Source of the DNA: Algoriphagus marincola HL-49
GTDB taxonomy: Bacteria > Bacteroidota > Bacteroidia > Cytophagales > Cyclobacteriaceae
Direction: 5' to 3'
DNA: 58,105 nucleotides
NCBI GenBank assembly: GCA_001314815.1
Contig: LJXT01000006.1
Span: 1-58,105 of the forward strand
Part shown: piece by piece, positions 1 through 58,105 of the stretch
Layout of the letters: every line of letters begins with the position of its first letter
Position numbering within the stretch: the first letter of the stretch is position 1
Translations under genes and position numbers: made by a program
The notes under the pieces: generated by a model
Database searches by the model: none
Seen by the model: only the letters and a program-made list of their open reading frames with translations
Told to the model about the DNA's origin: nothing

Positions 1-132
1 CTTGATGGGGCGGTAGATGATGTCCAATTGCTCTTTAATATCGGACAGAATATTTCCAATAGTAACAATTGGCCTAATTGGAAGGCTGGTTCTGAGTTTA
101 AGGCGGCAAGGGATGGGTATATGAAAAAGTGA
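1..132 (+). CDS. C-terminal end of an unidentified protein (partial)
   Basis: The first frame is open from the first base to a TGA at 130-132 and gives 43 residues ending in ARDGYMKK. The gene begins outside the window. No motif allows a family to be named. The composition (Asn-, Trp- and Lys-containing, no membrane segment) suggests the end of a soluble or exported domain. It runs towards the convergent toxin gene that ends at 189, and no clear terminator hairpin lies in the 56-base gap. Confidence 0.5.
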   Translation, partial: LDGAVDDVQLLFNIGQNISNSNNWPNWKAGSEFKAARDGYMKK

Positions 133-188
133 TATTTTTGAAAAATGGCTTTAATATTGGCCTTGACCTTTGTGTAGCTGAAAAATGA

Positions 189-518
189 TTATTCATCGAT
201 TAAGCTAATAAGGGTTTTCAGCTCGTTATCTGAGATATTCTCTTTTTCAGACTTATCGAAAATTGAGAGAAGAAAAATAGTTATTTGTGTAATTTTCACT
301 AAAGAAATAACTCTCGATCCTCCTGATTTGCCTTTCCCTTTGGAACTGATAGCCATTCGAATTTTGTAACAGTTTTTACCCAAACTAACGCCTTGAGTTG
401 GATTATCTTGAAGACTTTGGATTAGTTCAGAGAAATCTTCCTTCAAAGAGGGGTATTTTTTTGCGAGTTTTTTTAACTCCCCTCTAAAATTTGGGATAGC
501 AACTATTTCATAACTCAT
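189..518 (-). CDS. RelE/HigB-type toxin of a type II toxin-antitoxin pair
   Basis: This 109-residue protein has the look of a RelE/ParE-superfamily mRNA interferase. It has an N-terminal helical part with KKLAKKYPSLKEDFSELIQSL, then the strand pattern CYKIRMAISSKGKGKSGGSRVISL and a C-terminal FLLSIFDKSEKENIS, typical of the Bacteroidota RelE-like group. Toxins of this superfamily act on translating mRNA in the cytoplasm. The gene overlaps the end of the upstream small gene (508-714) by 11 bases, the usual antitoxin-then-toxin coupling. Length is normal and no residue is obviously lost, so it is probably intact. The exact target is not predictable from sequence alone. Confidence 0.8.
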   Translation of the reverse strand: MSYEIVAIPNFRGELKKLAKKYPSLKEDFSELIQSLQDNPTQGVSLGKNCYKIRMAISSKGKGKSGGSRVISLVKITQITIFLLSIFDKSEKENISDNELKTLISLIDE

Positions 519-714
519 CCAATAGTTCTTTGGCTGAAATTAATTTTGTTTTACCATCCTTAACTTGATTGTATTCTTCAATAGATTGCTTCAGGTTGCT
601 GAGAACTTCAGCCTTATACGGGCTTAGGGTTTTGGCTTTTACAAATTTGAAATTTTTTAAAAGTTCCAAAATGAAATCCGCTTTTTCGTCTTCGATTTCT
701 AATAATAACTTCAT
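508..714 (-). CDS. Antitoxin partner of the RelE-type toxin
   Basis: This 68-residue, charged, mostly helical protein begins MKLLLEIEDEKADFILELL and ends ISAKELLDEL. It is encoded directly upstream of the toxin, with an 11-base overlap. Size, position and the Lys/Glu-rich C-terminal part that could wrap around a toxin support an antitoxin role. It carries no clear DNA-binding motif, so autoregulation is an inference from the family habit. The start ATG at 712-714 is the only good one. The function call rests on the neighbour more than on the protein's own motifs. Confidence 0.7.
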   Translation of the reverse strand: MKLLLEIEDEKADFILELLKNFKFVKAKTLSPYKAEVLSNLKQSIEEYNQVKDGKTKLISAKELLDEL

Positions 715-818
715 CGTATTAGTTTGTAGGTTAGCCTTTTTCCTTTTGATAAGCTTAATTTAACAAAATCAGTCAAGAAATTAAGTTATTTATCTAATTT
801 AAAATTCAATCCCTCCAA

Positions 819-1046
819 TCAACTTTTCGCTAAAAGCAACTGAAATTCCAAAGGGCTGCAAGGCTTAAATTCATCTTCGGCCAAATCCTCAAAAATTTCT
901 TCATCGAAGGTCATTTCTGTTTTTTCTACTTTTCCGTCAGGATGTAAAATCAATTCTGTACCGGTATAATCTGAGGGATTGACCATTACCAAAACCTGAT
1001 AGTCATCAAAAATCCGCTTGAAATACTGTGCTATTGCCTTGCCCAT
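819..1046 (-). CDS. Small hypothetical protein
   Basis: This 75-residue acidic protein begins MGKAIAQYFKRIFDDYQVLV and contains a short beta-rich middle (TELILHPDGKVEKTEMTFDEEIFEDL). It has no signal peptide or membrane segment. The pattern resembles small conserved Bacteroidota proteins of unknown function. It lies between the toxin-antitoxin pair and the trp leader and is read away from the trp operon, so the short gap to 1099 probably holds both promoters. No function is proposed. Confidence 0.6.
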   Translation of the reverse strand: MGKAIAQYFKRIFDDYQVLVMVNPSDYTGTELILHPDGKVEKTEMTFDEEIFEDLAEDEFKPCSPLEFQLLLAKS

Positions 1047-1098
1047 TGAGTTCTTTTTAATTTTTTTTCAAAATTAAGCCAATATTTTGATGATTGGA

Positions 1099-1129
1099 TT
1101 TTGTGAATTGGGATCCCTTCCTAAATTTG
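1099..1129 (+). promoter_or_regulatory. Bacteroidota-type promoter of the trp operon
   Basis: TTTTG at 1099-1103 and TAAATTTG at 1122-1129 are separated by 18 bases. They match the -33 (TTTG) and -7 (TAnnTTTG) elements known for Bacteroidota housekeeping promoters. Transcription would start near 1134-1136, only a few bases before the leader-peptide ATG at 1140. Confidence 0.6.
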
Positions 1130-1139
1130 CCGATATCTT

Positions 1140-1217
1140 ATGAAACAAAGCACAAACAAATATTGGTGGTGGCATACTGAAACTTTCCTAGGGAAAGCAC
1201 AGAAAGCCCTTGCCTAA
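1140..1217 (+). CDS. trpL: trp operon leader peptide with three adjacent Trp codons
   Basis: A 25-codon reading frame starts at ATG 1140 with MKQSTNKYWWWHTETF and stops at TAA 1215-1217. The three TGG codons at 1164-1172 are consecutive. Together with the terminator hairpin at 1241-1275 this is the arrangement of a ribosome-mediated transcription attenuator. With scarce charged tRNA-Trp the ribosome stalls at the TGG run; with plenty it reaches the stop. The peptide itself probably has no function. It lies between the predicted promoter and trpE. Stalled or released states are inferred from sequence only. Confidence 0.85.
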   Translation: MKQSTNKYWWWHTETFLGKAQKALA

Positions 1218-1247
1218 ATTTGAATGCAAGAAATATATGAAAGGCTT
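1204..1247 (+). promoter_or_regulatory. Candidate antiterminator of the trp attenuator
   Basis: AAGCC (1204-1208) can pair with GGCTT (1243-1247), and the adjoining CTTGC (1209-1213) with GCAAG (1226-1230). GGCTT is also the left arm of the terminator stem, so the two structures exclude each other. A small hairpin, CTTTCC/GGAAAG (1183-1188 with 1192-1197), sits just after the Trp codons. RNA folding was not run. Confidence 0.6.
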
Positions 1248-1275
1248 ACTGGTTTCCCCCGGTAAGCTTTTTTTT
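1241..1275 (+). terminator. Leader terminator (attenuator) before trpE
   Basis: AAGGCTTACT (1241-1250) pairs with GGTAAGCTTT (1261-1270) with two G-U pairs, extendable by GG/CC inside the loop. It is followed by a run of T that reaches 1275. It lies 20 bases before the trpE start and 24 bases after the leader-peptide stop. Confidence 0.8.
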
Positions 1276-1295
1276 ATGTCAAAAAATAACCACTC

Positions 1296-2708
1296 ATGAA
1301 CCACGTGAAATTTCCTATTCTGACCACCTACAAAAAGCGATTGGCTGATACGATTACCCCGGTGAGTATTTACCTTCAGATTCGGGATCGTTTTGCAAAT
1401 CCGATTTTGCTGGAAAGCTCCGATTATCACGGTCAGGAAAATAGCTACTCCTACATTTGCTTCAATCCATTGGCTACCTTCTCCTTCAACGATGGGAAGG
1501 TATCTGAGAAATTGCCAAACGGAGAAGAATTAAACTACGAAGTTAGCTCAGAAAAGCCTTTAATGGATCATTTGAGGGCTTTTGGAAATAAATTTGACCC
1601 AACACCAGACAAGTTCAAGTTTAGCACAAACGGACTTTTTGGCTATATCCAGTATGATACGGTAGGGTGGTTTGAGGATATTAAACTGAGTAAAACTCAG
1701 CCCAACGAGATTCCGATGATGCATTACTCCATGTATCAAAATATCATCGTGGTCGATCATTACAAAAATGAACTTCATCTTTTCGAACACCGAGTAGCCG
1801 GAGCTGAAAATCCGGAATACATGGCTGAAATTGAGCAATTGCTCAATAATAAAAATATTCCTGCCTATTCCTTCAAGAAAGTCGGGGAGGAAGTTTCCAA
1901 CTACACGGATGAGGAATTTCTAAAAATCCTGAATCAAGGAAGGGAGCATTGTTTTCGAGGTGATGTCTTCCAGATCGTACTTTCCAGAAGGTTTACCACT
2001 GAGTTCAAGGGGGATGAGTTCAATGTGTATCGGGCTCTTCGCTCCGTCAATCCTTCGCCGTATTTGTTCTATTTCGATTATGGTTCTTTCAAGGTTTTTG
2101 GAAGCTCGCCAGAGGCACAGATTGTGGTCAAAAATCGAAAAGCAACGATATATCCGATTGCCGGGACTTTCCGCCGAACGGGAAATGACCAGGAGGATGC
2201 AGCTCTTGCCCGCAAATTGTATGATGATCCGAAGGAAAATTCAGAGCACGTGATGTTGGTGGATCTGGCAAGAAATGATCTTTCGCGTTCCTCCGATGTG
2301 GTCAATGTGGATGTCTTCAAAGAAATCCAATACTATTCGCACGTCATTCATTTAGTGTCAAAAGTGACAGGAGAACTGCCGGAAGGAGCCAATCCCCTGC
2401 AACTCGTGGCAGATACCTTTCCAGCTGGGACGCTTTCCGGAGCTCCAAAATATCGGGCAATGGAACTCATCGACGGCCTTGAAAACATCAGTCGACAGTT
2501 TTATGGAGGTGCGATTGGCTATTTGGGATTCAATGGAGATTTCAACCATGCCATTTTGATCCGATCCTTTGTCTCAGAAAACAATCAGCTTCGCTTTCAA
2601 GCCGGAGCCGGTGTAGTGGCCAAGTCCTCCATTCCATCCGAATTGCAGGAAGTGGCAAATAAGTTGGAAGCGCTAAGAGTGGCGCTAAGGGCGGCGGAGG
2701 ATATTTAA
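1296..2708 (+). CDS. trpE: Anthranilate synthase component I
   Basis: This 470-residue chorismate-utilising enzyme, with TrpG, turns chorismate and glutamine into anthranilate in the cytoplasm, the first step of Trp synthesis. The N-terminal region holds LLESS (residues 38-42), the motif of Trp feedback inhibition in this family. The C-terminal half has the chorismate-binding signatures, including PIAGTFRRTG, a DLARNDLSR stretch and the GAPKYRAMELIDGLE region. Length is normal. It is the first structural gene after the leader terminator, so expression should respond to attenuation as well as to feedback inhibition. The next trp gene, trpG, is separated by an inserted small gene, which is unusual because trpE and trpG normally abut. 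Confidence 0.97.
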   Translation: MNHVKFPILTTYKKRLADTITPVSIYLQIRDRFANPILLESSDYHGQENSYSYICFNPLATFSFNDGKVSEKLPNGEELNYEVSSEKPLMDHLRAFGNKFDPTPDKFKFSTNGLFGYIQYDTVGWFEDIKLSKTQPNEIPMMHYSMYQNIIVVDHYKNELHLFEHRVAGAENPEYMAEIEQLLNNKNIPAYSFKKVGEEVSNYTDEEFLKILNQGREHCFRGDVFQIVLSRRFTTEFKGDEFNVYRALRSVNPSPYLFYFDYGSFKVFGSSPEAQIVVKNRKATIYPIAGTFRRTGNDQEDAALARKLYDDPKENSEHVMLVDLARNDLSRSSDVVNVDVFKEIQYYSHVIHLVSKVTGELPEGANPLQLVADTFPAGTLSGAPKYRAMELIDGLENISRQFYGGAIGYLGFNGDFNHAILIRSFVSENNQLRFQAGAGVVAKSSIPSELQEVANKLEALRVALRAAEDI

Positions 2709-2710
2709 GG

Positions 2711-2744
2711 GTTCAAAGGTTGTAAGGTTTGAAAGTTGTAAAGT
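2711..2744 (+). repeat. Left imperfect inverted repeat of the four-helix-bundle cassette
   Basis: This 34-base purine/T-rich block (AAAGGTTGTAAGGTTTG inside it) follows the trpE stop. The reverse complement of 3152-3185 matches it at 26 of 34 positions, so the two blocks bracket the small gene at 2770-3138. Confidence 0.6.
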
Positions 2745-2769
2745 TTCGAAGCAAATCAATTCAGTGTCT

Positions 2770-3138
2770 ATGAAAGCAAACAGTTTTGAAGAATTGGAGA
2801 TTTGGCAAAAATCCATTGAGATAGGTGTCCGGATTTATAAAATCGCTGATCAAGTGCCTTTGAAAAATGATTATAAATCAAGGGATCAACTAATCGGAAG
2901 TGCGGTTTCCATTTCAAATAATATTGCCGAAGGGTTTGAGTACAACAATAGAAAACAGTTTATGAAATTCTTGGGATATGCTAAAGGGTCTGCTGGTGAA
3001 TTGAGAAGCCAATTAGCTCTATTGGTGAAGGTAGGAAGAGTCGTTGAGGAGGATTATACCAGTCTCAAGCAAGAGTTGATAATCCTTTCTAGACAGATAA
3101 AGTCACTTATAAATTATTTACAAAAAAGGGAGGGTTGA
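2770..3138 (+). CDS. Four helix bundle protein (23S rRNA intervening-sequence family)
   Basis: This 122-residue protein contains FEELEIWQKSIEIGVRIYKI, then SRDQLIGSAVSISNNIAEGFEY and later FLGYAKGSAGELRSQLALL, the signature of the S23/IVP-like four helix bundle family. Members are found inside 23S rRNA intervening sequences and as stand-alone genes; the biochemical role is not firmly known. The ATG at 2770 is preferred over an in-frame GTG at 2764. It sits between trpE and trpG in the same direction and is flanked by imperfect inverted repeats (2711-2744 and 3152-3185), so it looks like a passenger cassette rather than a Trp enzyme. It would be co-transcribed with the operon. Confidence 0.88.
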   Translation: MKANSFEELEIWQKSIEIGVRIYKIADQVPLKNDYKSRDQLIGSAVSISNNIAEGFEYNNRKQFMKFLGYAKGSAGELRSQLALLVKVGRVVEEDYTSLKQELIILSRQIKSLINYLQKREG

Positions 3139-3151
3139 TATGGTTGGGCCG

Positions 3152-3185
3152 ACTTTGTCACCTTCCAACCTTATCACCTTTCAAC
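3152..3185 (-). repeat. Right imperfect inverted repeat of the four-helix-bundle cassette
   Basis: This block contains CCTTCCAACCTTATCACC. Its reverse complement matches 2711-2744 at 26 of 34 positions. Similar AC/CT-rich blocks occur before nagZ (about 25484-25515), so it may belong to a dispersed family. Confidence 0.55.
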
Positions 3186-3257
3186 TTAATGAATATAATA
3201 TCAAGTATTTAAGGGAGTTTGAAATTGGGAAAAAGAAAAATTTTAAGGGTTAAGAAA

Positions 3258-3297
3258 TTTTCCAATTTTCCAATTTTCCAATTTTCCAATTTTCTAA
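3258..3297 (+). repeat. Tandem octamer repeat before trpG
   Basis: TTTTCCAA is repeated four times exactly (3258-3289), with a fifth imperfect copy (3290-3297) ending 8 bases before the trpG ATG. The unit length is not a multiple of three and the tract can slip in replication. The translational effect, if any, is unknown. Confidence 0.85.
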
Positions 3298-3305
3298 TTC
3301 TAACA

Positions 3306-3872
3306 ATGAAAATACTAGTACTCGACAATTACGATTCCTTCACCTACAACCTGGTGTATATCATCAGGCAGCTAGGCTATGGAGATCAAATGGATGTCTT
3401 TCGGAATGATAAGATTTCTCTAGAAGAGCTTGCTCAATACGATAAAATCCTGCTTTCTCCCGGTCCTGGTATTCCAGAAGAGGCTGGGATCATGCCCGAA
3501 TTATTGAAAAGGTATTCTTCTGAAAAGTCTATTCTAGGAGTTTGCCTGGGACATCAGGCGATTGGGGAAGCTTTTGGCGGCGGTTTGATCAATTTGTCTG
3601 AAGTCCTCCACGGAGTAGCTTCTCAGGTGAAAGTGGAAAAAGATTTGCTTTTCGAAGGAATCACAGATACTTTTCCTATTGGAAGGTATCACTCTTGGGT
3701 CATTGACGAATCCACCCTTTCGCCCGACCTGGAAGTGATAGCACGAACACCGGACCGACAAATCATGGCCGTTCGCCATAAACAGTTTGCCGTCAGGGGA
3801 GTTCAATTTCATCCCGAAAGTATCCTGACCGAAAATGGAGTCAAAATCATTCAAAACTGGTTGGAATCCTGA
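3306..3872 (+). CDS. trpG: Anthranilate synthase component II (glutamine amidotransferase)
   Basis: This 188-residue class I amidotransferase supplies ammonia to TrpE. It starts MKILVLDNYDSFTYNLV, the expected N terminus. The catalytic triad is visible: Cys80 in GVCLGHQAIGEAFGG, and His169 and Glu171 in VQFHPES. An in-frame extension to 3219 is open, but it runs through the octamer repeat and lacks family similarity, so ATG 3306 is chosen. It is separated from trpE by about 600 bases because of the inserted gene; trpD follows 24 bases later. Folate synthesis can share this subunit in some bacteria; no pabB is present here to test that. Confidence 0.95.
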   Translation: MKILVLDNYDSFTYNLVYIIRQLGYGDQMDVFRNDKISLEELAQYDKILLSPGPGIPEEAGIMPELLKRYSSEKSILGVCLGHQAIGEAFGGGLINLSEVLHGVASQVKVEKDLLFEGITDTFPIGRYHSWVIDESTLSPDLEVIARTPDRQIMAVRHKQFAVRGVQFHPESILTENGVKIIQNWLES

Positions 3873-3896
3873 TTTCTGCCCAAAATCAATCTTTAA

Positions 3897-4907
3897 ATGA
3901 AAGAGATATTAAATCAACTGATCGAGCATAAAACTTTGAGTCAAAATCAGGCCCGGGAAGTCTTGAAAAACCTGGCAACAGGAGCCTATAATTCCTCTCA
4001 AGTCGCAGCCTTTATGACGGTCTATTTGATGCGTTCGATCACGGTCGAAGAGCTTCGAGGGTTCCGTGAGGCTATGCTAGAGCTTTGTGTGCCGGTAGAG
4101 ATTACTGAATACGATGCCATGGATCTTTGCGGAACGGGAGGAGATGGAAAGGATACGTTTAATATTTCCACCCTATCCTCCTTTGTGGTTGCCGGAGCAG
4201 GTCAGAATGTCGCCAAACACGGTAATACAGGAGTTTCCTCGATTTGTGGATCCTCAAACTTGCTGGCTTATTTTGGCTATGAGTTTACCAATGATATCAG
4301 TGAGATCAGGCGCTCATTGGACGAGGCAGGTATTTGCTTTCTGCATGCACCACTTTTCCACCCTGCGATGAAAAATGTGGCTCCGATCCGAAAAGAACTC
4401 GGTGTAAAAACCTTCTTCAATATGCTTGGCCCAATGGTCAATCCAAGCTTTCCCAAGAAGCAATTGGTGGGAGTTTTTAGCTTGGAATTGGCCCGATTGT
4501 ATGCCTATCTCTATCAGGAAAGTGATGCGCAATTCTCCATTTTGCACGCTTTGGACGGCTATGATGAGATTTCGCTTACTGGAGATTTTAAAATGATATC
4601 CAATTCTGGGGAAAAATTATTTAAGCCAGAGCAAATCGGCCTCTCTAAGCTGAACGCCGAAGAAATCAAAGGAGGTGAAACTGTGGAAGAATCCGCCAAA
4701 ATCTTCGAAAATATCTTAAGAGGCAAAGGAACGAAGGCTCAAAATGAAGTTGTTTTAGCCAACTCGGCTGCGGCTTTGGTTACCGCCAACTCTGATCTCT
4801 CCTTCCCGGATGCTGTGGAGCAGGCTCGAGAGGTATTGTTAAGCGGAAAAGCCTTAGATGTCTTTAACGAACTAGTTAATCCCAAAACCTCTGTTTCATT
4901 CGCTTAA
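3897..4907 (+). CDS. trpD: Anthranilate phosphoribosyltransferase
   Basis: This 336-residue enzyme joins anthranilate to phosphoribosyl pyrophosphate. The glycine-rich DLCGTGGDGKDTFNIST motif (PRPP binding) and the KHGNTGVSSICGSSN stretch (anthranilate site) are present. Length fits the family, and it is not fused to trpG as in enteric bacteria. It begins 24 bases after trpG and ends 9 bases before the trpC ATG, consistent with one transcript. Confidence 0.97.
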   Translation: MKEILNQLIEHKTLSQNQAREVLKNLATGAYNSSQVAAFMTVYLMRSITVEELRGFREAMLELCVPVEITEYDAMDLCGTGGDGKDTFNISTLSSFVVAGAGQNVAKHGNTGVSSICGSSNLLAYFGYEFTNDISEIRRSLDEAGICFLHAPLFHPAMKNVAPIRKELGVKTFFNMLGPMVNPSFPKKQLVGVFSLELARLYAYLYQESDAQFSILHALDGYDEISLTGDFKMISNSGEKLFKPEQIGLSKLNAEEIKGGETVEESAKIFENILRGKGTKAQNEVVLANSAAALVTANSDLSFPDAVEQAREVLLSGKALDVFNELVNPKTSVSFA

Positions 4908-4916
4908 AAATTGATT

Positions 4917-5732
4917 ATGAATATTTTAGAAACAATAATTACTGACAAATTCCGAGAGGTAGCCGAGCGTAAAAGCTTGATTCCAGTCAAATTGCTTGAG
5001 AAAAGCACCTTTTTCGATGGCAAGGTGGTTTCCATGAAAAAGTATGTGACTGATCCTGAAAAATTCGGAATAATTGCCGAGTTCAAGCGAAAATCACCTT
5101 CGAAAGGTCTGATTAATGGGGCTGCTTCGGTAGAGCAGGTCAGTATTGGCTATATGCAGGCTGGGGCTTCTGCCTTGTCCATTTTGACGGATCAGGAGTA
5201 TTTTGGAGGAAGTAGTGAAGACTTGAAAGTCGCTCGCAAATTCAATTTTTGCCCGATTCTTCGGAAGGATTTTGTGGTGGATGAATACCAAATCATCGAG
5301 GCCAAATCAATTGGAGCGGACTGTGTGCTCTTGATAGCCGCGGCTTTGGAGCCGGAGAAGCTTAAGTCACTTGCATACTTTGCCAAGAGCTTGGGCATGG
5401 AAGTTTTGCTGGAAGTTCACGATCTAGAAGAACTGAAAAAAAGCCTAAATGACGGAGTGGATCTTGTAGGAGTGAATAACCGAAACTTAAAGACTTTTGA
5501 TGTTTCCATCGATACCTCTTTGGAGTTGGTAACGGCAATTCCTTCTTCGTTTGTAAAAATCTCTGAGAGTGGAATTTCAGACCCTAAAACGCTCATTGAG
5601 TTGAAGAAGGCTGGGTTTGACGGTTTTCTGATTGGAGAGAATTTTATGAAATCGAGTAGGCCAGAGCAAGCCGCTTACAATTTCATCCAAGAGTTTAAAA
5701 AATTAGCATCGAGCGAATTATCAGAAGTCTGA
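4917..5732 (+). CDS. trpC: Indole-3-glycerol phosphate synthase
   Basis: This 271-residue TIM-barrel enzyme closes the indole ring of CdRP. Typical signatures are AEFKRKSPSKG near the N terminus, the ILRKDFVVDEYQI segment and GVNNRNLKTFDVS. The ATG at 4917 is preferred to an in-frame TTG at 4911. It ends in TGATG, so its stop overlaps the trpF start by one base, which suggests translational coupling. It is separate from TrpF, unlike the fused enteric enzyme. Confidence 0.96.
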   Translation: MNILETIITDKFREVAERKSLIPVKLLEKSTFFDGKVVSMKKYVTDPEKFGIIAEFKRKSPSKGLINGAASVEQVSIGYMQAGASALSILTDQEYFGGSSEDLKVARKFNFCPILRKDFVVDEYQIIEAKSIGADCVLLIAAALEPEKLKSLAYFAKSLGMEVLLEVHDLEELKKSLNDGVDLVGVNNRNLKTFDVSIDTSLELVTAIPSSFVKISESGISDPKTLIELKKAGFDGFLIGENFMKSSRPEQAAYNFIQEFKKLASSELSEV

Positions 5733-6370
5733 TGGAAATCAAAGTCTGCGGAATGCGGGAACCGGGCAACATTCAAGGATTGATTGCTGAGGTCAAGCCT
5801 GATTGGATGGGATTGATTTTCTATCCCAAATCCCCACGCTATGTGACAGAGGATAAAGCTATAGATTTCAATAAAGTTGAGGTAAAAAAAGTCGGGGTTT
5901 TCGTCAACGAAACGGAGATCGAAATTCTTCGAAAAGTCAACCTTTTTGGACTCTCAGCTATTCAATTGCATGGCAGTGAATCTGAAGAATTTGTGAAAAA
6001 ACTCTCAAAAAAGACTGAATGCGAGATTTGGAAAGTGATTTCAGTAGGCGAGGGGATAGCTTGGGGAAGCTTGGATGGCTACCTGCCTTTTGTTCACAAG
6101 TTTCTTTTCGACACAGCAACTGCCGCGCATGGTGGTTCGGGAAAGAAATTTGATTGGTCTGTTTTGGAAACTTATCCCTTCGACAAAAGCTTTCTTTTGA
6201 GTGGCGGACTGGATGAGGAAAGTGCCGGTGAAATTCTAAATTTGAAGCGCCAAATTCCACAATTAAGCGGGGTAGATTTGAATTCCAAATTTGAGGATGC
6301 GCCGGGCTTAAAGAATATTGAAAAATTGAAAAAATTTAAACAAAAGCTTCTGTCACAAGAGGCCATTTAA
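5732..6370 (+). CDS. trpF: Phosphoribosylanthranilate isomerase
   Basis: This 212-residue barrel enzyme carries out the Amadori rearrangement of PRA to CdRP. The N terminus MEIKVCGMREPGNI has the catalytic Cys of the KxCG motif, and the later LSGGLDEESAG and VDLNSKFEDAPGLK regions form the phosphate site and C-terminal catalytic Asp region. The start codon overlaps the trpC stop by one base. trpB follows after 12 bases. Confidence 0.95.
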   Translation: MEIKVCGMREPGNIQGLIAEVKPDWMGLIFYPKSPRYVTEDKAIDFNKVEVKKVGVFVNETEIEILRKVNLFGLSAIQLHGSESEEFVKKLSKKTECEIWKVISVGEGIAWGSLDGYLPFVHKFLFDTATAAHGGSGKKFDWSVLETYPFDKSFLLSGGLDEESAGEILNLKRQIPQLSGVDLNSKFEDAPGLKNIEKLKKFKQKLLSQEAI

Positions 6371-6382
6371 ACGGGAGAAGAT

Positions 6383-7561
6383 ATGATAAGAGTGGATGAA
6401 AAGGGTTTTTATGGAAAGTTTGGAGGTGCCTACATCCCTGAGATGCTCCATCCCAATATCGAGGAGTTGAGAGATAATTACGAGTCCATTGTGGCCTCAG
6501 AGGAATTCCAACAAGAGTTTCAGCTTTTGCTGAGGGACTTTGTGGGAAGGCCGACCCCATTATATTTTGCCAGCCGATTGTCAGAGACCTTTGGTGCAAA
6601 AATTTACCTAAAGCGTGAAGACCTTTGCCATACAGGAGCACATAAGGTCAACAATACAATCGGTCAGATCATTTTGGCCAAGAAGCTCGGAAAAAAGCGA
6701 ATCATCGCCGAAACGGGTGCCGGACAGCACGGAGTAGCTACAGCGACGGTTTGTGCGCTGATGGGGATGGACTGTACCGTGTACATGGGCGAACTGGACA
6801 TTGAGCGTCAGCGTCCCAATGTGGAGCGGATGAAAATCTTGGGTGCTAAAGTTGTGCCCGCTACTTCTGGCTCCAAAACGCTGAAAGATGCAACCAATGA
6901 AGCCATGCGTCAGTGGATCAACAATCCCGTGGATACGCATTATATCATCGGTTCGGTAGTAGGTCCGCATCCTTATCCCGAGATGGTAGCCCGATTCCAA
7001 TCGGTGATCTCAGAGGAAATGAAATGGCAACTGAAGGAGAAAGAAGGACGCGAAAACCCGGATTTGGTCATCGCTTGTGTAGGTGGAGGATCCAATGCGG
7101 CAGGAGCCTTTTATCACTATTACAATACGCCTGATGTTCGACTGATTGCTGCTGAGGCCGCAGGAATGGGAATAAGCAGTGGTAAATCTGCGGCGACCAC
7201 GGTACTCGGGACTCCCGGTATTTTGCATGGTTCGAAAACCATCCTGATGCAAACCGAAGATGGTCAAGTAGTTGAGCCTCACTCCATTTCTGCAGGTTTG
7301 GATTATCCTGGGATCGGACCCGTTCATGCGCATTTATTTGACATTGGTCGGGGTGAATTCGTGGCGGTGGAAGATGAAGATGCCATGAAAGCTGGGATTC
7401 TTCTCAGCCGTACGGAAGGAATCATTCCAGCCATCGAGACAGCCCATGCCATTCATGCCTTGAATTTGATTGAGTACCGGAGTGATGACGTGATTGTGAT
7501 CAACCTTTCTGGTAGGGGAGACAAGGATCTGGAGACGTATATTAAGTGGGGAGGATATTGA
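6383..7561 (+). CDS. trpB: Tryptophan synthase beta chain
   Basis: This 392-residue PLP enzyme condenses indole and serine to Trp. The PLP lysine is Lys88 in HKVNNTIGQ, and the phosphate-binding GGGSNAAG is present. [12 protein letters not shown] and the [12 protein letters not shown] loop mark it as the classical TrpB1 type that pairs with TrpA. It lies 12 bases after trpF. A 167-base gap with a repeated element separates it from trpA, unusual for a pair that is commonly adjacent. Confidence 0.98.
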
Positions 7562-7695
7562 GGGAAGTAAGAAGTTTGAAGAACGAAGTACGGATGGATT
7601 TTGAACCTCAATCGAAAAGCCTCTTTCAATCGCAAAAAAACATCAATTTGAATTTACGAATAGATTAAGCTCTAGGGTCAAAAGCTCAACAAGCC

Positions 7696-7725
7696 TCGTA
7701 TTTCGTATTTCGTAAATCGTATTTA
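7696..7725 (+). repeat. Dispersed CGTATTTCGTA repeat before trpA
   Basis: The block contains CGTATTTCGTATTTCGTAAA and ends three bases before the trpA ATG. Related copies precede aroF (8586-8613), hisA (reverse orientation, 12762-12793) and, weakly, nagZ (25440-25465). Confidence 0.75.
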
Positions 7726-7728
7726 AAA

Positions 7729-8505
7729 ATGAACCGAATACATTATTTATTCAACAACAAGAAGGAGCGGGTGCTCTCGATCTACTTTACCGCTGGTTTT
7801 CCCCATTTGGAGGATACGATTCTTGTAATGGAGGCCATTCAGGCTGGAGGGGCTGACATCATCGAGATCGGTGTGCCTTATTCGGATCCGATAGCGGATG
7901 GTCCGACCATTCAGGATAGCAATAAAATTGCCTTGGACAATGGTATGAGCATGAAAGTGCTTTTTGAGCAGCTCAAAGGTTTTCGTGCCAAAATCCATAT
8001 CCCCGTGGTTCTGATGGGATACTTGAATCCCATCATTCAGTTTGGAATGGAGGACTTTTGTAAAAAGTGCAAAGAAGTCGGAATTGACGGTTTGATTGTT
8101 CCTGATTTGCCGATGCAGCAGTATTTGGATGAATTCAAATCGCTTTTCGAAGAATATGGACTAGTCAACACATTCCTGATTTCCCCACAAACTTCCGAGA
8201 AACGTATTCGGGAAATCGATGAAAATACCGATGGCTTTATTTACATGGTTTCTTCCCATGCCATCACCGGTGCCAAAAGTGGGATCAGCGAAGAGCAGAT
8301 AATCTATTTCAAGCGGGTGCAGGAGATGAATCTTAAAAATCCTCGTCTAATTGGCTTTGGGATTTCCGATGCAGAAACCTTCACAACTGCTTCCAGATAC
8401 AGCCACGGAGCCATTATCGGTTCGGCTTTTATCAAAACTGTCAAAGACTCAAAAAACTTAAGTGAGGATATTAAGAATTACTTACAATCTGTATTGAAAA
8501 ATTGA
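7729..8505 (+). CDS. trpA: Tryptophan synthase alpha chain
   Basis: This 258-residue barrel enzyme splits indole-3-glycerol phosphate and channels indole to TrpB. The catalytic pair is visible as Glu46 and Asp57 in IEIGVPYSDPIADGPTIQ, and the phosphate-binding loops include VSSHAITGAKSG and GFGISDAETF. Length is normal. It is the last trp gene proper; the DAHP synthase gene follows after 115 bases. Confidence 0.97.
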   Translation: MNRIHYLFNNKKERVLSIYFTAGFPHLEDTILVMEAIQAGGADIIEIGVPYSDPIADGPTIQDSNKIALDNGMSMKVLFEQLKGFRAKIHIPVVLMGYLNPIIQFGMEDFCKKCKEVGIDGLIVPDLPMQQYLDEFKSLFEEYGLVNTFLISPQTSEKRIREIDENTDGFIYMVSSHAITGAKSGISEEQIIYFKRVQEMNLKNPRLIGFGISDAETFTTASRYSHGAIIGSAFIKTVKDSKNLSEDIKNYLQSVLKN

Positions 8506-8585
8506 AAGCACTTGTCCGCTGCGGTGGATTTGAAAACCCTTTAAATCAACCCAATCCATACAATTAACCAAAAAGAGTTGGGAAG

Positions 8586-8613
8586 ACTCGTAATCCGTAT
8601 TTCGTAAATCGTA
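8586..8613 (+). repeat. Dispersed CGTATTTCGTA repeat before the DAHP synthase gene
   Basis: CCGTATTTCGTAAATCGTAC repeats the element seen before trpA and ends eight bases before the next start codon. It could be part of the 5' region of the aroF message. Confidence 0.7.
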
Positions 8614-8620
8614 CATAAAA

Positions 8621-9640
8621 ATGATTATTCAACTACAACCCGATATTTCTTCCAAGCAAAAGGAAACCTTGATCGATAAGGTCAACGGAATCGGCTATAA
8701 AACCACAGAAGTCAAGACTCAATTGGGAGATTACCTGATCGGTATTGGCAAGAAAGATTTTGATATCCGTAAAATCGGCCAACTTGATGGGATTCGTGAT
8801 ATCCATATTGTCTCAGATGAGTACAAACTGGTTTCTAAAAAATGGAAGGCCAAACCTACTTCAGTGGACTTGGGAGATGGGGTGTTTATCAAAGATGGAG
8901 AAATGGCGATCATCACCGGCCCATGCTCCATCGAGTCCGAGGAGCAAATCCGCAAAGTCGTCGATCACTGCGTTGAAAACGGCATCCGGATGATGCGGGG
9001 TGGCGTGTTCAAGCCGCGAACTTCCCCTTATGCTTTCCGGGGAATGGGGATCGATGGACTCAAGCTTTGGCATTCCATCGCTTCTGAGGCTGGGATCAAA
9101 ATCGTCACCGAAGTGATGCAGACCTCCCAAATCGAAGAAATGTATCCTTACGTGGATATTTATCAAGTAGGCGCTAGAAATTCCCAAAATTTCAACCTGC
9201 TTGACGAACTCGGAAAAGTAGATAAGGCCGTGATGATCAAGCGTGGGATTTCAGGGACGATTGAGGAATTGCTTCAGTCGGCTGAGTATGTTTTCTCTGG
9301 AGGAAATGAAAAGCTGATTCTCTGCGAAAGAGGAATTAGAACTTACGAAAAGGCTTCAAGAAATACCTTGGACTTGAATGCCATCCCTATTTTGAAAGCG
9401 AAATCTCACCTTCCGGTGATTGTGGATCCGTCCCACGGGATCGGAATCCGGGCCTATGTCCCTCAGATGGCTCTTGCGGGAGTGATGGCTGGAGCTGATG
9501 GAGTTATCTATGAATCCCACGAGATTCCGGAAAAAGCATACTCTGACGGACAGCAGACCTTGGACTTTGCCCAAAGTGCCAGATTAGCTAATTGGATTCG
9601 AGAGAGTTTTGCGATCCGAAAGGGATTTGAGTTGTTGTAA
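8621..9640 (+). CDS. aroF: 3-deoxy-7-phosphoheptulonate synthase, type I-beta with ferredoxin-like N-terminal domain
   Basis: This 339-residue enzyme condenses PEP and erythrose 4-phosphate, the entry to the shikimate pathway. Residues 1 to about 70 form the small ferredoxin-like regulatory domain seen in Thermotoga-type enzymes, and the rest is the catalytic barrel with GPCSIESEEQI, GVFKPRTSPYAFRG, KRGISGTIEE and PVIVDPSHGIG. The total length equals that two-domain class, so no chorismate mutase is fused. In that class the extra domain mediates inhibition by aromatic amino acids; which one here is unknown. Its place after trpA suggests co-regulation of precursor supply with Trp synthesis. 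The symbol is by function; aroG would be equally valid. Confidence 0.93.
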   Translation: MIIQLQPDISSKQKETLIDKVNGIGYKTTEVKTQLGDYLIGIGKKDFDIRKIGQLDGIRDIHIVSDEYKLVSKKWKAKPTSVDLGDGVFIKDGEMAIITGPCSIESEEQIRKVVDHCVENGIRMMRGGVFKPRTSPYAFRGMGIDGLKLWHSIASEAGIKIVTEVMQTSQIEEMYPYVDIYQVGARNSQNFNLLDELGKVDKAVMIKRGISGTIEELLQSAEYVFSGGNEKLILCERGIRTYEKASRNTLDLNAIPILKAKSHLPVIVDPSHGIGIRAYVPQMALAGVMAGADGVIYESHEIPEKAYSDGQQTLDFAQSARLANWIRESFAIRKGFELL

Positions 9641-9722
9641 AGGTTTATTTCCTTTTTGAAGTAATTAAGAACTGTTTTTTTTACTCAGGGAAATTAGAAC
9701 GTTTTCAAAAAAATGATTGGCT

Positions 9723-9953
9723 ATGAAGGTTGTGAACAAAACCGACTTTAGGGAAAACTTGAAGAAATGGTTTGATCTGGTTATAGACGATTTGGAGGAA
9801 GTGATTATAAAAAGGAAAGACAACCGTGACCTGGTTTTCATTTCTTTGGATGAATACAATTCACTGAAGGAAACCTGCTATTTGCTCTCCGGTAAAAACC
9901 GTGAGATTATCATGAAATCGCTTGAGGAAGCGAAAGCGGGAAAAATTCATTGA
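9723..9953 (+). CDS. Phd/YefM-family antitoxin
   Basis: This 76-residue protein begins MKVVNKTDFRENLKKWFD and continues with EEVIIKRKDNRDLVFISLDEYNSLKET, the standard Phd/YefM fold (N-terminal DNA-binding half, C-terminal toxin-binding helix). ATG 9723 is chosen over an in-frame TTG at 9717. Antitoxins of this type repress their own promoter and neutralise YoeB. The expected toxin gene follows at 9972 but is broken, so this antitoxin now seems unpaired. Confidence 0.85.
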   Translation: MKVVNKTDFRENLKKWFDLVIDDLEEVIIKRKDNRDLVFISLDEYNSLKETCYLLSGKNREIIMKSLEEAKAGKIH

Positions 9954-9971
9954 AAGACCAGTGATTGAAAA

Positions 9972-10094
9972 ATGAGAGTTGTATGGACGGGGACGGCTTG
10001 GGAGGTTTACCTCTATTGGCGAACCATAGACAAGAAAAATTTCAAGCGAATCATTACTAGCGAATTTGAGAAAGGTCCTGTCTTCCTACGATAG
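9972..10094 (+). pseudogene. Truncated YoeB-type toxin
   Basis: The frame reads MRVVWTGTAWEVYLYWRTID and then KKNFKRI before stopping at TAG 10092-10094 after 40 residues. Intact YoeB proteins are about 85 residues and begin with the same W...YLYW...DK...KRI pattern. The catalytic C-terminal half is missing. Similarity stops around 10055-10070, exactly where the 3' end of the convergent parE gene begins, and the last codons are antisense to parE. It therefore looks cut by the arrival of the ParDE module or by a deletion. It lies 18 bases after the YefM-like gene, the normal antitoxin-toxin order. Confidence 0.75.
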
Positions 10095-10344
10095 CCATTA
10101 TTTCTACGATTTCTTGATTGATTTTAAAGTAAATACTTTCACTGCCACAGACACAACGCCTATATCCTGACTTAATGTGCTCCATTGATTCGAAAGAGAA
10201 GGGCCTTTGAGCGATCATTTCAAAACAATTAAATAAATTGTTGTAATATTTATCCGCTTGACTCATCCCAAATTGTTCCACCCCAAACAGGTAAATACGA
10301 ATCAAATCATTTTTTGCCTCCTGACTTAATTTATAATCAGCCAT
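10057..10344 (-). CDS. parE: ParE-family toxin
   Basis: This 95-residue protein begins MADYKLSQEAKNDLIRIYLFGVEQFG and contains HIKSGYRRCVCGSESIYFKI and IMAIVGRQDLSQIR, the ParE pattern. ParE toxins act on DNA gyrase; that target is known for the family and not shown here. The gene overlaps parD by 8 bases and has a normal length. Its 3' end overlaps the YoeB remnant on the other strand (10057-10094). Confidence 0.88.
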   Translation of the reverse strand: MADYKLSQEAKNDLIRIYLFGVEQFGMSQADKYYNNLFNCFEMIAQRPFSFESMEHIKSGYRRCVCGSESIYFKINQEIVEIMAIVGRQDLSQIR

Positions 10345-10576
10345 TGATCAGTTTCTGGGCTTCAGCCAGGATTTGTTCTTTATTTTGGGAGGTAAACCCA
10401 CCTTTTTCAGCCTTTTCTAATTTAGTTCTCAGCCAATTGATTTCAGCCTGCTGTTTTCTTGCTTGTCGAATCAGATCATTGATTAATTCACTTTTGCTGG
10501 AGTATTCTTGATTATCCACTTGGGATTTAAGCCACTCGTCATTGGGAGTGGTTAGAGAAATACTTTGTCTTGCCAT
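10337..10576 (-). CDS. parD: ParD-family antitoxin
   Basis: This 79-residue protein begins MARQSISLTTPNDEWLKSQV, a ribbon-helix-helix start, followed by SSKSELINDLIRQARKQQAEI and a charged C-terminal helix that would hold ParE. The ATG at 10574-10576 is chosen over an upstream in-frame start at 10624, which lacks family similarity and would cover the operator. It overlaps parE by 8 bases. ParD normally represses its own operon, and a palindrome lies just upstream. Confidence 0.87.
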   Translation of the reverse strand: MARQSISLTTPNDEWLKSQVDNQEYSSKSELINDLIRQARKQQAEINWLRTKLEKAEKGGFTSQNKEQILAEAQKLING

Positions 10577-10591
10577 AATTACCTTGTTTGA

Positions 10592-10603
10592 TGTAAAAAT
10601 ACA
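10592..10603. promoter_or_regulatory. Candidate ParD operator palindrome
   Basis: TGTAAAAATACA is a short inverted repeat (TGTA, AAAA, TACA) 16 bases upstream of the parD start, a typical place for a ribbon-helix-helix operator. No promoter could be assigned with confidence. Confidence 0.35.
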
Positions 10604-10764
10604 CCAAAAACGAATCACTTTCAAAATTGATTCGGAGTGAATCTTTTAAAAATCAAAGGATTTGATTACAAAGCCTTCATCATTCTCTTTTTGTCCCTGT
10701 AGGAGTTGAAATGAGCATCCCCCTATTTTTAGGAAATATCTCATAATTAATCCATCTTTTTAAT

Positions 10765-10941
10765 ATGAGAACCTACTGAGCAAAGTCACGCCAGGAGCTT
10801 GCCCTAGAGTTTGGGATTTCTCCTAAAACCCTTAGCAGATGGATTCAAAAAGAAAATCTGCCTATTACTAAAGGCTTGATTTCCCCAAAAGAGCAAGAAC
10901 TGATTTATTCGAGATTTGGGATGCCCCGAATGGCCTTATGA
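10765..10941 (+). pseudogene. Broken small HTH protein
   Basis: The frame starts ATG AGA ACC TAC and hits TGA at 10777-10779, then stays open to TGA at 10939-10941. The later part reads KSRQELALEFGISPKTLSRW and then IQKENLPITKGLISPKEQEL, a helix-turn-helix of the kind carried by small Bacteroidota DNA-binding proteins from mobile elements. The in-frame stop at codon 5 and lack of a good downstream start make it a likely relic. It lies in the 670-base stretch between parD and phhA, next to the toxin-antitoxin debris. Confidence 0.5.
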
Positions 10942-10995
10942 ATTAGATTTTTTGATTTGAGCCAAGATAAACTTTTGACCACTTGTAAAATAAGC

Positions 10996-11026
10996 TTGTG
11001 TTGGTTCATTTCCCTTTGTAAATTCA
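10996..11026 (+). promoter_or_regulatory. Weak promoter candidate for the phhA-his leader
   Basis: TTG (10996-10998) and TAAATTCA (11019-11026) are 20 bases apart, the spacing of the Bacteroidota -33/-7 elements, but the -7 box is imperfect. Transcription would start near 11031, at the leader start codon, so the message would be almost leaderless. Confidence 0.3.
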
Positions 11027-11030
11027 CACC

Positions 11031-11084
11031 GTGAATCCAACCCCAAGAACCTATATTCATCATTCCCACTATCCGCTTCAATGA
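11031..11084 (+). CDS. Tyr/His-rich leader peptide of the phhA-hisHAFIE operon
   Basis: A short frame starting with GTG at 11031 reads VNPTPRTYIHHSHYPLQ (the first residue would be Met) and stops at TGA 11082-11084. Five of seven consecutive codons are Tyr or His (TAT, CAT, CAT, CAC, TAT at 11052-11072). It is followed by a strong terminator (11123-11154) and alternative pairings that include the terminator's left arm. This is the architecture of an amino-acid attenuator. The downstream operon makes Tyr (PhhA) and His (HisH, A, F, IE), which fits the codons. The frame is bounded upstream by TAA at 11019-11021, so GTG is the only usual start. No ribosome-binding site is expected in this phylum. 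Confidence 0.7.
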   Translation: MNPTPRTYIHHSHYPLQ

Positions 11085-11133
11085 AGGAATGGGATAAGTA
11101 TGGTTTCTTGCGAACGATATTAAAGCCTATTCC
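11070..11133 (+). promoter_or_regulatory. Alternative hairpins of the Tyr/His attenuator
   Basis: GGAATGGG (11086-11093) can pair with CCTATTCC (11126-11133), the left arm of the terminator, giving an antiterminator of 8 pairs with one G-U. The same strand is otherwise held in an upstream hairpin made of TATCC/GGATA (11070-11074 with 11092-11096) and CTTC/GAAG (11076-11079 with 11083-11086). A ribosome stalled on the His/Tyr codons would open that hairpin and free the antiterminator strand. No folding program was run. Confidence 0.65.
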
Positions 11134-11154
11134 AATTGCGGGATGGGCTTTTTC
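11123..11154 (+). terminator. Leader terminator before phhA
   Basis: AAGCCTATTCC (11123-11133) pairs along its full length with GGGATGGGCTT (11140-11150), with two G-U pairs and a six-base loop, followed by T residues. It lies 38 bases after the leader-peptide stop and 93 bases before phhA. Confidence 0.8.
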
Positions 11155-11247
11155 GTTTTAAGGAGAAGATCGCTCGGAGGGTTTTTAAAAAGAGCTGAAA
11201 CCCAAGGAAAGATTAAAAGTTAGATAAATATAAACCCAAATAGAAAT

Positions 11248-12030
11248 ATGACTGATAAACCGAAAGACTGGGTCTTTAGCGACCCGAGATTACAAGACCT
11301 CAGGCAGGAATATGAAGCCTATACGGCAGAAGATTTTAAGGTGTGGAAGATTCTCTATGAGCGACAGATGCCAAATCTGCCTAAAGCAGCTTCACAGGCC
11401 TATTTGGATGGGGTGGAGATTGTAAAATTCACTGCTGACCGCATTGCTAATTTCGAGGAACTCAATAAGATTTTGAAGGAAACTACAGGATGGGCTGTGC
11501 AAGTTGTGCCGGGCTTGATCGATGATGATTTGTTCTTCGGCTTGCTAAACAACCGAAGATTTCCTTCTTCCACCTGGCTTCGTAAAATGGAGCAGTTGGA
11601 TTATCTGGAGGAGCCGGATATGTTCCACGATGCCTTTGCACACATGCCTTTACTGACCAATCAGCCCTACGTGGACTTTTTGGAGAAGCTATCAGGCATT
11701 GCCCTAAAGCATATCGATGATCCATGGGCGATTCAGTTGCTCAGCCGAATTTATTGGTTTACGATTGAGTTTGGCTTGATTCGGGAAAACGGGGAATTGA
11801 AAATCTACGGAGCTGGAATTTTAAGCTCAGCTGGTGAAACAAAATTCTCCCTTTCTGATGAACCCGCACACTATCCGTATGAGGTGCGCCGAATTATGAA
11901 TCAGGAGTATTGGAAGAATAAATTCCAGGATAAATACTTCGTGATCGAAAGTTATGAGCAACTTTACAACTCCATTCCGGAAATAGAAGCGGTTTTGGAG
12001 GAAATGTTAGCTGAAAATAAGGTAAAATAA
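11248..12030 (+). CDS. phhA: Phenylalanine 4-monooxygenase
   Basis: This 260-residue pterin-dependent, iron-containing hydroxylase converts Phe to Tyr. The iron ligands are visible as His127 and His132 in DMFHDAFAHMP and Glu174 in FTIEFGL, with spacing close to the well-studied bacterial enzymes. There is no N-terminal regulatory ACT domain, as usual in bacteria. It is the first gene after the Tyr/His leader and precedes hisH by 136 bases, on the same strand. No pterin carbinolamine dehydratase gene is in the window. It could serve Tyr synthesis or Phe breakdown; the attenuator context favours Tyr synthesis. Confidence 0.93.
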   Translation: MTDKPKDWVFSDPRLQDLRQEYEAYTAEDFKVWKILYERQMPNLPKAASQAYLDGVEIVKFTADRIANFEELNKILKETTGWAVQVVPGLIDDDLFFGLLNNRRFPSSTWLRKMEQLDYLEEPDMFHDAFAHMPLLTNQPYVDFLEKLSGIALKHIDDPWAIQLLSRIYWFTIEFGLIRENGELKIYGAGILSSAGETKFSLSDEPAHYPYEVRRIMNQEYWKNKFQDKYFVIESYEQLYNSIPEIEAVLEEMLAENKVK

Positions 12031-12050
12031 AAGCTAAATAGTAGCGCTTG

Positions 12051-12155
12051 GAAATACGATTGAAATACATACTGACAAGTCAGGATGAAATAAGGTAGAA
12101 ATATTTCTAATTATTTCGCCCCGGGGAGCCGGGGCTTATTTCTACAGTATTTCAG
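12051..12155. repeat. GAAATAC palindromic element, copy 1 (phhA-hisH gap)
   Basis: The element starts GAAATACGATTGAAATAC and ends with the inverted form TACAGTATTTCAG. Inside are two hairpins, CTGAC/GTCAG (12072-12083) and GCCCCGG/CCGGGGC (12118-12135), each next to GAAATAA or TTATTTC. The GC-rich hairpin could also weaken transcription after phhA, but no T run follows directly. Confidence 0.7.
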
Positions 12156-12166
12156 ATTAGAATAAA

Positions 12167-12763
12167 ATGAAAATAGCCGTAATCAAATACAACGCCGGCA
12201 ATGTGCAGTCGGTCTTGTATGCGCTGGAGCGATTGGGAGCTGAAGCTGAGCTAACCGATGATCCGGAGAAAATCTTAAATGCCGATAAGGTCATTTTTCC
12301 TGGTCAGGGAGAAGCGAGTACCGCAATGACTTATCTCAAAGCTAGAAAACTAGATCAGTTGATTCGGGAAATCAATCAACCCTTTTTAGGGGTTTGTTTG
12401 GGTTTGCAATTGCTTTGCGAGCATTCAGAGGAGAATAATACGGAATGCTTGGGGATCTTTCCGGTGAAGGTGAAGAAGTTTATTCCCGAAAATTCCCAGG
12501 AGTTCAAAGTTCCCCACATTGGCTGGAATGAGTTGGAGAATCTGGCCGATAACGTCCTTCTGAAGGATCTACCTGACCCAAAATTCCTTTATTATGTGCA
12601 TAGCTACTATGCGGAATTGAGTGAATCTACGATTGCCACCACGCATTACATTCATGACTTTACCGCGATTCTTCATCGGGATAATTATTGGGCGATTCAA
12701 GCCCACCCGGAGAAAAGCAGTACGGTTGGAGAGAAGTTGCTGAGTAATTTTCTTTCGATTTAA
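12167..12763 (+). CDS. hisH: Imidazole glycerol phosphate synthase, glutaminase subunit
   Basis: This 198-residue class I amidotransferase feeds ammonia to HisF. It starts MKIAVIKYNAGNVQSVLYAL, has the catalytic Cys77 in GVCLGLQLLCE, and the His/Glu pair in the C-terminal IQAHPEKSS. Length is normal. It is the first his gene here; hisG, hisD, hisC and hisB, which often precede it in Bacteroidota, are not in the window. hisA follows after 104 bases, and hisF, its partner, comes next. Confidence 0.96.
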   Translation: MKIAVIKYNAGNVQSVLYALERLGAEAELTDDPEKILNADKVIFPGQGEASTAMTYLKARKLDQLIREINQPFLGVCLGLQLLCEHSEENNTECLGIFPVKVKKFIPENSQEFKVPHIGWNELENLADNVLLKDLPDPKFLYYVHSYYAELSESTIATTHYIHDFTAILHRDNYWAIQAHPEKSSTVGEKLLSNFLSI

Positions 12764-12793
12764 AAATACGAAATACGAGGTACGAAATACGAC
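12762..12793 (-). repeat. Dispersed CGTATTTCGTA repeat in the hisH-hisA gap
   Basis: On the plus strand this reads AAATACGAAATACGAGGTAC and onward, the reverse complement of the element found before trpA and aroF. Confidence 0.7.
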
Positions 12794-12867
12794 CGAAATC
12801 AAAATCAACTTAACAACTTTACCAATTTTAACCTTTCTATTTAATTTTCCAATCTTTCAATTCGCAT

Positions 12868-13590
12868 ATGTTTATCATTCCCGCCATAGACCTTATAGAT
12901 GGTAAGTGCGTTCGTCTCAGTCAAGGCGATTACAGCAGCAAAAAAGAATATCACGACGACCCTGTGGAAATGGCTAAGCGTTTTGAAGACGCAGGCATTA
13001 CCCGACTGCATTTGGTCGATCTTGACGGTGCCAAAGCTAAAAAAATCGTAAATGATCAAGTGCTGTTGGATATCACTCAGAAAACCAGTTTGAAAGTAGA
13101 TTTTGGAGGAGGAGTTCAAAGTGAAGAAGAGATCGAAAAAGCATTTTATCTGGGTGCATCTCAGGTGACTGGAGGTTCTGTAGCGGTAAAAAAGCCTAAC
13201 ATGTTCAAATCTTGGTTGATTACCTATGGTCCGGAAAAACTTATCTTGGGAGCTGATGCCAAAGACCGTAAGATTGCGATTCACGGTTGGGAAGAGACTA
13301 CTGAGCAAGAGGTGATTGCTTTCATTAAGACCTACTTCCAACTGGGAGTTCGCTATGTGATCTGCACGGATGTGGCTAAAGACGGTTTGCTCCAAGGTCC
13401 ATCGGTGGAATTGTATCAAGAAATCATGGAAGAGATTCCTGATCTAAAGCTGATAGCCAGTGGAGGAGTTTCCTCAGTAAAGGATTTGGAAGAGTTGGAG
13501 AAAATTGGGGTCTATGGAGCCATTGTCGGAAAAGCCTATTATGAAGGGAAGGTGAGTTTGGAAGAATTAGCAGAATTCAATTCAAGATAG
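12868..13590 (+). CDS. hisA: ProFAR isomerase
   Basis: This 240-residue (beta/alpha)8 enzyme opens the ribose of ProFAR to PRFAR. The start MFIIPAIDLIDGKCVRLSQGD is typical, with the catalytic Asp in PAIDLIDG and a second acid in CTDVAKDGLLQGP; the phosphate sites are FGGGVQ and ASGGVSS. Length is normal. It sits between hisH and hisF, the common order. Confidence 0.97.
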   Translation: MFIIPAIDLIDGKCVRLSQGDYSSKKEYHDDPVEMAKRFEDAGITRLHLVDLDGAKAKKIVNDQVLLDITQKTSLKVDFGGGVQSEEEIEKAFYLGASQVTGGSVAVKKPNMFKSWLITYGPEKLILGADAKDRKIAIHGWEETTEQEVIAFIKTYFQLGVRYVICTDVAKDGLLQGPSVELYQEIMEEIPDLKLIASGGVSSVKDLEELEKIGVYGAIVGKAYYEGKVSLEELAEFNSR

Positions 13591-13723
13591 AAATATGCTT
13601 CGCGCCTGCCTGTCGACAGGCAGGAAATAAGTTGAAATACGCTTTGCGAAATATTTCCCAGACTTTCAGTATCCACTTATTTCTTCCCGATTATTCGGGA
13701 TTTATTTCAATTGTATTTCAATC
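13588..13723. repeat. GAAATAC palindromic element, copy 2 (hisA-hisF gap)
   Basis: It fills the whole gap. The perfect 20-base palindrome CCTGCCTGTCGACAGGCAGG lies at 13605-13624, and CCCGA/TCGGG (13686-13699) is bracketed by TTATTTC copies. The right end, TTTCAATTGTATTTCAATCG, is the inverse of the left end of copy 1, so this copy is in the opposite orientation. Confidence 0.7.
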
Positions 13724-13725
13724 GT

Positions 13726-14481
13726 ATGTTGACAAAAAGAATCATTCCCTGCCTCGATATCAAAGACGGTCGCACCGTCAAAGGAGTCAATTTTGTCCAG
13801 CTCCGGGATGCCGGTGATCCGGTGGAGTTGGCGAAGATTTATTCGGATGAAGGTGCGGACGAACTCGTCTTTTTGGATATTACTGCTACCGTTGATAAGC
13901 GAAAAACTTTGGCTGAATTGGTGACTAAGGTTGCCATGGCGATCAATATTCCCTTTACGGTCGGGGGAGGAATTTCTACGGTAGAAGATGTGAAGGTTTT
14001 GCTAAATGCTGGTGCGGATAAAATCTCCATCAATTCAGCAGCGGTCAAAAATCCAGGTGTGATTGATGAAATGGCTCGGGAGTTCGGTTCGCAATGCATC
14101 GTGGTCGCCATCGATACCCGGGATGTGGATGGTACAGACTATGTGCATACGCATGGGGGGAGGAAACCAACTTTGCTCAAAACCCAGGCCTGGGCTCAGG
14201 AAGTCGCTGATCGGGGCGCAGGTGAGATTTTGCTCACTTCCATGGATCATGACGGTACCAAAGCCGGATTTGCGAATGAATTGACTGCGGAGATTTCGGC
14301 GGCACTTTCCATCCCGGTGATTGCCTCAGGCGGTGCGGGTACCATGCCTCATTTCAAAGATGTGTTTACCTTTGGAAAAGCAGACGCTGCTTTGGCAGCG
14401 AGTATTTTCCACTTTAAAGAAATTCCTATTCCTGAATTGAAAAGTTATTTGATTGGGGAGGGAATATCGATTAGAAAGTAA
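13726..14481 (+). CDS. hisF: Imidazole glycerol phosphate synthase, cyclase subunit
   Basis: This 251-residue barrel enzyme uses HisH-derived ammonia to make imidazole glycerol phosphate and AICAR. It starts [20 protein letters not shown], with the catalytic Asp in CLDIKDG and the second in [14 protein letters not shown] 13726 is chosen over an upstream in-frame start at 13711 because the family begins at MLTKR. The start lies two bases after the end of the repeat element. Confidence 0.97.
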
Positions 14482-14512
14482 CCTTTGAGGTTTTTTAGAC
14501 CTCGGAGGTTTT
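14480..14512. repeat. CCTTTGAGG palindromic repeat, copy 1
   Basis: AACCTTTGAGGTTTTTTAGA is followed by CCTCGGAGGTTT, an imperfect palindrome. It begins at the hisF stop codon. Two more copies lie in the same gap (14657-14688 and 14728-14761). Confidence 0.7.
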
Positions 14513-14526
14513 AATTAGTTATTGGA

Positions 14527-14654
14527 GAAATACAATAGAAATACGTTGAAATGTGGCCCTTTAAAACGGGTCGAAATATTGGATATACTCTTTCCGTTTT
14601 TATTTCACCCTGACTTGTCAGGGTATATTTCTATGATGTTTCCATTGTGTTTCG
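14527..14654. repeat. GAAATAC palindromic element, copy 3 (hisF-hisIE gap)
   Basis: It starts GAAATACAATAGAAATAC and ends with the inverse-like GTTTCCATTGTGTTTCG. The main internal hairpin is CCCTGAC/GTCAGGG (14608-14623), flanked by TATTTC and TATATTTC. The hairpin core sequence differs from the other copies while the flanks are kept. Confidence 0.65.
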
Positions 14655-14656
14655 AT

Positions 14657-14688
14657 AACCTTTGAGGTCTATTCGACCTCGAAGGTTT
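14657..14688. repeat. CCTTTGAGG palindromic repeat, copy 2
   Basis: AACCTTTGAGGTCTATTCGA continues with CCTCGAAGGTTT, forming a long near-palindrome. It lies directly after the GAAATAC element. Confidence 0.75.
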
Positions 14689-14727
14689 TAGGAAAGGAAA
14701 GAATACTCAGTTGTTATATTAACTATC

Positions 14728-14761
14728 AAAACCTTCGAGGTTTTGAAAACCTCAAAGGTTT
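14728..14761. repeat. CCTTTGAGG palindromic repeat, copy 3
   Basis: AAACCTTCGAGGTTTTGAAA continues with ACCTCAAAGGTTT. It ends six bases before the hisIE start codon, so it lies in the 5' untranslated region of hisIE if that gene is translated from a long message. Confidence 0.75.
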
Positions 14762-14767
14762 AAGCAT

Positions 14768-15364
14768 ATGAACATCGACTTTAATAAAATGAACGGCCTT
14801 ATTCCCGCCATCGTACAAGACGCGGTTTCAGGCAAAGTCTTGATGCAGGGATATATGAATGAGGAAGCTTTGGAGAAAACAAAGGAATCCGGCATGGTGA
14901 CTTTTTTCTCCCGAAGTAAAAATAGGCTATGGACCAAAGGGGAAACTTCAGGTAATTTTATGGAGTTGGTTTCAATTGCGGGAGATTGTGACGGGGATTC
15001 AATTTTAGTAAAAGCAAATCCTCGTGGACCTGTCTGTCATACTGGCTCTGATACCTGCTGGGATGAAGAAAACTCGTCCAAGACAGGCTTTATCGACCAA
15101 CTGAGAGCCATCATCAAGGATAGAAAAAACAATCCATCGGACAAGTCTTATACTACTTCGCTGTTTGCCAAAGGTATCAACAAGGTCGCTCAGAAAGTAG
15201 GAGAGGAAGCGGTAGAAATCGTCATCGAAGCCAAGGATGACAATAAGGAATTGTTTTTGGGGGAGGCTGCAGATCTACTTTTTCATTATCTCGTCCTTTT
15301 GGAGGCCAAAGGCTATGAATTGGATGAGGTGATGGAGGTGTTGATTGATCGACATAAAAAGTAG
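14768..15364 (+). CDS. hisIE: Bifunctional phosphoribosyl-AMP cyclohydrolase / phosphoribosyl-ATP pyrophosphatase
   Basis: This 198-residue fusion performs steps two and three of His synthesis. The N-terminal HisI domain (about 1-105) has MQGYMNEEALEKT, SRSKNRLWTKGETSGN and metal-binding CDGDSI and CHTG motifs. The C-terminal HisE domain (about 110-198) has SYTTSLFAKGINKVAQKVGEEAVE and AADLLFHYLVLL. Length fits the fused form. It is the last his gene in the window; a 286-base repeat-filled gap separates it from hisF. Confidence 0.96.
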   Translation: MNIDFNKMNGLIPAIVQDAVSGKVLMQGYMNEEALEKTKESGMVTFFSRSKNRLWTKGETSGNFMELVSIAGDCDGDSILVKANPRGPVCHTGSDTCWDEENSSKTGFIDQLRAIIKDRKNNPSDKSYTTSLFAKGINKVAQKVGEEAVEIVIEAKDDNKELFLGEAADLLFHYLVLLEAKGYELDEVMEVLIDRHKK

Positions 15365-15418
15365 AAAACTTCAACCGCATGTATTCTAGTTAGAGGAAGT
15401 AAGTGATTATATTGAATT

Positions 15419-15634
15419 ATGAATCCCTTTGAAAGAATAACTATTAATCCTGAAATCTGCCATGGAAAGCCAACTATTCGTGGAATGCGTTGGCCTGTTG
15501 AAGTTTTGTTGGATTTGCTGGCTTCAGGGATGTCATTCGAGGAAATATTAGAAGATCACCCAGAACTTGAAAAAGAAGATATTTTTGAGGCTATCAAATT
15601 TGCAAGAGCTTCTCTTTCAGGATTAGCTAATTAG
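15419..15634 (+). CDS. DUF433-family antitoxin-like protein
   Basis: This 71-residue protein reads ITINPEICHGKPTIRGMRWP, then VEVLLDLLASGMSFEEILEDHPELEKEDI, the standard DUF433 pattern. DUF433 proteins commonly precede a DUF5615 (PIN-like) toxin and act as its antitoxin. No such partner follows: only 48 bases separate it from the convergent proA end, and no toxin-like frame is visible. It is therefore an orphan, or has another role. Confidence 0.75.
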   Translation: MNPFERITINPEICHGKPTIRGMRWPVEVLLDLLASGMSFEEILEDHPELEKEDIFEAIKFARASLSGLAN

Positions 15635-15682
15635 AATTTTTGATAATATTCAATTGAAAGCCAGATTTTTCATTTAGTTGGA

Positions 15683-16924
15683 TCAACTTCTCACCTGCCC
15701 ATTTCCCCTTATCACCCACTTATAGCTAGTTAACTCCCTCAAAGCCATCGGTCCTCGAGCATGTAGCTTTTGGGTGGAAATTCCGATTTCAGCACCCAAG
15801 CCAAATTGAGCCCCATCAGTAAATGCCGTGGAAGCATTGGCATAAACAGCTGCTGCATCTACTTCCAAAAGGAATCGCCGCATGTTTTCCTGGCTTTCTG
15901 AAACAATCGCCTCAGAATGTTTGGAAGAAAATGTCGAAATATGAGCAATCGCCTCTTCTAGGCTCCCCACTGTTTTGATAGCCAGTTGCAAACTCAAAAA
16001 CTCGGTTCCAAAATGCTCTGGCATTGCTTTTTGAATCAGTTCCTGTTCTTCCAAGTTGCTAAAAGCTTGTTCATCAGCATAGATTTTCACCCCGCTTTCC
16101 AATAAAGGCTGAATCAACTCATTCAGATTTTTCAATTGACTTTGATGAATAATCAGACAATCCAACGAATTACAAACGCTGGGTCTTCGGGTTTTGGCAT
16201 TATGGATGATGGCCTTGGCTTTATCCAAATCGGCCGTTTCATCCACATAGGTATGGACGATCCCTGCACCTGTCTCTATGACCGGGACTTTGGCATGCTC
16301 TCGCACAAAATTGATCAGGCCTTGAGAGCCTCTAGGAATGATGACATCCACATAATCCACCGCCTCCAAAAGGGCTTTCGTAGCATTGCGATCTGCGGGT
16401 AGCAGTTGGAAGGCTTCAGTAGGAATTCCATTCTTCTCTAAAACTTCATGAATGACAGAGATGATCGCCCGATTGGAATAATCCGCATCCGAACCTCCTT
16501 TCAATATCAAGCCATTTCCGGATTTCAAAGCAATGGAAAATACATCAAATGTAACGTTGGGTCTAGCCTCATAGATGATTCCTAAAACACCCAAAGGCAC
16601 CGTGACTTTTTCCAAGTACAATCCGTTGGGAAGCAGCTTTTCTTCCAATTTCAAATGCAATGGTGAAAGGAGTAGACTGACCTGTCTGATCTCCTCCGCG
16701 ATTCCGTCAATTCTAGCAGGTGTTAGCAGCAAGCGATCATACATGGGGTTGTCCTGATCCATCCGCTCTAGATCTTTCTTGTTTTCTGCCAAAATAAAAT
16801 CGGCCTTCTTGACCGCCACTTCTGCTAAATCGGTAAGCACTTTTTGTATCTGCTCTTCCGAAATAGCAATGAGTTTTCGGGACTTGTTTTTGACAGATTG
16901 GAAAATATCAGTGTAATCAGTCAT
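15683..16924 (-). CDS. proA: Glutamate-5-semialdehyde dehydrogenase (gamma-glutamyl phosphate reductase)
   Basis: This 413-residue NADPH-dependent enzyme makes glutamate semialdehyde in Pro synthesis. The catalytic Cys lies in [14 protein letters not shown], and family blocks such as [17 protein letters not shown] and [11 protein letters not shown] are clear. The ATG at 16922-16924 overlaps the proB end by 8 bases; an in-frame TTG at 16930 is less likely. proB and proA form a translationally coupled pair. Confidence 0.96.
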
Positions 16925-17999
16925 GGTCAAATAAGTATAAGTAATCGTAGTGGATAAGGGCTTTTTGGTTCTTTAGCCCAAGCTTTTCAGCCGCTGATTT
17001 GGATGAATACTCAGCCCTTCCTAAGCCTATCTTTATTCCTTTTTCATCTCGAATCAGCAAAATGTCACCTTTGGAAAATTCACCCTCTATCCGGGTGACT
17101 CCGACGGGAAGGAGGCTGCGAATGACAGCTGAGGTTAATGAAGCTCTGGCTCCCTCGTTGATAAAGACTTCTCCTTTGTAGTATTGAGCGCCATGGGCTA
17201 GCCATTTTTTCGGAGCTTGTTTTTTCTTTTTTGGTTCAAAATGGGTGCAGGCAAGTTTCCCTGCCAGATATTCCTCCAATACCCCATCTCGTTTGCCATT
17301 CGCAATGATGACATTGATTCCCAAGTCGGCAGATTTTTTTGCGGTAGAAAACTTGGTCAGCATGCCTCCTCTTCCAAAGGAGGATTTGGCAGCGGAGATG
17401 TATTCAGAAAGGTCCTTGGTATCAGAAGAAACCCATTCGATGAGTTTTGAATCTGGGTCTGCAGGGTTTCCGGTGAAAATTCCATCCACATTAGAAAGTA
17501 ATATCAGACTGTCAGCATTGACCATGGCTGCGGTCAAACTGGCGAGTTCATCATTGTCTGTAAACATCAACTCCGTGATCGTAACAGTATCGTTTTCATT
17601 GACGATCGGAAGAATATTTTGCTGCATCAGCCCTTCCATGCAGTTCTTCATGTTCAGAAAATGCTTTCGATCCCGAAAATCCTCCTTGGTCACTAGGATT
17701 TGGGCTACTGATTGTCCCTGTTTTTGGAAAAGTCGCTGATAGGCCTCAATCAGATAAACCTGACCGGTAGCTGCCCAAATTTGGCGCTTGCTGATTGGGT
17801 TTAGTTTTTCTGGAATAGAAACCGCCTGTCTACCAAAAGCCACCGCACCAGAGCTTACCAGCACAAGTTTGTTCCCGGCTTTCAAAAGCTGCATGATTTG
17901 ACCGACCAAATGCTCCATTCTGCCAAGATCGGGCAGGCCATCTGCTTGAGTCAGTACATTTGAGCCGATTTTAATGACTAGGGTGCTGGGATGCTTCAT
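16917..17999 (-). CDS. proB: Glutamate 5-kinase with PUA domain
   Basis: This 360-residue protein phosphorylates glutamate, the committed step of Pro synthesis. The amino-acid-kinase domain (about 1-255) has [19 protein letters not shown] and IVNENDTVT. The C-terminal PUA domain (about 270-355) includes [16 protein letters not shown] and [14 protein letters not shown]. Pro feedback usually acts on the kinase domain. It overlaps proA by 8 bases, and the ubiA-like gene lies upstream on the same strand with a gap of about 75 bases. Confidence 0.96.
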
Positions 18000-18075
18000 T
18001 GATGAAGAATTTTTATAAAAATATTCCGAATGTTGTGGAATTGCTAAAATTTAGCCGATTACTCGTTTTTCCACT

Positions 18076-18951
18076 TTACAAAAAACCCATGCTTAGGGTA
18101 CCGACTAGCATCAGGATTTTTGCAAAAGTGCTCAACTCGGTAAAGTGTGCTTTGCGATCTGAAACGTAAACTTTCCGCATAAACCAGATGAAAAAGAAGC
18201 CTAAAATCCCGAAATAGTAGAATAGTTCTGGCTTGTTGAGCTCTATAGTCACAATGCTGATTGCAGATACAAAGCAGATGGCAATAATGAAAATGACTTG
18301 CTTGGTCTTTCGGAATCCCAGTACGATAGGAAGCGTTTGGCAGCCATGCTTTCTGTCCCCATCCCGGTCTTCGATGTCTTTGATGATTTCGCGGATGAGG
18401 TTGAGAAAAAAGGCGAAAATGGCATAAGTAAAGACCAAGAGCTCATTTTTTTGATAATAAAAGGCTACCAAATAAACAGAGAGTCCTGTGAGGAAAGCCA
18501 CGGTGAGATTGCCTATAAAAGGCTTTCTTTTGAGTTGGTTACTGTATAGCCAAAGAAGAAAGGCTGCGATAAAGTTGACTAGACCAATTCTCGGCGCAAC
18601 CAAAACACCGAGCCCAATACCAGTAAAATTAAAAATGGTATGCAGAAATATGACTACTCGTCTCTTGATGCCTTTTCCGACGATGACCTCATTGGGACGA
18701 TTGACATAGTCAATTTTGACATCGTAATAATCATTGATCATGTAGCCTGCAGCAGTAATGATCAAGGTGGACAGAATCAAAATATACAGCTTGAAGTCCT
18801 CCAATACAGGAAGTCCTGTCTGACTAGTCTCGACCAGAAAATAGGCCGTCATCAGCTGTGTGAATGCCACCAGCAGTAAATTGATAGGTCTGCTGATCCG
18901 TAGCAAACTGCTGATAGAGATGTTTCGCTCAATGGTGGCGTTTTGATTCAT
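18076..18951 (-). CDS. UbiA-family prenyltransferase
   Basis: This 291-residue membrane protein has about eight or nine hydrophobic segments. It has the two Asp-rich motifs of the family: NDYYDVKID (residues 73-81) and DIEDRDGD further on, which bind Mg and the prenyl diphosphate. Bacteroidota proteins of this type are often annotated as geranylgeranylglycerol-phosphate geranylgeranyltransferase; the acceptor cannot be told from sequence. ATG 18951 (MNQNATIERNISISS) is chosen over an upstream start at 19041. A TATGTTTG box on the minus strand (18955-18962) sits directly before the start and could be a -7 element, though a -33 element is not evident. Confidence 0.88.
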   Translation of the reverse strand: MNQNATIERNISISSLLRISRPINLLLVAFTQLMTAYFLVETSQTGLPVLEDFKLYILILSTLIITAAGYMINDYYDVKIDYVNRPNEVIVGKGIKRRVVIFLHTIFNFTGIGLGVLVAPRIGLVNFIAAFLLWLYSNQLKRKPFIGNLTVAFLTGLSVYLVAFYYQKNELLVFTYAIFAFFLNLIREIIKDIEDRDGDRKHGCQTLPIVLGFRKTKQVIFIIAICFVSAISIVTIELNKPELFYYFGILGFFFIWFMRKVYVSDRKAHFTELSTFAKILMLVGTLSMGFL

Positions 18952-19084
18952 ATTCAAACATACTAAATTAGGGCATCCGAGGTTTAAGGAAATGTTTTTT
19001 TGCTTAATGAAATCGATTCCGATTAAAGATTCTGTAAACAATCCGAGATTAATTAAATTAATCTTTTGAACTCAAACCCAAAAT

Positions 19085-20464
19085 ATGATGGACCCAAAAG
19101 ACGCCCAATCCAGAAGAGACTTTATTGCTTTAACAGGAGGACTACTTGCCGGAAGCATGTTTGTTCATCCTGTAGCTGAAGCGCTTTCACTTTTTGAAAA
19201 GGAAAAAAAGAATCAAAAGATGCGATTGGCTCTGGTAGGAACAGGGATTCGGGGAACCACGATGTTTGGAAGAGATGTGGTCAGGGCCTATGGTGATCTA
19301 GTGGAGTTTGTAGGCTTATGCGATATCAATGAAGGGCGCTTGCGATATGGAAGGGAATTTATCGGGGTAGATTGCCCGATATTCACAGATGGTGATCAGA
19401 TGATTAAAGAGACCAAGCCGGATGTGTTGATTGTCACCACTATGGACAGCACACATCACGAGTACATTATCAAAGGATTGGAAAATGGGATTCATGTCAT
19501 TTCCGAAAAACCCATGACCACTGATGAGTTTAAATGCCAGGCGATTTTGGATGCAGAGCGCAAATCAGGAAAGAAACTGATAGTGACTTTTAATTATCGC
19601 TATTCTCCTCATCGTCAGCGAATGTACGAGATCCTGCGGGCAGGAGATATTGGAGAGCTGACATCCGTTGACTTTCATTGGTATTTAGATGTGTACCATG
19701 GGTCCGATTATTTCAGAAGGTGGCATCGCAGAAAAGAATTTGGGGGGACGCTATTGGTGCATAAATCCACACACCATTTCGATTTGTTGAATTGGTGGAT
19801 AGATTCAGATCCAGAGGAAGTTTTTGCCTTTGGAGAGTTGGAATTTTATGGCAAAAATGGACCATTCCGAGGGAAAAATTGTCGTACCTGTCCGCACAAA
19901 GATGATTGTGACTTTTTCTGGGATATTACAAGAAATGGGCATTTGAAAAAGCTCTATGTGGATAATGCACAATACGACGGTTATGATCGAGATGGCTGTG
20001 TATTCCGTGAGGACGTGGATATCTACGATAAAATGGCCGTGCAAATCAAGTATAAAAATAAGGTTCAGGTTAGTTACTCACTGACTACTTATTCGCCTTA
20101 TGAAGGCTATCGCATTGCATTTAATGGGACGAAAGGTCGGCTCGAAGCCTGGATCAAAGAAAGACAGCCTTGGGAGGAAAAAGCCGAAGATGTGCTTTAC
20201 CTGACAACCAACTTTGGGGAGCGAAAGGAGATAGTCATACCCCACGGTGGTGGAGGTCATGGTGGAGGCGATACCCGTCTAAAGGATAAGCTTTTCAAAG
20301 ACCCTGAAATGGCTGATCCTTGGCGTCAATCGGCTGGAAGTCGAGATGGAGCCATGTCAATTTTGGTAGGTATCGCAGCTCGAAATAGCATCGAATCCAA
20401 GAAGCCAGTCAACATAGCCGACTTGACTGACATTGAGCTAAAGGAAAGTGGGAGAGGTGTCTAG
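19085..20464 (+). CDS. Gfo/Idh/MocA-family oxidoreductase with Tat signal
   Basis: This 459-residue protein starts with SRRDFIALTGGLLAGSMFV, a twin-arginine signal. A Rossmann part follows (RLALVGTGIRGTTMFG), then the family's EKPMTTDEF motif. Such enzymes oxidise or rearrange sugars using bound NAD(H), and the Tat signal implies export in folded form to the periplasm. A short Cys/His cluster (KNCRTCPHKDDC) may bind metal. It ends 3 bases before the convergent DeoR-type regulator. Substrate unknown. Confidence 0.88.
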   Translation: MMDPKDAQSRRDFIALTGGLLAGSMFVHPVAEALSLFEKEKKNQKMRLALVGTGIRGTTMFGRDVVRAYGDLVEFVGLCDINEGRLRYGREFIGVDCPIFTDGDQMIKETKPDVLIVTTMDSTHHEYIIKGLENGIHVISEKPMTTDEFKCQAILDAERKSGKKLIVTFNYRYSPHRQRMYEILRAGDIGELTSVDFHWYLDVYHGSDYFRRWHRRKEFGGTLLVHKSTHHFDLLNWWIDSDPEEVFAFGELEFYGKNGPFRGKNCRTCPHKDDCDFFWDITRNGHLKKLYVDNAQYDGYDRDGCVFREDVDIYDKMAVQIKYKNKVQVSYSLTTYSPYEGYRIAFNGTKGRLEAWIKERQPWEEKAEDVLYLTTNFGERKEIVIPHGGGGHGGGDTRLKDKLFKDPEMADPWRQSAGSRDGAMSILVGIAARNSIESKKPVNIADLTDIELKESGRGV

Positions 20465-20467
20465 CCT

Positions 20468-21217
20468 CTAAACGATCTTCAAATGAAAAGGCCGGAACGC
20501 GTCGAGCTTAGAATCCATCGGATCCAATTCGGTCACCAAGGTGTCGACTTCCGTCAGGCTGCAGGTCCGGTATTTTTGGACACTGTGTAACTTATCCGAC
20601 ACGGATAGGATAATCGTCCGTTTAGCCGCTTGAATCATCGCCTGCTTCACTTGGATGACTTCCCAGTCAAATTCTGTGAGTCCTGCCTCAGCATCTAAAT
20701 AGCCCGTGCCTAGGATGCAAAGGTCTACTTTGAGTCGATTGAGCGCATTGACAACCGTGCCGCCAATGGCAAATTTTGATTCGTGCTGTAGCTTTCCGCC
20801 CAAAAAGAAAACTTCTACTTCCGGCAACTCCAAAAGCTGCACAGCGATATGCAAACTGGGAGTAAAGACTGTCAAAGGAAATTTCCTTGGGATCATCTTT
20901 GCCACCTCCAAATTGGTCGTACCCCCACTCATCAGGATGACTTGACCTTCGGAAAGTAATGAAACGGTCTTTTCGGCGATTTTAATCTTTTTGGAAAGGA
21001 GATAAGTATTTCCATCTTCTTTGGAAAAGTTCATAAAGCCAAATGATGTGGCTCCACCATGGACTTTTTTTAGCTTTTTTTCCTTGTCGAGTTCCTTGAC
21101 ATCGCGACGAACGGTATCGATAGAGACTTCGAGTGCTTCTGCTAGGTCATTGAGCAAAACTCTGTGATGAAGATGTACTTGGTCGAGAATGAACTTTTGC
21201 CGTTCTTCTTTAAGCAT
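20468..21217 (-). CDS. DeoR/GlpR-family transcriptional regulator
   Basis: This 249-residue repressor-like protein starts LKEERQKFILDQVHLHHRVL, followed by LAEALEVSIDTVRRDVKEL, the DeoR winged HTH (about 1-57). The C-terminal sugar-phosphate sensor domain includes LMSGGTTNLEVAK and FFLGGKLQ. It is divergent from the peptidoglycan-salvage run beginning at 21379, and the 161-base gap holds two TTGCAAAAAAT repeats that may be its operator. A role in controlling amino-sugar uptake or recycling is an inference from that layout. Confidence 0.9.
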   Translation of the reverse strand: MLKEERQKFILDQVHLHHRVLLNDLAEALEVSIDTVRRDVKELDKEKKLKKVHGGATSFGFMNFSKEDGNTYLLSKKIKIAEKTVSLLSEGQVILMSGGTTNLEVAKMIPRKFPLTVFTPSLHIAVQLLELPEVEVFFLGGKLQHESKFAIGGTVVNALNRLKVDLCILGTGYLDAEAGLTEFDWEVIQVKQAMIQAAKRTIILSVSDKLHSVQKYRTCSLTEVDTLVTELDPMDSKLDAFRPFHLKIV

Positions 21218-21260
21218 TTTGGGTTGATTGTTTTTGGAAGCTAATCAAAACAGCAAAAAC

Positions 21261-21301
21261 TTGCAAAAAATCCGGCCTTTTAGATGTGCTTTGCAAAAAA
21301 T
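21261..21301. promoter_or_regulatory. Direct repeat TTGCAAAAAAT, candidate operator
   Basis: TTGCAAAAAAT occurs at 21261-21271 and 21291-21301, start to start 30 bases, roughly three helical turns. Both copies are followed by CGG-type sequence. They lie between the divergent DeoR-type gene and the amidase gene. Confidence 0.4.
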
Positions 21302-21378
21302 TGCGGGATTTTCTTCTCAATCCTGCAAATTTCTAGGTAGTTTAGCTATTGAGTACTATTCAAAATTTGACCCAAAAT

Positions 21379-22062
21379 ATGAAGAAGCGCCAAACTCACC
21401 CTTTCATCTTTAGCCTACTGATTCCATTACTTTTTTTCTCCTGTAAATCCCAACAGCAGGCTACTTTTCGAATCATTGATAAGCCGATAACTTGGAATGC
21501 TGAGCGCGAGCAGCTTTCCATTCAATACCTGAAGGACCGGCATGGTTTGGTGAAAGATAAGGCCACGATAGACCCTCAAATGGTCGTAGTCCATTGGACA
21601 GCCATCGACAATGTGGAGGTGACATTTGATGTTTTTGATTCCCCGACTTTGGGAGGAAGGGAAGATCTGACAAGTGCCAGCAATTTGAATGTATCAAGTC
21701 AGTTTCTGATAGATCGGGATGGGACGATTTTTCGGCTTTTACCCGATACAACTTTTGCCAGACACACCATTGGGTTAAACTATTGTGCTGTGGGGATAGA
21801 AAATGTGGGAGGACCTGACGCTCCTTTGACTTCTGCTCAGCTTCGTGCAAACGAGGAGTTGATTCGCTATCTCCGCAAAAAGTACCCGGCCATTGACTAC
21901 GTAATCGGGCATCACGAATACCAACTTTTCCAAGACACTCCACTGTGGAAGGAGGCCGATCCAGATTACCGCACTGTGAAAACTGATCCAGGAGATGAGT
22001 TTATGGAGGAGCTTCGCAAAAACCTTTCAGACCTTGGATTAAAACCACTTCCTCAACTATAA
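21379..22062 (+). CDS. N-acetylmuramoyl-L-alanine amidase, lipoprotein
   Basis: This 227-residue protein has a lipoprotein signal (LIPLLFFSCKS) and an amidase_2 domain. Zinc ligand regions are visible as MVVVHWTA (first His), FARHTIGLNYCAVGIENVGG (second) and VIGHHEYQLF (third region). It cuts the bond between MurNAc and the stem peptide and would face the periplasm. ATG 21379 is chosen because the lipoprotein signal begins there; an upstream start at 21349 would spoil it. It opens a same-strand run that continues with the GHL10 gene 6 bases later. Confidence 0.88.
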   Translation: MKKRQTHPFIFSLLIPLLFFSCKSQQQATFRIIDKPITWNAEREQLSIQYLKDRHGLVKDKATIDPQMVVVHWTAIDNVEVTFDVFDSPTLGGREDLTSASNLNVSSQFLIDRDGTIFRLLPDTTFARHTIGLNYCAVGIENVGGPDAPLTSAQLRANEELIRYLRKKYPAIDYVIGHHEYQLFQDTPLWKEADPDYRTVKTDPGDEFMEELRKNLSDLGLKPLPQL

Positions 22063-22068
22063 TTTTTA

Positions 22069-23700
22069 ATGAAGGTCTATTCAAGATTTGTTTTTGCGCT
22101 GTTACTAGTATCGATTTTCGCTTGTAAATCTCAACAGGAGTTTTCGCAAGACCGACGAGATATCAAAACAGATACCCCTGAAGTAAAGGACGAAGAAGTG
22201 CCGACAAGACCTCTGCCTGATTCCCCCGTTTTGCTCCAACCACTTTCTTTTGAAATGCCTGAAATTCCACGTGAATTCAGAGGAGTTTGGATTGCTACGG
22301 TGGTGAATATTGATTGGCCAGAGTCTGGAACTGACAGTTGGTCTAAGCAGAAAGAGGATTTCCTCGTGCTTTTAGATCACTACAAGAATTTAAATTTCAA
22401 TGCCGTGATTGTGCAGGTACGGGCTGCGGGAGATGCTTTCTACCCGAGCCGGCATGCCCCTTGGTCCCGATATTTGACTGGAAAGGAAGGCGTAGCTCCT
22501 CAGACTTCCGAAAATCCTTTGACTTGGATGATCAAAGCGGCGCATGATAGAGGCTTAGAATTTCATGCATGGCTGAATCCTTACCGCGCGACTTTTGATG
22601 ATAAAACAGAAACCTTGAGTCAGGAACATGATTTTTTCCAACATCCCGATTGGATGCTCAAGTACGGAACCAAATACTATTACAACCCTGGCTTGCCTGA
22701 GGTGAAGGAGAAACTTTTGGCAGTCATCAAGGAGTTGGTGGATGGGTACGATATTGATGCCATTCATTTTGACGATTATTTCTATCCTTACAAGGTTCAA
22801 AATCAGAGATTTCCTGATCAAAAGACTTTTGAAAAATATAAAAAGCCAGGCCAGACCATTGAAGATTGGAGAAGGGATAATGTAAACTCCCTGATTCAAG
22901 TTATTCATCAAACTGTCAAAACAAGCAAGCCTTGGGTGCAATTTGGGATTTCTCCCTTTGGAGTGTGGCGGAATCAGGACAGAGATCCTAGAGGCTCTCC
23001 GACCCGAGCCGGACAAACTAACTACGATGATTTGTATGCTGATCCCTTGACTTGGATGCAAAACGGTTGGATTGATTACCTCATTCCTCAGCTGTACTGG
23101 AGTATGGACTATGAGTTGGCTAGCTATCGCAAACTCAATGACTGGTGGGCTGCCAATAGCTATCAAACCAATGTCTATATCGGTAACGGACCCTACAAAA
23201 TTCGCGATAATGCAGACATTGCATGGGATAATCCCAAAGAAATCAACAATCAAGTTCAATACACCCGAACGCTCATGGAGATTCAAGGAAATGCCTTTTT
23301 CTCAGCAAAATCCCTTTTCTCAAAAAATCAGGATGTCGCCAACTTGCTCAAGCAAGAATTATATGACAGCCCTACCTTACCACCGGCTTTCGAACCCACT
23401 GAGCCAGTCTTGATTGAAACTCCTCAGGTTTTACAAGTAGAAGCAAACAGAGACTGGACGAAGGTATCACTCGAAAAGCCTCTAGACCCTGCCATCCGCT
23501 ATGCCATGGTGCAAGGAGCAGATGAACTAAGCACGCTCGCTGAAGCCGAGATTCACACAGTTTGGGTAGGCGGACAGCGTGCAAGGGCATTGGAAGTGAG
23601 CAGTTTAAATACCAATTATCTCGCGATCCGATGGATTGATCATTTTGGTAGAATCGTTCAAACTCAGGTATTTCAAACCCCCAAAAAAACAAAGCCATGA
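22069..23700 (+). CDS. GHL10 family 10-like glycosylhydrolase, lipoprotein
   Basis: This 543-residue protein begins with a lipoprotein signal (LLLVSIFACKSQQ) and has the GHL10 (formerly DUF187) signature EFRGVWIATVVNIDWP, with the active-site region DIDAIHFDDYFYPY. A smaller C-terminal domain follows. Related proteins occur in Bacteroidota peptidoglycan-salvage clusters and are thought to act on glycan fragments. It follows the amidase by 6 bases and overlaps the GNAT gene by 4 bases (ATGA), so it is part of a coupled operon. Substrate is inferred from context only. Confidence 0.88.
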   Translation: MKVYSRFVFALLLVSIFACKSQQEFSQDRRDIKTDTPEVKDEEVPTRPLPDSPVLLQPLSFEMPEIPREFRGVWIATVVNIDWPESGTDSWSKQKEDFLVLLDHYKNLNFNAVIVQVRAAGDAFYPSRHAPWSRYLTGKEGVAPQTSENPLTWMIKAAHDRGLEFHAWLNPYRATFDDKTETLSQEHDFFQHPDWMLKYGTKYYYNPGLPEVKEKLLAVIKELVDGYDIDAIHFDDYFYPYKVQNQRFPDQKTFEKYKKPGQTIEDWRRDNVNSLIQVIHQTVKTSKPWVQFGISPFGVWRNQDRDPRGSPTRAGQTNYDDLYADPLTWMQNGWIDYLIPQLYWSMDYELASYRKLNDWWAANSYQTNVYIGNGPYKIRDNADIAWDNPKEINNQVQYTRTLMEIQGNAFFSAKSLFSKNQDVANLLKQELYDSPTLPPAFEPTEPVLIETPQVLQVEANRDWTKVSLEKPLDPAIRYAMVQGADELSTLAEAEIHTVWVGGQRARALEVSSLNTNYLAIRWIDHFGRIVQTQVFQTPKKTKP

Positions 23701-24176
23701 AGGATATGCTCGTTCGTTTGATTGATTTGCCTTCTTCACTGGACATAGAGAAAAGGCTTTCCACCAAAGAGGGAATTATTTTTCGGCGGGCCATAGCTCC
23801 AGAAAAGGCATTGGTTTGTGATTGGGTGATGGAGCAGTTTGGCGCCTACTGGAAGTCGGAAGTGGAAGTTGCATTCAGTAGACAACCTGTGAGTTGCTGG
23901 ATAGCCCAGCGGGGAAATGAGATTTTGGGTTTTGCTTGCTATGAGTCAACAGCAAAGAATTTTTTTGGCCCAACAGGCACCCTGGAGTCCGAGCGGGGAA
24001 AAGGCATAGGCAAGGTACTTCTGATCAAGTCACTTGAGTCACTCCGTGAATTAGGCTATGTCTATGCCATTATTGGCGGAGTGGGGCCTGCAGAGTTTTA
24101 TGAAAAGGCTGTAGGAGCAACAATCATCGATGGCTCAGAAATCAGTATTTACCAGCATTTACTCAGAAAATCATGA
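23697..24176 (+). CDS. GNAT-family N-acetyltransferase
   Basis: This 159-residue protein has the acetyl-CoA loop region in ESERGKGIGKVLLIKSLESLRELG and the C-terminal FYEKAVGATIIDGSEISIY. It overlaps the GHL10 stop and the AmpG-like start by 4 bases each, so translation of the three is linked. In this setting an amino-sugar or cell-wall peptide acceptor is plausible, but the acceptor cannot be seen in the sequence. Confidence 0.87.
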   Translation: MKDMLVRLIDLPSSLDIEKRLSTKEGIIFRRAIAPEKALVCDWVMEQFGAYWKSEVEVAFSRQPVSCWIAQRGNEILGFACYESTAKNFFGPTGTLESERGKGIGKVLLIKSLESLRELGYVYAIIGGVGPAEFYEKAVGATIIDGSEISIYQHLLRKS

Positions 24177-25435
24177 CCCAAAATTCTAGCAAGAGCCCAT
24201 GGATTTGGGTACCCTCCCTGTATTTGACCGAATCGGTGCCCTATGTCATTATCATTACAGTTTCGGTGATCATGTATAAGAGTTTGGGGGTATCCAATGC
24301 CGATATCGGGCTTTATACCTCTTTTCTGTATTTGCCTTGGGTGATCAAGCCTATCTGGAGTCCGATTTTGGAGCTTTTCGGAAATAAAAAGCAATGGTTC
24401 CTCAGTATGCAGTTTATACTTTCCCTGACATTTCTTGGAGTAGGATTGACTACAGGGCTCGATCAGTTTTTTGTGATTACCCTGGCTTTCTTTTGGATGG
24501 GGGCTTTTGCTTCAGCTACCAATGATATTGCTTCGGATGGGTTGTATCTGATAGCCTTAAAACCCGATCAGCAGAGTTTTTTCGTGGGGATGCGGAGCAC
24601 ATTTTATCGGGTAGGAATGATTACCGGGCAGGGCTTGATTGTGATAGCCGCAGGATATTTGGAGGAGAAATTTGGAGATCCGACTCAAGCATGGTCTTGG
24701 ACGATGATTGGGGTCGGAGGTCTTATGTTGATGCTTACGGTTATTAATTTTCTATCCACTCCCAATGTGATCGAGGAGCGAGTAGAAAAGGTAGACCGAC
24801 CAAGTTTTGGAGAGGTATTTAGCACCTTTTTTACGAAGAAGAATATTGGCCTTTCTCTGGCTTTCGTGCTTTTCTATCGCTTGGGCGAATCTCAATTAGT
24901 CAAGATGGCTTCTCCATTCTTTTTGGATGAAAGATCGGAGGGTGGCTTGGGGCTGACTGTATCGGAAGTAGGTTTACTATATGGAACCTTGGGAGTCATT
25001 GCTTTGCTTCTCGGAGGGATCGTTGGGGGAATAGTGATTTCCCGTCATGGTTTGGGTAGATGGATGATACCGATGGCGATTGCAATCAACGCCCCGAACT
25101 TGGGTTACGTTTTACTCTCATGGCAGCAACCCGAAAGCTTTTATTTCCCCGCAATTGTTGTTTTGATCGAGCAATTGGGCTACGGTTTTGGCTTTGCGGC
25201 TTACATGGTCTTTTTGATTTATTTGGCTGAGGGTCTTTTCAAAACTGCACATTACGCTTTGGCTACTGGATTTATGGCTTTGGGAATGATGATTCCGGGG
25301 ATGATTTCCGGATACATGCAGGAGTGGCTGGATTATCCAGGGTTTTTTATTTGGGTGGTAATTGCGACGATTCCCAGTTTTGTGATGGCTTATTCGGTGA
25401 AGTATCCGAGGGAATTTGGGAAAAAGAATTCTTGA
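24173..25435 (+). CDS. MFS permease, AmpG-like
   Basis: This 420-residue membrane protein has about twelve hydrophobic segments. Conserved stretches such as LYTSFLYLPWVIKPIWSP and ASATNDIASDG match the PAT/AmpG branch of MFS, which imports muropeptides or amino sugars through the inner membrane. Neighbouring amidase, GHL10 and NagZ-like genes support a peptidoglycan-salvage role. It overlaps the GNAT gene by 4 bases. Whether it carries disaccharide peptides or free MurNAc cannot be decided here. Confidence 0.85.
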   Translation: MTQNSSKSPWIWVPSLYLTESVPYVIIITVSVIMYKSLGVSNADIGLYTSFLYLPWVIKPIWSPILELFGNKKQWFLSMQFILSLTFLGVGLTTGLDQFFVITLAFFWMGAFASATNDIASDGLYLIALKPDQQSFFVGMRSTFYRVGMITGQGLIVIAAGYLEEKFGDPTQAWSWTMIGVGGLMLMLTVINFLSTPNVIEERVEKVDRPSFGEVFSTFFTKKNIGLSLAFVLFYRLGESQLVKMASPFFLDERSEGGLGLTVSEVGLLYGTLGVIALLLGGIVGGIVISRHGLGRWMIPMAIAINAPNLGYVLLSWQQPESFYFPAIVVLIEQLGYGFGFAAYMVFLIYLAEGLFKTAHYALATGFMALGMMIPGMISGYMQEWLDYPGFFIWVVIATIPSFVMAYSVKYPREFGKKNS

Positions 25436-25439
25436 TTTA

Positions 25440-25465
25440 TGAGTTACGAAATACGATTTTCGAGG
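25440..25465. repeat. Diverged TACGAAATACGA repeat before nagZ
   Basis: GAGTTACGAAATACGATTTT resembles the reverse form of the dispersed element before trpA and aroF. It is followed by an AC/CT-rich stretch (about 25484-25515) resembling the four-helix cassette repeats. Confidence 0.45.
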
Positions 25466-25540
25466 TGGTGAGAAGTTTACCACTTCTTTAAAACCTTGCC
25501 ACTTTACAACCTTAGCACTCCTTAATCTTCCAATCAGCAA

Positions 25541-27040
25541 ATGAACAAAATCCAAAAAATATCCCAGTTCTTCTCCCCAGCAGCCTTTATTCACGATACG
25601 GAGGAAAATTACCAGGCCATTGAGCGTCTGATTATAAAACAGGAAATTGGCGGATTGACATTTTTTCACAGCCGTCATTCTGCTGCGGCAAATTTCGAAA
25701 AACGGGCGGAATCACTAGACACGGAAGATACTTTTGAAAAATTAATCGGATTGATTAATCGCTATCAAGCCCTTTCAAAAATCCCTTTATTGATCAGCAT
25801 AGACGGGGAATATGGTTTGGCCATGCGAATCGAAAAAACACCTCAGTATCCCTTTGCCATCACCTTGGGCGCATTGAAAAAGGATGCAGAAAAGTGGGTT
25901 GAGGAAGTCGGCTATCGAATGGGTTTGGAAATGAAAAGATCAGGGATCCATCTCAATCTGGCTCCTTGCGCTGATGTCAACACCAATCCAAATAATCCTG
26001 TGATCGGCTACCGCTCTTTTGGAGATCATACTGAGAATGTAGCCAAACTCTCTTTTGCTGCATATTCAGGGATGAAAAAAGCAGGAATTGGTGCTTGTTT
26101 GAAGCATTTTCCGGGACATGGTGATACTGCAGTTGATTCTCATTTGGGTTTGCCAATCTTGCAGAAAACCAAAGCAGAGCTTGAAGCTGAAGAACTTGTT
26201 CCCTTTCAATACGGAATCGACCGAGAGGTGGAAATGATTATGGTTGGGCATTTGGCTGTGCCTGCACTGACAGGAGGAAAAGATATTCCTGCAAGTATCA
26301 GCAGAGAATTGATTACCGATTTGTTAAAAGAAGAAATGGGTTTTCAAGGCCTCGTTATCTCCGATGCGCTAAATATGAAAGCAGTGGCCAATTTGTATCC
26401 CGAACCCGGAGAGCTTGAATGGCAGGCTTTCCATGCCGGAAATGACATTCTTTGTTTTTCAGATCACGTGAAAGAGGGAATTGAAAAAATTGCCCAAAAT
26501 GCTTCAGATGCGGTGGTAGATGCAGTGTTTGAAAAAATCATGGATTTGAAAAAACGCTTGGGAGTAATGGAAACCAAAGTGGTTGAAGTTCCAACTTTTG
26601 ATTGGGAGAGTCATTCCCAATTGCAAAAGGAGTTGGCGGAAAATTACGTTTCTGTTATTTCAGGTGAGATAAAATCTGCTGAACTTCAGGCCTTAGCAAG
26701 AGAAGGAAAGCTGGGTTATCAAGAATTTTTCACCCAAAATCCCAGCCGCTTTTCTCAGGATATCAAATTTGAATTTTCTCCAATTGAGCAGGCCGAAAAA
26801 GTAATTATCGCCGTATTTGTACCCAGCCACAAGCCATTAAATCAGTTTGGAATGGATCATGCTACGCTGGATGAAATAAAGGAATTGGCAAAAAGCAAAC
26901 CTTGTGTTTTGGTCCATTTCGGGAATCCTTTGGCGGTAAAGCATTTGGGGAAACTGGAGGACTTTGAAGCGGTGGTGTGTGGTTATCAGGGGTTTGAGGA
27001 AACTCAGGAAGTTGTCGCCAAAACCCTCCAAGGGCTCTAA
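25541..27040 (+). CDS. nagZ: NagZ-like beta-N-acetylhexosaminidase (GH3)
   Basis: This 499-residue protein has a GH3 barrel. KHFPGHGDTAVDSH (from residue 188) is the loop carrying the His that, in NagZ enzymes, serves as acid/base, and Asp275 in VISDALNMKAV is the expected nucleophile. NagZ removes GlcNAc from muropeptides in the cytoplasm; no signal peptide is seen here, which fits. A C-terminal domain of about 150 residues follows the barrel, longer than in enteric NagZ. It lies 105 bases after the AmpG-like gene. Its last codons form one arm of a terminator hairpin. Confidence 0.9.
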   Translation: MNKIQKISQFFSPAAFIHDTEENYQAIERLIIKQEIGGLTFFHSRHSAAANFEKRAESLDTEDTFEKLIGLINRYQALSKIPLLISIDGEYGLAMRIEKTPQYPFAITLGALKKDAEKWVEEVGYRMGLEMKRSGIHLNLAPCADVNTNPNNPVIGYRSFGDHTENVAKLSFAAYSGMKKAGIGACLKHFPGHGDTAVDSHLGLPILQKTKAELEAEELVPFQYGIDREVEMIMVGHLAVPALTGGKDIPASISRELITDLLKEEMGFQGLVISDALNMKAVANLYPEPGELEWQAFHAGNDILCFSDHVKEGIEKIAQNASDAVVDAVFEKIMDLKKRLGVMETKVVEVPTFDWESHSQLQKELAENYVSVISGEIKSAELQALAREGKLGYQEFFTQNPSRFSQDIKFEFSPIEQAEKVIIAVFVPSHKPLNQFGMDHATLDEIKELAKSKPCVLVHFGNPLAVKHLGKLEDFEAVVCGYQGFEETQEVVAKTLQGL

Positions 27041-27057
27041 GTCCCTTGGAGGGTTTT
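27020..27057. terminator. Bidirectional terminator between nagZ and the epimerase gene
   Basis: AAAACCCTCCAAGGG (27020-27034) and CCCTTGGAGGGTTTT (27043-27057) are exact inverse complements of 15 bases with an 8-base loop. The stem includes the last nagZ codons, and the stop lies in the loop. A and T tracts at both ends suit both converging genes. Confidence 0.85.
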
Positions 27058-27061
27058 ATTC

Positions 27062-28198
27062 TTACTTCTCAACCGAAAAGCGATACTCGATGGTATGCTC
27101 ATATTTTTCACTTGGATTTAGAATCGGTGTTGGGAAATTTTCGTGATTGATGGCATCCGGCCAAATCTGGGATTCTAGGCAAAAGCCCCAATGCTTATCG
27201 TAGGTTTTTCCATCAGCTCCTTGGAAGTCTTTCACAAAATTTGCGGTGTAAAACTGCACTCCCATATTATCAGAATACATATCCATGACTCGGCCACTTT
27301 CGGGATGCTTTACTTGGACAAAATGCTTCATCTCATCTGATTTTTCTGGCTTCATCACCATGTTGTGATCAAAGCCTTCTCCATTGGCGGCAATTTGTTC
27401 GCCAAGGTTTTTTGGACTTCGAAAGTCAAAGGGCGTTCCTGTCACATCTTTCACTTCACCGGTTGGAATGAGTTCATCATCTACCGGAGTATAGGCATCC
27501 GCCCAAAACTGGAACTCATGATCCAATACATCACGCTTTACTCCACCCAAATTGAAATAGGTGTGATTGGTCAAGTTGACTATGGTCTTCTGGTCAGTGA
27601 CAGCTTCAAATCTGATTCGCAAAGTATTGTCTGTGGTCAGTTCCATCCAGAGAGTAGTTTCCAAGTTTCCCGGATAGCCTTCTTCTCCATCTACGCTCAG
27701 ATAAGTCATTTTCACTCCTACGACTGAGTCATTGGAGTAAGTCTCAGGGGTCCAGACTTTTTTATTAAAGCCCTCTACCCCTCCATGCAAATGATTGTCA
27801 CCATTGTTTCTTGCCAGTTTATAGGATTTTCCGTCCAAGGAAAATTTACCTTTTGCGATTCTATTAGCAACCCGACCTGCGGTAGCTCCGAAGAAAGGAT
27901 TTGGTTTAGTCAAGAACTCCTCTACGGTATCAAAAGTGAGCGTGATGTTTTCTTTGTTTCCGTTTTTGTCGGGAGTGATAATTTTGTGAACAAGACCTCC
28001 GAAATTGGAGAGTTCGACTTGCATAGTGCCATTGTCTAGGACATAATGAAAAACGGGCTGGCCATTATGCTCAGCTACTTTTTCTGATTTGATCATAAGG
28101 TTGATTTCTTCTTGAATAGGTTCTTGAGTTTGTTTTTGGGAGCAGGCAAATGCAAGCGACAGAGAAATTGCTAAAACATAAATATTGGAGAGCTTCAT
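27062..28198 (-). CDS. galM: Aldose 1-epimerase (galactose mutarotase), lipoprotein
   Basis: This 378-residue enzyme interconverts alpha and beta anomers of sugars. The signal ends in SLSLAFACSQKQ, a lipobox, so it is probably periplasmic or surface attached. Active-site regions are NHTYFNLGG (His) and the Glu in the C-terminal GFCLESQIWPDA. GATAGRVANRIAKGKF is another family block. It is convergent to nagZ with a shared terminator. Confidence 0.93.
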   Translation of the reverse strand: MKLSNIYVLAISLSLAFACSQKQTQEPIQEEINLMIKSEKVAEHNGQPVFHYVLDNGTMQVELSNFGGLVHKIITPDKNGNKENITLTFDTVEEFLTKPNPFFGATAGRVANRIAKGKFSLDGKSYKLARNNGDNHLHGGVEGFNKKVWTPETYSNDSVVGVKMTYLSVDGEEGYPGNLETTLWMELTTDNTLRIRFEAVTDQKTIVNLTNHTYFNLGGVKRDVLDHEFQFWADAYTPVDDELIPTGEVKDVTGTPFDFRSPKNLGEQIAANGEGFDHNMVMKPEKSDEMKHFVQVKHPESGRVMDMYSDNMGVQFYTANFVKDFQGADGKTYDKHWGFCLESQIWPDAINHENFPTPILNPSEKYEHTIEYRFSVEK

Positions 28199-28239
28199 GG
28201 TTTTGTGATTTTGCCTATAATTTAATATTGATTTTAGGA

Positions 28240-29613
28240 TTACTTCCGCTCGTGGTTTTTGGCAATTCGATCCAACTCTGACTCAAGGCTTTCCCCACTT
28301 ATCCAATTTCCTCCTACAGATACCCCCATTGGCTTTTGCATAGTTTTCAGATTCATTAGAGGATTCTCTTTGACCATCACAAAGTCGGCCTCCATTCCCT
28401 CTTTGATCATCCCCCATTGAGACTCCGCGCTCATGTATTTAGCAGGTTCTACTGATCCACTTTTTAATATCTCAAAATTGCTCATACCCGCTTTTGACAT
28501 CAATTCAATCTCATGGTGAATCGAAAATCCGGGTACATTGAATACTTGCGGAGAATCGGAGGCCAAAAGAACTGGAATCCCGGCCTGATGAAGTGTCATG
28601 AAGAGCTGATTACGAAATTGCAGGTATGGCTCTACAAATTCCCGGTCTAGCATCCCCGCTCGCTCAAGTTGCTTTTTGGTATTGACCCATTGCTGAATCA
28701 GGGGCCCGGGTAAGTATTTCATTTCTGGTGCCTGTCGAAATTCATCGGCAGGGATATAGCCGAAATACCGATCAAATAGGGTCAAAGTCGGGGCAATGTA
28801 AGTTCCTTTTTCCAAGGTTTCCTCGATCAAAGCAGGGAGCTTTTCCATTTTCACCTCTCCAACAAGTTTTAGATTGAATGGACCCGAGGTAGTCGGATCG
28901 ATAGTAAGATCATCTGGTAGAAGGCCTTCCATATACCCATCCATGTGTTCGATGGATTTGAAGCCGCTAGCGAGTGCATTTTCTATCCCCACAGCCAAGG
29001 GTACATGTCCACCAAAAGGAATATTGACCTCCTTGGCTGTTTTGGAAATGGCCCACATTTCATCCAATTCGACTCCTGGATGGATTTTTAAGTGATCATA
29101 GCCGGCAGCCTTTTGTTCCCTGACCATTTGAGAAGCTTGCTCTGGGCTGCTTACCGAATTTCCATTAAAGGACGGGCCTGATATAAAAACACGTGGTCCG
29201 GGAATCTCTCCATTTCTGACTCGCTCTCGAAGTTCCACATGACTGGGATGGCCCAGCATACTTCGAATACGAAGAACACCATTGGCTAAATAGAGCCAAA
29301 GTGATTCTTCCTGCAATTGAGTACTGCCATCTCCAGCTACTGGTAGGTGGGCGTGAAATTCAGCCAAGCCCGGAAAAATGTAAGCTCCCTGTCCATCGAT
29401 CAGATTTTCATGGCTCATCCGAGGGGTTTGAGGCGTAAGAGGAATGATTCGATCAATCTTGCCGTCCTTTACGAATAGTGCGTGATTTTCCAGCAATTCC
29501 TCTCCATCCATCGTGACGATATGCACATTGGTGACCAAGAAGTCCTGTGCAGAAAGCGTGGGTATGGATAAGAAAGTCCAGAAAAAGCCAAATAGGATCT
29601 TAAGGGTTTTCAT
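28240..29613 (-). CDS. Amidohydrolase, imidazolonepropionase-like, exported
   Basis: This 457-residue protein begins with a Sec signal (MKTLKILFGFFWTFLSIPT, cleaved near LSAQ). Metal-site features are FHAHLP (HxH), FGGHVPLAVG, SIEHMDG and LLASDSPQVF (Asp). It belongs to the amidohydrolase superfamily; members of this branch include exported prolidase-like and imidazolonepropionase-like enzymes. Substrate unknown. ATG 29613 is preferred over a TTG at 29637. Confidence 0.85.
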   Translation of the reverse strand: MKTLKILFGFFWTFLSIPTLSAQDFLVTNVHIVTMDGEELLENHALFVKDGKIDRIIPLTPQTPRMSHENLIDGQGAYIFPGLAEFHAHLPVAGDGSTQLQEESLWLYLANGVLRIRSMLGHPSHVELRERVRNGEIPGPRVFISGPSFNGNSVSSPEQASQMVREQKAAGYDHLKIHPGVELDEMWAISKTAKEVNIPFGGHVPLAVGIENALASGFKSIEHMDGYMEGLLPDDLTIDPTTSGPFNLKLVGEVKMEKLPALIEETLEKGTYIAPTLTLFDRYFGYIPADEFRQAPEMKYLPGPLIQQWVNTKKQLERAGMLDREFVEPYLQFRNQLFMTLHQAGIPVLLASDSPQVFNVPGFSIHHEIELMSKAGMSNFEILKSGSVEPAKYMSAESQWGMIKEGMEADFVMVKENPLMNLKTMQKPMGVSVGGNWISGESLESELDRIAKNHERK

Positions 29614-29680
29614 AGTTCTTTGTGGGTTGCTCTTCAATTTCAGCTATTCAGGTGGCTATTCCAATCCGGTCCTGTAATTT

Positions 29681-30175
29681 CTATTTCTTCAAATAATCCA
29701 ATGCTTCTTCTAGAATCTCTGTAGGTGTTTGATCGATTGAAAGCTTCTTGCCATAATTCGGCTCTTCCCAGGTGGCAAACTGCGAGTCAAGCATTTCTGC
29801 CTTCATGTAGTGGTTTTTTCGTGCCTTCATTCGATCCCAGATAAGATCTCTGTCTCCTTTGAGATGAATCCATTTTATATCATTCCCTCCAGCCAGTATT
29901 TTTCGATAGCTTTCTTTCAATGAGGAGCAAGCCAAGATGCAACCACCTGACTTTTTGGATTCTTCGAGTTTTGAAGCTAGTGACTCTAGCCAAGGTTGAC
30001 GATCCTTATCTGTCAGAGGGATCCCATTACTCATTTTTGCTACATTTTCTTTTGGATGGAAAAGATCTGCGTCGTAGAAGGGCAAGGATAGTTTTTCAGA
30101 TAATGAGGTGCCTAGAGTGGTTTTACCAGTTCCAGATACACCTGTGATAATGATGAGTTGATAGTTTGCTGTCAT
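29681..30175 (-). CDS. gntK: Gluconokinase
   Basis: This 164-residue P-loop kinase phosphorylates gluconate to 6-phosphogluconate. It has GVSGTGKTTLG (Walker A) near the N terminus, FYDADLFHPKENVAKMSNG (substrate site) and GGCILACSSLKESYR. Length is typical. The Met at 30175 is chosen; another in-frame Met lies at 30190. It is divergent from the CBS/DUF294 gene with about 40 bases between them. Confidence 0.92.
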   Translation of the reverse strand: MTANYQLIIITGVSGTGKTTLGTSLSEKLSLPFYDADLFHPKENVAKMSNGIPLTDKDRQPWLESLASKLEESKKSGGCILACSSLKESYRKILAGGNDIKWIHLKGDRDLIWDRMKARKNHYMKAEMLDSQFATWEEPNYGKKLSIDQTPTEILEEALDYLKK

Positions 30176-30215
30176 GCTTTGTAGAATCATCCAAAGATTG
30201 TCTATTTTGGGAAAG

Positions 30216-31670
30216 ATGGAAAATTCACCTTCGTTTATTTCGGATCAATTTTACCCTAAGCGTGTATCGGACCTTCACTTTAGACATTTGAGGCTTGTTT
30301 CCTCAGGTACTTCTATTCAAGAATGTGCCAAGCGAATGGCAAGAGAGCAGGTAAGTTGTCTGTTTGTCGGTGAATCCGCAGATCAGATCGAAGGTTATAT
30401 TACTGATATCACCCTTCGCGATGAGGTTTTGGCAAAGGGGCTATCACCTGATGAGCCGGTCAAGCTAATTATGGAATACAAAATGGTTTCCATTAGCCCG
30501 GATGCCAGTTTGGTGGAGGCTTTGCTTTTGATGTTTCGTACCAAGTCCAGGTATCTCTTAGTCGAGGATCAATTTCAGTTTGTGGGCTGGATCAGCAGAA
30601 ATAAGATTTTGACAGAGCAGAGTCAGGGGCCCTTTATGTTTATTCAGTCGGTAAAAGAGGCTCGTCAGATTTCTGAGTTGAAATCAAAATGGGATAGAAT
30701 GCCGGAAATCATTCATCTCTTGCTAAGCCGTGGTATGAAGGCGGCCTATGTGAATCAAATTATCACAACTGTTGCCGATACGATTACACAGCGGGTTATC
30801 GAGCGGGTGATCAAGGAGATAGGTCCTGCTCCGGCAAAGTTTGTGTTCTTTGTTTTTGGAAGTGAAGGTCGGGGAGAACTGACGCTCAATACCGATCAGG
30901 ACAATGCGATCATCTATGAGGATAAGGCTAATGAACAACGAGAAAGTGTTCGTGCATACTTTTTGGATTTTGCGACGCGAATTTCTACGGCTTTGGACCA
31001 AATTGGGATTGACCTTTGCGAAGGGGATTTGATGGCGATGAACCCGAAATGGACGCATTCCCTCTCTCACTGGAAAAGAAATTATGAGTATTGGATTGCT
31101 GATGCTTCCCAAGAGACAGCCATGAAATATTCCACTTTTTTTGATTGTAGGGCTATTTATGGAGAAGAAAACCTACTCGATGAATTAAAAGGTCACATGT
31201 ATAAACTGGTGGAGTCAGCACCTGAGCGATTTTTTGTCAACTTGGGCTACAATGCTCTGCAGTATGAGCCTCCGTTGACATTCTTTCGAAGGATCCGTAC
31301 TGAGAAGATTGATGGGGAAAAGCAATTTAACCTCAAGCAGGCCATGCGAACCATGGTAGATTTAGCCCGGGTCTATGCACTTCGGCATCAAGTTCAAGCC
31401 ACCAATACTTCTGAACGAATCCAAAGCCTACAAGGGAAAGGTGTTTTTTCCGAACCTGAATGCCAAGAACTTAATCATGCTTTTTCCTACCTAATGGCTT
31501 TACGATTGGAAAATCAGGCAGAGGTCATTATGGCAAAATCGTCTCAGCCGCTCAATTGGATTAAAATCGACCGACTGACCAAGGTGCAAACAGTGACGCT
31601 AATTGAGATTTTTAAAGTTATTCGTGATTTTCAGGCCCGCATGCGAATTTCCTTTACCAAGACTCTATAA
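30216..31670 (+). CDS. CBS-pair and DUF294 nucleotidyltransferase-like protein
   Basis: This 484-residue protein has two N-terminal CBS motifs (about 15-130), then a DUF294 nucleotidyltransferase-like domain with FGSEGRGELTLNTDQDNAI (from about residue 213) and the DUF294 C-terminal helical domain. CBS pairs commonly bind adenine nucleotides. The protein family is often paired with a DNA polymerase epsilon-like exonuclease; none is next to it here. ATG 30216 avoids overlap with the divergent gntK. A TTTG-N21-TATTTTG sequence lies directly before the start and could be its promoter. Confidence 0.85.
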   Translation: MENSPSFISDQFYPKRVSDLHFRHLRLVSSGTSIQECAKRMAREQVSCLFVGESADQIEGYITDITLRDEVLAKGLSPDEPVKLIMEYKMVSISPDASLVEALLLMFRTKSRYLLVEDQFQFVGWISRNKILTEQSQGPFMFIQSVKEARQISELKSKWDRMPEIIHLLLSRGMKAAYVNQIITTVADTITQRVIERVIKEIGPAPAKFVFFVFGSEGRGELTLNTDQDNAIIYEDKANEQRESVRAYFLDFATRISTALDQIGIDLCEGDLMAMNPKWTHSLSHWKRNYEYWIADASQETAMKYSTFFDCRAIYGEENLLDELKGHMYKLVESAPERFFVNLGYNALQYEPPLTFFRRIRTEKIDGEKQFNLKQAMRTMVDLARVYALRHQVQATNTSERIQSLQGKGVFSEPECQELNHAFSYLMALRLENQAEVIMAKSSQPLNWIKIDRLTKVQTVTLIEIFKVIRDFQARMRISFTKTL

Positions 31671-31820
31671 ATTCTTATTCCTAAAAAGACTTCTTTAAAT
31701 TTTTTATGAAAGTTATTTTTTATTCAACAAAGTTTTTTAATTTTGTAGAGTGAGAGAAAAGCTCATAAGTGTTTATTAATCCTAATTAAATTTTACAAAA
31801 ATTAAATTGGTAAAATTTTT

Positions 31821-31852
31821 TTTGGAGATCAAACGATTGCACTTTACCTTTT
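31821..31852 (+). promoter_or_regulatory. Promoter candidate for the NagB/PIG-L gene
   Basis: TTTG (31821-31824) and TACCTTTT (31845-31852) are 20 bases apart, close to the Bacteroidota consensus. It lies about 50 bases before the start at 31903, in an AT-rich 232-base gap in which no other signal was found. Confidence 0.4.
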
Positions 31853-31902
31853 ATTTTGAATGTTAATTTAATTTATCATCACACTAATCAGCCTAAAAAA
31901 CC

Positions 31903-34230
31903 ATGCTCAGCAACTATCCGCTATCTGAAGTAGAAAAAAGCTTTCTCCAAGAGTCTGGAGTAGATAAAATCACTACTCTGATCCCTTATTTGACGGTTGA
32001 TAATTTCCCGAAATTAGGTTTGTTGACAGCCTGTAGATTTTTGGAATGGGCGGCTGCAAATCCTCAGGGGGTTATCAGTCTTCCTACCGGTAAAACTCCG
32101 GAGTTTTTCATCAAGTGGACGCAGTTTTTGCTTGAAAATTGGGATACAAAAAAAGGCAAGGGCATTCGTGACAAATATGGGATGGGTGATACTAAAAAGC
32201 CTGTCCTGAAGGATCTTACATTTGTTCAGATTGATGAGTTTTTCCCGATAGCATCCAAGCAGCACAACAGCTTCTACGATTATGTAAACAAGTTTTACAT
32301 TCAAGGCTTTGGGCTATCCAAAGAGAAGGCTATCCTGATTAATTCAGATGAGATTCCTTTGGCAAAAGGAAAACACTATTCGGAGATTTTCCCCGATTTG
32401 AAAGTAGATCTGTCGCTTAGATTCAGAGATCCAGTAAACGATCTTGAAAAACTACAGCAAGAGTCGATTTACATGATCGATCAGTGGTGTGCAGATTATG
32501 AAAAGCGCATTCGCGACCTTGGGGGGATAGGTTTTTTTCTAGGAGGAATCGGTCCTGATGGTCACATCGCTTTCAACACCCGAGGTTCTCATATTTACTC
32601 CGTCACGCGCTTAACGGAGACCAATTTCGAAACCCAGGCTGTAGCAGCAGGGGATTTGGGTGGAATTGAGGTTTCTGCTAACCGATTGGTCATTACCATT
32701 GGCCTCGATACCATCGTCCACAATCCTGATGCAGTGGCAATTATCATTGCAGCAGGTGAGGCAAAGGCGGGGATTGTCAAAGACTCCTTGGAGACGAAAC
32801 TGAATAATGTCTATCCAGCTACTGTCCTACAAAAACTTAAAAATGGTCGATTCTATCTTACCAAAGGAGCGGCTGTTAAGTTGACCGACTCCATGGATGC
32901 TTACTATGAAAAAGGCGAGTGGACATTTGAAAAGACCGAACGCGCAGTAATCGATCTGTGTAAGAAACTCAATAAATATGGGCACAGGCTCAAGCTAAGT
33001 GACCTAAAGGCTGATAAATATTGCAAGCTTATCCCTGACCTTTCGGAAGACACGGTGAACCAGGTCATCAAAAGTATTGATGCGAAGTTGGCGAAAGGCT
33101 TGGAGCAGGAAGAAAATCAACGACTGCTGCATACAGGACCGCACCATGATGATATTTCTCTTGGTATCCTGCCACACATCACCAATCAGCTAAATGAGCC
33201 TACCAATGAGGCACATTTCTCTGTCCTGACTTCGGGCTTTACTGCTGTGACCAATACCTTCGTCATTGAGACTTTGCAGCATACTAAAAAGTTACTCGAC
33301 GAGGGTAAAATCCAAATGGTCGATTATGATGACTTTTTCTCCGTGGGTTATAGTCTAAAGACTGATAAGGATGTCTACCATTACCTGACAAATGTAGCTT
33401 CTGAAAATGCCGAGGCTCGAAAGAGGGGACTTTGCCATCGGGTAGTTAGAGCCTTGGTCACCGTCTATGAAGTAAAAAATAAAACCCAACTCCGGGAAAC
33501 GATCAATGATGTAATCAGCATCCTTCGAAAAAGCTACGATGGGGAGAAAAATCCAGCGAAAATCCAAAAGCTAAAGGGGATGATTCGTGAATTTGAAGAG
33601 GAGTTGGTATGGGCGCACTTCGGTGTCCAAGTAAAAAACGTACATCACCTGAGACTAGGCTTCTACACAGGAGATATTTTCACCGAACAGCCCGATAAAA
33701 CCCGTGATGTGGAACCGATCGTGGAATTGTTTAGGAAAGTGAACCCAACAAAGATTAGCTTAACCCTTGATCCAGAAGGATCAGGTCCGGATACTCACTA
33801 TAAAGTCTTGCAAGCTACCGCTGCAGCTGTGAAGAAGTGGGGTGAAGAAAAAGATCTTAGTGAGCTTCGAATCATCGGATATCGTAACGTATGGTTCAAG
33901 TTTGAGCCACATGAAGTCAATGTGATTGTTCCGGTATCCCTCGGAGATATGTCAGTGATGGAAGATTCTTTTGCGAATTGCTATCTTAGCCAAGTAAATG
34001 CATCTTTCCCTAGTTATTCACACAACGGAAAATTCAGTACAGTCGCCAAGCGTACTTGGGTTGGACAGTTGAATGACATCCAATTGCTTTTGGGCAAAAA
34101 CTTCTTCTATCTTCACGAGCGTGCAAAAGTTCGGGCAAGTCATGGATTGATTTTCTTCCGGGATATGAATGTGGAGGAGTTTTTGGCGACAGCCAGAGAA
34201 TTGGAGAAGTCCATTGAAGGAATGCTTTAA
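31903..34230 (+). CDS. nagB: Glucosamine-6-phosphate deaminase fused to a PIG-L/LmbE-type deacetylase domain
   Basis: This 775-residue protein has an N-terminal NagB domain (about 1-340) with LTFVQIDEFFPI and GGIGPDGHIAFN (residues 214-225), the deaminase active-site motif. From about 400 a PIG-L (LmbE) deacetylase domain follows with PHHDD (413-417), where the family usually has a PxxDD metal motif. Together they could deacetylate an amino sugar and deaminate the product to fructose 6-phosphate. The fusion is known in Bacteroidota; this copy is longer than typical. The ROK kinase gene follows 64 bases later. Confidence 0.88.
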   Translation: MLSNYPLSEVEKSFLQESGVDKITTLIPYLTVDNFPKLGLLTACRFLEWAAANPQGVISLPTGKTPEFFIKWTQFLLENWDTKKGKGIRDKYGMGDTKKPVLKDLTFVQIDEFFPIASKQHNSFYDYVNKFYIQGFGLSKEKAILINSDEIPLAKGKHYSEIFPDLKVDLSLRFRDPVNDLEKLQQESIYMIDQWCADYEKRIRDLGGIGFFLGGIGPDGHIAFNTRGSHIYSVTRLTETNFETQAVAAGDLGGIEVSANRLVITIGLDTIVHNPDAVAIIIAAGEAKAGIVKDSLETKLNNVYPATVLQKLKNGRFYLTKGAAVKLTDSMDAYYEKGEWTFEKTERAVIDLCKKLNKYGHRLKLSDLKADKYCKLIPDLSEDTVNQVIKSIDAKLAKGLEQEENQRLLHTGPHHDDISLGILPHITNQLNEPTNEAHFSVLTSGFTAVTNTFVIETLQHTKKLLDEGKIQMVDYDDFFSVGYSLKTDKDVYHYLTNVASENAEARKRGLCHRVVRALVTVYEVKNKTQLRETINDVISILRKSYDGEKNPAKIQKLKGMIREFEEELVWAHFGVQVKNVHHLRLGFYTGDIFTEQPDKTRDVEPIVELFRKVNPTKISLTLDPEGSGPDTHYKVLQATAAAVKKWGEEKDLSELRIIGYRNVWFKFEPHEVNVIVPVSLGDMSVMEDSFANCYLSQVNASFPSYSHNGKFSTVAKRTWVGQLNDIQLLLGKNFFYLHERAKVRASHGLIFFRDMNVEEFLATARELEKSIEGML

Positions 34231-34294
34231 AACACAGGGAGTTTATGCTCCAGACCAAACCTATTTAGCCTAAATTGAACCAAGACCTCAGCAC

Positions 34295-35155
34295 ATGGAA
34301 AAAGCCATTCTGGGATTAGATATTGGCGGTACGGGGATCAAAGGAGGTGTCCTAGTCAAAGGGCATCTTGAGGATATTCGATCGATCCCCACTCCGGCGC
34401 ATGAGTCCAAGGAATTTATCTTGGAGACCATTGCTCTGTTTATCGAGTCCTATCTCGATTATGATATTGCAGGCATTGGCATCGGCATTCCCGGATTGGT
34501 AGATGTAGAAAGAGGTGAAGTTCTAGGTCTTGCAAATATTCCTGCCTTTCAGCATGTAGAGCTAGCTAAATTCCTCCAAGAGCGCTTTTTTAAGCCGGTT
34601 TTCATCAATAACGATGCAAACTGCTTTGCCATTGGAGTTCATAAGTTTGGAGTCGGAAAGCCCTTCAAAAATCTAGTTGGAATTACACTCGGTACAGGAG
34701 TTGGTGGAGGGATTGTGATCAATGGTCATTTGTATTCGGGCATGTTTTCAGCAGCAGGAGAATGGTGTAGTGCTCCGTATTTGGAACACAATTTCGAGCA
34801 TTATTGTAGTGGGAAGTTTTTTCATGCCTACTATCAGACTAAGCCAAAAGCAATGGCAAAGCGTGCACGAAATGGAGACCCTGAGGCGATTAAGGCCTTC
34901 GAGGAATATGGAAATCATTTAGGGGAGTTGATCAAGCATATTTTGTATGCCTTGGCACCTGAGGCAGTCGTGCTTGGAGGGTCAATTCGAAAGAGCTACC
35001 CGCTTTTTGAGGCTTCACTCAAAAAATCACTTTCTACTTTTGCCTATCCGACAGTTTTGGAGCATGTAAAGATTTTGCTTTCAGAGCTGGATGAGACTGC
35101 CATCCACGGAGCAGTGGCTTTAGTGGATTTAGAGCCAGAAGTGGTAAATAATTAA
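34295..35155 (+). CDS. ROK-family sugar kinase, zinc motif absent
   Basis: This 286-residue protein has the ROK ATP motif LGLDIGGTGIKGG (from residue 6), the sugar-binding NNDANC region and the GTGVGGGIVINGHLYSG block. The usual zinc motif (CxCGxxGC) after GEIGH is not present; instead it reads GEWCSAPYLEHNFEHYCSG. ROK kinases phosphorylate glucose, GlcNAc or similar sugars. The neighbour nagB suggests an amino sugar. The altered motif may indicate a distinct subgroup. Confidence 0.85.
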   Translation: MEKAILGLDIGGTGIKGGVLVKGHLEDIRSIPTPAHESKEFILETIALFIESYLDYDIAGIGIGIPGLVDVERGEVLGLANIPAFQHVELAKFLQERFFKPVFINNDANCFAIGVHKFGVGKPFKNLVGITLGTGVGGGIVINGHLYSGMFSAAGEWCSAPYLEHNFEHYCSGKFFHAYYQTKPKAMAKRARNGDPEAIKAFEEYGNHLGELIKHILYALAPEAVVLGGSIRKSYPLFEASLKKSLSTFAYPTVLEHVKILLSELDETAIHGAVALVDLEPEVVNN

Positions 35156-35196
35156 AAAATATTTAAAGAAATAGTTGGTTTAGTGAAAGAAAAATG

Positions 35197-35222
35197 CGGT
35201 CTCGATTGAGGCCGTTTTTTTT
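35197..35222. terminator. Terminator between the ROK kinase and xylanase genes
   Basis: CGGTCTC (35197-35203) pairs with GAGGCCG (35208-35214) with one G-U pair and a 4-base loop, followed by eight T. An A-rich stretch upstream allows use from both sides by the converging genes. Confidence 0.8.
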
Positions 35223-35226
35223 CTTT

Positions 35227-36321
35227 TTAATCATTATTGAAAGGAACCTTCAAATTTAATTCCCTGTCAAAAAGCAATGGATAGTTTGTCCTGCCTCTCA
35301 CTGGCCAGTTATTGAGCCAAGAACTTCCGTCATGCAAGCCCCAAAAGGTCACTCGGCTGATTTTGTCTGAATGCTTACTAAATAGCCCAAAAAGTGAAGT
35401 ATATCGATTTTTCAATTTCTCCTGAATAGCCGAAGGCAAGGAATCTGTGTATGGGTTCCAGATTTCTGAATCTTCAATCGAAATATTTAAATCTGCACCG
35501 TCAAAGTCACTGGGTCTAGGCAATACATCTACATCCAATTCGGTAATCATCACCTGAAAGCCGGCCTGATGAATATCCAAAATGGCAGCTTCAATTTGAT
35601 CTAAGCTTGGAAAGTCCAAGCGGTAATGTCCCTGCATTCCTATCCCGTCAATCCGAATCCCTTGTTCCCTTAGATTTTGAGCCATCTTTAAGATAGCTTG
35701 GCGCTTTTCCGGTTTCCAGACATTGTAATCGTTGTAGTACAATTCCGCTTCTGGATCCACTTGATTGGCTTTTTTAAAAGCTTCCGCAATATAGTCTTCA
35801 CCCAAAATCAAATACCACTGGGTTTTTCGCCAGGTACCATCATCTTCAAAAGCCTCATTGACCACATCCCATCCATCAATTCTTCCCTTGTACCTGCCCA
35901 CTACGGTTGCTATATGCTCATTCATACGGTCTTGTAATGCCTCTTTAGAAAGAAAACTTCCTTCTTGATCCTGAAATACCCAAGTTGGCACTTGCTGATG
36001 CCAGACTAAAGTATGACCTACTATGAAGGCATTCATTTCTTCTCCTTTCCTCACATAATCATCTCCAAATTCAAAGGCATATTCCCCTTCTTTTGGATGG
36101 ATATTGCTCCATTTCAAACCATTCTCCGAAGTCAGAGAACTGAAATGTAGGTTGAGCAAAGAATCAGCTTTGGCCAAACTCCCATTGACCTGTCGGCCAT
36201 TGACTGCAGCCCCGATAAAAAATTCATCTTGAAATATATCTTTTAGTCCCTTCTCGGTGGGAGGCTGGCAGGAAAAAACAAAGGCTGAAATCAGTAGAAT
36301 CAAATTAAGAGAGCGTTTCAT
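35227..36321 (-). CDS. Endo-1,4-beta-xylanase (GH10), lipoprotein
   Basis: This 364-residue enzyme cuts xylan backbones. The signal ends in SAFVFSC with Cys18, a lipobox. The GH10 acid/base Glu156 lies in WDVVNEAF and the nucleophile Glu261 in ITELDVDVLP; VGHTLVWHQQVP is another family block. Length is right for a single-domain GH10 with no carbohydrate-binding module. No SusC/SusD genes are near, so it is not inside an obvious polysaccharide locus. Confidence 0.94.
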   Translation of the reverse strand: MKRSLNLILLISAFVFSCQPPTEKGLKDIFQDEFFIGAAVNGRQVNGSLAKADSLLNLHFSSLTSENGLKWSNIHPKEGEYAFEFGDDYVRKGEEMNAFIVGHTLVWHQQVPTWVFQDQEGSFLSKEALQDRMNEHIATVVGRYKGRIDGWDVVNEAFEDDGTWRKTQWYLILGEDYIAEAFKKANQVDPEAELYYNDYNVWKPEKRQAILKMAQNLREQGIRIDGIGMQGHYRLDFPSLDQIEAAILDIHQAGFQVMITELDVDVLPRPSDFDGADLNISIEDSEIWNPYTDSLPSAIQEKLKNRYTSLFGLFSKHSDKISRVTFWGLHDGSSWLNNWPVRGRTNYPLLFDRELNLKVPFNND

Positions 36322-36565
36322 CTTCAGGGTTTTATAGGTTTTACTAAAGGTAGAAAGACCTGCGTTGAATCTCTAGGTTTTTTGATTAAAAGACCTTTAA
36401 CTAATTTGAGTGAGAAATCGAATTGAAAAATATAATATTCCTCAATGATACCAGTGGTCTAATTTACTTTCTAAATCCAGTTGGATGTCCGATGTCAGCT
36501 GACTACATAAATCGTTTATTTTCGCTTCTTGGAAGAAAGCATTTATACATATAAATAAATCCTAT

Positions 36566-37522
36566 ATGAACCCCAATAAATTAACCCTAGCACTCGCCCA
36601 GATAGCACCCGTTTGGTTGGATAGACTGGCAACTTTGGAAAAAGTGAAAGCCAATATTCAGGAAGCCGCGCAAAAAGGTTGTGAGCTGATTGTTTTTGGG
36701 GAAGGGCTATTGCCGGGGTATCCTTGGTGGCTATCGATTACCCATGCCTCTGCTTGGGATGACCGTATCCAAAAAGAAATTCATGCTCATTATGCTCGAA
36801 ACGCAGTACAGATCGAACGGGGAGACTTAATAGAGATTCAGAAATTAGCCAGACAAAAAAAGATTGCCGTTTACCTTGGCATAATCGAGCGACCAATCGA
36901 TCGGGGAGGGCACAGTCTCTATTGCTCTTTGGTTTATATTGATCAGGAAGGAGAAATAAGGTCTGTACATCGAAAGCTTCAACCGACTTATGATGAGCGC
37001 TTGACCTGGTCTCAGGGGGATGGAAATGGTTTACAAGTTCATGCCTTGAAAGGCTTTCGAGTGGGTGGGCTGAATTGCTGGGAAAACTGGATGCCACTCG
37101 CACGAACGGCCCTGTACGGGCAAGGAGAAAATCTTCATATCGCAGTTTGGCCTGGAGCAGTACGAAACACGGAAATGATTACCCGGATGATTGCTCAGGA
37201 AAGTCGGTCCTTCGTAGTTTCTGTCTCTAGTTTGATGCGAAAGACTGACTTCCCTTCAGATACTCCTCATTTGGATTTGATTTTGGAAAGCAGCCCAGCG
37301 GTTTTGGGAAATGGAGGAAGCTGCATTGCAGGACCTGACGGTAAATGGATTTTAGAACCAGTGGCTGACGAGGAAGGGTTACTGATTCAAACCTTGGATC
37401 TCAACAGGGTCTTCGAAGAGCGCCAAAACTTTGATCCGGTGGGCCATTACTCCCGACCTGACGTACTGAAGCTTCAAGTCAATCGAAGTCGGCAATCCTC
37501 AGTAGATTTTGACGGTGAATAA
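36566..37522 (+). CDS. Nitrilase-family carbon-nitrogen hydrolase
   Basis: This 318-residue protein shows the nitrilase triad: Glu46 in FGEGLLPGYP, Lys in HRKLQPTYDE and Cys in GLNCWENWMP. The last motif matches true nitrilases, which turn nitriles into acids. It has no signal peptide, so it is cytoplasmic. It ends 3 bases before the convergent acylase gene. A 244-base gap upstream separates it from the divergent xylanase gene; no convincing promoter was found there. Substrate unknown. Confidence 0.9.
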   Translation: MNPNKLTLALAQIAPVWLDRLATLEKVKANIQEAAQKGCELIVFGEGLLPGYPWWLSITHASAWDDRIQKEIHAHYARNAVQIERGDLIEIQKLARQKKIAVYLGIIERPIDRGGHSLYCSLVYIDQEGEIRSVHRKLQPTYDERLTWSQGDGNGLQVHALKGFRVGGLNCWENWMPLARTALYGQGENLHIAVWPGAVRNTEMITRMIAQESRSFVVSVSSLMRKTDFPSDTPHLDLILESSPAVLGNGGSCIAGPDGKWILEPVADEEGLLIQTLDLNRVFEERQNFDPVGHYSRPDVLKLQVNRSRQSSVDFDGE

Positions 37523-37525
37523 TTT

Positions 37526-39610
37526 CTATTTTTCGCCAGGGTGGTAAACTCGCACAGCATCTTTTAGAACGCTTTCCTTATCGAGGCTCATGGGTTTTAA
37601 ATCTCTGGCTAAAAAACGTTCCATTTGATCATCGTAATGAGGACTTCCTGGACGATTGCTTGCACCAAATACATTGATGGTTTCAATTTTTGGAAGTCCT
37701 CCTCCGAATCGAACCATCATGATATAGGATTCGCCTTGAACTCCTTTTCGCATACCATTTTTCCAAGGCTCGGATCGCATGGCGGTGATCACATCATCCA
37801 GCCCCCAGAGCGGCAATGCTTTCTCGCCTCGGACGAGTTTTTGGTATTCACCTAAAGGGACTAGTTCTTTGCCAAAATGGCTCTCAAAATGTTCTTTTGC
37901 CTTTATGAGTCCTTCCGCCGCTTCTTCTTCGCTTAAAGTAGTCTCCCATTTTCTTCCGTTCTCTTCAAATTTCTCCCACCAATAATAGTAGCTGAAAGCA
38001 AAAAGAGCAGCCCCTTCAGAGTTGACGTCTCCACGCTTATTCCAGTTTTTAAGTGTCTCAATTTGAGTCTTAATCTCAGGGAATTTTTCAGGATCAAGTG
38101 AAAAAAGGGCATCCATATTAGTTCGGAAGGCTAATACCTCAGGTAATTGGTCATCAAATTTGATTCGCTCAAAATCCTCCCAGCTCAGCAATCCCTCCTT
38201 TGGCATGATTTCCCGAAAGCGGGTGGAGCGATTGTTTTCCCGGCGAGAAAAATTCATTTCCTCTGCGAAGTTGTTTGGATCTAAGTTGTCTGCTGAGTCG
38301 GAAGCAGTAAATGGGCTATGATTGGTATTGAATAGGTATCCGGAAGCTGGATTCAAGTACTGAGGAAGGTCTTTAAAAGTATGGTAGCTACTCCAGTTGG
38401 TTTCTTGGGTATTTCCCGGAACTGTTTCTGTGTACTCGTATTTTGGATTACGAATCGGCAGAAGTGCATTGCTTACATAAAATACCGTATCGTATTTGTC
38501 CGCATAGACGGTATTAAAACTCGTCAATTGAACGCTTTCCATAGCAGCTTTCCATTCTGAGAAGTTCTGAGCCTTATTCATTCGCCACCATTGCTCAGGA
38601 GCCCCGATCCGATCTAGGGCGCCGAGTTTTATTGAAAAGGTGCCATTATCAGTGACTAAAGTGGGTCCATAGATACTTTTCCATACTTTTTTAGGAACTG
38701 GCAATGTGATGAAGTTCCAAAGTTTGACCTTTAGCCAGATAGTCCGCTCCTCAAGTTCGAGCCATTCATCGTCCACTTTATATTGATCGGGATTTTCCGG
38801 ATGGACTTCTAATTGGTATGTGTCCAGCAAATCAGGAAAGTTGACCGTGTGAGCCCAACCCAAATGTTCATTGACTCCATGAAAAATCATGGCTCCACCG
38901 GGGAACAGTCCACCCAAGATATTCCAACCTTCTTCGGAGTGGAGATGCGCCTCATACCAGGAAACTGGTCCCTCCAGGGGTTGGTGAGAGTTGATAGCCA
39001 GAAAGTTTTCCCCTGATTCTGTTCGGGAAGAGTGAATGGCAATTGCATTGGAGCCTTTTGGATTAGAGTCCGGTAGGACTTTTCCGGCTTCTCCATTTAC
39101 AATTTGCTGAACTGCTCGATCAGCACCTGACATTTGAGCAAGCGATAGAATGTAGGCTGAGGTGATATCCAAAGGGGTCACAGGAAAGGCTCCTGAGTAT
39201 AAAACCTCTTTGAGATGACTTTCAGCATAGTCGTTCATTCCAGCGGCATAGCCTTCGAGTACTGCTTTGAACTCATCTGAAAAGCTATCCTCATACTTTG
39301 CTTTGGCAATCTTTTGGGTTTCTAAAAGCTGAACAAAAAAATCCACGGCAGCGCCTTGTTCCCCGTATACCCGACCTACTAGGCCTTTCCCTGCCAAAAG
39401 GGTTTTTTGAATGGTCTCGAAATCATCTTCTGCATGAGCCCAAGCCAAGCCATAAGCTACGTCAGCATCCTTTTCACCAAAGATATGGGGGACTCCAAAT
39501 TCATCCCGAGCTATTTGAACCTTACTTGTATCCCAATCGGAGGGCTGTAAGACACTTTGGCAGGACTGAATGAGGAGCACTGCTAGTATCGCAAAAAAAG
39601 ACTTTTTCAT
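37526..39610 (-). CDS. Penicillin acylase family protein, lipoprotein
   Basis: This 694-residue Ntn-hydrolase has a lipoprotein signal (LLIQSCQS). The autocatalytic site is visible as Gly186-Ser187-Asn188 in PKGSNAIAI, where Ser187 would become the new N-terminal nucleophile of the beta subunit; NSHQPLEGPVSWYE follows. Family members cleave penicillins, acyl-homoserine lactones or cyclic lipopeptides. The substrate cannot be told. The region just upstream (39611-39753) is a repeat shared with the TMEM220 gene. Confidence 0.88.
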   Translation of the reverse strand: MKKSFFAILAVLLIQSCQSVLQPSDWDTSKVQIARDEFGVPHIFGEKDADVAYGLAWAHAEDDFETIQKTLLAGKGLVGRVYGEQGAAVDFFVQLLETQKIAKAKYEDSFSDEFKAVLEGYAAGMNDYAESHLKEVLYSGAFPVTPLDITSAYILSLAQMSGADRAVQQIVNGEAGKVLPDSNPKGSNAIAIHSSRTESGENFLAINSHQPLEGPVSWYEAHLHSEEGWNILGGLFPGGAMIFHGVNEHLGWAHTVNFPDLLDTYQLEVHPENPDQYKVDDEWLELEERTIWLKVKLWNFITLPVPKKVWKSIYGPTLVTDNGTFSIKLGALDRIGAPEQWWRMNKAQNFSEWKAAMESVQLTSFNTVYADKYDTVFYVSNALLPIRNPKYEYTETVPGNTQETNWSSYHTFKDLPQYLNPASGYLFNTNHSPFTASDSADNLDPNNFAEEMNFSRRENNRSTRFREIMPKEGLLSWEDFERIKFDDQLPEVLAFRTNMDALFSLDPEKFPEIKTQIETLKNWNKRGDVNSEGAALFAFSYYYWWEKFEENGRKWETTLSEEEAAEGLIKAKEHFESHFGKELVPLGEYQKLVRGEKALPLWGLDDVITAMRSEPWKNGMRKGVQGESYIMMVRFGGGLPKIETINVFGASNRPGSPHYDDQMERFLARDLKPMSLDKESVLKDAVRVYHPGEK

Positions 39611-39753
39611 ATGTTTATAATTGCTTTTTTAATGGTCATATGGAATCCCTGCCTGCGGTAGGCAGGTCGCAATAATAATCATCCCTCTGTTTGACGGGTA
39701 CGTTGTGCCTGTCTGCTTCAGGCAGGCCTGCTAGCAGACAAGCTCGATTTCAT
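39611..39753 (-). repeat. Shared upstream element, copy 1 (before the acylase gene)
   Basis: Read on the minus strand this runs from ATGAAATCGAGC to the acylase start. It includes the palindrome CCTGCCTGCGGTAGGCAGG (plus strand 39648-39666) and nearly the same 70 bases as 47315-47385. A second palindromic stretch (about 39708-39740) is specific to this copy. Confidence 0.8.
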
Positions 39754-39812
39754 AGGTTTGATTTTGGAATTGGAATTAGCAGTTTATTTTTGAATAGACA
39801 AAACCAAATAAA

Positions 39813-39837
39813 AAAAGCCGACAAAATGCCGGCTTTT
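39813..39837 (-). terminator. Terminator after the SoxB-like gene
   Basis: AAAAGCCG (39813-39820) and CGGCTTTT (39830-39837) form an 8-base stem. On the minus strand it is followed by a T tract and lies 28 bases after the stop of the gene ending at 39865. Confidence 0.75.
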
Positions 39838-39864
39838 CGGTGAATAAATACCTTTCTTAAATGT

Positions 39865-41535
39865 CTATCTAAACTCGTAATCCACTCCATAGACCTGAGT
39901 CAGTAGGGTAGCAGGAGCATCCAAAGCTACTGCCGATTTGGGTGGAATAGGCGTCACAGGAGAGTGCTCAGCCAAATAGTTTTTTACCGCTTGGTGGAGT
40001 GTGTACTCTGTGTTCTCGGTATCCATTACACCGGTAAAGCGACAAAGCATGTCATCAGGATCCCCATCGCGCTCACACGCACAGATGCTGTATACACGAT
40101 CCATTTCCAAAGGTTTGTCATGAACTGTTACCTTTTGAACTCTATTTCCTTCCTCTCCAAAGGCTAAAAACTCCACTTCCATTCCCCGGAACTTAATTAC
40201 CCAACCTCCAAATCGCTTCGAAGCTTCCTTCGCAAAAACATTGTTCAGTTCTTTTTCCAGCCAAGCAGCAATTTGAGAGCCTTTTACCTTTCCTGTTCGG
40301 ATAAGTGAATCTACTGGTAGCATATCAAAGATATAACCATTTGTGATTGGGATATTTCCGGTTTCGTCCGGAGTAGTACGTGGAGGACAGAATCGAAAAC
40401 CATTCGAAAGTACAATATCTATATCTTTTACCTGCCAGCTGATGGCATCCAAAATCATCGTATCGATGGGGTTTTCAATTACAAAATACCGGTAAAGTGG
40501 AACGGTGCTATAACCTGCTATTTTGTAAATATCCTCATCAAAGGGGTCTTCATTTTGATCAATAATTTCAGTCACCACAGGGCAAGGCTTGATCTGATCG
40601 GAAGTCACTTCCAGGAGTTCATAATCATCTTGGACTACCTTACCATCTTCAATCGTGAGCTCAAGCTTTCCTACAAAAGAGCCAAAAGCTCCCGGTTCCA
40701 CTACTTTAGCATACTTACCTTGGATAGGTTTTCTAACGCGCTCGTGGGTGTCACCACCCAAAATGTAATCAACACCCTCACACTCGGGAAGATTTGCCAA
40801 GTTGATTTGTTGGGAGAGACCCAAATGGGCAATGATACAAACGAAGGCACATTTTTCTTGATTTCGCAGGACATCTACATAGTGAGCTAAGTTTTCTTCA
40901 GGCTTGGTATAAAGAATTCCCTTCGAATAATTGGGTGATTGCCTTTTTGGAACCAAGTGATCTGTGTATCCCAAAAATCCAATCTTTACCCCATTTACCG
41001 ACCAAATATGATAAGGGTTGAAGATCAATTCACCTCTTTTGCCTTCTCCTAAATCATGGTACATATTCGCGCAGATTTTAGGAGCATGTAGTGATCCCAG
41101 AAGGTGCTGCATAGCCTGCTTATAATACACTACCTCCCAGTTTCCCGGAAGGTAAAGGTCGTATCCAATTTCATTCAAGATAGGCACCATCGCCTCCCCG
41201 GTGGTTCTTACGGAAAGCTCTGAACCTTGAAACATATCTCCTGTATCCATGACCAGACAATGCTCGGCTTTTTCTCTTTCTTGGTCCAAAAAGGCCTTCA
41301 GATGCGCATAGCCACCCGTTTTGCGATATACAGCTTTTCCATTTTCCCAGAAAAGCTCATCATGCGGATGAATCTGACAATGGACATCAGTTGTTTGTAG
41401 AATGGTAAGCTTAAATGATTTTGGGTTGAGTTTTTTTGCTTCGGCTTGGGCCACTTGAGGAGAAAGGCTCAAAAGACCTGTTCCAGCACCTAGCGCTCCA
41501 AGTTGAGACATAAATTTCCTTCGCGAATACTTCAT
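39865..41535 (-). CDS. SoxB-like metallophosphoesterase / 5'-nucleotidase family protein, Tat-exported
   Basis: This 556-residue protein has a twin-arginine signal (YSRRKFMSQLGALGAG). The two-metal domain (about 42-300) shows TTDVHCQ (Asp50, His52), MDTGDMFQG (Asp97, Asp100), GNWE (131-134) and GGDTHE. The Trp in GNWE, where nucleotidases have GNHE, is a feature of SoxB thiosulfohydrolases. A C-terminal substrate domain follows. It lies downstream of a diheme cytochrome c gene, which fits a redox role, but no other sox gene is present. The plain UshA-type 5'-nucleotidase assignment remains possible. Confidence 0.8.
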   Translation of the reverse strand: MKYSRRKFMSQLGALGAGTGLLSLSPQVAQAEAKKLNPKSFKLTILQTTDVHCQIHPHDELFWENGKAVYRKTGGYAHLKAFLDQEREKAEHCLVMDTGDMFQGSELSVRTTGEAMVPILNEIGYDLYLPGNWEVVYYKQAMQHLLGSLHAPKICANMYHDLGEGKRGELIFNPYHIWSVNGVKIGFLGYTDHLVPKRQSPNYSKGILYTKPEENLAHYVDVLRNQEKCAFVCIIAHLGLSQQINLANLPECEGVDYILGGDTHERVRKPIQGKYAKVVEPGAFGSFVGKLELTIEDGKVVQDDYELLEVTSDQIKPCPVVTEIIDQNEDPFDEDIYKIAGYSTVPLYRYFVIENPIDTMILDAISWQVKDIDIVLSNGFRFCPPRTTPDETGNIPITNGYIFDMLPVDSLIRTGKVKGSQIAAWLEKELNNVFAKEASKRFGGWVIKFRGMEVEFLAFGEEGNRVQKVTVHDKPLEMDRVYSICACERDGDPDDMLCRFTGVMDTENTEYTLHQAVKNYLAEHSPVTPIPPKSAVALDAPATLLTQVYGVDYEFR

Positions 41536-41698
41536 GAATTGATGGGTTTATTGCACTTGATATTTGGCAAGTTTCTGATTTTGAGAAAGAAAATTCTCTT
41601 CCATTATGCCATGAAGATACTTCTTGGGATAAAAATAATTTGGTGACAGTGGTCACAAAAGAAAAATTCCCGCTAGATAAATGCGGGGATGAATGGAA

Positions 41699-42691
41699 TC
41701 AAGGAGTTTGAGAAGCTGCGGTAAATCGAATAATCTGATTTTTTTGAGGGGGTAGAGTCTGTAAGTAGCTGAATATGGCCTGTAGGTCTTCCTCTTTCAT
41801 GCCTGAATACATGATCCAAGGCATAATAGTATTAAAATCTCCTGGCTTCAGTTTTTCCTTTAAGAATGTTGAGTCTGAATACTGTTTGAAACGGTCTATG
41901 AACTGCTCTGAGGTCCAGTTACCAATTCCAGTTTCTGGATCTGAGGTAATATTGCTTGAAGTGACTTTGGAGCCATCAGGAAATAAAAAATCTCTTCCTC
42001 CCGCAAAAGCTTTATCGGGTAAAATCATTCCTTGTTCATTGACTTGCGTATGGCATTCGATGCAACCTGCTGCATTGACCAAATAGGCTCCGTAGGCTAC
42101 TTGATCAGAAGGATCTGGTTTTGTTTGAGGTTGTGCTTTTTGAGGAATGGTCTTTAAAATCAAATTGACTGGAAAGTCTGCTTCAGAATCAGGGATTTGA
42201 CTGGGGATAGGGTCTAAGGAACGGATATAGGCAATAATATCATAGATGTCTTCAGTGTCCATTTTTCCATAATACATGTATGGCATCAGGGGAAACATGG
42301 CTCGATCATCATGGGTAACGCCGGTGGTAATCACTCGGTAAAGTTCACCATCACTATATTGGGAGATGCCTGCAGGAGTGATGTTTTTTGCATAAAACAC
42401 ACCAGGAAATCCCATGGAATGATCAAATCGGTCGCCTCCTCTTCCTAAAGTGCCTGGTGTTGGGGGTCCTGAAAAATAGGAGAAATCACGGGCTGAATGA
42501 CAATCCATACAAACCGCGACATGGTTGGCCAAATAAGCTCCTCGCTCGATTCGATCCTGAGAATAGTCTAATGATAATTCCTCGGCAGGAGGGACAGATG
42601 GATAGCTGATTTGTAAATAGGAGAAAGCTATGAATAGTAAAATGATAACTGCTCCAATTATCATGGAGAAAATTTTCAATAGTTTTTTCAT
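41699..42691 (-). CDS. Diheme c-type cytochrome
   Basis: This 330-residue protein has an N-terminal membrane anchor or signal (about 5-25) and two heme-binding CxxCH motifs: CMDCH (61-65) and CIECH (210-214). Each half is a cytochrome c domain. It would carry electrons at the periplasmic face. The SoxB-like gene follows on the same strand after 163 bases. The partner enzyme is not identified. Confidence 0.88.
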   Translation of the reverse strand: MKKLLKIFSMIIGAVIILLFIAFSYLQISYPSVPPAEELSLDYSQDRIERGAYLANHVAVCMDCHSARDFSYFSGPPTPGTLGRGGDRFDHSMGFPGVFYAKNITPAGISQYSDGELYRVITTGVTHDDRAMFPLMPYMYYGKMDTEDIYDIIAYIRSLDPIPSQIPDSEADFPVNLILKTIPQKAQPQTKPDPSDQVAYGAYLVNAAGCIECHTQVNEQGMILPDKAFAGGRDFLFPDGSKVTSSNITSDPETGIGNWTSEQFIDRFKQYSDSTFLKEKLKPGDFNTIMPWIMYSGMKEEDLQAIFSYLQTLPPQKNQIIRFTAASQTP

Positions 42692-42906
42692 GATGCTGTA
42701 ACAGGTTGATTATAAGAAAAATACTATAAAAATTAATTAAATCAAATTATAAAAAGCTCCAAAAATTGACGTGTTTTTATCGATTAGACCAGATTTACAG
42801 CAAGACTTGGACTTGAATTTATCTTCATGTTTTGTGTCTGATTCTAATTAGGGTTATTTTTCATATCAATATCAAAACGAAACAACCAAAATTAAATCCA
42901 CTCTTA

Positions 42907-44331
42907 ATGAAGAAGTTCATACTTCCCTTACTGATACTGTCTCCGCTAGTTGCTTCGGCTCAAGAGTCATCGGTGATTCAAGAACTCGATTCAAAAACTG
43001 AACAGTACACCGAAATCGCCATGCAAATCTGGTCCAACCCAGAATTGGGATACCTTGAGACAGAAAGCTCGGCTTTGCATCAAAAAACTCTTGTCGAGGC
43101 TGGTTTTGATGTGCAGGCCGGAGTAGCAGGAATCCCTACCGCTTTTGTAGCAGAGTTTGGGTCAGGATCGCCCATAATCGGTATTATGGCTGAATTTGAC
43201 GCCTTGCCGGGTGTATCACAGAAGGCTTCTCCTTTTCAAGAGCCTGTCGTAGAGGGAGGTGCTGGACATGCATGTGGACACCATTTGTTTGGTACTGCCT
43301 CAGTAGCTGCTGGTATTGCCGTAAAAAACTGGTTAGACGCTAACGGAGGTCAAGGAACTATCCGTGTTTACGGAACACCAGCTGAAGAAGGTGGTGGAGG
43401 CAAGGTCTACATGGCTCGAGCTGGTTTGATGGATGATGTAGATGTCATGCTTCATTGGCATCCAAGCTCCCGAAATAATGCCGGAGCTAATTCCTCATTG
43501 GCAAATATTTCCACAAAGTTTCGATTCTATGGAGTCGCTTCTCATGCGGCAGCCGCTCCAGAGCGTGGAAAGTCCGCACTTGACGGAGTAGAGGCGATGA
43601 ATTTCATGGTTAATCTCATGCGTGAGCATGTGCCTCAGGAGACTCGAATGCACTATGTGATTACCCGTGGTGGAGAGGCACCCAATGTCGTACCGGCATT
43701 TGCGGAGTCTTATCACTACGTCCGTCATCCGGATGCTCAGGTGGTAAAGCTGATTTTTCAGAAAATGGTCGCGGCCGCTGAAGGTGCTGCTCAAGGCACA
43801 CAAACTACGATGGACTATGAGATTATCAATGGGGTGTACAATCTCATGCCCAATGAAACCCTCGCTCGGGTGATGCATAAGAATTTGGAAATCATTGGGG
43901 GTGTTCAATACAGCGAGGAGGATAAGGAGTTTGCAGAAGAACTAATCAAGAGCTACCCAGATTTATCAATCAATCCGGCAGAAGACGCGATGAAAATCGA
44001 TCTATTTATGGTGCGGGAAACTGGAACAGGAGGGTCAACCGATGTAGGGGATGTAAGTTGGTTGGTTCCCACAGCTGGATTGGGAGTTGCCACATGGGTG
44101 CCCGGGACAAGTGCTCACACCTGGCAGGCCGTGGCAGCTGGCGGAACCTCCATCGGTGCGAAGGGCATGATGGTTGCTGCAAAAACATTAGCCTTGACCG
44201 CTTTGGATGTATTCCAAAATCCAGAAATCGCCATCAAGGCAAAGGAAGAATTGAACAAACGCCGAGGTGCCGATTTCAAATACGAAGCTTTGGTAGGTAA
44301 TCGAGAGGCGCCGTTAGACTATAGGAAGTGA
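42907..44331 (+). CDS. M20-family amidohydrolase, exported
   Basis: This 474-residue protein has a Sec signal (KKFILPLLILSPLVASAQ) and the M20D motifs AEFDALPG, GHACGHHLFG and GTPAEEGGGG; a dimerisation domain follows. Relatives include aminobenzoyl-glutamate hydrolase subunit AbgB and N-acyl amino acid amidohydrolases. ATG 42907 is chosen because the signal peptide begins there. Its stop overlaps the next start (GTGA) by 4 bases. Substrate unknown. Confidence 0.9.
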   Translation: MKKFILPLLILSPLVASAQESSVIQELDSKTEQYTEIAMQIWSNPELGYLETESSALHQKTLVEAGFDVQAGVAGIPTAFVAEFGSGSPIIGIMAEFDALPGVSQKASPFQEPVVEGGAGHACGHHLFGTASVAAGIAVKNWLDANGGQGTIRVYGTPAEEGGGGKVYMARAGLMDDVDVMLHWHPSSRNNAGANSSLANISTKFRFYGVASHAAAAPERGKSALDGVEAMNFMVNLMREHVPQETRMHYVITRGGEAPNVVPAFAESYHYVRHPDAQVVKLIFQKMVAAAEGAAQGTQTTMDYEIINGVYNLMPNETLARVMHKNLEIIGGVQYSEEDKEFAEELIKSYPDLSINPAEDAMKIDLFMVRETGTGGSTDVGDVSWLVPTAGLGVATWVPGTSAHTWQAVAAGGTSIGAKGMMVAAKTLALTALDVFQNPEIAIKAKEELNKRRGADFKYEALVGNREAPLDYRK

Positions 44332-46664
44332 ACCTTTCTAGGATTTCCTTACCAATAATTATTCTGATAGGCATCCTTGCGGGGATGCCTTTGTCTTCAT
44401 TTTGCCAAGAATCAGATGAAGATAGAATCAAGATAGGACTCGTATTAAGTGGTGGAGGAGCAAAGGGAATAGCTCATGTAGGAATCATCCGAGCGATGGA
44501 AGAGGCAGGTATCAGGCCAGACTATGTAGTTGGTACCAGTATGGGTTCCGTCGTAGGCGGTCTTTACGCTTTGGGTTACAGTGCCGACCAATTGGAGGAA
44601 ATCATTCGATCTATTGACTGGGATTTGATTATTTCAAACCGGGTTGATTTCAAGGATATTTCCTTCGAAGAGAAAGAATACTATAATCGGTACTTGTTAG
44701 AAATCCCCCTAGAAAACTGGAAGCCGTCAGTTCCATCCGGCCTAATTGAGGGGCAAGTGCTTTCTGAAGTCCTTCATTATTATTCTTGGCCTTCCAATAC
44801 CTATGACTCATTTGATGAGTTTCCGATACCTTTTAGGTGTATTGCCACTGATATCAAGGGAGGTCGCCCCGTGATTTTTAAGGATGGATATTTGCATGAT
44901 GCTATACGATCCAGCATTGCAATCCCGACGGCTTTTACAGCATTCGAATTTGATACGACCGCTGTGGTAGATGGTGGCATAGTTGATAATTTTCCGGTGG
45001 ATGTGGTTAGGGAAATGGGAGCAGACTTTGTGATTGGAGTCAATGTCAGTGATGAAGATTTTTTAGACTTTGATGACCTAAAAGGATTTGCGGCAATACT
45101 CACACAGCTAGCCATGGCCGAGTCTCTTAGACTGACCAAAAAGAATATCGACCAAACAGATCTTTACATTAAACCAGATTTGGGACCTTATTCCACAGGA
45201 AGTTTTGGAGCCTATGAAGCTATTTTAAAACTTGGTGACGAGACAGGTCAGTTGTACTTGGCTGATTTTCAGGTTGTGGCTGATAGTTTGAATTTGCCTC
45301 CAATAGAAAAGTATTCAACTCCGGATAATCGTTCGGTTCGTTTGAGCGAGATTGAAATAAAGGGAAATAGTCTCTTTTCGGATTCCTTTATCAAATCAAA
45401 ACTAGACTTAGATCCTGGAGATACGATCACTCCATCCATGGCTAAAGAGTCGATTAGACATGTATTTGGATCCAATGGATTTTACAAAGTAGACTACTCC
45501 CTCAATAAGGCTCAAAATGGAGACTACAAAATGGTCGTTCGTACCAAAGAGAAACCCTCCCATACACTTTCGACCTCACTCCATTACGATAATATTTTTT
45601 CAGCAGGCCTGCTATTTAATCTTACCATTAGAAATTGGATAGGGAATTCCTCAAGGGCAGTCATCCTTACTGATATATCTAGAAATCCAAAAATCAGGTT
45701 TGACTACTACAAATACCTTGGCCAAGAAAAAAAGGTCCTTTTCAACTTTCGGTCTGATTATATCAGGCAAGAATTTCCCAGCTATGAAAATGGCAGGCCC
45801 AGTCAGCTAAACATCATTCGTAATTCACGTGTGGAAGCACAGTTGATGACAGTAAATTCATTGAAAGAATCCTGGTCATTGGGAGGAGTGTATGATCTGC
45901 AAAGGTCTAGGATTCTGTTTAATGCTTCGATTCCTGCTGATATTCGCAATTCCTCCGACCGCTATTTTAGTGTTAGGGCACGGTACTACAGAAATAGTCA
46001 AAATGATAGAAACTTTCCAACCAAAGGAGCTGAAGGGCTATTGGAGGTTAATTACCGTTTTGATACAAAGCTTTCGATTAATTTGCGTTCAGGAGTAGAT
46101 ACCTTATTCTTGGAATTAGATACTGGAAATGAACTGCCAATTCCCAAAGATGATTTAGATGCCTTAGTAAATCTCTTTATTCCCAATCCTTATTTTACAG
46201 TTTATGGCAGGTATTCAAAATACTTCAGTCTTAACTCAAAAATTCAGCTACAACCTCAAGGGGTTTTGGGTGGGGTTCTTTCTAATGAAACTGCTTTGAA
46301 GCTATTTCGAGAATACCTAATCGGAGGATATCAGACGGTGCGCTTTGGAGACACCCAACTATATGGATTGAATTATGGTGAAATTTCAACTCCGAACTTT
46401 GCCAAGCTTGGGCTGGTCTTGCAATATTTGCCAGTCAAAAAGCTATACCTGCGTTCAGGATTGAATTTTCTCGGCTATTCAGAACATGTTCCATTCACTG
46501 ATTGGGGAAATATCAAAGGGCAGTCGCTATGGGGTTATGGGGTCGATGCCTCCTACCAGTCTATTTTGGGGCCGATTACATTAGGTGTTGGGTCTAATTC
46601 CTTAGATGAAAAAATCAGATTCCATCTATCCTTGGGGCTATCCTTCAATTTTACAGACCGATGA
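44328..46664 (+). CDS. Patatin-like phospholipase fused to an outer-membrane beta-barrel
   Basis: This 778-residue protein has a signal peptide, a patatin domain with GGGAKG (42-47), Ser71 in GTSMG and the catalytic Asp in VVDGGIVDNF, a POTRA-like segment near residue 340 (LSEIEIKGNSLF) and a C-terminal beta-strand-rich part ending in LSLGLSFNFTDR, typical of outer-membrane barrels. This matches the PlpD-type layout, in which a barrel carries a lipase. The start is GTG at 44328, overlapping the previous stop by 4 bases. Confidence 0.9.
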   Translation: MNLSRISLPIIILIGILAGMPLSSFCQESDEDRIKIGLVLSGGGAKGIAHVGIIRAMEEAGIRPDYVVGTSMGSVVGGLYALGYSADQLEEIIRSIDWDLIISNRVDFKDISFEEKEYYNRYLLEIPLENWKPSVPSGLIEGQVLSEVLHYYSWPSNTYDSFDEFPIPFRCIATDIKGGRPVIFKDGYLHDAIRSSIAIPTAFTAFEFDTTAVVDGGIVDNFPVDVVREMGADFVIGVNVSDEDFLDFDDLKGFAAILTQLAMAESLRLTKKNIDQTDLYIKPDLGPYSTGSFGAYEAILKLGDETGQLYLADFQVVADSLNLPPIEKYSTPDNRSVRLSEIEIKGNSLFSDSFIKSKLDLDPGDTITPSMAKESIRHVFGSNGFYKVDYSLNKAQNGDYKMVVRTKEKPSHTLSTSLHYDNIFSAGLLFNLTIRNWIGNSSRAVILTDISRNPKIRFDYYKYLGQEKKVLFNFRSDYIRQEFPSYENGRPSQLNIIRNSRVEAQLMTVNSLKESWSLGGVYDLQRSRILFNASIPADIRNSSDRYFSVRARYYRNSQNDRNFPTKGAEGLLEVNYRFDTKLSINLRSGVDTLFLELDTGNELPIPKDDLDALVNLFIPNPYFTVYGRYSKYFSLNSKIQLQPQGVLGGVLSNETALKLFREYLIGGYQTVRFGDTQLYGLNYGEISTPNFAKLGLVLQYLPVKKLYLRSGLNFLGYSEHVPFTDWGNIKGQSLWGYGVDASYQSILGPITLGVGSNSLDEKIRFHLSLGLSFNFTDR

Positions 46665-46731
46665 TGGATTTTTTGAAATTCTCCGAGGAAGGGTCGTGAA
46701 AAAACTCTAATTTATCCCAAAATAGAAGCCC

Positions 46732-47268
46732 ATGGACCGTAGGAAATCGCTAAAAATATTAGGTGCCGGAGGAGTAGGCATAGCAGGGTTGATCCTAGTT
46801 GATTGGAAATGGCAGTTGGCGGATCAACTCACCCATCAAGGTTTTTTTAGCTACAAGCAAGAGAAATTAATCAGCGCAGTAGCGGATACCCTCATACCTG
46901 AAGGCATTCCGGCGATTGCTCCTGAAAATGCACAGCCGATCGGTGCGCTCAGTACGGGAACTGATAAGTTTTTATTGCGTCTTTTTGAGCATTGCTATGA
47001 AAGTGAAGATCAGGAGATAATCAAAAGAGGACTTGATCATTTAGGAAAGTTGGAGTTCCTGAGCTCGAATCAAAAAACAAGAGAAGAGCTTCTCCTCAGT
47101 ATGTCTAATTCGGAAAACGAGAAGGATCAGCGATTCTTTCAACTGATGAAATCACAAACGATCTATGGATTTACCACCGTGAGAGAAGTCATGGTGGATT
47201 ATCATGGGTACAAGGTAGCTGCTGGAGGTTTCAAAGGTTGTGTGCCTGCCAAAGAAGGATTAGTTTAA
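46732..47268 (+). CDS. Gluconate 2-dehydrogenase subunit 3 family protein
   Basis: This 178-residue protein starts MDRRKSLKILGAGGVGIAGL, a short Tat-like signal, and has the family pattern LISAVADTLIPEG and FFQLMKSQTIYGFTTVREV. In complete systems subunit 3 assists export and assembly of a GMC-type flavoprotein dehydrogenase. No GMC gene adjoins it, so it is an orphan here. It stands alone, with short gaps on both sides. Confidence 0.85.
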   Translation: MDRRKSLKILGAGGVGIAGLILVDWKWQLADQLTHQGFFSYKQEKLISAVADTLIPEGIPAIAPENAQPIGALSTGTDKFLLRLFEHCYESEDQEIIKRGLDHLGKLEFLSSNQKTREELLLSMSNSENEKDQRFFQLMKSQTIYGFTTVREVMVDYHGYKVAAGGFKGCVPAKEGLV

Positions 47269-47278
47269 TTTTCACGAT

Positions 47279-47385
47279 ATGAAATCGAGCATTTAGCAAT
47301 CGGTATACGATAGTATGATTGTAAATGCGACCTGCCTACCGCAGGCAGGGATTCCATGTGACCTTTAAGAAAAAATTATAAATAC
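47279..47385 (+). repeat. Shared upstream element, copy 2 (before the TMEM220 gene)
   Basis: It runs from ATGAAATCGAGC to the base before the start codon. The block 47315-47385, including CCTGCCTACCGCAGGCAGG and GGGATTCCATGTGACC, is nearly identical to the reverse complement of 39611-39682 before the acylase gene. Confidence 0.8.
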
Positions 47386-47748
47386 ATGAAATTCTGGAAA
47401 TATTTCTATGGCTTTTGGATAGTGGCTTTTGCATTATTCTCCTATTGGCAGTTCAACGATCCTGACCCTGAGGTTTGGGTGAGTGTGTATGCAGTCGCAA
47501 TTATTTTCTGTTTAATGGGCATTAGAGGGATCTTCCCTAGGTATCCTTTGACTATCGTTGTCATAGCCTGTTTTGTTGGAGCTATTTACTTTTGGCCTGA
47601 GTCCGTATCGGGTTGGATTGGTCAAGAAATCGAACAAGGAGACCTTACCATGAAAACTCCTGAAATGGAAGAAGGGCGAGAGTCTTTTGGATTATTGATT
47701 GTAGCCTTAGTGATGCTTCCGGGATTAATCCGGTCTTGGAAGAAATAA
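47386..47748 (+). CDS. TMEM220-family membrane protein
   Basis: This 120-residue protein begins MKFWKYFYGFWIVAFALFSY and has QFNDPDPEVWVSVYAVAI, the TMEM220 signature, and four hydrophobic segments ending near the C terminus (ESFGLLIVALVMLPGLI). The family's function is unknown. It is expressed from the shared upstream element and ends at a strong terminator. Confidence 0.87.
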   Translation: MKFWKYFYGFWIVAFALFSYWQFNDPDPEVWVSVYAVAIIFCLMGIRGIFPRYPLTIVVIACFVGAIYFWPESVSGWIGQEIEQGDLTMKTPEMEEGRESFGLLIVALVMLPGLIRSWKK

Positions 47749-47753
47749 AACAT

Positions 47754-47786
47754 AAAAGCTGGCCAGATTTTAATTGGCCAGCTTTT
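47754..47786. terminator. Bidirectional terminator between TMEM220 and pntB
   Basis: AAAAGCTGGCCA (47754-47765) and TGGCCAGCTTTT (47775-47786) are exact inverse complements with a 9-base loop, followed by T residues on both strands. Confidence 0.88.
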
Positions 47787-47787
47787 T

Positions 47788-49200
47788 TTATAAGTTTTTA
47801 AGCTCTGCTATCAGCTTTTCAAGCGAATCTTTTGCATCTCCAAATAGCATTCGGTTTTTCGGGTGGAAGAATAGTTCGTTTTCAATCCCCGCATAGCCCT
47901 TACCCATGGAGCGTTTCAGTACAATGATATTTTTAGCATTCCAGACTTTGACAACTGGCATTCCATAAATAGGACTGGAAGGGTCATTTTCAGCAGCAGG
48001 GTTGACGACATCATTGGCTCCAATGACCAAGACCACATCAGTACTTCCCATATCTTCATTGGCATCCTCCATTTCCAAAAGCTTAGGATAGGGGACATCT
48101 GCTTCGGCTAGAAGCACATTCATGTGGCCAGGCATTCTACCTGCTACCGGGTGGATGGCATAGTTTAAGTCAACTCCCTTGTCTTCCAGTATTTTTTCCA
48201 AGTTGTGGACCGTATGTTGAGCCTGTGCTACTGCCAAACCATAGCCGGGCACAACACTTACTTTATTGGCATAGGCAAGTAGAATCGCTGCATCTGTTAC
48301 ACTGATTTCTTTGATTGTTCCCTGCTCACCAGATTGGGTACTTGCAGCCCCACCACCTCCAAATGACCCGATAATCACATTGGTAAGGGATCTGTTCATG
48401 GCAGTACACATCAACACAGTTAAGATCGTTCCAGCTGATCCCACCAAAATACCACCGGTAAGCATGGCCTGATTTCCATAAAGAAAGCCTCCAAAGGCAG
48501 CGGCCATTCCTGTGAAACTGTTCAAAAGGGAGATCACAACCGGCATATCTGCACCGCCAATTGGCATCACAAATAATACTCCGTACAATAAGGAAAGGAT
48601 AAGCAGTGTGTACATCAGCGGCATGCTCAAGTGTCCTGAAAAAGCTAAATATCCCGCCAATCCAAAAATTGCGACTAGCAAACCTATGTTGATGATTTGA
48701 CCTGCTGGGAGTGCTTTATCTGCTATTTTTCCTTCTAGTTTCCCATAGGCGATCATAGAACCTGAGAAGGATACCGAGCCAATAATCAATCCTAGTAAAA
48801 TCACGATTAGCATTCCTGCTGAGATTTCCCCTCCGTGCCGCAGGTGATCAAATTCCACCAAGGAAATTACCCCCGCACAGGCACCACCCATCCCGTTGAA
48901 GAAGGAGACCATTTGAGGCATGGCGGTCATCTTCACTTTGATGGCCATGCGCATGCCTATTACTGTCCCAATTACTAATCCAGCTAAAATCAAGCTGTAA
49001 TTGAGCCATTTATCGGCGGAAAACTCTTCTTTGAATAAGATGGTCGCTGCAATGGCAAGTCCCATTCCGTATCCGGCAATCAGGTTGCCTTTGCGTGCTT
49101 TGTCTGGGCTGGAGAGCATCTTAAGTCCCAAGATAAAAGTGACCGATGCAACAATATATGAGAGCTCCAGGATGCTAAGTCCAAGTATAGTTGTATTCAT
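47788..49200 (-). CDS. pntB: NAD(P) transhydrogenase subunit beta
   Basis: This 470-residue protein has about eight or nine membrane helices in its first 280 residues and the NADP-binding domain III at the C terminus (VPGYGLAVAQAQHTV, HPVAGRMPGHMNVLLAEA, VIGANDVVNPAAEND). It couples proton flow to hydride transfer from NADH to NADP. ATG 49200 is chosen; an in-frame start at 49260 lies inside the upstream gene. It begins one base after the pntAB stop. Confidence 0.96.
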   Translation of the reverse strand: MNTTILGLSILELSYIVASVTFILGLKMLSSPDKARKGNLIAGYGMGLAIAATILFKEEFSADKWLNYSLILAGLVIGTVIGMRMAIKVKMTAMPQMVSFFNGMGGACAGVISLVEFDHLRHGGEISAGMLIVILLGLIIGSVSFSGSMIAYGKLEGKIADKALPAGQIINIGLLVAIFGLAGYLAFSGHLSMPLMYTLLILSLLYGVLFVMPIGGADMPVVISLLNSFTGMAAAFGGFLYGNQAMLTGGILVGSAGTILTVLMCTAMNRSLTNVIIGSFGGGGAASTQSGEQGTIKEISVTDAAILLAYANKVSVVPGYGLAVAQAQHTVHNLEKILEDKGVDLNYAIHPVAGRMPGHMNVLLAEADVPYPKLLEMEDANEDMGSTDVVLVIGANDVVNPAAENDPSSPIYGMPVVKVWNAKNIIVLKRSMGKGYAGIENELFFHPKNRMLFGDAKDSLEKLIAELKNL

Positions 49201-49201
49201 A

Positions 49202-49513
49202 TTACTTGGCTTTTTTCTTAAACATTTCCAACATCCGGTTGGTGACCACAAAACCACCAACTACATTCAAGGTCCCCAGAATCACAGCTAGAAACCCTAA
49301 AATCAATGCATAATAATTGCTAGGATCGGCTTGAAGCATAATGATAATGGAGCCGATAATGACTACGCCGTGGATGGCGTTAGCCCCGGACATCAGTGGA
49401 GTGTGCAATACCGCGGGGACATTGGAAATCACCTCGATACCGAGGAAAATCGAAACGATGATCAGAAAGATAAACTCTCTGTTTTCATAAAATAAACTCA
49501 GTATTTCTTCCAT
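49202..49513 (-). CDS. pntAB: NAD(P) transhydrogenase subunit alpha part 2
   Basis: This 103-residue protein has three membrane helices (LIIVSIFLGIEVISNVPAVL, HGVVIIGSIIIML, ALILGFLAVILGTLNVVGGF) and matches the membrane part of the alpha subunit, encoded separately as in Rhodospirillum and many Bacteroidota. It follows pntAA by 3 bases and precedes pntB by one base, so the three genes form one operon. Confidence 0.94.
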   Translation of the reverse strand: MEEILSLFYENREFIFLIIVSIFLGIEVISNVPAVLHTPLMSGANAIHGVVIIGSIIIMLQADPSNYYALILGFLAVILGTLNVVGGFVVTNRMLEMFKKKAK

Positions 49514-49516
49514 TTA

Positions 49517-50653
49517 TCAATTGATTTCGGATGGGTAAAGGATATTTTTGACGCGTTCGCTTCGGATTTCTCCTTGATGTGTCACGCAGGTATTTTGTAC
49601 AATGTCATCTTCCCAATTCAGCATGAGTTCGCCTTCCTTACCGATGATGAGTTTAAGGAAATTCACCATGTTTTTGCCATACATCTTACTGGCATCCATG
49701 GGCATAGTTCCCGGCAAATTCGAATCACCGATAATGGTAACCCCATGTTTTTCGATGATTTGATTATTCTCGGTAAGTGCACAATTCCCACCTGTGGAGG
49801 CAGCAAGATCTACAATTACTGATCCGGGTGCCATTTCCTCCACGGTGTCTTTGGTGATTAAGACAGGAGCCTTTCTTCCGGGGATTTGAGCTGTGCAAAT
49901 GATAATGTTCGATTTCTTGGCATGCTCTTGAATGAGCGCCTGCTGCTTGGCTTTGTATTCCTCACTTTGCTCCACGGCATATCCTCCCGCACTCGCTTCA
50001 TCTTTGGCTCCTTCCACTTTGACGAATTTTGCACCGAGACTTTTCACTTCTTCTTCCGCTGCCGCCCGCACATCGAAGGCCTCCACTACTGCGCCCAATC
50101 TTCGTGCGGAGGCTATCGCTTGAAGCCCAGCCACTCCGGCTCCGAGTATCAAGACTTTGGAAGGAATAATGCTACCTGCAGCTGTCATAAACATGGGAAA
50201 AAATCTAGGCGAATGGCTAGCTGCCATCAGTACTGCCTTGTAGCCTGCTACCGTGGCCATAGAAGATAGGACATCCATCGCCTGAGCTCTGGTCGTACGA
50301 GGAACATTGTCCATGGAGAAGCTGGTGATTTTTTTGTCCAAAAAGCGTTCTACTAGCTCCTTGTTGGATAATGGCTGGAAAAGGCATACAAGGACCTGCC
50401 CATCTTTGAGGGAATGTTGCTCCTCCTCAGTAGGGGGTTGTATTCCTAGAATTAAGTCTGCCTGAAGTACTCCACCGCGGGAATGGATACTTGCTCCTAT
50501 ATCCTCATAATCTTTGTCTGAGGCATAGGCTCTTTCACCTGCACGACTTTCTACGATTATTTTTACATGTAACTGAATGAGGGTTTTTACACTTTCTGGC
50601 AGAAGTGCGACCCGATTTTCCCCCTCGGGTTCTTTCAAAAGGCCAATGGTCAT
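49517..50653 (-). CDS. pntAA: NAD(P) transhydrogenase subunit alpha part 1
   Basis: This 378-residue soluble domain I binds NAD(H). It has GLLKEPEGENRVALLPES, RAQAMDVLSSMATVAGYKAV (near the dimer interface) and the Rossmann GAGVAGLQAIASARRLGAVV. It is the first gene of the pntAA-pntAB-pntB operon. ATG 50653 is chosen over an in-frame TTG at 50659. The divergent gap to the SDR gene holds the direct repeats at 50772-50801. Confidence 0.95.
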   Translation of the reverse strand: MTIGLLKEPEGENRVALLPESVKTLIQLHVKIIVESRAGERAYASDKDYEDIGASIHSRGGVLQADLILGIQPPTEEEQHSLKDGQVLVCLFQPLSNKELVERFLDKKITSFSMDNVPRTTRAQAMDVLSSMATVAGYKAVLMAASHSPRFFPMFMTAAGSIIPSKVLILGAGVAGLQAIASARRLGAVVEAFDVRAAAEEEVKSLGAKFVKVEGAKDEASAGGYAVEQSEEYKAKQQALIQEHAKKSNIIICTAQIPGRKAPVLITKDTVEEMAPGSVIVDLAASTGGNCALTENNQIIEKHGVTIIGDSNLPGTMPMDASKMYGKNMVNFLKLIIGKEGELMLNWEDDIVQNTCVTHQGEIRSERVKNILYPSEIN

Positions 50654-50771
50654 GGACAAGTAATTAAATCTGAATTAGCTAAAGTTAAAAGTTTATTTGT
50701 CAAATGAAAATCATCTGAATCAGCAAATCGTTTAAGAGTAGCAAAATTGATTGTCAACGACTTATTCTCTG

Positions 50772-50801
50772 ATATGTATACATACATCAGCAATATGTAT
50801 A
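50772..50801. promoter_or_regulatory. Direct repeat ATATGTATA, candidate AraC-type operator
   Basis: ATATGTATA occurs at 50772-50780 and 50793-50801, 21 bases start to start, two helical turns. The first copy is part of the palindrome TATGTATACATA. They lie 52 bases before the SDR-AraC-MBL operon. Confidence 0.45.
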
Positions 50802-50852
50802 ATTTGATTAATCAGGTATATCAGAGCTTTGTACCTATTAAAAAAAACTGAA

Positions 50853-51911
50853 ATGGAAAATATAGATAAAAGTAAACCTGTATTGGTGACAGGAGCTACG
50901 GGATATGTTGCGGGCTGGATTGTCAAAAAACTGCTAGATGAGGGATTGATTGTGCATGCAGCCGTCAGAAACCCCGATAATAAATCTAAAATTGGTCATT
51001 TGGAGAGGCTTGCAGCAGATAGTCCGGGGAGTATCCGTTTTTTTAAGGCAGACCTTTTGGACGAAGGTAGCTATGCGGAAGCAATGGAAAACTGCGAATT
51101 GGTCTATCATACCGCTTCTCCCTTTACCTTGGATGTCAAAGATCCTCAGAAAGAATTAATAGACCCGGCCTTGAAAGGAACTAGAAATGTCCTGAACCAG
51201 GCTACAAAAATACCTTCTGTAAAGCGTGTCGTAGTGACTAGTAGCTGTGCTGCTATCTACACAGATGCAAGTGATGTTCACCAAACGCCCAATGGGATTC
51301 TTACAGAAGAGATTTGGAATAACACCGCTTCGCTTGATTACCAGCCTTATTCTTACTCTAAAACTTTGGCAGAAAAAGAGGCTTGGAAGATTGCTGAATC
51401 GCAAAATCAATGGGATTTAGTCACGCTCAACCCTTGTTTGGTTTTGGGACCCGCTACCAATCCCAAGACTGCGACCTCAGAGAGCTTCACAATCCTCAAG
51501 CAATTGGGTGATGGTACCTTAAAAATGGGCGTGCCAAACCTAGGAATTGGGGTAGTTGATGTTCGGGATTTGGCTCAAGCTCATTTCAATGCGGGCTTTT
51601 TGCCGGAGGCAAATGGAAGAAATATCATCTGTGCGCATAGCTCTTCTATGCTTGAAATGGCGAAAATTCTTCATCAAGAATACGGAGACAAATACAAGGT
51701 CCCCAGCGGTGCACTTCCAAAGTGGCTTTTGATGATCATCGGTCCGCTTGTGAATAAAAGCATCACTAGGAAATTCATCCGAAACAATGTCAATATTATC
51801 TGGAAAGCAGATAATTCCAAGGGAAGGAAAGAATTGAATATGAGCTACAGACCACTTCAGGAGACTTTACTTGATTCCTTCCAGGATATGATTGATCATC
51901 AGCTAATCTGA
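50853..51911 (+). CDS. NAD(P)-dependent epimerase/dehydratase, dihydroflavonol-reductase-like SDR
   Basis: This 352-residue extended SDR has VLVTGATGYVAGWIVKKLL at the N terminus (cofactor site) and YSYSKTLAEK (Tyr and Lys of the catalytic YxxxK). VVVTSSCAAIY supplies the catalytic Ser. Relatives act as aldehyde or ketone reductases. ATG 50853 is chosen over a TTG at 50829. It is followed one base later by an AraC-type regulator and then an MBL-fold hydrolase, so it is probably under that regulator. Substrate unknown. Confidence 0.88.
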   Translation: MENIDKSKPVLVTGATGYVAGWIVKKLLDEGLIVHAAVRNPDNKSKIGHLERLAADSPGSIRFFKADLLDEGSYAEAMENCELVYHTASPFTLDVKDPQKELIDPALKGTRNVLNQATKIPSVKRVVVTSSCAAIYTDASDVHQTPNGILTEEIWNNTASLDYQPYSYSKTLAEKEAWKIAESQNQWDLVTLNPCLVLGPATNPKTATSESFTILKQLGDGTLKMGVPNLGIGVVDVRDLAQAHFNAGFLPEANGRNIICAHSSSMLEMAKILHQEYGDKYKVPSGALPKWLLMIIGPLVNKSITRKFIRNNVNIIWKADNSKGRKELNMSYRPLQETLLDSFQDMIDHQLI

Positions 51912-51912
51912 T

Positions 51913-52821
51913 ATGAAAGATATTCTAGTCTTGGATTCAGTGGCAGACGCCCACGAGTTCTTAGGTCTTCCCAAGCCTAGTCACCCATTGGTCTCGGTGA
52001 TTCGTACAACTGATATCCAGTTTAAGGAGCTGACTGAAAGTGTGAGATTACGAATCGACCTATTCCAAATTTGGATGAAGGAAGGAGCTGATTGTGAATT
52101 TGGGTATGGTAGAAGTACCTATGATTTCAAGGAAGGAACCTTGGCTTTTATCAAGGCAGGGCAGGTGATTACAGCCGATAATCATGAATTCAACCCCAAA
52201 CCGGATAATTACCTGCTTTTGTTTCATCCTGACCTTATTCGAAAAAGCGCACTAGGTGAGAATATAAAAGATTATGGCTTTTTTGACTATGAAACCGATG
52301 AAGCACTTCATGTCTCGGAGGCAGAGCGGAAAGCTCTTTTGGATATTATTCAAAAAATCGAATGGGAAATCCAGCATCCTATCGACCGTCATAGTCAGCG
52401 ATTAATCGTCAATAGCATTGAGCTATTTTTGGATTATGCTTTGCGGTACTACGACCGACAGTTTTTTGTACGGACCAATAGGAATCAGGAAGTTGTCGGA
52501 AAGGTGGAAAAACTGCTCCAAAAGTTTTTTGAGTCCGATGACTTGATAGGAAAAGGGCTGCCCACCGTCAAGTATTTAGGAGAAAATCTGAATATGTCAC
52601 CTAGCTATTTGAGCGATATGTTACGAAAAGAGACCGGCCGAAATGCACAGGAGTTTATCCATCATGCCCTTCTGGAGAAAGCCAAGAATCAGCTACTTGG
52701 ATCGACTGATCCGGTATCTCAAATTGCATACGATCTTGGATTCGAATATCCTCAGCATTTTAGTAAGTTATTTAAGAGTAAAACAGGATTGACTCCTCTG
52801 GAGTATAGAAATCAAAATTAA
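51913..52821 (+). CDS. AraC-family transcriptional regulator
   Basis: This 302-residue protein has an N-terminal sensor half of the cupin type (about 20-180) and a C-terminal double HTH (about 215-300) with LGENLNMSPSYLSDMLRKETG and VSQIAYDLGFEYPQHFSKLF, the classic AraC/XylS signature. It begins one base after the SDR stop. The repeated ATATGTATA upstream of the SDR gene is a plausible binding site, giving control of its own operon. Confidence 0.92.
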   Translation: MKDILVLDSVADAHEFLGLPKPSHPLVSVIRTTDIQFKELTESVRLRIDLFQIWMKEGADCEFGYGRSTYDFKEGTLAFIKAGQVITADNHEFNPKPDNYLLLFHPDLIRKSALGENIKDYGFFDYETDEALHVSEAERKALLDIIQKIEWEIQHPIDRHSQRLIVNSIELFLDYALRYYDRQFFVRTNRNQEVVGKVEKLLQKFFESDDLIGKGLPTVKYLGENLNMSPSYLSDMLRKETGRNAQEFIHHALLEKAKNQLLGSTDPVSQIAYDLGFEYPQHFSKLFKSKTGLTPLEYRNQN

Positions 52822-52825
52822 GAAT

Positions 52826-53866
52826 ATGCCCTTTCATCAATTTGGCGGAAAAGTGACCCCCGACTTAGTAGATCACTACAGTAAATCTGAAAACTGGAAA
52901 AACGGGAGGTTTCAAAACTTGCAGGCAACTAGTATGAATATAGATCTGAAGGACTTTTCCAAGGTTCTCGTCCAACAGTTCAAAGGAAGATCCTCAAGAC
53001 AGCCAAACCGTCAGATTCCGATGGAATCCTTTGACCAAGGAAAGTTCTTGGAGGGAAGTTCTAGCGCTAAGTTTTCCTGGTACGGGCATTCCGCCATCTT
53101 ACTCCGAATGAGCGGAATGACGATTTTTATTGATCCGATGATGGGACCGGATGCTTCACCGATCGCTCCATTTCAGACCAAGCGATTTTCGGATGGAACC
53201 TTGGACATAATCGATGACCTGCCGGAAATAGACTTGCTGATCATGACGCATGACCACTATGATCATTTGGATCTGGAGAGCATTCGGAAACTCAAAGCTA
53301 AGACCAAGCGCTATGCGGTGGCTTTGGGAGTGAAAAGGCACTTGGTGAAATGGGGAGTAGATGCAGATTTGATCGATGAATTTGACTGGTGGCAGGATCG
53401 GATGATTGGTCCAATCCAAGTTACTTTTACCCCAACCAGACATTTTTCCGGAAGAGGACTGACGGATCGGGCTCAGACGCTCTGGGGTGGTTGGGTTTTT
53501 CAGAGTTCTGAAGAATCCATTTGGTTTAGTGGGGACGGAGGCTTTGGTGATCATTTTGAAGAGATCGGTCGACGATTTGGCGGCTTTGACTTTGCCTTTA
53601 TGGAATGTGGCCAATACAATGAGCATTGGCGACAACTGCATTTGTTTCCTGATGAATCGGTCATTGCATCACAGAAAGGCCTTGCTAAAAAGATCATGCC
53701 TGTTCATTGGGCCGGCTTTACGCTAGCACCTCATCACTGGAAAGAACCCGTAGAGCATTTTGTTCAGAAAGCTAGGGAGTTGAAAGTGGATTTTATCATT
53801 CCTCAGATAGGTCAGGTGAGATCGATCTTAGATACAGATTGGGAAGAATGGTGGCTTGAATATTGA
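52826..53866 (+). CDS. MBL-fold metallohydrolase, UlaG/NAPE-PLD-like
   Basis: This 346-residue protein has the zinc motif THDHYDHLD, upstream KFSWYGHSAILLRMSG and downstream TPTRHFSGRGLTDR and WFSGDGGFGDHFEEI, the pattern of the NAPE-PLD/UlaG branch. No signal peptide is seen. It starts 4 bases after the AraC stop and closes the operon. Possible substrates include phospholipid derivatives or lactones; none can be chosen from sequence. Confidence 0.88.
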   Translation: MPFHQFGGKVTPDLVDHYSKSENWKNGRFQNLQATSMNIDLKDFSKVLVQQFKGRSSRQPNRQIPMESFDQGKFLEGSSSAKFSWYGHSAILLRMSGMTIFIDPMMGPDASPIAPFQTKRFSDGTLDIIDDLPEIDLLIMTHDHYDHLDLESIRKLKAKTKRYAVALGVKRHLVKWGVDADLIDEFDWWQDRMIGPIQVTFTPTRHFSGRGLTDRAQTLWGGWVFQSSEESIWFSGDGGFGDHFEEIGRRFGGFDFAFMECGQYNEHWRQLHLFPDESVIASQKGLAKKIMPVHWAGFTLAPHHWKEPVEHFVQKARELKVDFIIPQIGQVRSILDTDWEEWWLEY

Positions 53867-53960
53867 ATCCTAACAAGCGCATTCTTATCTTCAATCAAAA
53901 TAACATAGAAAGCTGCTTTACTGGCAGTAATTGCCTAGTACGGCCTTAGAGGTTTAATAT

Positions 53961-53999
53961 CCGGAAGCTTCGTTCTTCGGGCTTCCGACTTCCAGCCGG
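53961..53999. repeat. Palindromic hairpin element upstream of yjbR
   Basis: CGGAAGC (53962-53968) pairs with GCTTCCG (53981-53987), and CCGG at 53961-53964 has an inverse copy at 53996-53999. It may be a dispersed repeat or a weak terminator for the MBL gene; no T run follows. Confidence 0.5.
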
Positions 54000-54060
54000 A
54001 TAAGCAATGAAAAAAGGTGAATGGCATTATTATGGATATTTAGATCGAATTACTTCACTT

Positions 54061-54411
54061 ATGACCCTTTCCTACCTCCGCGACTTTTGCCTTTCCAAGC
54101 CTGGAACTTCAGAAGATACTCCTTTTGATGCCAATACGCTTTGTTTTCGAGTGGGAGGAAAAATATTTGCGATCACAGATTTGGAAGTTTTCGACTATAT
54201 CAATTTGAAGTGTGACCCCGAGCGATCCGCTGAATTGAGGGAGAAGTTTGAGGGGATCACTCCAGGCTATCATATGAATAAAAAATGGTGGAACTCTGTT
54301 TCGGTACTCGGAAATGTACCTGATCAGCTGATCTTGGATTTGGTGGATCATTCCTATGAACTGATCTTTGCCTCACTTCCCAAAAAGCTTCAAACCGAAA
54401 TCCGTCCATGA
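54061..54411 (+). CDS. MmcQ/YjbR-family protein
   Basis: This 116-residue protein begins MTLSYLRDFCLSKPGTSEDT, with DANTLCFRVGGKIFAITDL and PGYHMNKKWWNSV, the YjbR (CyaY-like fold) pattern. Family members are described as DNA-binding, though function is uncertain. ATG 54061 gives the usual family length; an in-frame ATG at 54007 would add 18 residues with no family match. It overlaps the ABC gene by 4 bases. Confidence 0.85.
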   Translation: MTLSYLRDFCLSKPGTSEDTPFDANTLCFRVGGKIFAITDLEVFDYINLKCDPERSAELREKFEGITPGYHMNKKWWNSVSVLGNVPDQLILDLVDHSYELIFASLPKKLQTEIRP

Positions 54412-55367
54412 GTTTTTTCACTATCCAGCAAATCCGGAAAACTTATCCCGATCAAGTCGCTCTTCATGATTTTTCTCTCAATATTCAAAAGGGTTCGCTA
54501 TTATCCATCGTAGGAGAGAGTGGTTCTGGGAAATCCACCTTACTTCGAATTTTGGCGGGGTTGGAAAAGCAAGATTCTGGATCTGTCTATTTGCAAGGGG
54601 AGAAAATCCTCAATCCCAGTGAAAAATTGGTGGCAGGATATGACGAGATTAAGCTGATTCATCAGGATTATCATTTGTATCCCAATAGCACTGTGGAGGA
54701 GAATATTGCTCGACCACTCCTGCTTTATGATAAAAAATACGCCCAAGAGCGGGTCAAGACTTTGCTGAGGCAGTTTCGGCTAAATAAGCTAGCAGATCGA
54801 TTTCCAAGACAACTTTCCGGTGGACAGCAGCAAAAAGTAGCTATTGCCGCAGCCTTGGCTATCGAGCCGGAGGTTTTGCTTTTGGATGAGCCCTTTTCCT
54901 CCTTGGATACGATTCAGACTCATCAGCTGATAGGAGAATTGGCTGATAGTTTTAAAGAGGCTCAAACTACCGTGATTTTTGTGACCCATGATTTGGATGA
55001 TGCGCTACGCTTGACAGATGACTTGTTGATTTTGCAAAAAGGAAAAATCGTGCAACAAGGAAGTTCTCGGGAGCTTTGTGAACAACCAAAAAGCAGATAT
55101 ATCGCCCAACTTTTTTCTCCTATCAATGCCATTCCCAATACTGATAACTGTTTTATTCGCCCGACGGATGTCAAACTTCGGACAAAAGGAGGACTACTTG
55201 CCCATGTAGTCGATTCCCGGTATTTGGTTCATTTCAATTCACTTCAAATCAGACTAAAAGAAAGCGGATTGATTTGGGAGGTCGATGATCCGCAGCGTAG
55301 ATTTGAAAAAGGGGATCGCGTGTATTTGAGTTGGGATACTGAAAAAGAACTTCAATTAGCTAGATAA
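54408..55367 (+). CDS. ABC transporter ATP-binding protein, no permease adjacent
   Basis: This 319-residue protein has Walker A GESGSGKST (36-44), the LSGGQ signature (136-140), Walker B VLLLDE (156-161) and a switch His in VIFVTHDLDD. The C-terminal 75 residues (CFIRPTDVKLRTKGG and on) resemble a TOBE-type regulatory domain, as in PotA, ModC or FbpC importers. No permease or binding protein is adjacent, so the transported solute is unknown. It ends at a strong terminator. Confidence 0.9.
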   Translation: MSFFTIQQIRKTYPDQVALHDFSLNIQKGSLLSIVGESGSGKSTLLRILAGLEKQDSGSVYLQGEKILNPSEKLVAGYDEIKLIHQDYHLYPNSTVEENIARPLLLYDKKYAQERVKTLLRQFRLNKLADRFPRQLSGGQQQKVAIAAALAIEPEVLLLDEPFSSLDTIQTHQLIGELADSFKEAQTTVIFVTHDLDDALRLTDDLLILQKGKIVQQGSSRELCEQPKSRYIAQLFSPINAIPNTDNCFIRPTDVKLRTKGGLLAHVVDSRYLVHFNSLQIRLKESGLIWEVDDPQRRFEKGDRVYLSWDTEKELQLAR

Positions 55368-55402
55368 AATAAGAGGCTTCCTGATTCAGAAAGCCTCTTA
55401 TT
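55368..55402. terminator. Bidirectional terminator between the ABC and FKBP genes
   Basis: AATAAGAGGCTT (55368-55379) and AAGCCTCTTATT (55391-55402) are exact inverse complements of 12 bases with an 11-base loop. Both flanking genes converge on it. Confidence 0.85.
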
Positions 55403-55404
55403 GT

Positions 55405-55932
55405 TTAATCGTGTGATTCGCCGTCAGCGCCATGCACATGCCCGTGGTCCAGTTCTTCCTGGGTTGCTTTCCGAACTTCAAGAATCTTTCCTTCAAAATG
55501 TAAGTCAAAGCCCACCAATGGATGATTGAAGTCAAGCAGCAAACTATCGCCAAAATCCTTCAAAACCTTTGCCTGCATGGGATAGCCATTTTCATCCATC
55601 AAGGGTAGAAATTCCCCTTCTTTTAGCATATTCTCTTCAAATCCTCGCTCCTTGGAGAATTGATCCTTCGGAAGATTGATCAAAAGCTCATCATCAGCCT
55701 CACCATAGGCTTCAGCCACTTTGAGCACAAAGTCGAAGGAATCGCCTTCCTTTTTTCCGGTTAGCAGTTCTTCAAATTTTTCGGGAAGCCCACTTTGTCC
55801 AAACAAAAAATAAAAAGGGTCGTCCTCATCCCGAACCTCTACACTGAATGGTACTGATTCGATTTCATCTTCGATTTTGCTGACTTTAAGTTCGTAAGTC
55901 AGCCCTACAACGGCTTGGTTTTCGATATTCAT
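55405..55932 (-). CDS. SlyD-like FKBP-type peptidyl-prolyl isomerase
   Basis: This 175-residue protein has an FKBP core and an inserted flap domain, with LLLDFNHPLVGFDLHFEGKI as in SlyD. The C terminus is His-rich (DHGHVHGADGESHD) and could bind nickel or other metals. It acts as a folding helper in the cytoplasm. The methyltransferase gene lies 3 bases upstream on the same strand. Confidence 0.9.
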   Translation of the reverse strand: MNIENQAVVGLTYELKVSKIEDEIESVPFSVEVRDEDDPFYFLFGQSGLPEKFEELLTGKKEGDSFDFVLKVAEAYGEADDELLINLPKDQFSKERGFEENMLKEGEFLPLMDENGYPMQAKVLKDFGDSLLLDFNHPLVGFDLHFEGKILEVRKATQEELDHGHVHGADGESHD

Positions 55933-55935
55933 AGA

Positions 55936-56658
55936 TTAATTGATTAAGCCGTATTTCAGGCGGATTCGAATTCGTTCTTTTAATATGTCCCACTTGGATA
56001 GTGGAGTGGATTTCCCCAGTGGTTTGGAAGATCGGAAGACAAAATACTGGTAGTCTTTTTCAGCAAAAAAGACGGAATAGGTTTCCATTTTTTCCAAATA
56101 AAACCCAGCATTATTCAAGCTCTTGATAAGCTCTCCTGAGTCTAAAGGCTGGTCGATCACTTGTAGCTTCTCAGGCTCGTGGTCGATCATCCACTGTAGG
56201 TATCTCGGGGCGGGAATGTGTACAAAGACCACAGAGTCTTGATGTGCGTGTTTTTGGACTTTTTGAAACAGAGCCTGATGCTGATCAACGGGGATATGCT
56301 CCAGCACATCCGGAAATACAAAGAAATCGAATTGCTGATCGCCCTTGTCGAAGTCCGACATGTCCGATACCTCGAAACTTAGATTTTCCTGACTTTTCCA
56401 GATTTTCTTCGCCTTGCTGATGCTTTCGGGAGAAATATCCACTGCCAGCACTTTTCCTTTGGGTACCTGTCTTGCGAGAAGTGATGATACCGTACCTATC
56501 CCACAGCCAACCTCCAAGACATGATGGTCAGGACGCAATCCTGCTCCCATGACCTTGTCAAGTATGGATAGGTGGCGCGAATTGATGCCCGTCTTTTCCT
56601 GTTTGTCAGCGAATTGATCGTAAAAGCTGACTACTTTGTCTTCATCCTCTGGGTTCAT
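55936..56658 (-). CDS. Class I SAM-dependent methyltransferase
   Basis: This 240-residue protein has HVLEVGCGIGTVSSLLA (motif I) and VLAVDISPESISKAKKI, then FFVFPDVLEHIPVDQH (motif IV). No DNA- or rRNA-specific features are seen, so the acceptor is unknown. It overlaps the upstream YfhO-type gene by 17 bases and precedes the FKBP gene by 3, so the three are co-transcribed. Relatives of this form are often near cell-envelope glycosylation genes. Confidence 0.85.
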   Translation of the reverse strand: MNPEDEDKVVSFYDQFADKQEKTGINSRHLSILDKVMGAGLRPDHHVLEVGCGIGTVSSLLARQVPKGKVLAVDISPESISKAKKIWKSQENLSFEVSDMSDFDKGDQQFDFFVFPDVLEHIPVDQHQALFQKVQKHAHQDSVVFVHIPAPRYLQWMIDHEPEKLQVIDQPLDSGELIKSLNNAGFYLEKMETYSVFFAEKDYQYFVFRSSKPLGKSTPLSKWDILKERIRIRLKYGLIN

Positions 56659-58105
56659 TCTCTTGCTTGTAAGTGATGAAAATTCCTGCCAAAAGGGTGG
56701 CCAAAATCAAATATTGGAAAATGATCATGGGAGTCTTTGTGGCATAGTAGCTGGATGGTTCAAAGGTAAAAATTACCTCATGACTTCCTGTCGGTACTTC
56801 CAAGCCTCTCAGTAAGTAATTCACACGCAAAATATCCTGCTCAGCTCCGTCAATCGTCGCCTTCCAGCCTTTTGGGTAGTGAATCTCCGAAAAAACCACC
56901 AAACCTGCACTTTCCATATTCACAGAATAGCGGAGTTCGTTCGGACTTTGGGAAGTTAATGCAACATTTCCCGAGCCAGCAGAGATGTTACCAAATTCCT
57001 CCGTGTTGACCGTAGCTTGCGTCTTGGTGTCAATTTCTCCGATTTCGCTAATTTCCTCCTCATTGCTCTGAACGGGAACGATTTCCGATGGGATCCAGGC
57101 AGCACCATTTGCAGCTGGATTTTCAAAAACCGAGTTGGCATCTTGGCCGGCGATCAGATATTTGGTATTTAGCATATTGATGACTGAAATGCCCTGCCAG
57201 TCAAAATTCCCTTCCTGCGCTTTGCTGACAAAATCCTGGATTTCGGACTGAAGTTGATAGTCGATCAGGTCTTGATAGCGTCGGAGCTTTGCTCCATGAT
57301 AGCCCCCAAGACTGTAAAAGCGGTAGCTTGTACGTGCACCCTGAGTTAAGCCTTCTGTCAAACTCAATACTCGGAAATAATCTGGATCCTGAGCAATTTC
57401 CTTTTCTGCGGGAGTTTCGGTGAAGTATTGTCGGGATGGGTTTGCTTGAAATGACTCGGAATTGAGATACTGCCGATTGACGGAAATCAAATCCACGGCA
57501 ATCAGCGCAATCAATCCACCACCCAAAACCAAATCGGAGATTTTTCCCTTCAAATTTAAAAAGACCAATGCCGCTCCTGCGATGATAAAACCAAAACTTT
57601 TCCAGGCCGAAGCGGAAAGCATGGCTTTTCGATCGGTTTGAATGGCCGAGGCAAGCCACTCAGGAAGATTGGCATCGACTGGGGCCTCGAACCTGAAAAA
57701 TGCTCCGGAAGCAACAGCGAGAATCAACGTAAGACCTGCTACAATCCCTCCTCCTAGAAATAGTGGTTTTAAATCATTTTTCTGAACCAATCGTTCTAAG
57801 GAAATCATTCCCAAAACCGGAATGGCGAAAAGCGTCACGCCCAAAGCCATGGACACGGCGCGGAATTTATTGTATCCGGGTAAAATATCGAAAAGCGCAT
57901 AGTTGAACCAGGCCAAGTTTTTACCCCAACTCAGGAGAAGGGAAAAGATGATAATCGCTCCAAAGGTGTACAGACTCTCCTTTGGTGCTGCCCAGATCCC
58001 CAAAAAAGCCAGAAAGACCAAAATAGCTCCTCCATAAATCGGTCCTCCCGTGAAAGTCTGATCTCCCCAATAAGTGGGAGCTTTTTTGACAAAGCCATTG
58101 ATTTG
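56642..58105 (-). CDS. YfhO-family membrane protein (partial, C-terminal part)
   Basis: The frame is open from the right edge of the window to the stop at 56642, giving 487 residues of a longer protein. It has several hydrophobic segments (LYTFGAIIIFSLLLSWG, VTLFAIPVLGMISLE and others), the block FNYALFDILPGYNKFRAVSM and a C-terminal extracytoplasmic part with SEIHYPKGWKATIDGAEQ, as in YfhO proteins, which are linked to glycosylation of lipoteichoic acid or other envelope polymers in Bacillota. The N-terminal part lies outside the window. It overlaps the methyltransferase start by 17 bases. Confidence 0.88.
   Translation of the reverse strand, partial: QINGFVKKAPTYWGDQTFTGGPIYGGAILVFLAFLGIWAAPKESLYTFGAIIIFSLLLSWGKNLAWFNYALFDILPGYNKFRAVSMALGVTLFAIPVLGMISLERLVQKNDLKPLFLGGGIVAGLTLILAVASGAFFRFEAPVDANLPEWLASAIQTDRKAMLSASAWKSFGFIIAGAALVFLNLKGKISDLVLGGGLIALIAVDLISVNRQYLNSESFQANPSRQYFTETPAEKEIAQDPDYFRVLSLTEGLTQGARTSYRFYSLGGYHGAKLRRYQDLIDYQLQSEIQDFVSKAQEGNFDWQGISVINMLNTKYLIAGQDANSVFENPAANGAAWIPSEIVPVQSNEEEISEIGEIDTKTQATVNTEEFGNISAGSGNVALTSQSPNELRYSVNMESAGLVVFSEIHYPKGWKATIDGAEQDILRVNYLLRGLEVPTGSHEVIFTFEPSSYYATKTPMIIFQYLILATLLAGIFITYKQENEPRG

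Follow-up and report, generated by a model that had tools for sequence, protein, structure and literature searches.

A putative leader-peptide attenuator with tyrosine and histidine control codons ahead of the phhA-hisHAFIE operon of Algoriphagus marincola and its relatives

Introduction

Among the closest described systems is hisL of Salmonella and E. coli, where his genes are likewise preceded by a small His-codon frame and by helices that compete with each other. In hisL the control codons are for His only and the leader precedes hisG, whereas the leader discussed here contains both Tyr and His codons, precedes phhA-hisHAFIE, and belongs to an mRNA which probably starts at or beside the first codon. 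Response to several amino acids is known for thrL (Thr/Ile) and the ilvGMEDA leader (Ile/Val/Leu), whose amino acids share a pathway, unlike Tyr and His, which have none in common. A further difference from both these leaders is that the codon content of phhA-his leaders tracks the content of the operon. PMC1183508, in the part available to us, describes attenuation for several operons, trp and his among them, and refers by name to those of thr and ilvGMEDA. Leader-peptide attenuation itself is classical; what is new in our proposal is a sensor serving two pathways (Tyr and His).

T-boxes bind uncharged tRNA directly and have no leader frame. Those named for tyrosine (PMC1262725, in its accessible part) resemble the phhA leader in that Tyr genes are controlled at the RNA level. 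Attenuators ahead of some tyrA operons are mentioned in section 36 of PMC1173090, and that section says nothing on codons. For the phylum of the species studied here, clues for leader peptides are in print, in general terms only as far as the available excerpts of PMC9723704 and PMC7366714 go. In particular, 'strong clues' for leader-peptide attenuation at amino acid biosynthesis operons were reported for Flavobacterium psychrophilum, a member of this phylum (PMC9723704); no gene is named in that excerpt, and these leaders may already include one for phhA or for his genes. Neither tyrosine nor phenylalanine nor hydroxylase occurs as a word in the main text of PMC2965389, 'leader' is absent from PMC8305728, which deals with Bacteroidota his genes, no paper with 'leader peptide' and 'tyrosine codons' together was found in the open-licence literature, and no phenylalanine hydroxylase attenuator is named in open-licence titles or abstract openings. 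The statement in an earlier note on this DNA, that no Phe-hydroxylase operon has been described as controlled in this way, remains uncontradicted within that scope, subscription papers lying mostly outside it.

Results

The phhA-hisHAFIE operon and its surroundings

The window, i.e. the whole stretch of DNA analysed, comprises 58,105 nucleotides of contig LJXT01000006.1 of Algoriphagus marincola HL-49; features are on the plus strand unless stated otherwise. Domain matches and gene order bear out the assignment of the operon as phhA-hisHAFIE. The gene for a biopterin-dependent aromatic amino acid hydroxylase, phhA (11248..12030; Biopterin_H, PF00351, E 2.7e-46), is followed by hisH (12167..12763; GATase domain, named from gene order), hisA (12868..13590) and hisF (13729..14481), both matching PF00977 and told apart by gene order, and hisIE (14768..15364; PF01502 and PF01503). 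A single transcript running through hisIE is likely, in the absence of RNA data. Among the best 80 of 569 confirmed matches, the closest named relatives of this PhhA are those of A. formosus and A. faecimaris (97%). The hisG and hisD genes of the same genome lie on another contig, G000:C135 (hisC and hisB were outside the search). A TyrA-type dehydrogenase is also encoded in this genome, and thus phhA represents a second route to Tyr, not the sole one.

A DAHP synthase gene ends 1.4 kb upstream, with an oppositely oriented parDE between it and the leader, and the leader element is intact. The parDE toxin-antitoxin pair occupies positions 10057-10624 of the minus strand (PF05016 and PF03693). 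The gap between phhA and hisH contains a GC-rich hairpin, GCCCCGG/CCGGGGC (12118-12135), with a weak T tail, TTATTTCT, identical in L032 and L033; the his genes may therefore be partly insulated.

Leader frame and competing RNA helices

The leader frame VNPTPRTYIHHSHYPLQ with its stop (11031..11084) could be aligned with 36 other Algoriphagus-type leaders. It starts with GTG at 11031 and ends with TGA at 11082-11084, and the window sequence confirmed what had been claimed for it, namely 17 codons, with two Tyr and three His codons within seven (YIHHSHY). These control codons are located at 11052-11054 (Tyr), 11058-11063 and 11067-11069 (His), and 11070-11072 (Tyr). When the 320 nt upstream of phhA were dinucleotide-shuffled 3000 times, no small frame with five His/Tyr in seven codons arose.

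A predicted terminator hairpin (3:4), followed by TTCGTTTT, lies at 11122..11151. The terminator with a T tract described in the earlier note is thus present; its 11 pairs became 12 in our count, G-U included, and TTCGTTTTAA lies directly 3' of the hairpin. The predicted pairing of positions 11086-11093 with the left arm of this terminator also holds: GGAATGGG at 11086..11093, the antiterminator 5' arm (region 2), can form 8 bp with CCTATTCC at 11126..11133, the 3' arm (region 3), which is a part of the terminator 5' arm. Since this arm is common to both structures, antiterminator and terminator are mutually exclusive. In the minimum-free-energy fold, the terminator is accompanied by a protector (1:2) hairpin (11044..11110), and the GGAATGGG-CCTATTCC pairing is the alternative. 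The protector inner stem (5 bp, 11064-11068 with 11090-11094) is also part of the consensus that RNAalifold gave for 37 sequences, and in these Algoriphagus-type leaders the protector overlaps the control codons. The leader RNA (11024-11165) folds with -42.3 kcal/mol, compared with -29.4 in shuffles (z -3.3; 1 of 200 shuffles was equally good).

No match to any of the Rfam 15 families, T-box models included, was obtained for the whole window at gathering thresholds, and with a loose threshold nothing in six relatives exceeded the cut-off of any family. His_leader is one of these families; the leader would behave as a his attenuator yet falls outside all of them. The Tyr/His leader at L106:2850-2984 gave a sub-threshold match to Thr_leader (32.6 bits, cut-off 55, E 0.014), which is a likeness of attenuator shape and not membership.

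Putative promoter and start of transcription

A TTG at -33 is a part of the Bacteroidota promoter. If transcription starts at 11031, which is an inference, a TTG at 10996..10998 would occupy positions -35 to -33. The putative -7 box, TAAATTCA (11019..11026), matches the consensus TAnnTTTG in four of six letters and ends 4 nt 5' of the leader start codon; an alternative box, TCCCTTTG at 11011-11018, matches in five of six and would leave about 8 nt ahead of that codon. Of 86 loci with a leader (see below), 50 have their best TAnnTTTG match ending 4-6 nt 5' of the start codon chosen for the frame. Boxes so placed with at least five of six letters were found in 40 of these 86, and 7% of shuffles had such a match at 3-6 nt. 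A scan for the sigma-70 consensus yielded 10 sites, versus 13.4 in shuffles. According to the available part of PMC9723704, the -7 box of F. psychrophilum extends from -12 to -5, and leaderless mRNAs account for only 5.5%. This placement of the box would put the first transcribed base at, or adjoining, the leader start codon; we infer, from sequence alone, that the leader mRNA probably begins at or beside the first codon of the frame.

Occurrence of the leader among phhA loci

The comparison included 80 PhhA loci from named genomes (the best 80 of 569 confirmed), 66 from the family and 60 hand-chosen from the rest of the order; these 206 fetched loci, minus five duplicates, gave 201, and 19 more, 14 of them outside the order, brought the number to 220. 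Loci L002-L031, with the window's own among them, were left out of the comparison set. Within 450 nt 5' of phhA, a small frame with at least five His/Tyr in nine codons was found in 73 of 201 loci, compared with 2 on the reverse strand and 0.75, on average, in shuffles.

A locus was considered to have a leader when at least four His/Tyr in nine codons were followed, 10-60 nt past the stop, by a hairpin whose energy was below -10 kcal/mol and whose tail was rich in T. This filter was passed by 78/201 and 86/220 loci, among them 61 of 105 with phhA and hisH and 24 of 103 with phhA and without his genes. Leader control is, therefore, not universal, and most PhhA loci have no leader; none was detected by the filters used in five Belliella and three Cognataquiflexum loci. 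Three leaders with Tyr runs (L279, L280, L283) come from outside the order. Excluded from the 86 were L054, whose terminator scored weak, L080, with three His/Tyr in nine codons, and L137 and L141, which have clear Tyr/His frames and no terminator according to the script. The score of 5 for L074 and L075 came from a frame within the DAHP synthase match, and neither locus passed the terminator test. L155, cut by a contig end, was omitted from the set of 85 leaders used below.

Conservation and spacing of the helices

Counting the window, 37 Algoriphagus-type leaders were compared; 98.3% of cells were paired for the 8-bp antiterminator, against 27-58% for slid partners, and 95.8% for the terminator. 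Within Algoriphagus, co-variation was no higher than in shuffles for either helix. Hairpins devoid of conserved Tyr/His codons, which would have refuted the proposal, were sought in Algoriphagus and none were found: the 36 leaders with a terminator all keep at least two His and at least one Tyr. These leaders had been pre-selected for at least four His/Tyr in nine codons; L054 and L080, dropped by the filter, likewise keep at least two His and at least one Tyr.

Across the 86 loci the antiterminator arms vary, with 58 different arm pairs, and pairing is still kept. When bases from the last control codon onward were considered, the antiterminator duplex with the terminator left arm gave a mean z of -2.28, with p <=0.05 in 58/86 loci (right-arm control, mean z 0.05). 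A first, narrower test, using bases from just ahead of the stop, had given a mean z of -1.10 and p <=0.05 in 27/86. As the arm is frequently located within the frame, the test was redone from the last control codon, a design chosen with the first result known. In the 50 loci that are not of the Algoriphagus type, mean z was -0.33 in the first test and -2.32 in the second. More distant leaders encode unrelated peptides, yet their Tyr/His runs, terminators and antiterminators are alike in kind.

Measured from the first base of the last control codon, the start of the arm lies 9-20 nt downstream in 90% of the 86 loci (median 15), versus 27% in shuffles; in 82/86 the arm ends no further than 12 nt beyond the first stop-codon base. 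A ribosome covers about 12-15 nt ahead. With such spacing, which ribosome-mediated attenuation requires, a ribosome stalled on the last control codon would leave the arm accessible, and one that had reached the stop would hide it.

Codon content and downstream genes

Enrichment was scored for all 20 amino acids. At loci with phhA and hisH (n=105), His (z 15.4) and Tyr (z 12.8) stood out, the next reaching 2.6; when Algoriphagus-type leaders were removed (n=68), the values were 11.3 for Tyr, 5.3 for His and 2.1 for the next. With phhA and no his genes (n=103) it was Tyr alone (z 11.3, next 2.0), and ahead of hisG in the same family (n=30) it was His (z 19.6, next Ala 4.8), with no Tyr enrichment. 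These z values ignore kinship, as related loci were counted as independent.

Among the 85 leaders, at least one His in the nine-codon core was present in 59 with hisH and 5 without it, and no His in 2 and 19, respectively (Fisher 1.8e-12; agreement in 78/85). A cut of two His, set when the exceptions were already known, gave 57/1 and 4/23 (Fisher 1.1e-15). The exceptions were L254, a genuine one, with a Tyr and His leader and no his genes, L212 and L215, with Tyr-only leaders ahead of phhA-hisH, and L109, L143, L149 and L253, with one stray His and no hisH. Examples of cores are YYYYYYY ahead of phhA alone (L117, L146, L157), TYHHYYHYY (L106), AYHHHYYHL (L107) and AHHHYYYYY (L154) ahead of phhA-hisH, and VHHFHHSS in an example leader ahead of hisG. 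The suggestion that one leader may read the charging of two tRNAs is supported by this comparison, His codons going with hisH and Tyr codons with phhA; an effect on read-through is inferred.

A PhhA tree of 56 rows, in which Algoriphagus was thinned, requires six changes of the hisH label, at least two of them forced by well-supported branches. An independent-pairs sign test on this tree had only two supported pairs, too few to reach significance. With so few independent switches, the association between codons and genes rests on counts of related loci.

The hisG leader of the window's own genome, MNYSKAHSAYFYSHAFQVHVHHFHHSS, is His-rich, yet has three Tyr too. Leaders of hisG in the family often end in VHHxHHSS, followed by a shared block of the type ACATATCGCCC...GGCTG (L188, L191, L193, L195-L198, L201-L204, and L180:1662-1847 in the own genome). 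No terminator was seen 3' of these frames, by eye only, and Rfam gave nothing above the cut-off for the hisG-leader loci L180, L195, L202 and L208.

Discussion

We propose that the phhA-his leader is a ribosome-mediated transcription attenuator with a two-amino-acid (Tyr and His) sensor, a reading to which we assign a probability of roughly 85% without RNA or reporter data. The frame, its codons, the competing helices and their spacing, the conservation across species and the match between codons and genes are observed here. Transcription would start at, or immediately 5' of, the leader GTG or ATG. Under poor charging of either Tyr-tRNA or His-tRNA, the ribosome would stall on a Tyr or His codon (11052-11072) and cover the left side of the protector hairpin, leaving GGAATGGG free to pair with CCTATTCC; this pairing would block the terminator and allow phhA-hisHAFIE to be transcribed. 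With both tRNAs charged, the ribosome would reach the stop codon (11082-11084) and mask GGAATGGG, so that the terminator (11122-11151) could form. Translation of the frame, the transcription start, ribosome stalling and the starvation response, which would amount to an OR gate with two unrelated amino acids as inputs, are inferred. Thus, a single leader is probably responsive to a lack of either Tyr or His, unrelated as they are, as far as can be judged with no experiment at hand.

It is conceivable, though we consider it unlikely, that the attenuator senses Tyr only, with the His codons merely providing the left-arm bases of the protector and the his genes using another promoter. The few independent switches on the PhhA tree leave room for this, as do L212 and L215, which have hisH yet Tyr codons alone, and the hairpin in the window's phhA-hisH gap, strong hairpins being present in 24 of 61 such gaps. 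However, His recurs in unrelated leaders ahead of hisH (at least one in 59/61, at least two in 57/61) and is scarce without hisH (5/24 and 1/24, respectively). Much less credible is that the hairpin is nothing more than the end of an upstream trp/DAHP-synthase operon, and the small frame a product of chance. A DAHP synthase match does end 200-400 nt 5' of phhA in 21 of 38 Algoriphagus-type loci; in the window, however, that gene is 1.4 kb away, beyond the opposed parDE, and the element is intact, while 14 of the 38 loci have no trp or DAHP synthase gene upstream (the upstream sequence is short in some). The excess of His/Tyr frames over shuffles (73 versus 0.75) also speaks against chance.

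Equally hard to sustain is a leader that reads tRNA modification, namely queuosine supply, instead of charging. In many bacteria both tRNA-Tyr and tRNA-His carry queuosine, a modification shared by the Asn and Asp tRNAs. Both codon families are NAY, and NAT codons prevail in the frames of the 86 leaders (CAT 139/CAC 60, TAT 206/TAC 127), but neither Asn nor Asp ranked in the top six of any group, and the split between Tyr and His follows the genes downstream. We likewise see hardly any case for a working small protein in place of a sensor frame: PTPRT hardly varies across the aligned Algoriphagus leaders, yet the codons for PRT pair in the window's predicted protector stem, and outside Algoriphagus the peptides have little but Tyr/His in common.

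The presence of Tyr codons argues for a biosynthetic role of PhhA in these bacteria. PhhA in other bacteria is treated as an enzyme of phenylalanine breakdown in the accessible part of PMC1173090. In Echinicola vietnamensis, PAH was found to be important in defined media, and the authors of that study propose that it synthesises tyrosine; this mutant fitness, as given in the available part of PMC7311316, supports the view that PhhA makes tyrosine. The locus L078 of E. arenosa, a member of the family to which the window's species belongs, has a Tyr/His leader. At L146 and L157, a Tyr-run leader is followed by phhA, a class I/II aminotransferase and prephenate dehydrogenase, a gene set which, judged by its predicted functions, is apparently a tyrosine operon; at L218, a Tyr leader precedes phhA and pterin-4a-carbinolamine dehydratase. 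The possibility that PhhA replaces a missing TyrA had no significant support (Fisher p = 0.32). No PDH_N match was found in 5 of 87 good family genomes; all five have PhhA, four with a Tyr leader (L117, L123, L149, L151).

A more general model, towards which we incline without much assurance, is that of an OR-gate leader for two amino acids with unrelated biosyntheses. Its mRNA would start at the first codon, and its control codons would be recast (Tyr only, His only, Tyr and His) as phhA and his genes join or part; attenuators of PhhA with Tyr codons would then be a wider Bacteroidota device giving bacterial PhhA a biosynthetic role. The natural series of Tyr, His, and Tyr and His leaders would offer a direct view of attenuator evolution under operon rearrangement. 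It would also extend leader-peptide control to tyrosine and phenylalanine hydroxylase, and provide candidate Bacteroidota sensors for the charging of Tyr-tRNA and His-tRNA.

Several other sequence features of these loci were recorded. The phhA-hisH gap holds a common long hairpin, of the type ATAGACCTC...GAGGTCTAT, in the Echinicola loci L078, L092, L095 and L098, and a different long hairpin in the Litoribacter loci L055 and L061. Palindromes of the type GCTTCTCCAGAAGC lie between the terminator and phhA in at least four loci (L044, L052, L053, L057). In the window, ATAAACCCAAATAG is found at 11230-11243, immediately 5' of the phhA start; AACCCAA occurs near that start in 66 of 141 loci among L032-L179 and in 68 of 220 overall, with or without a leader.
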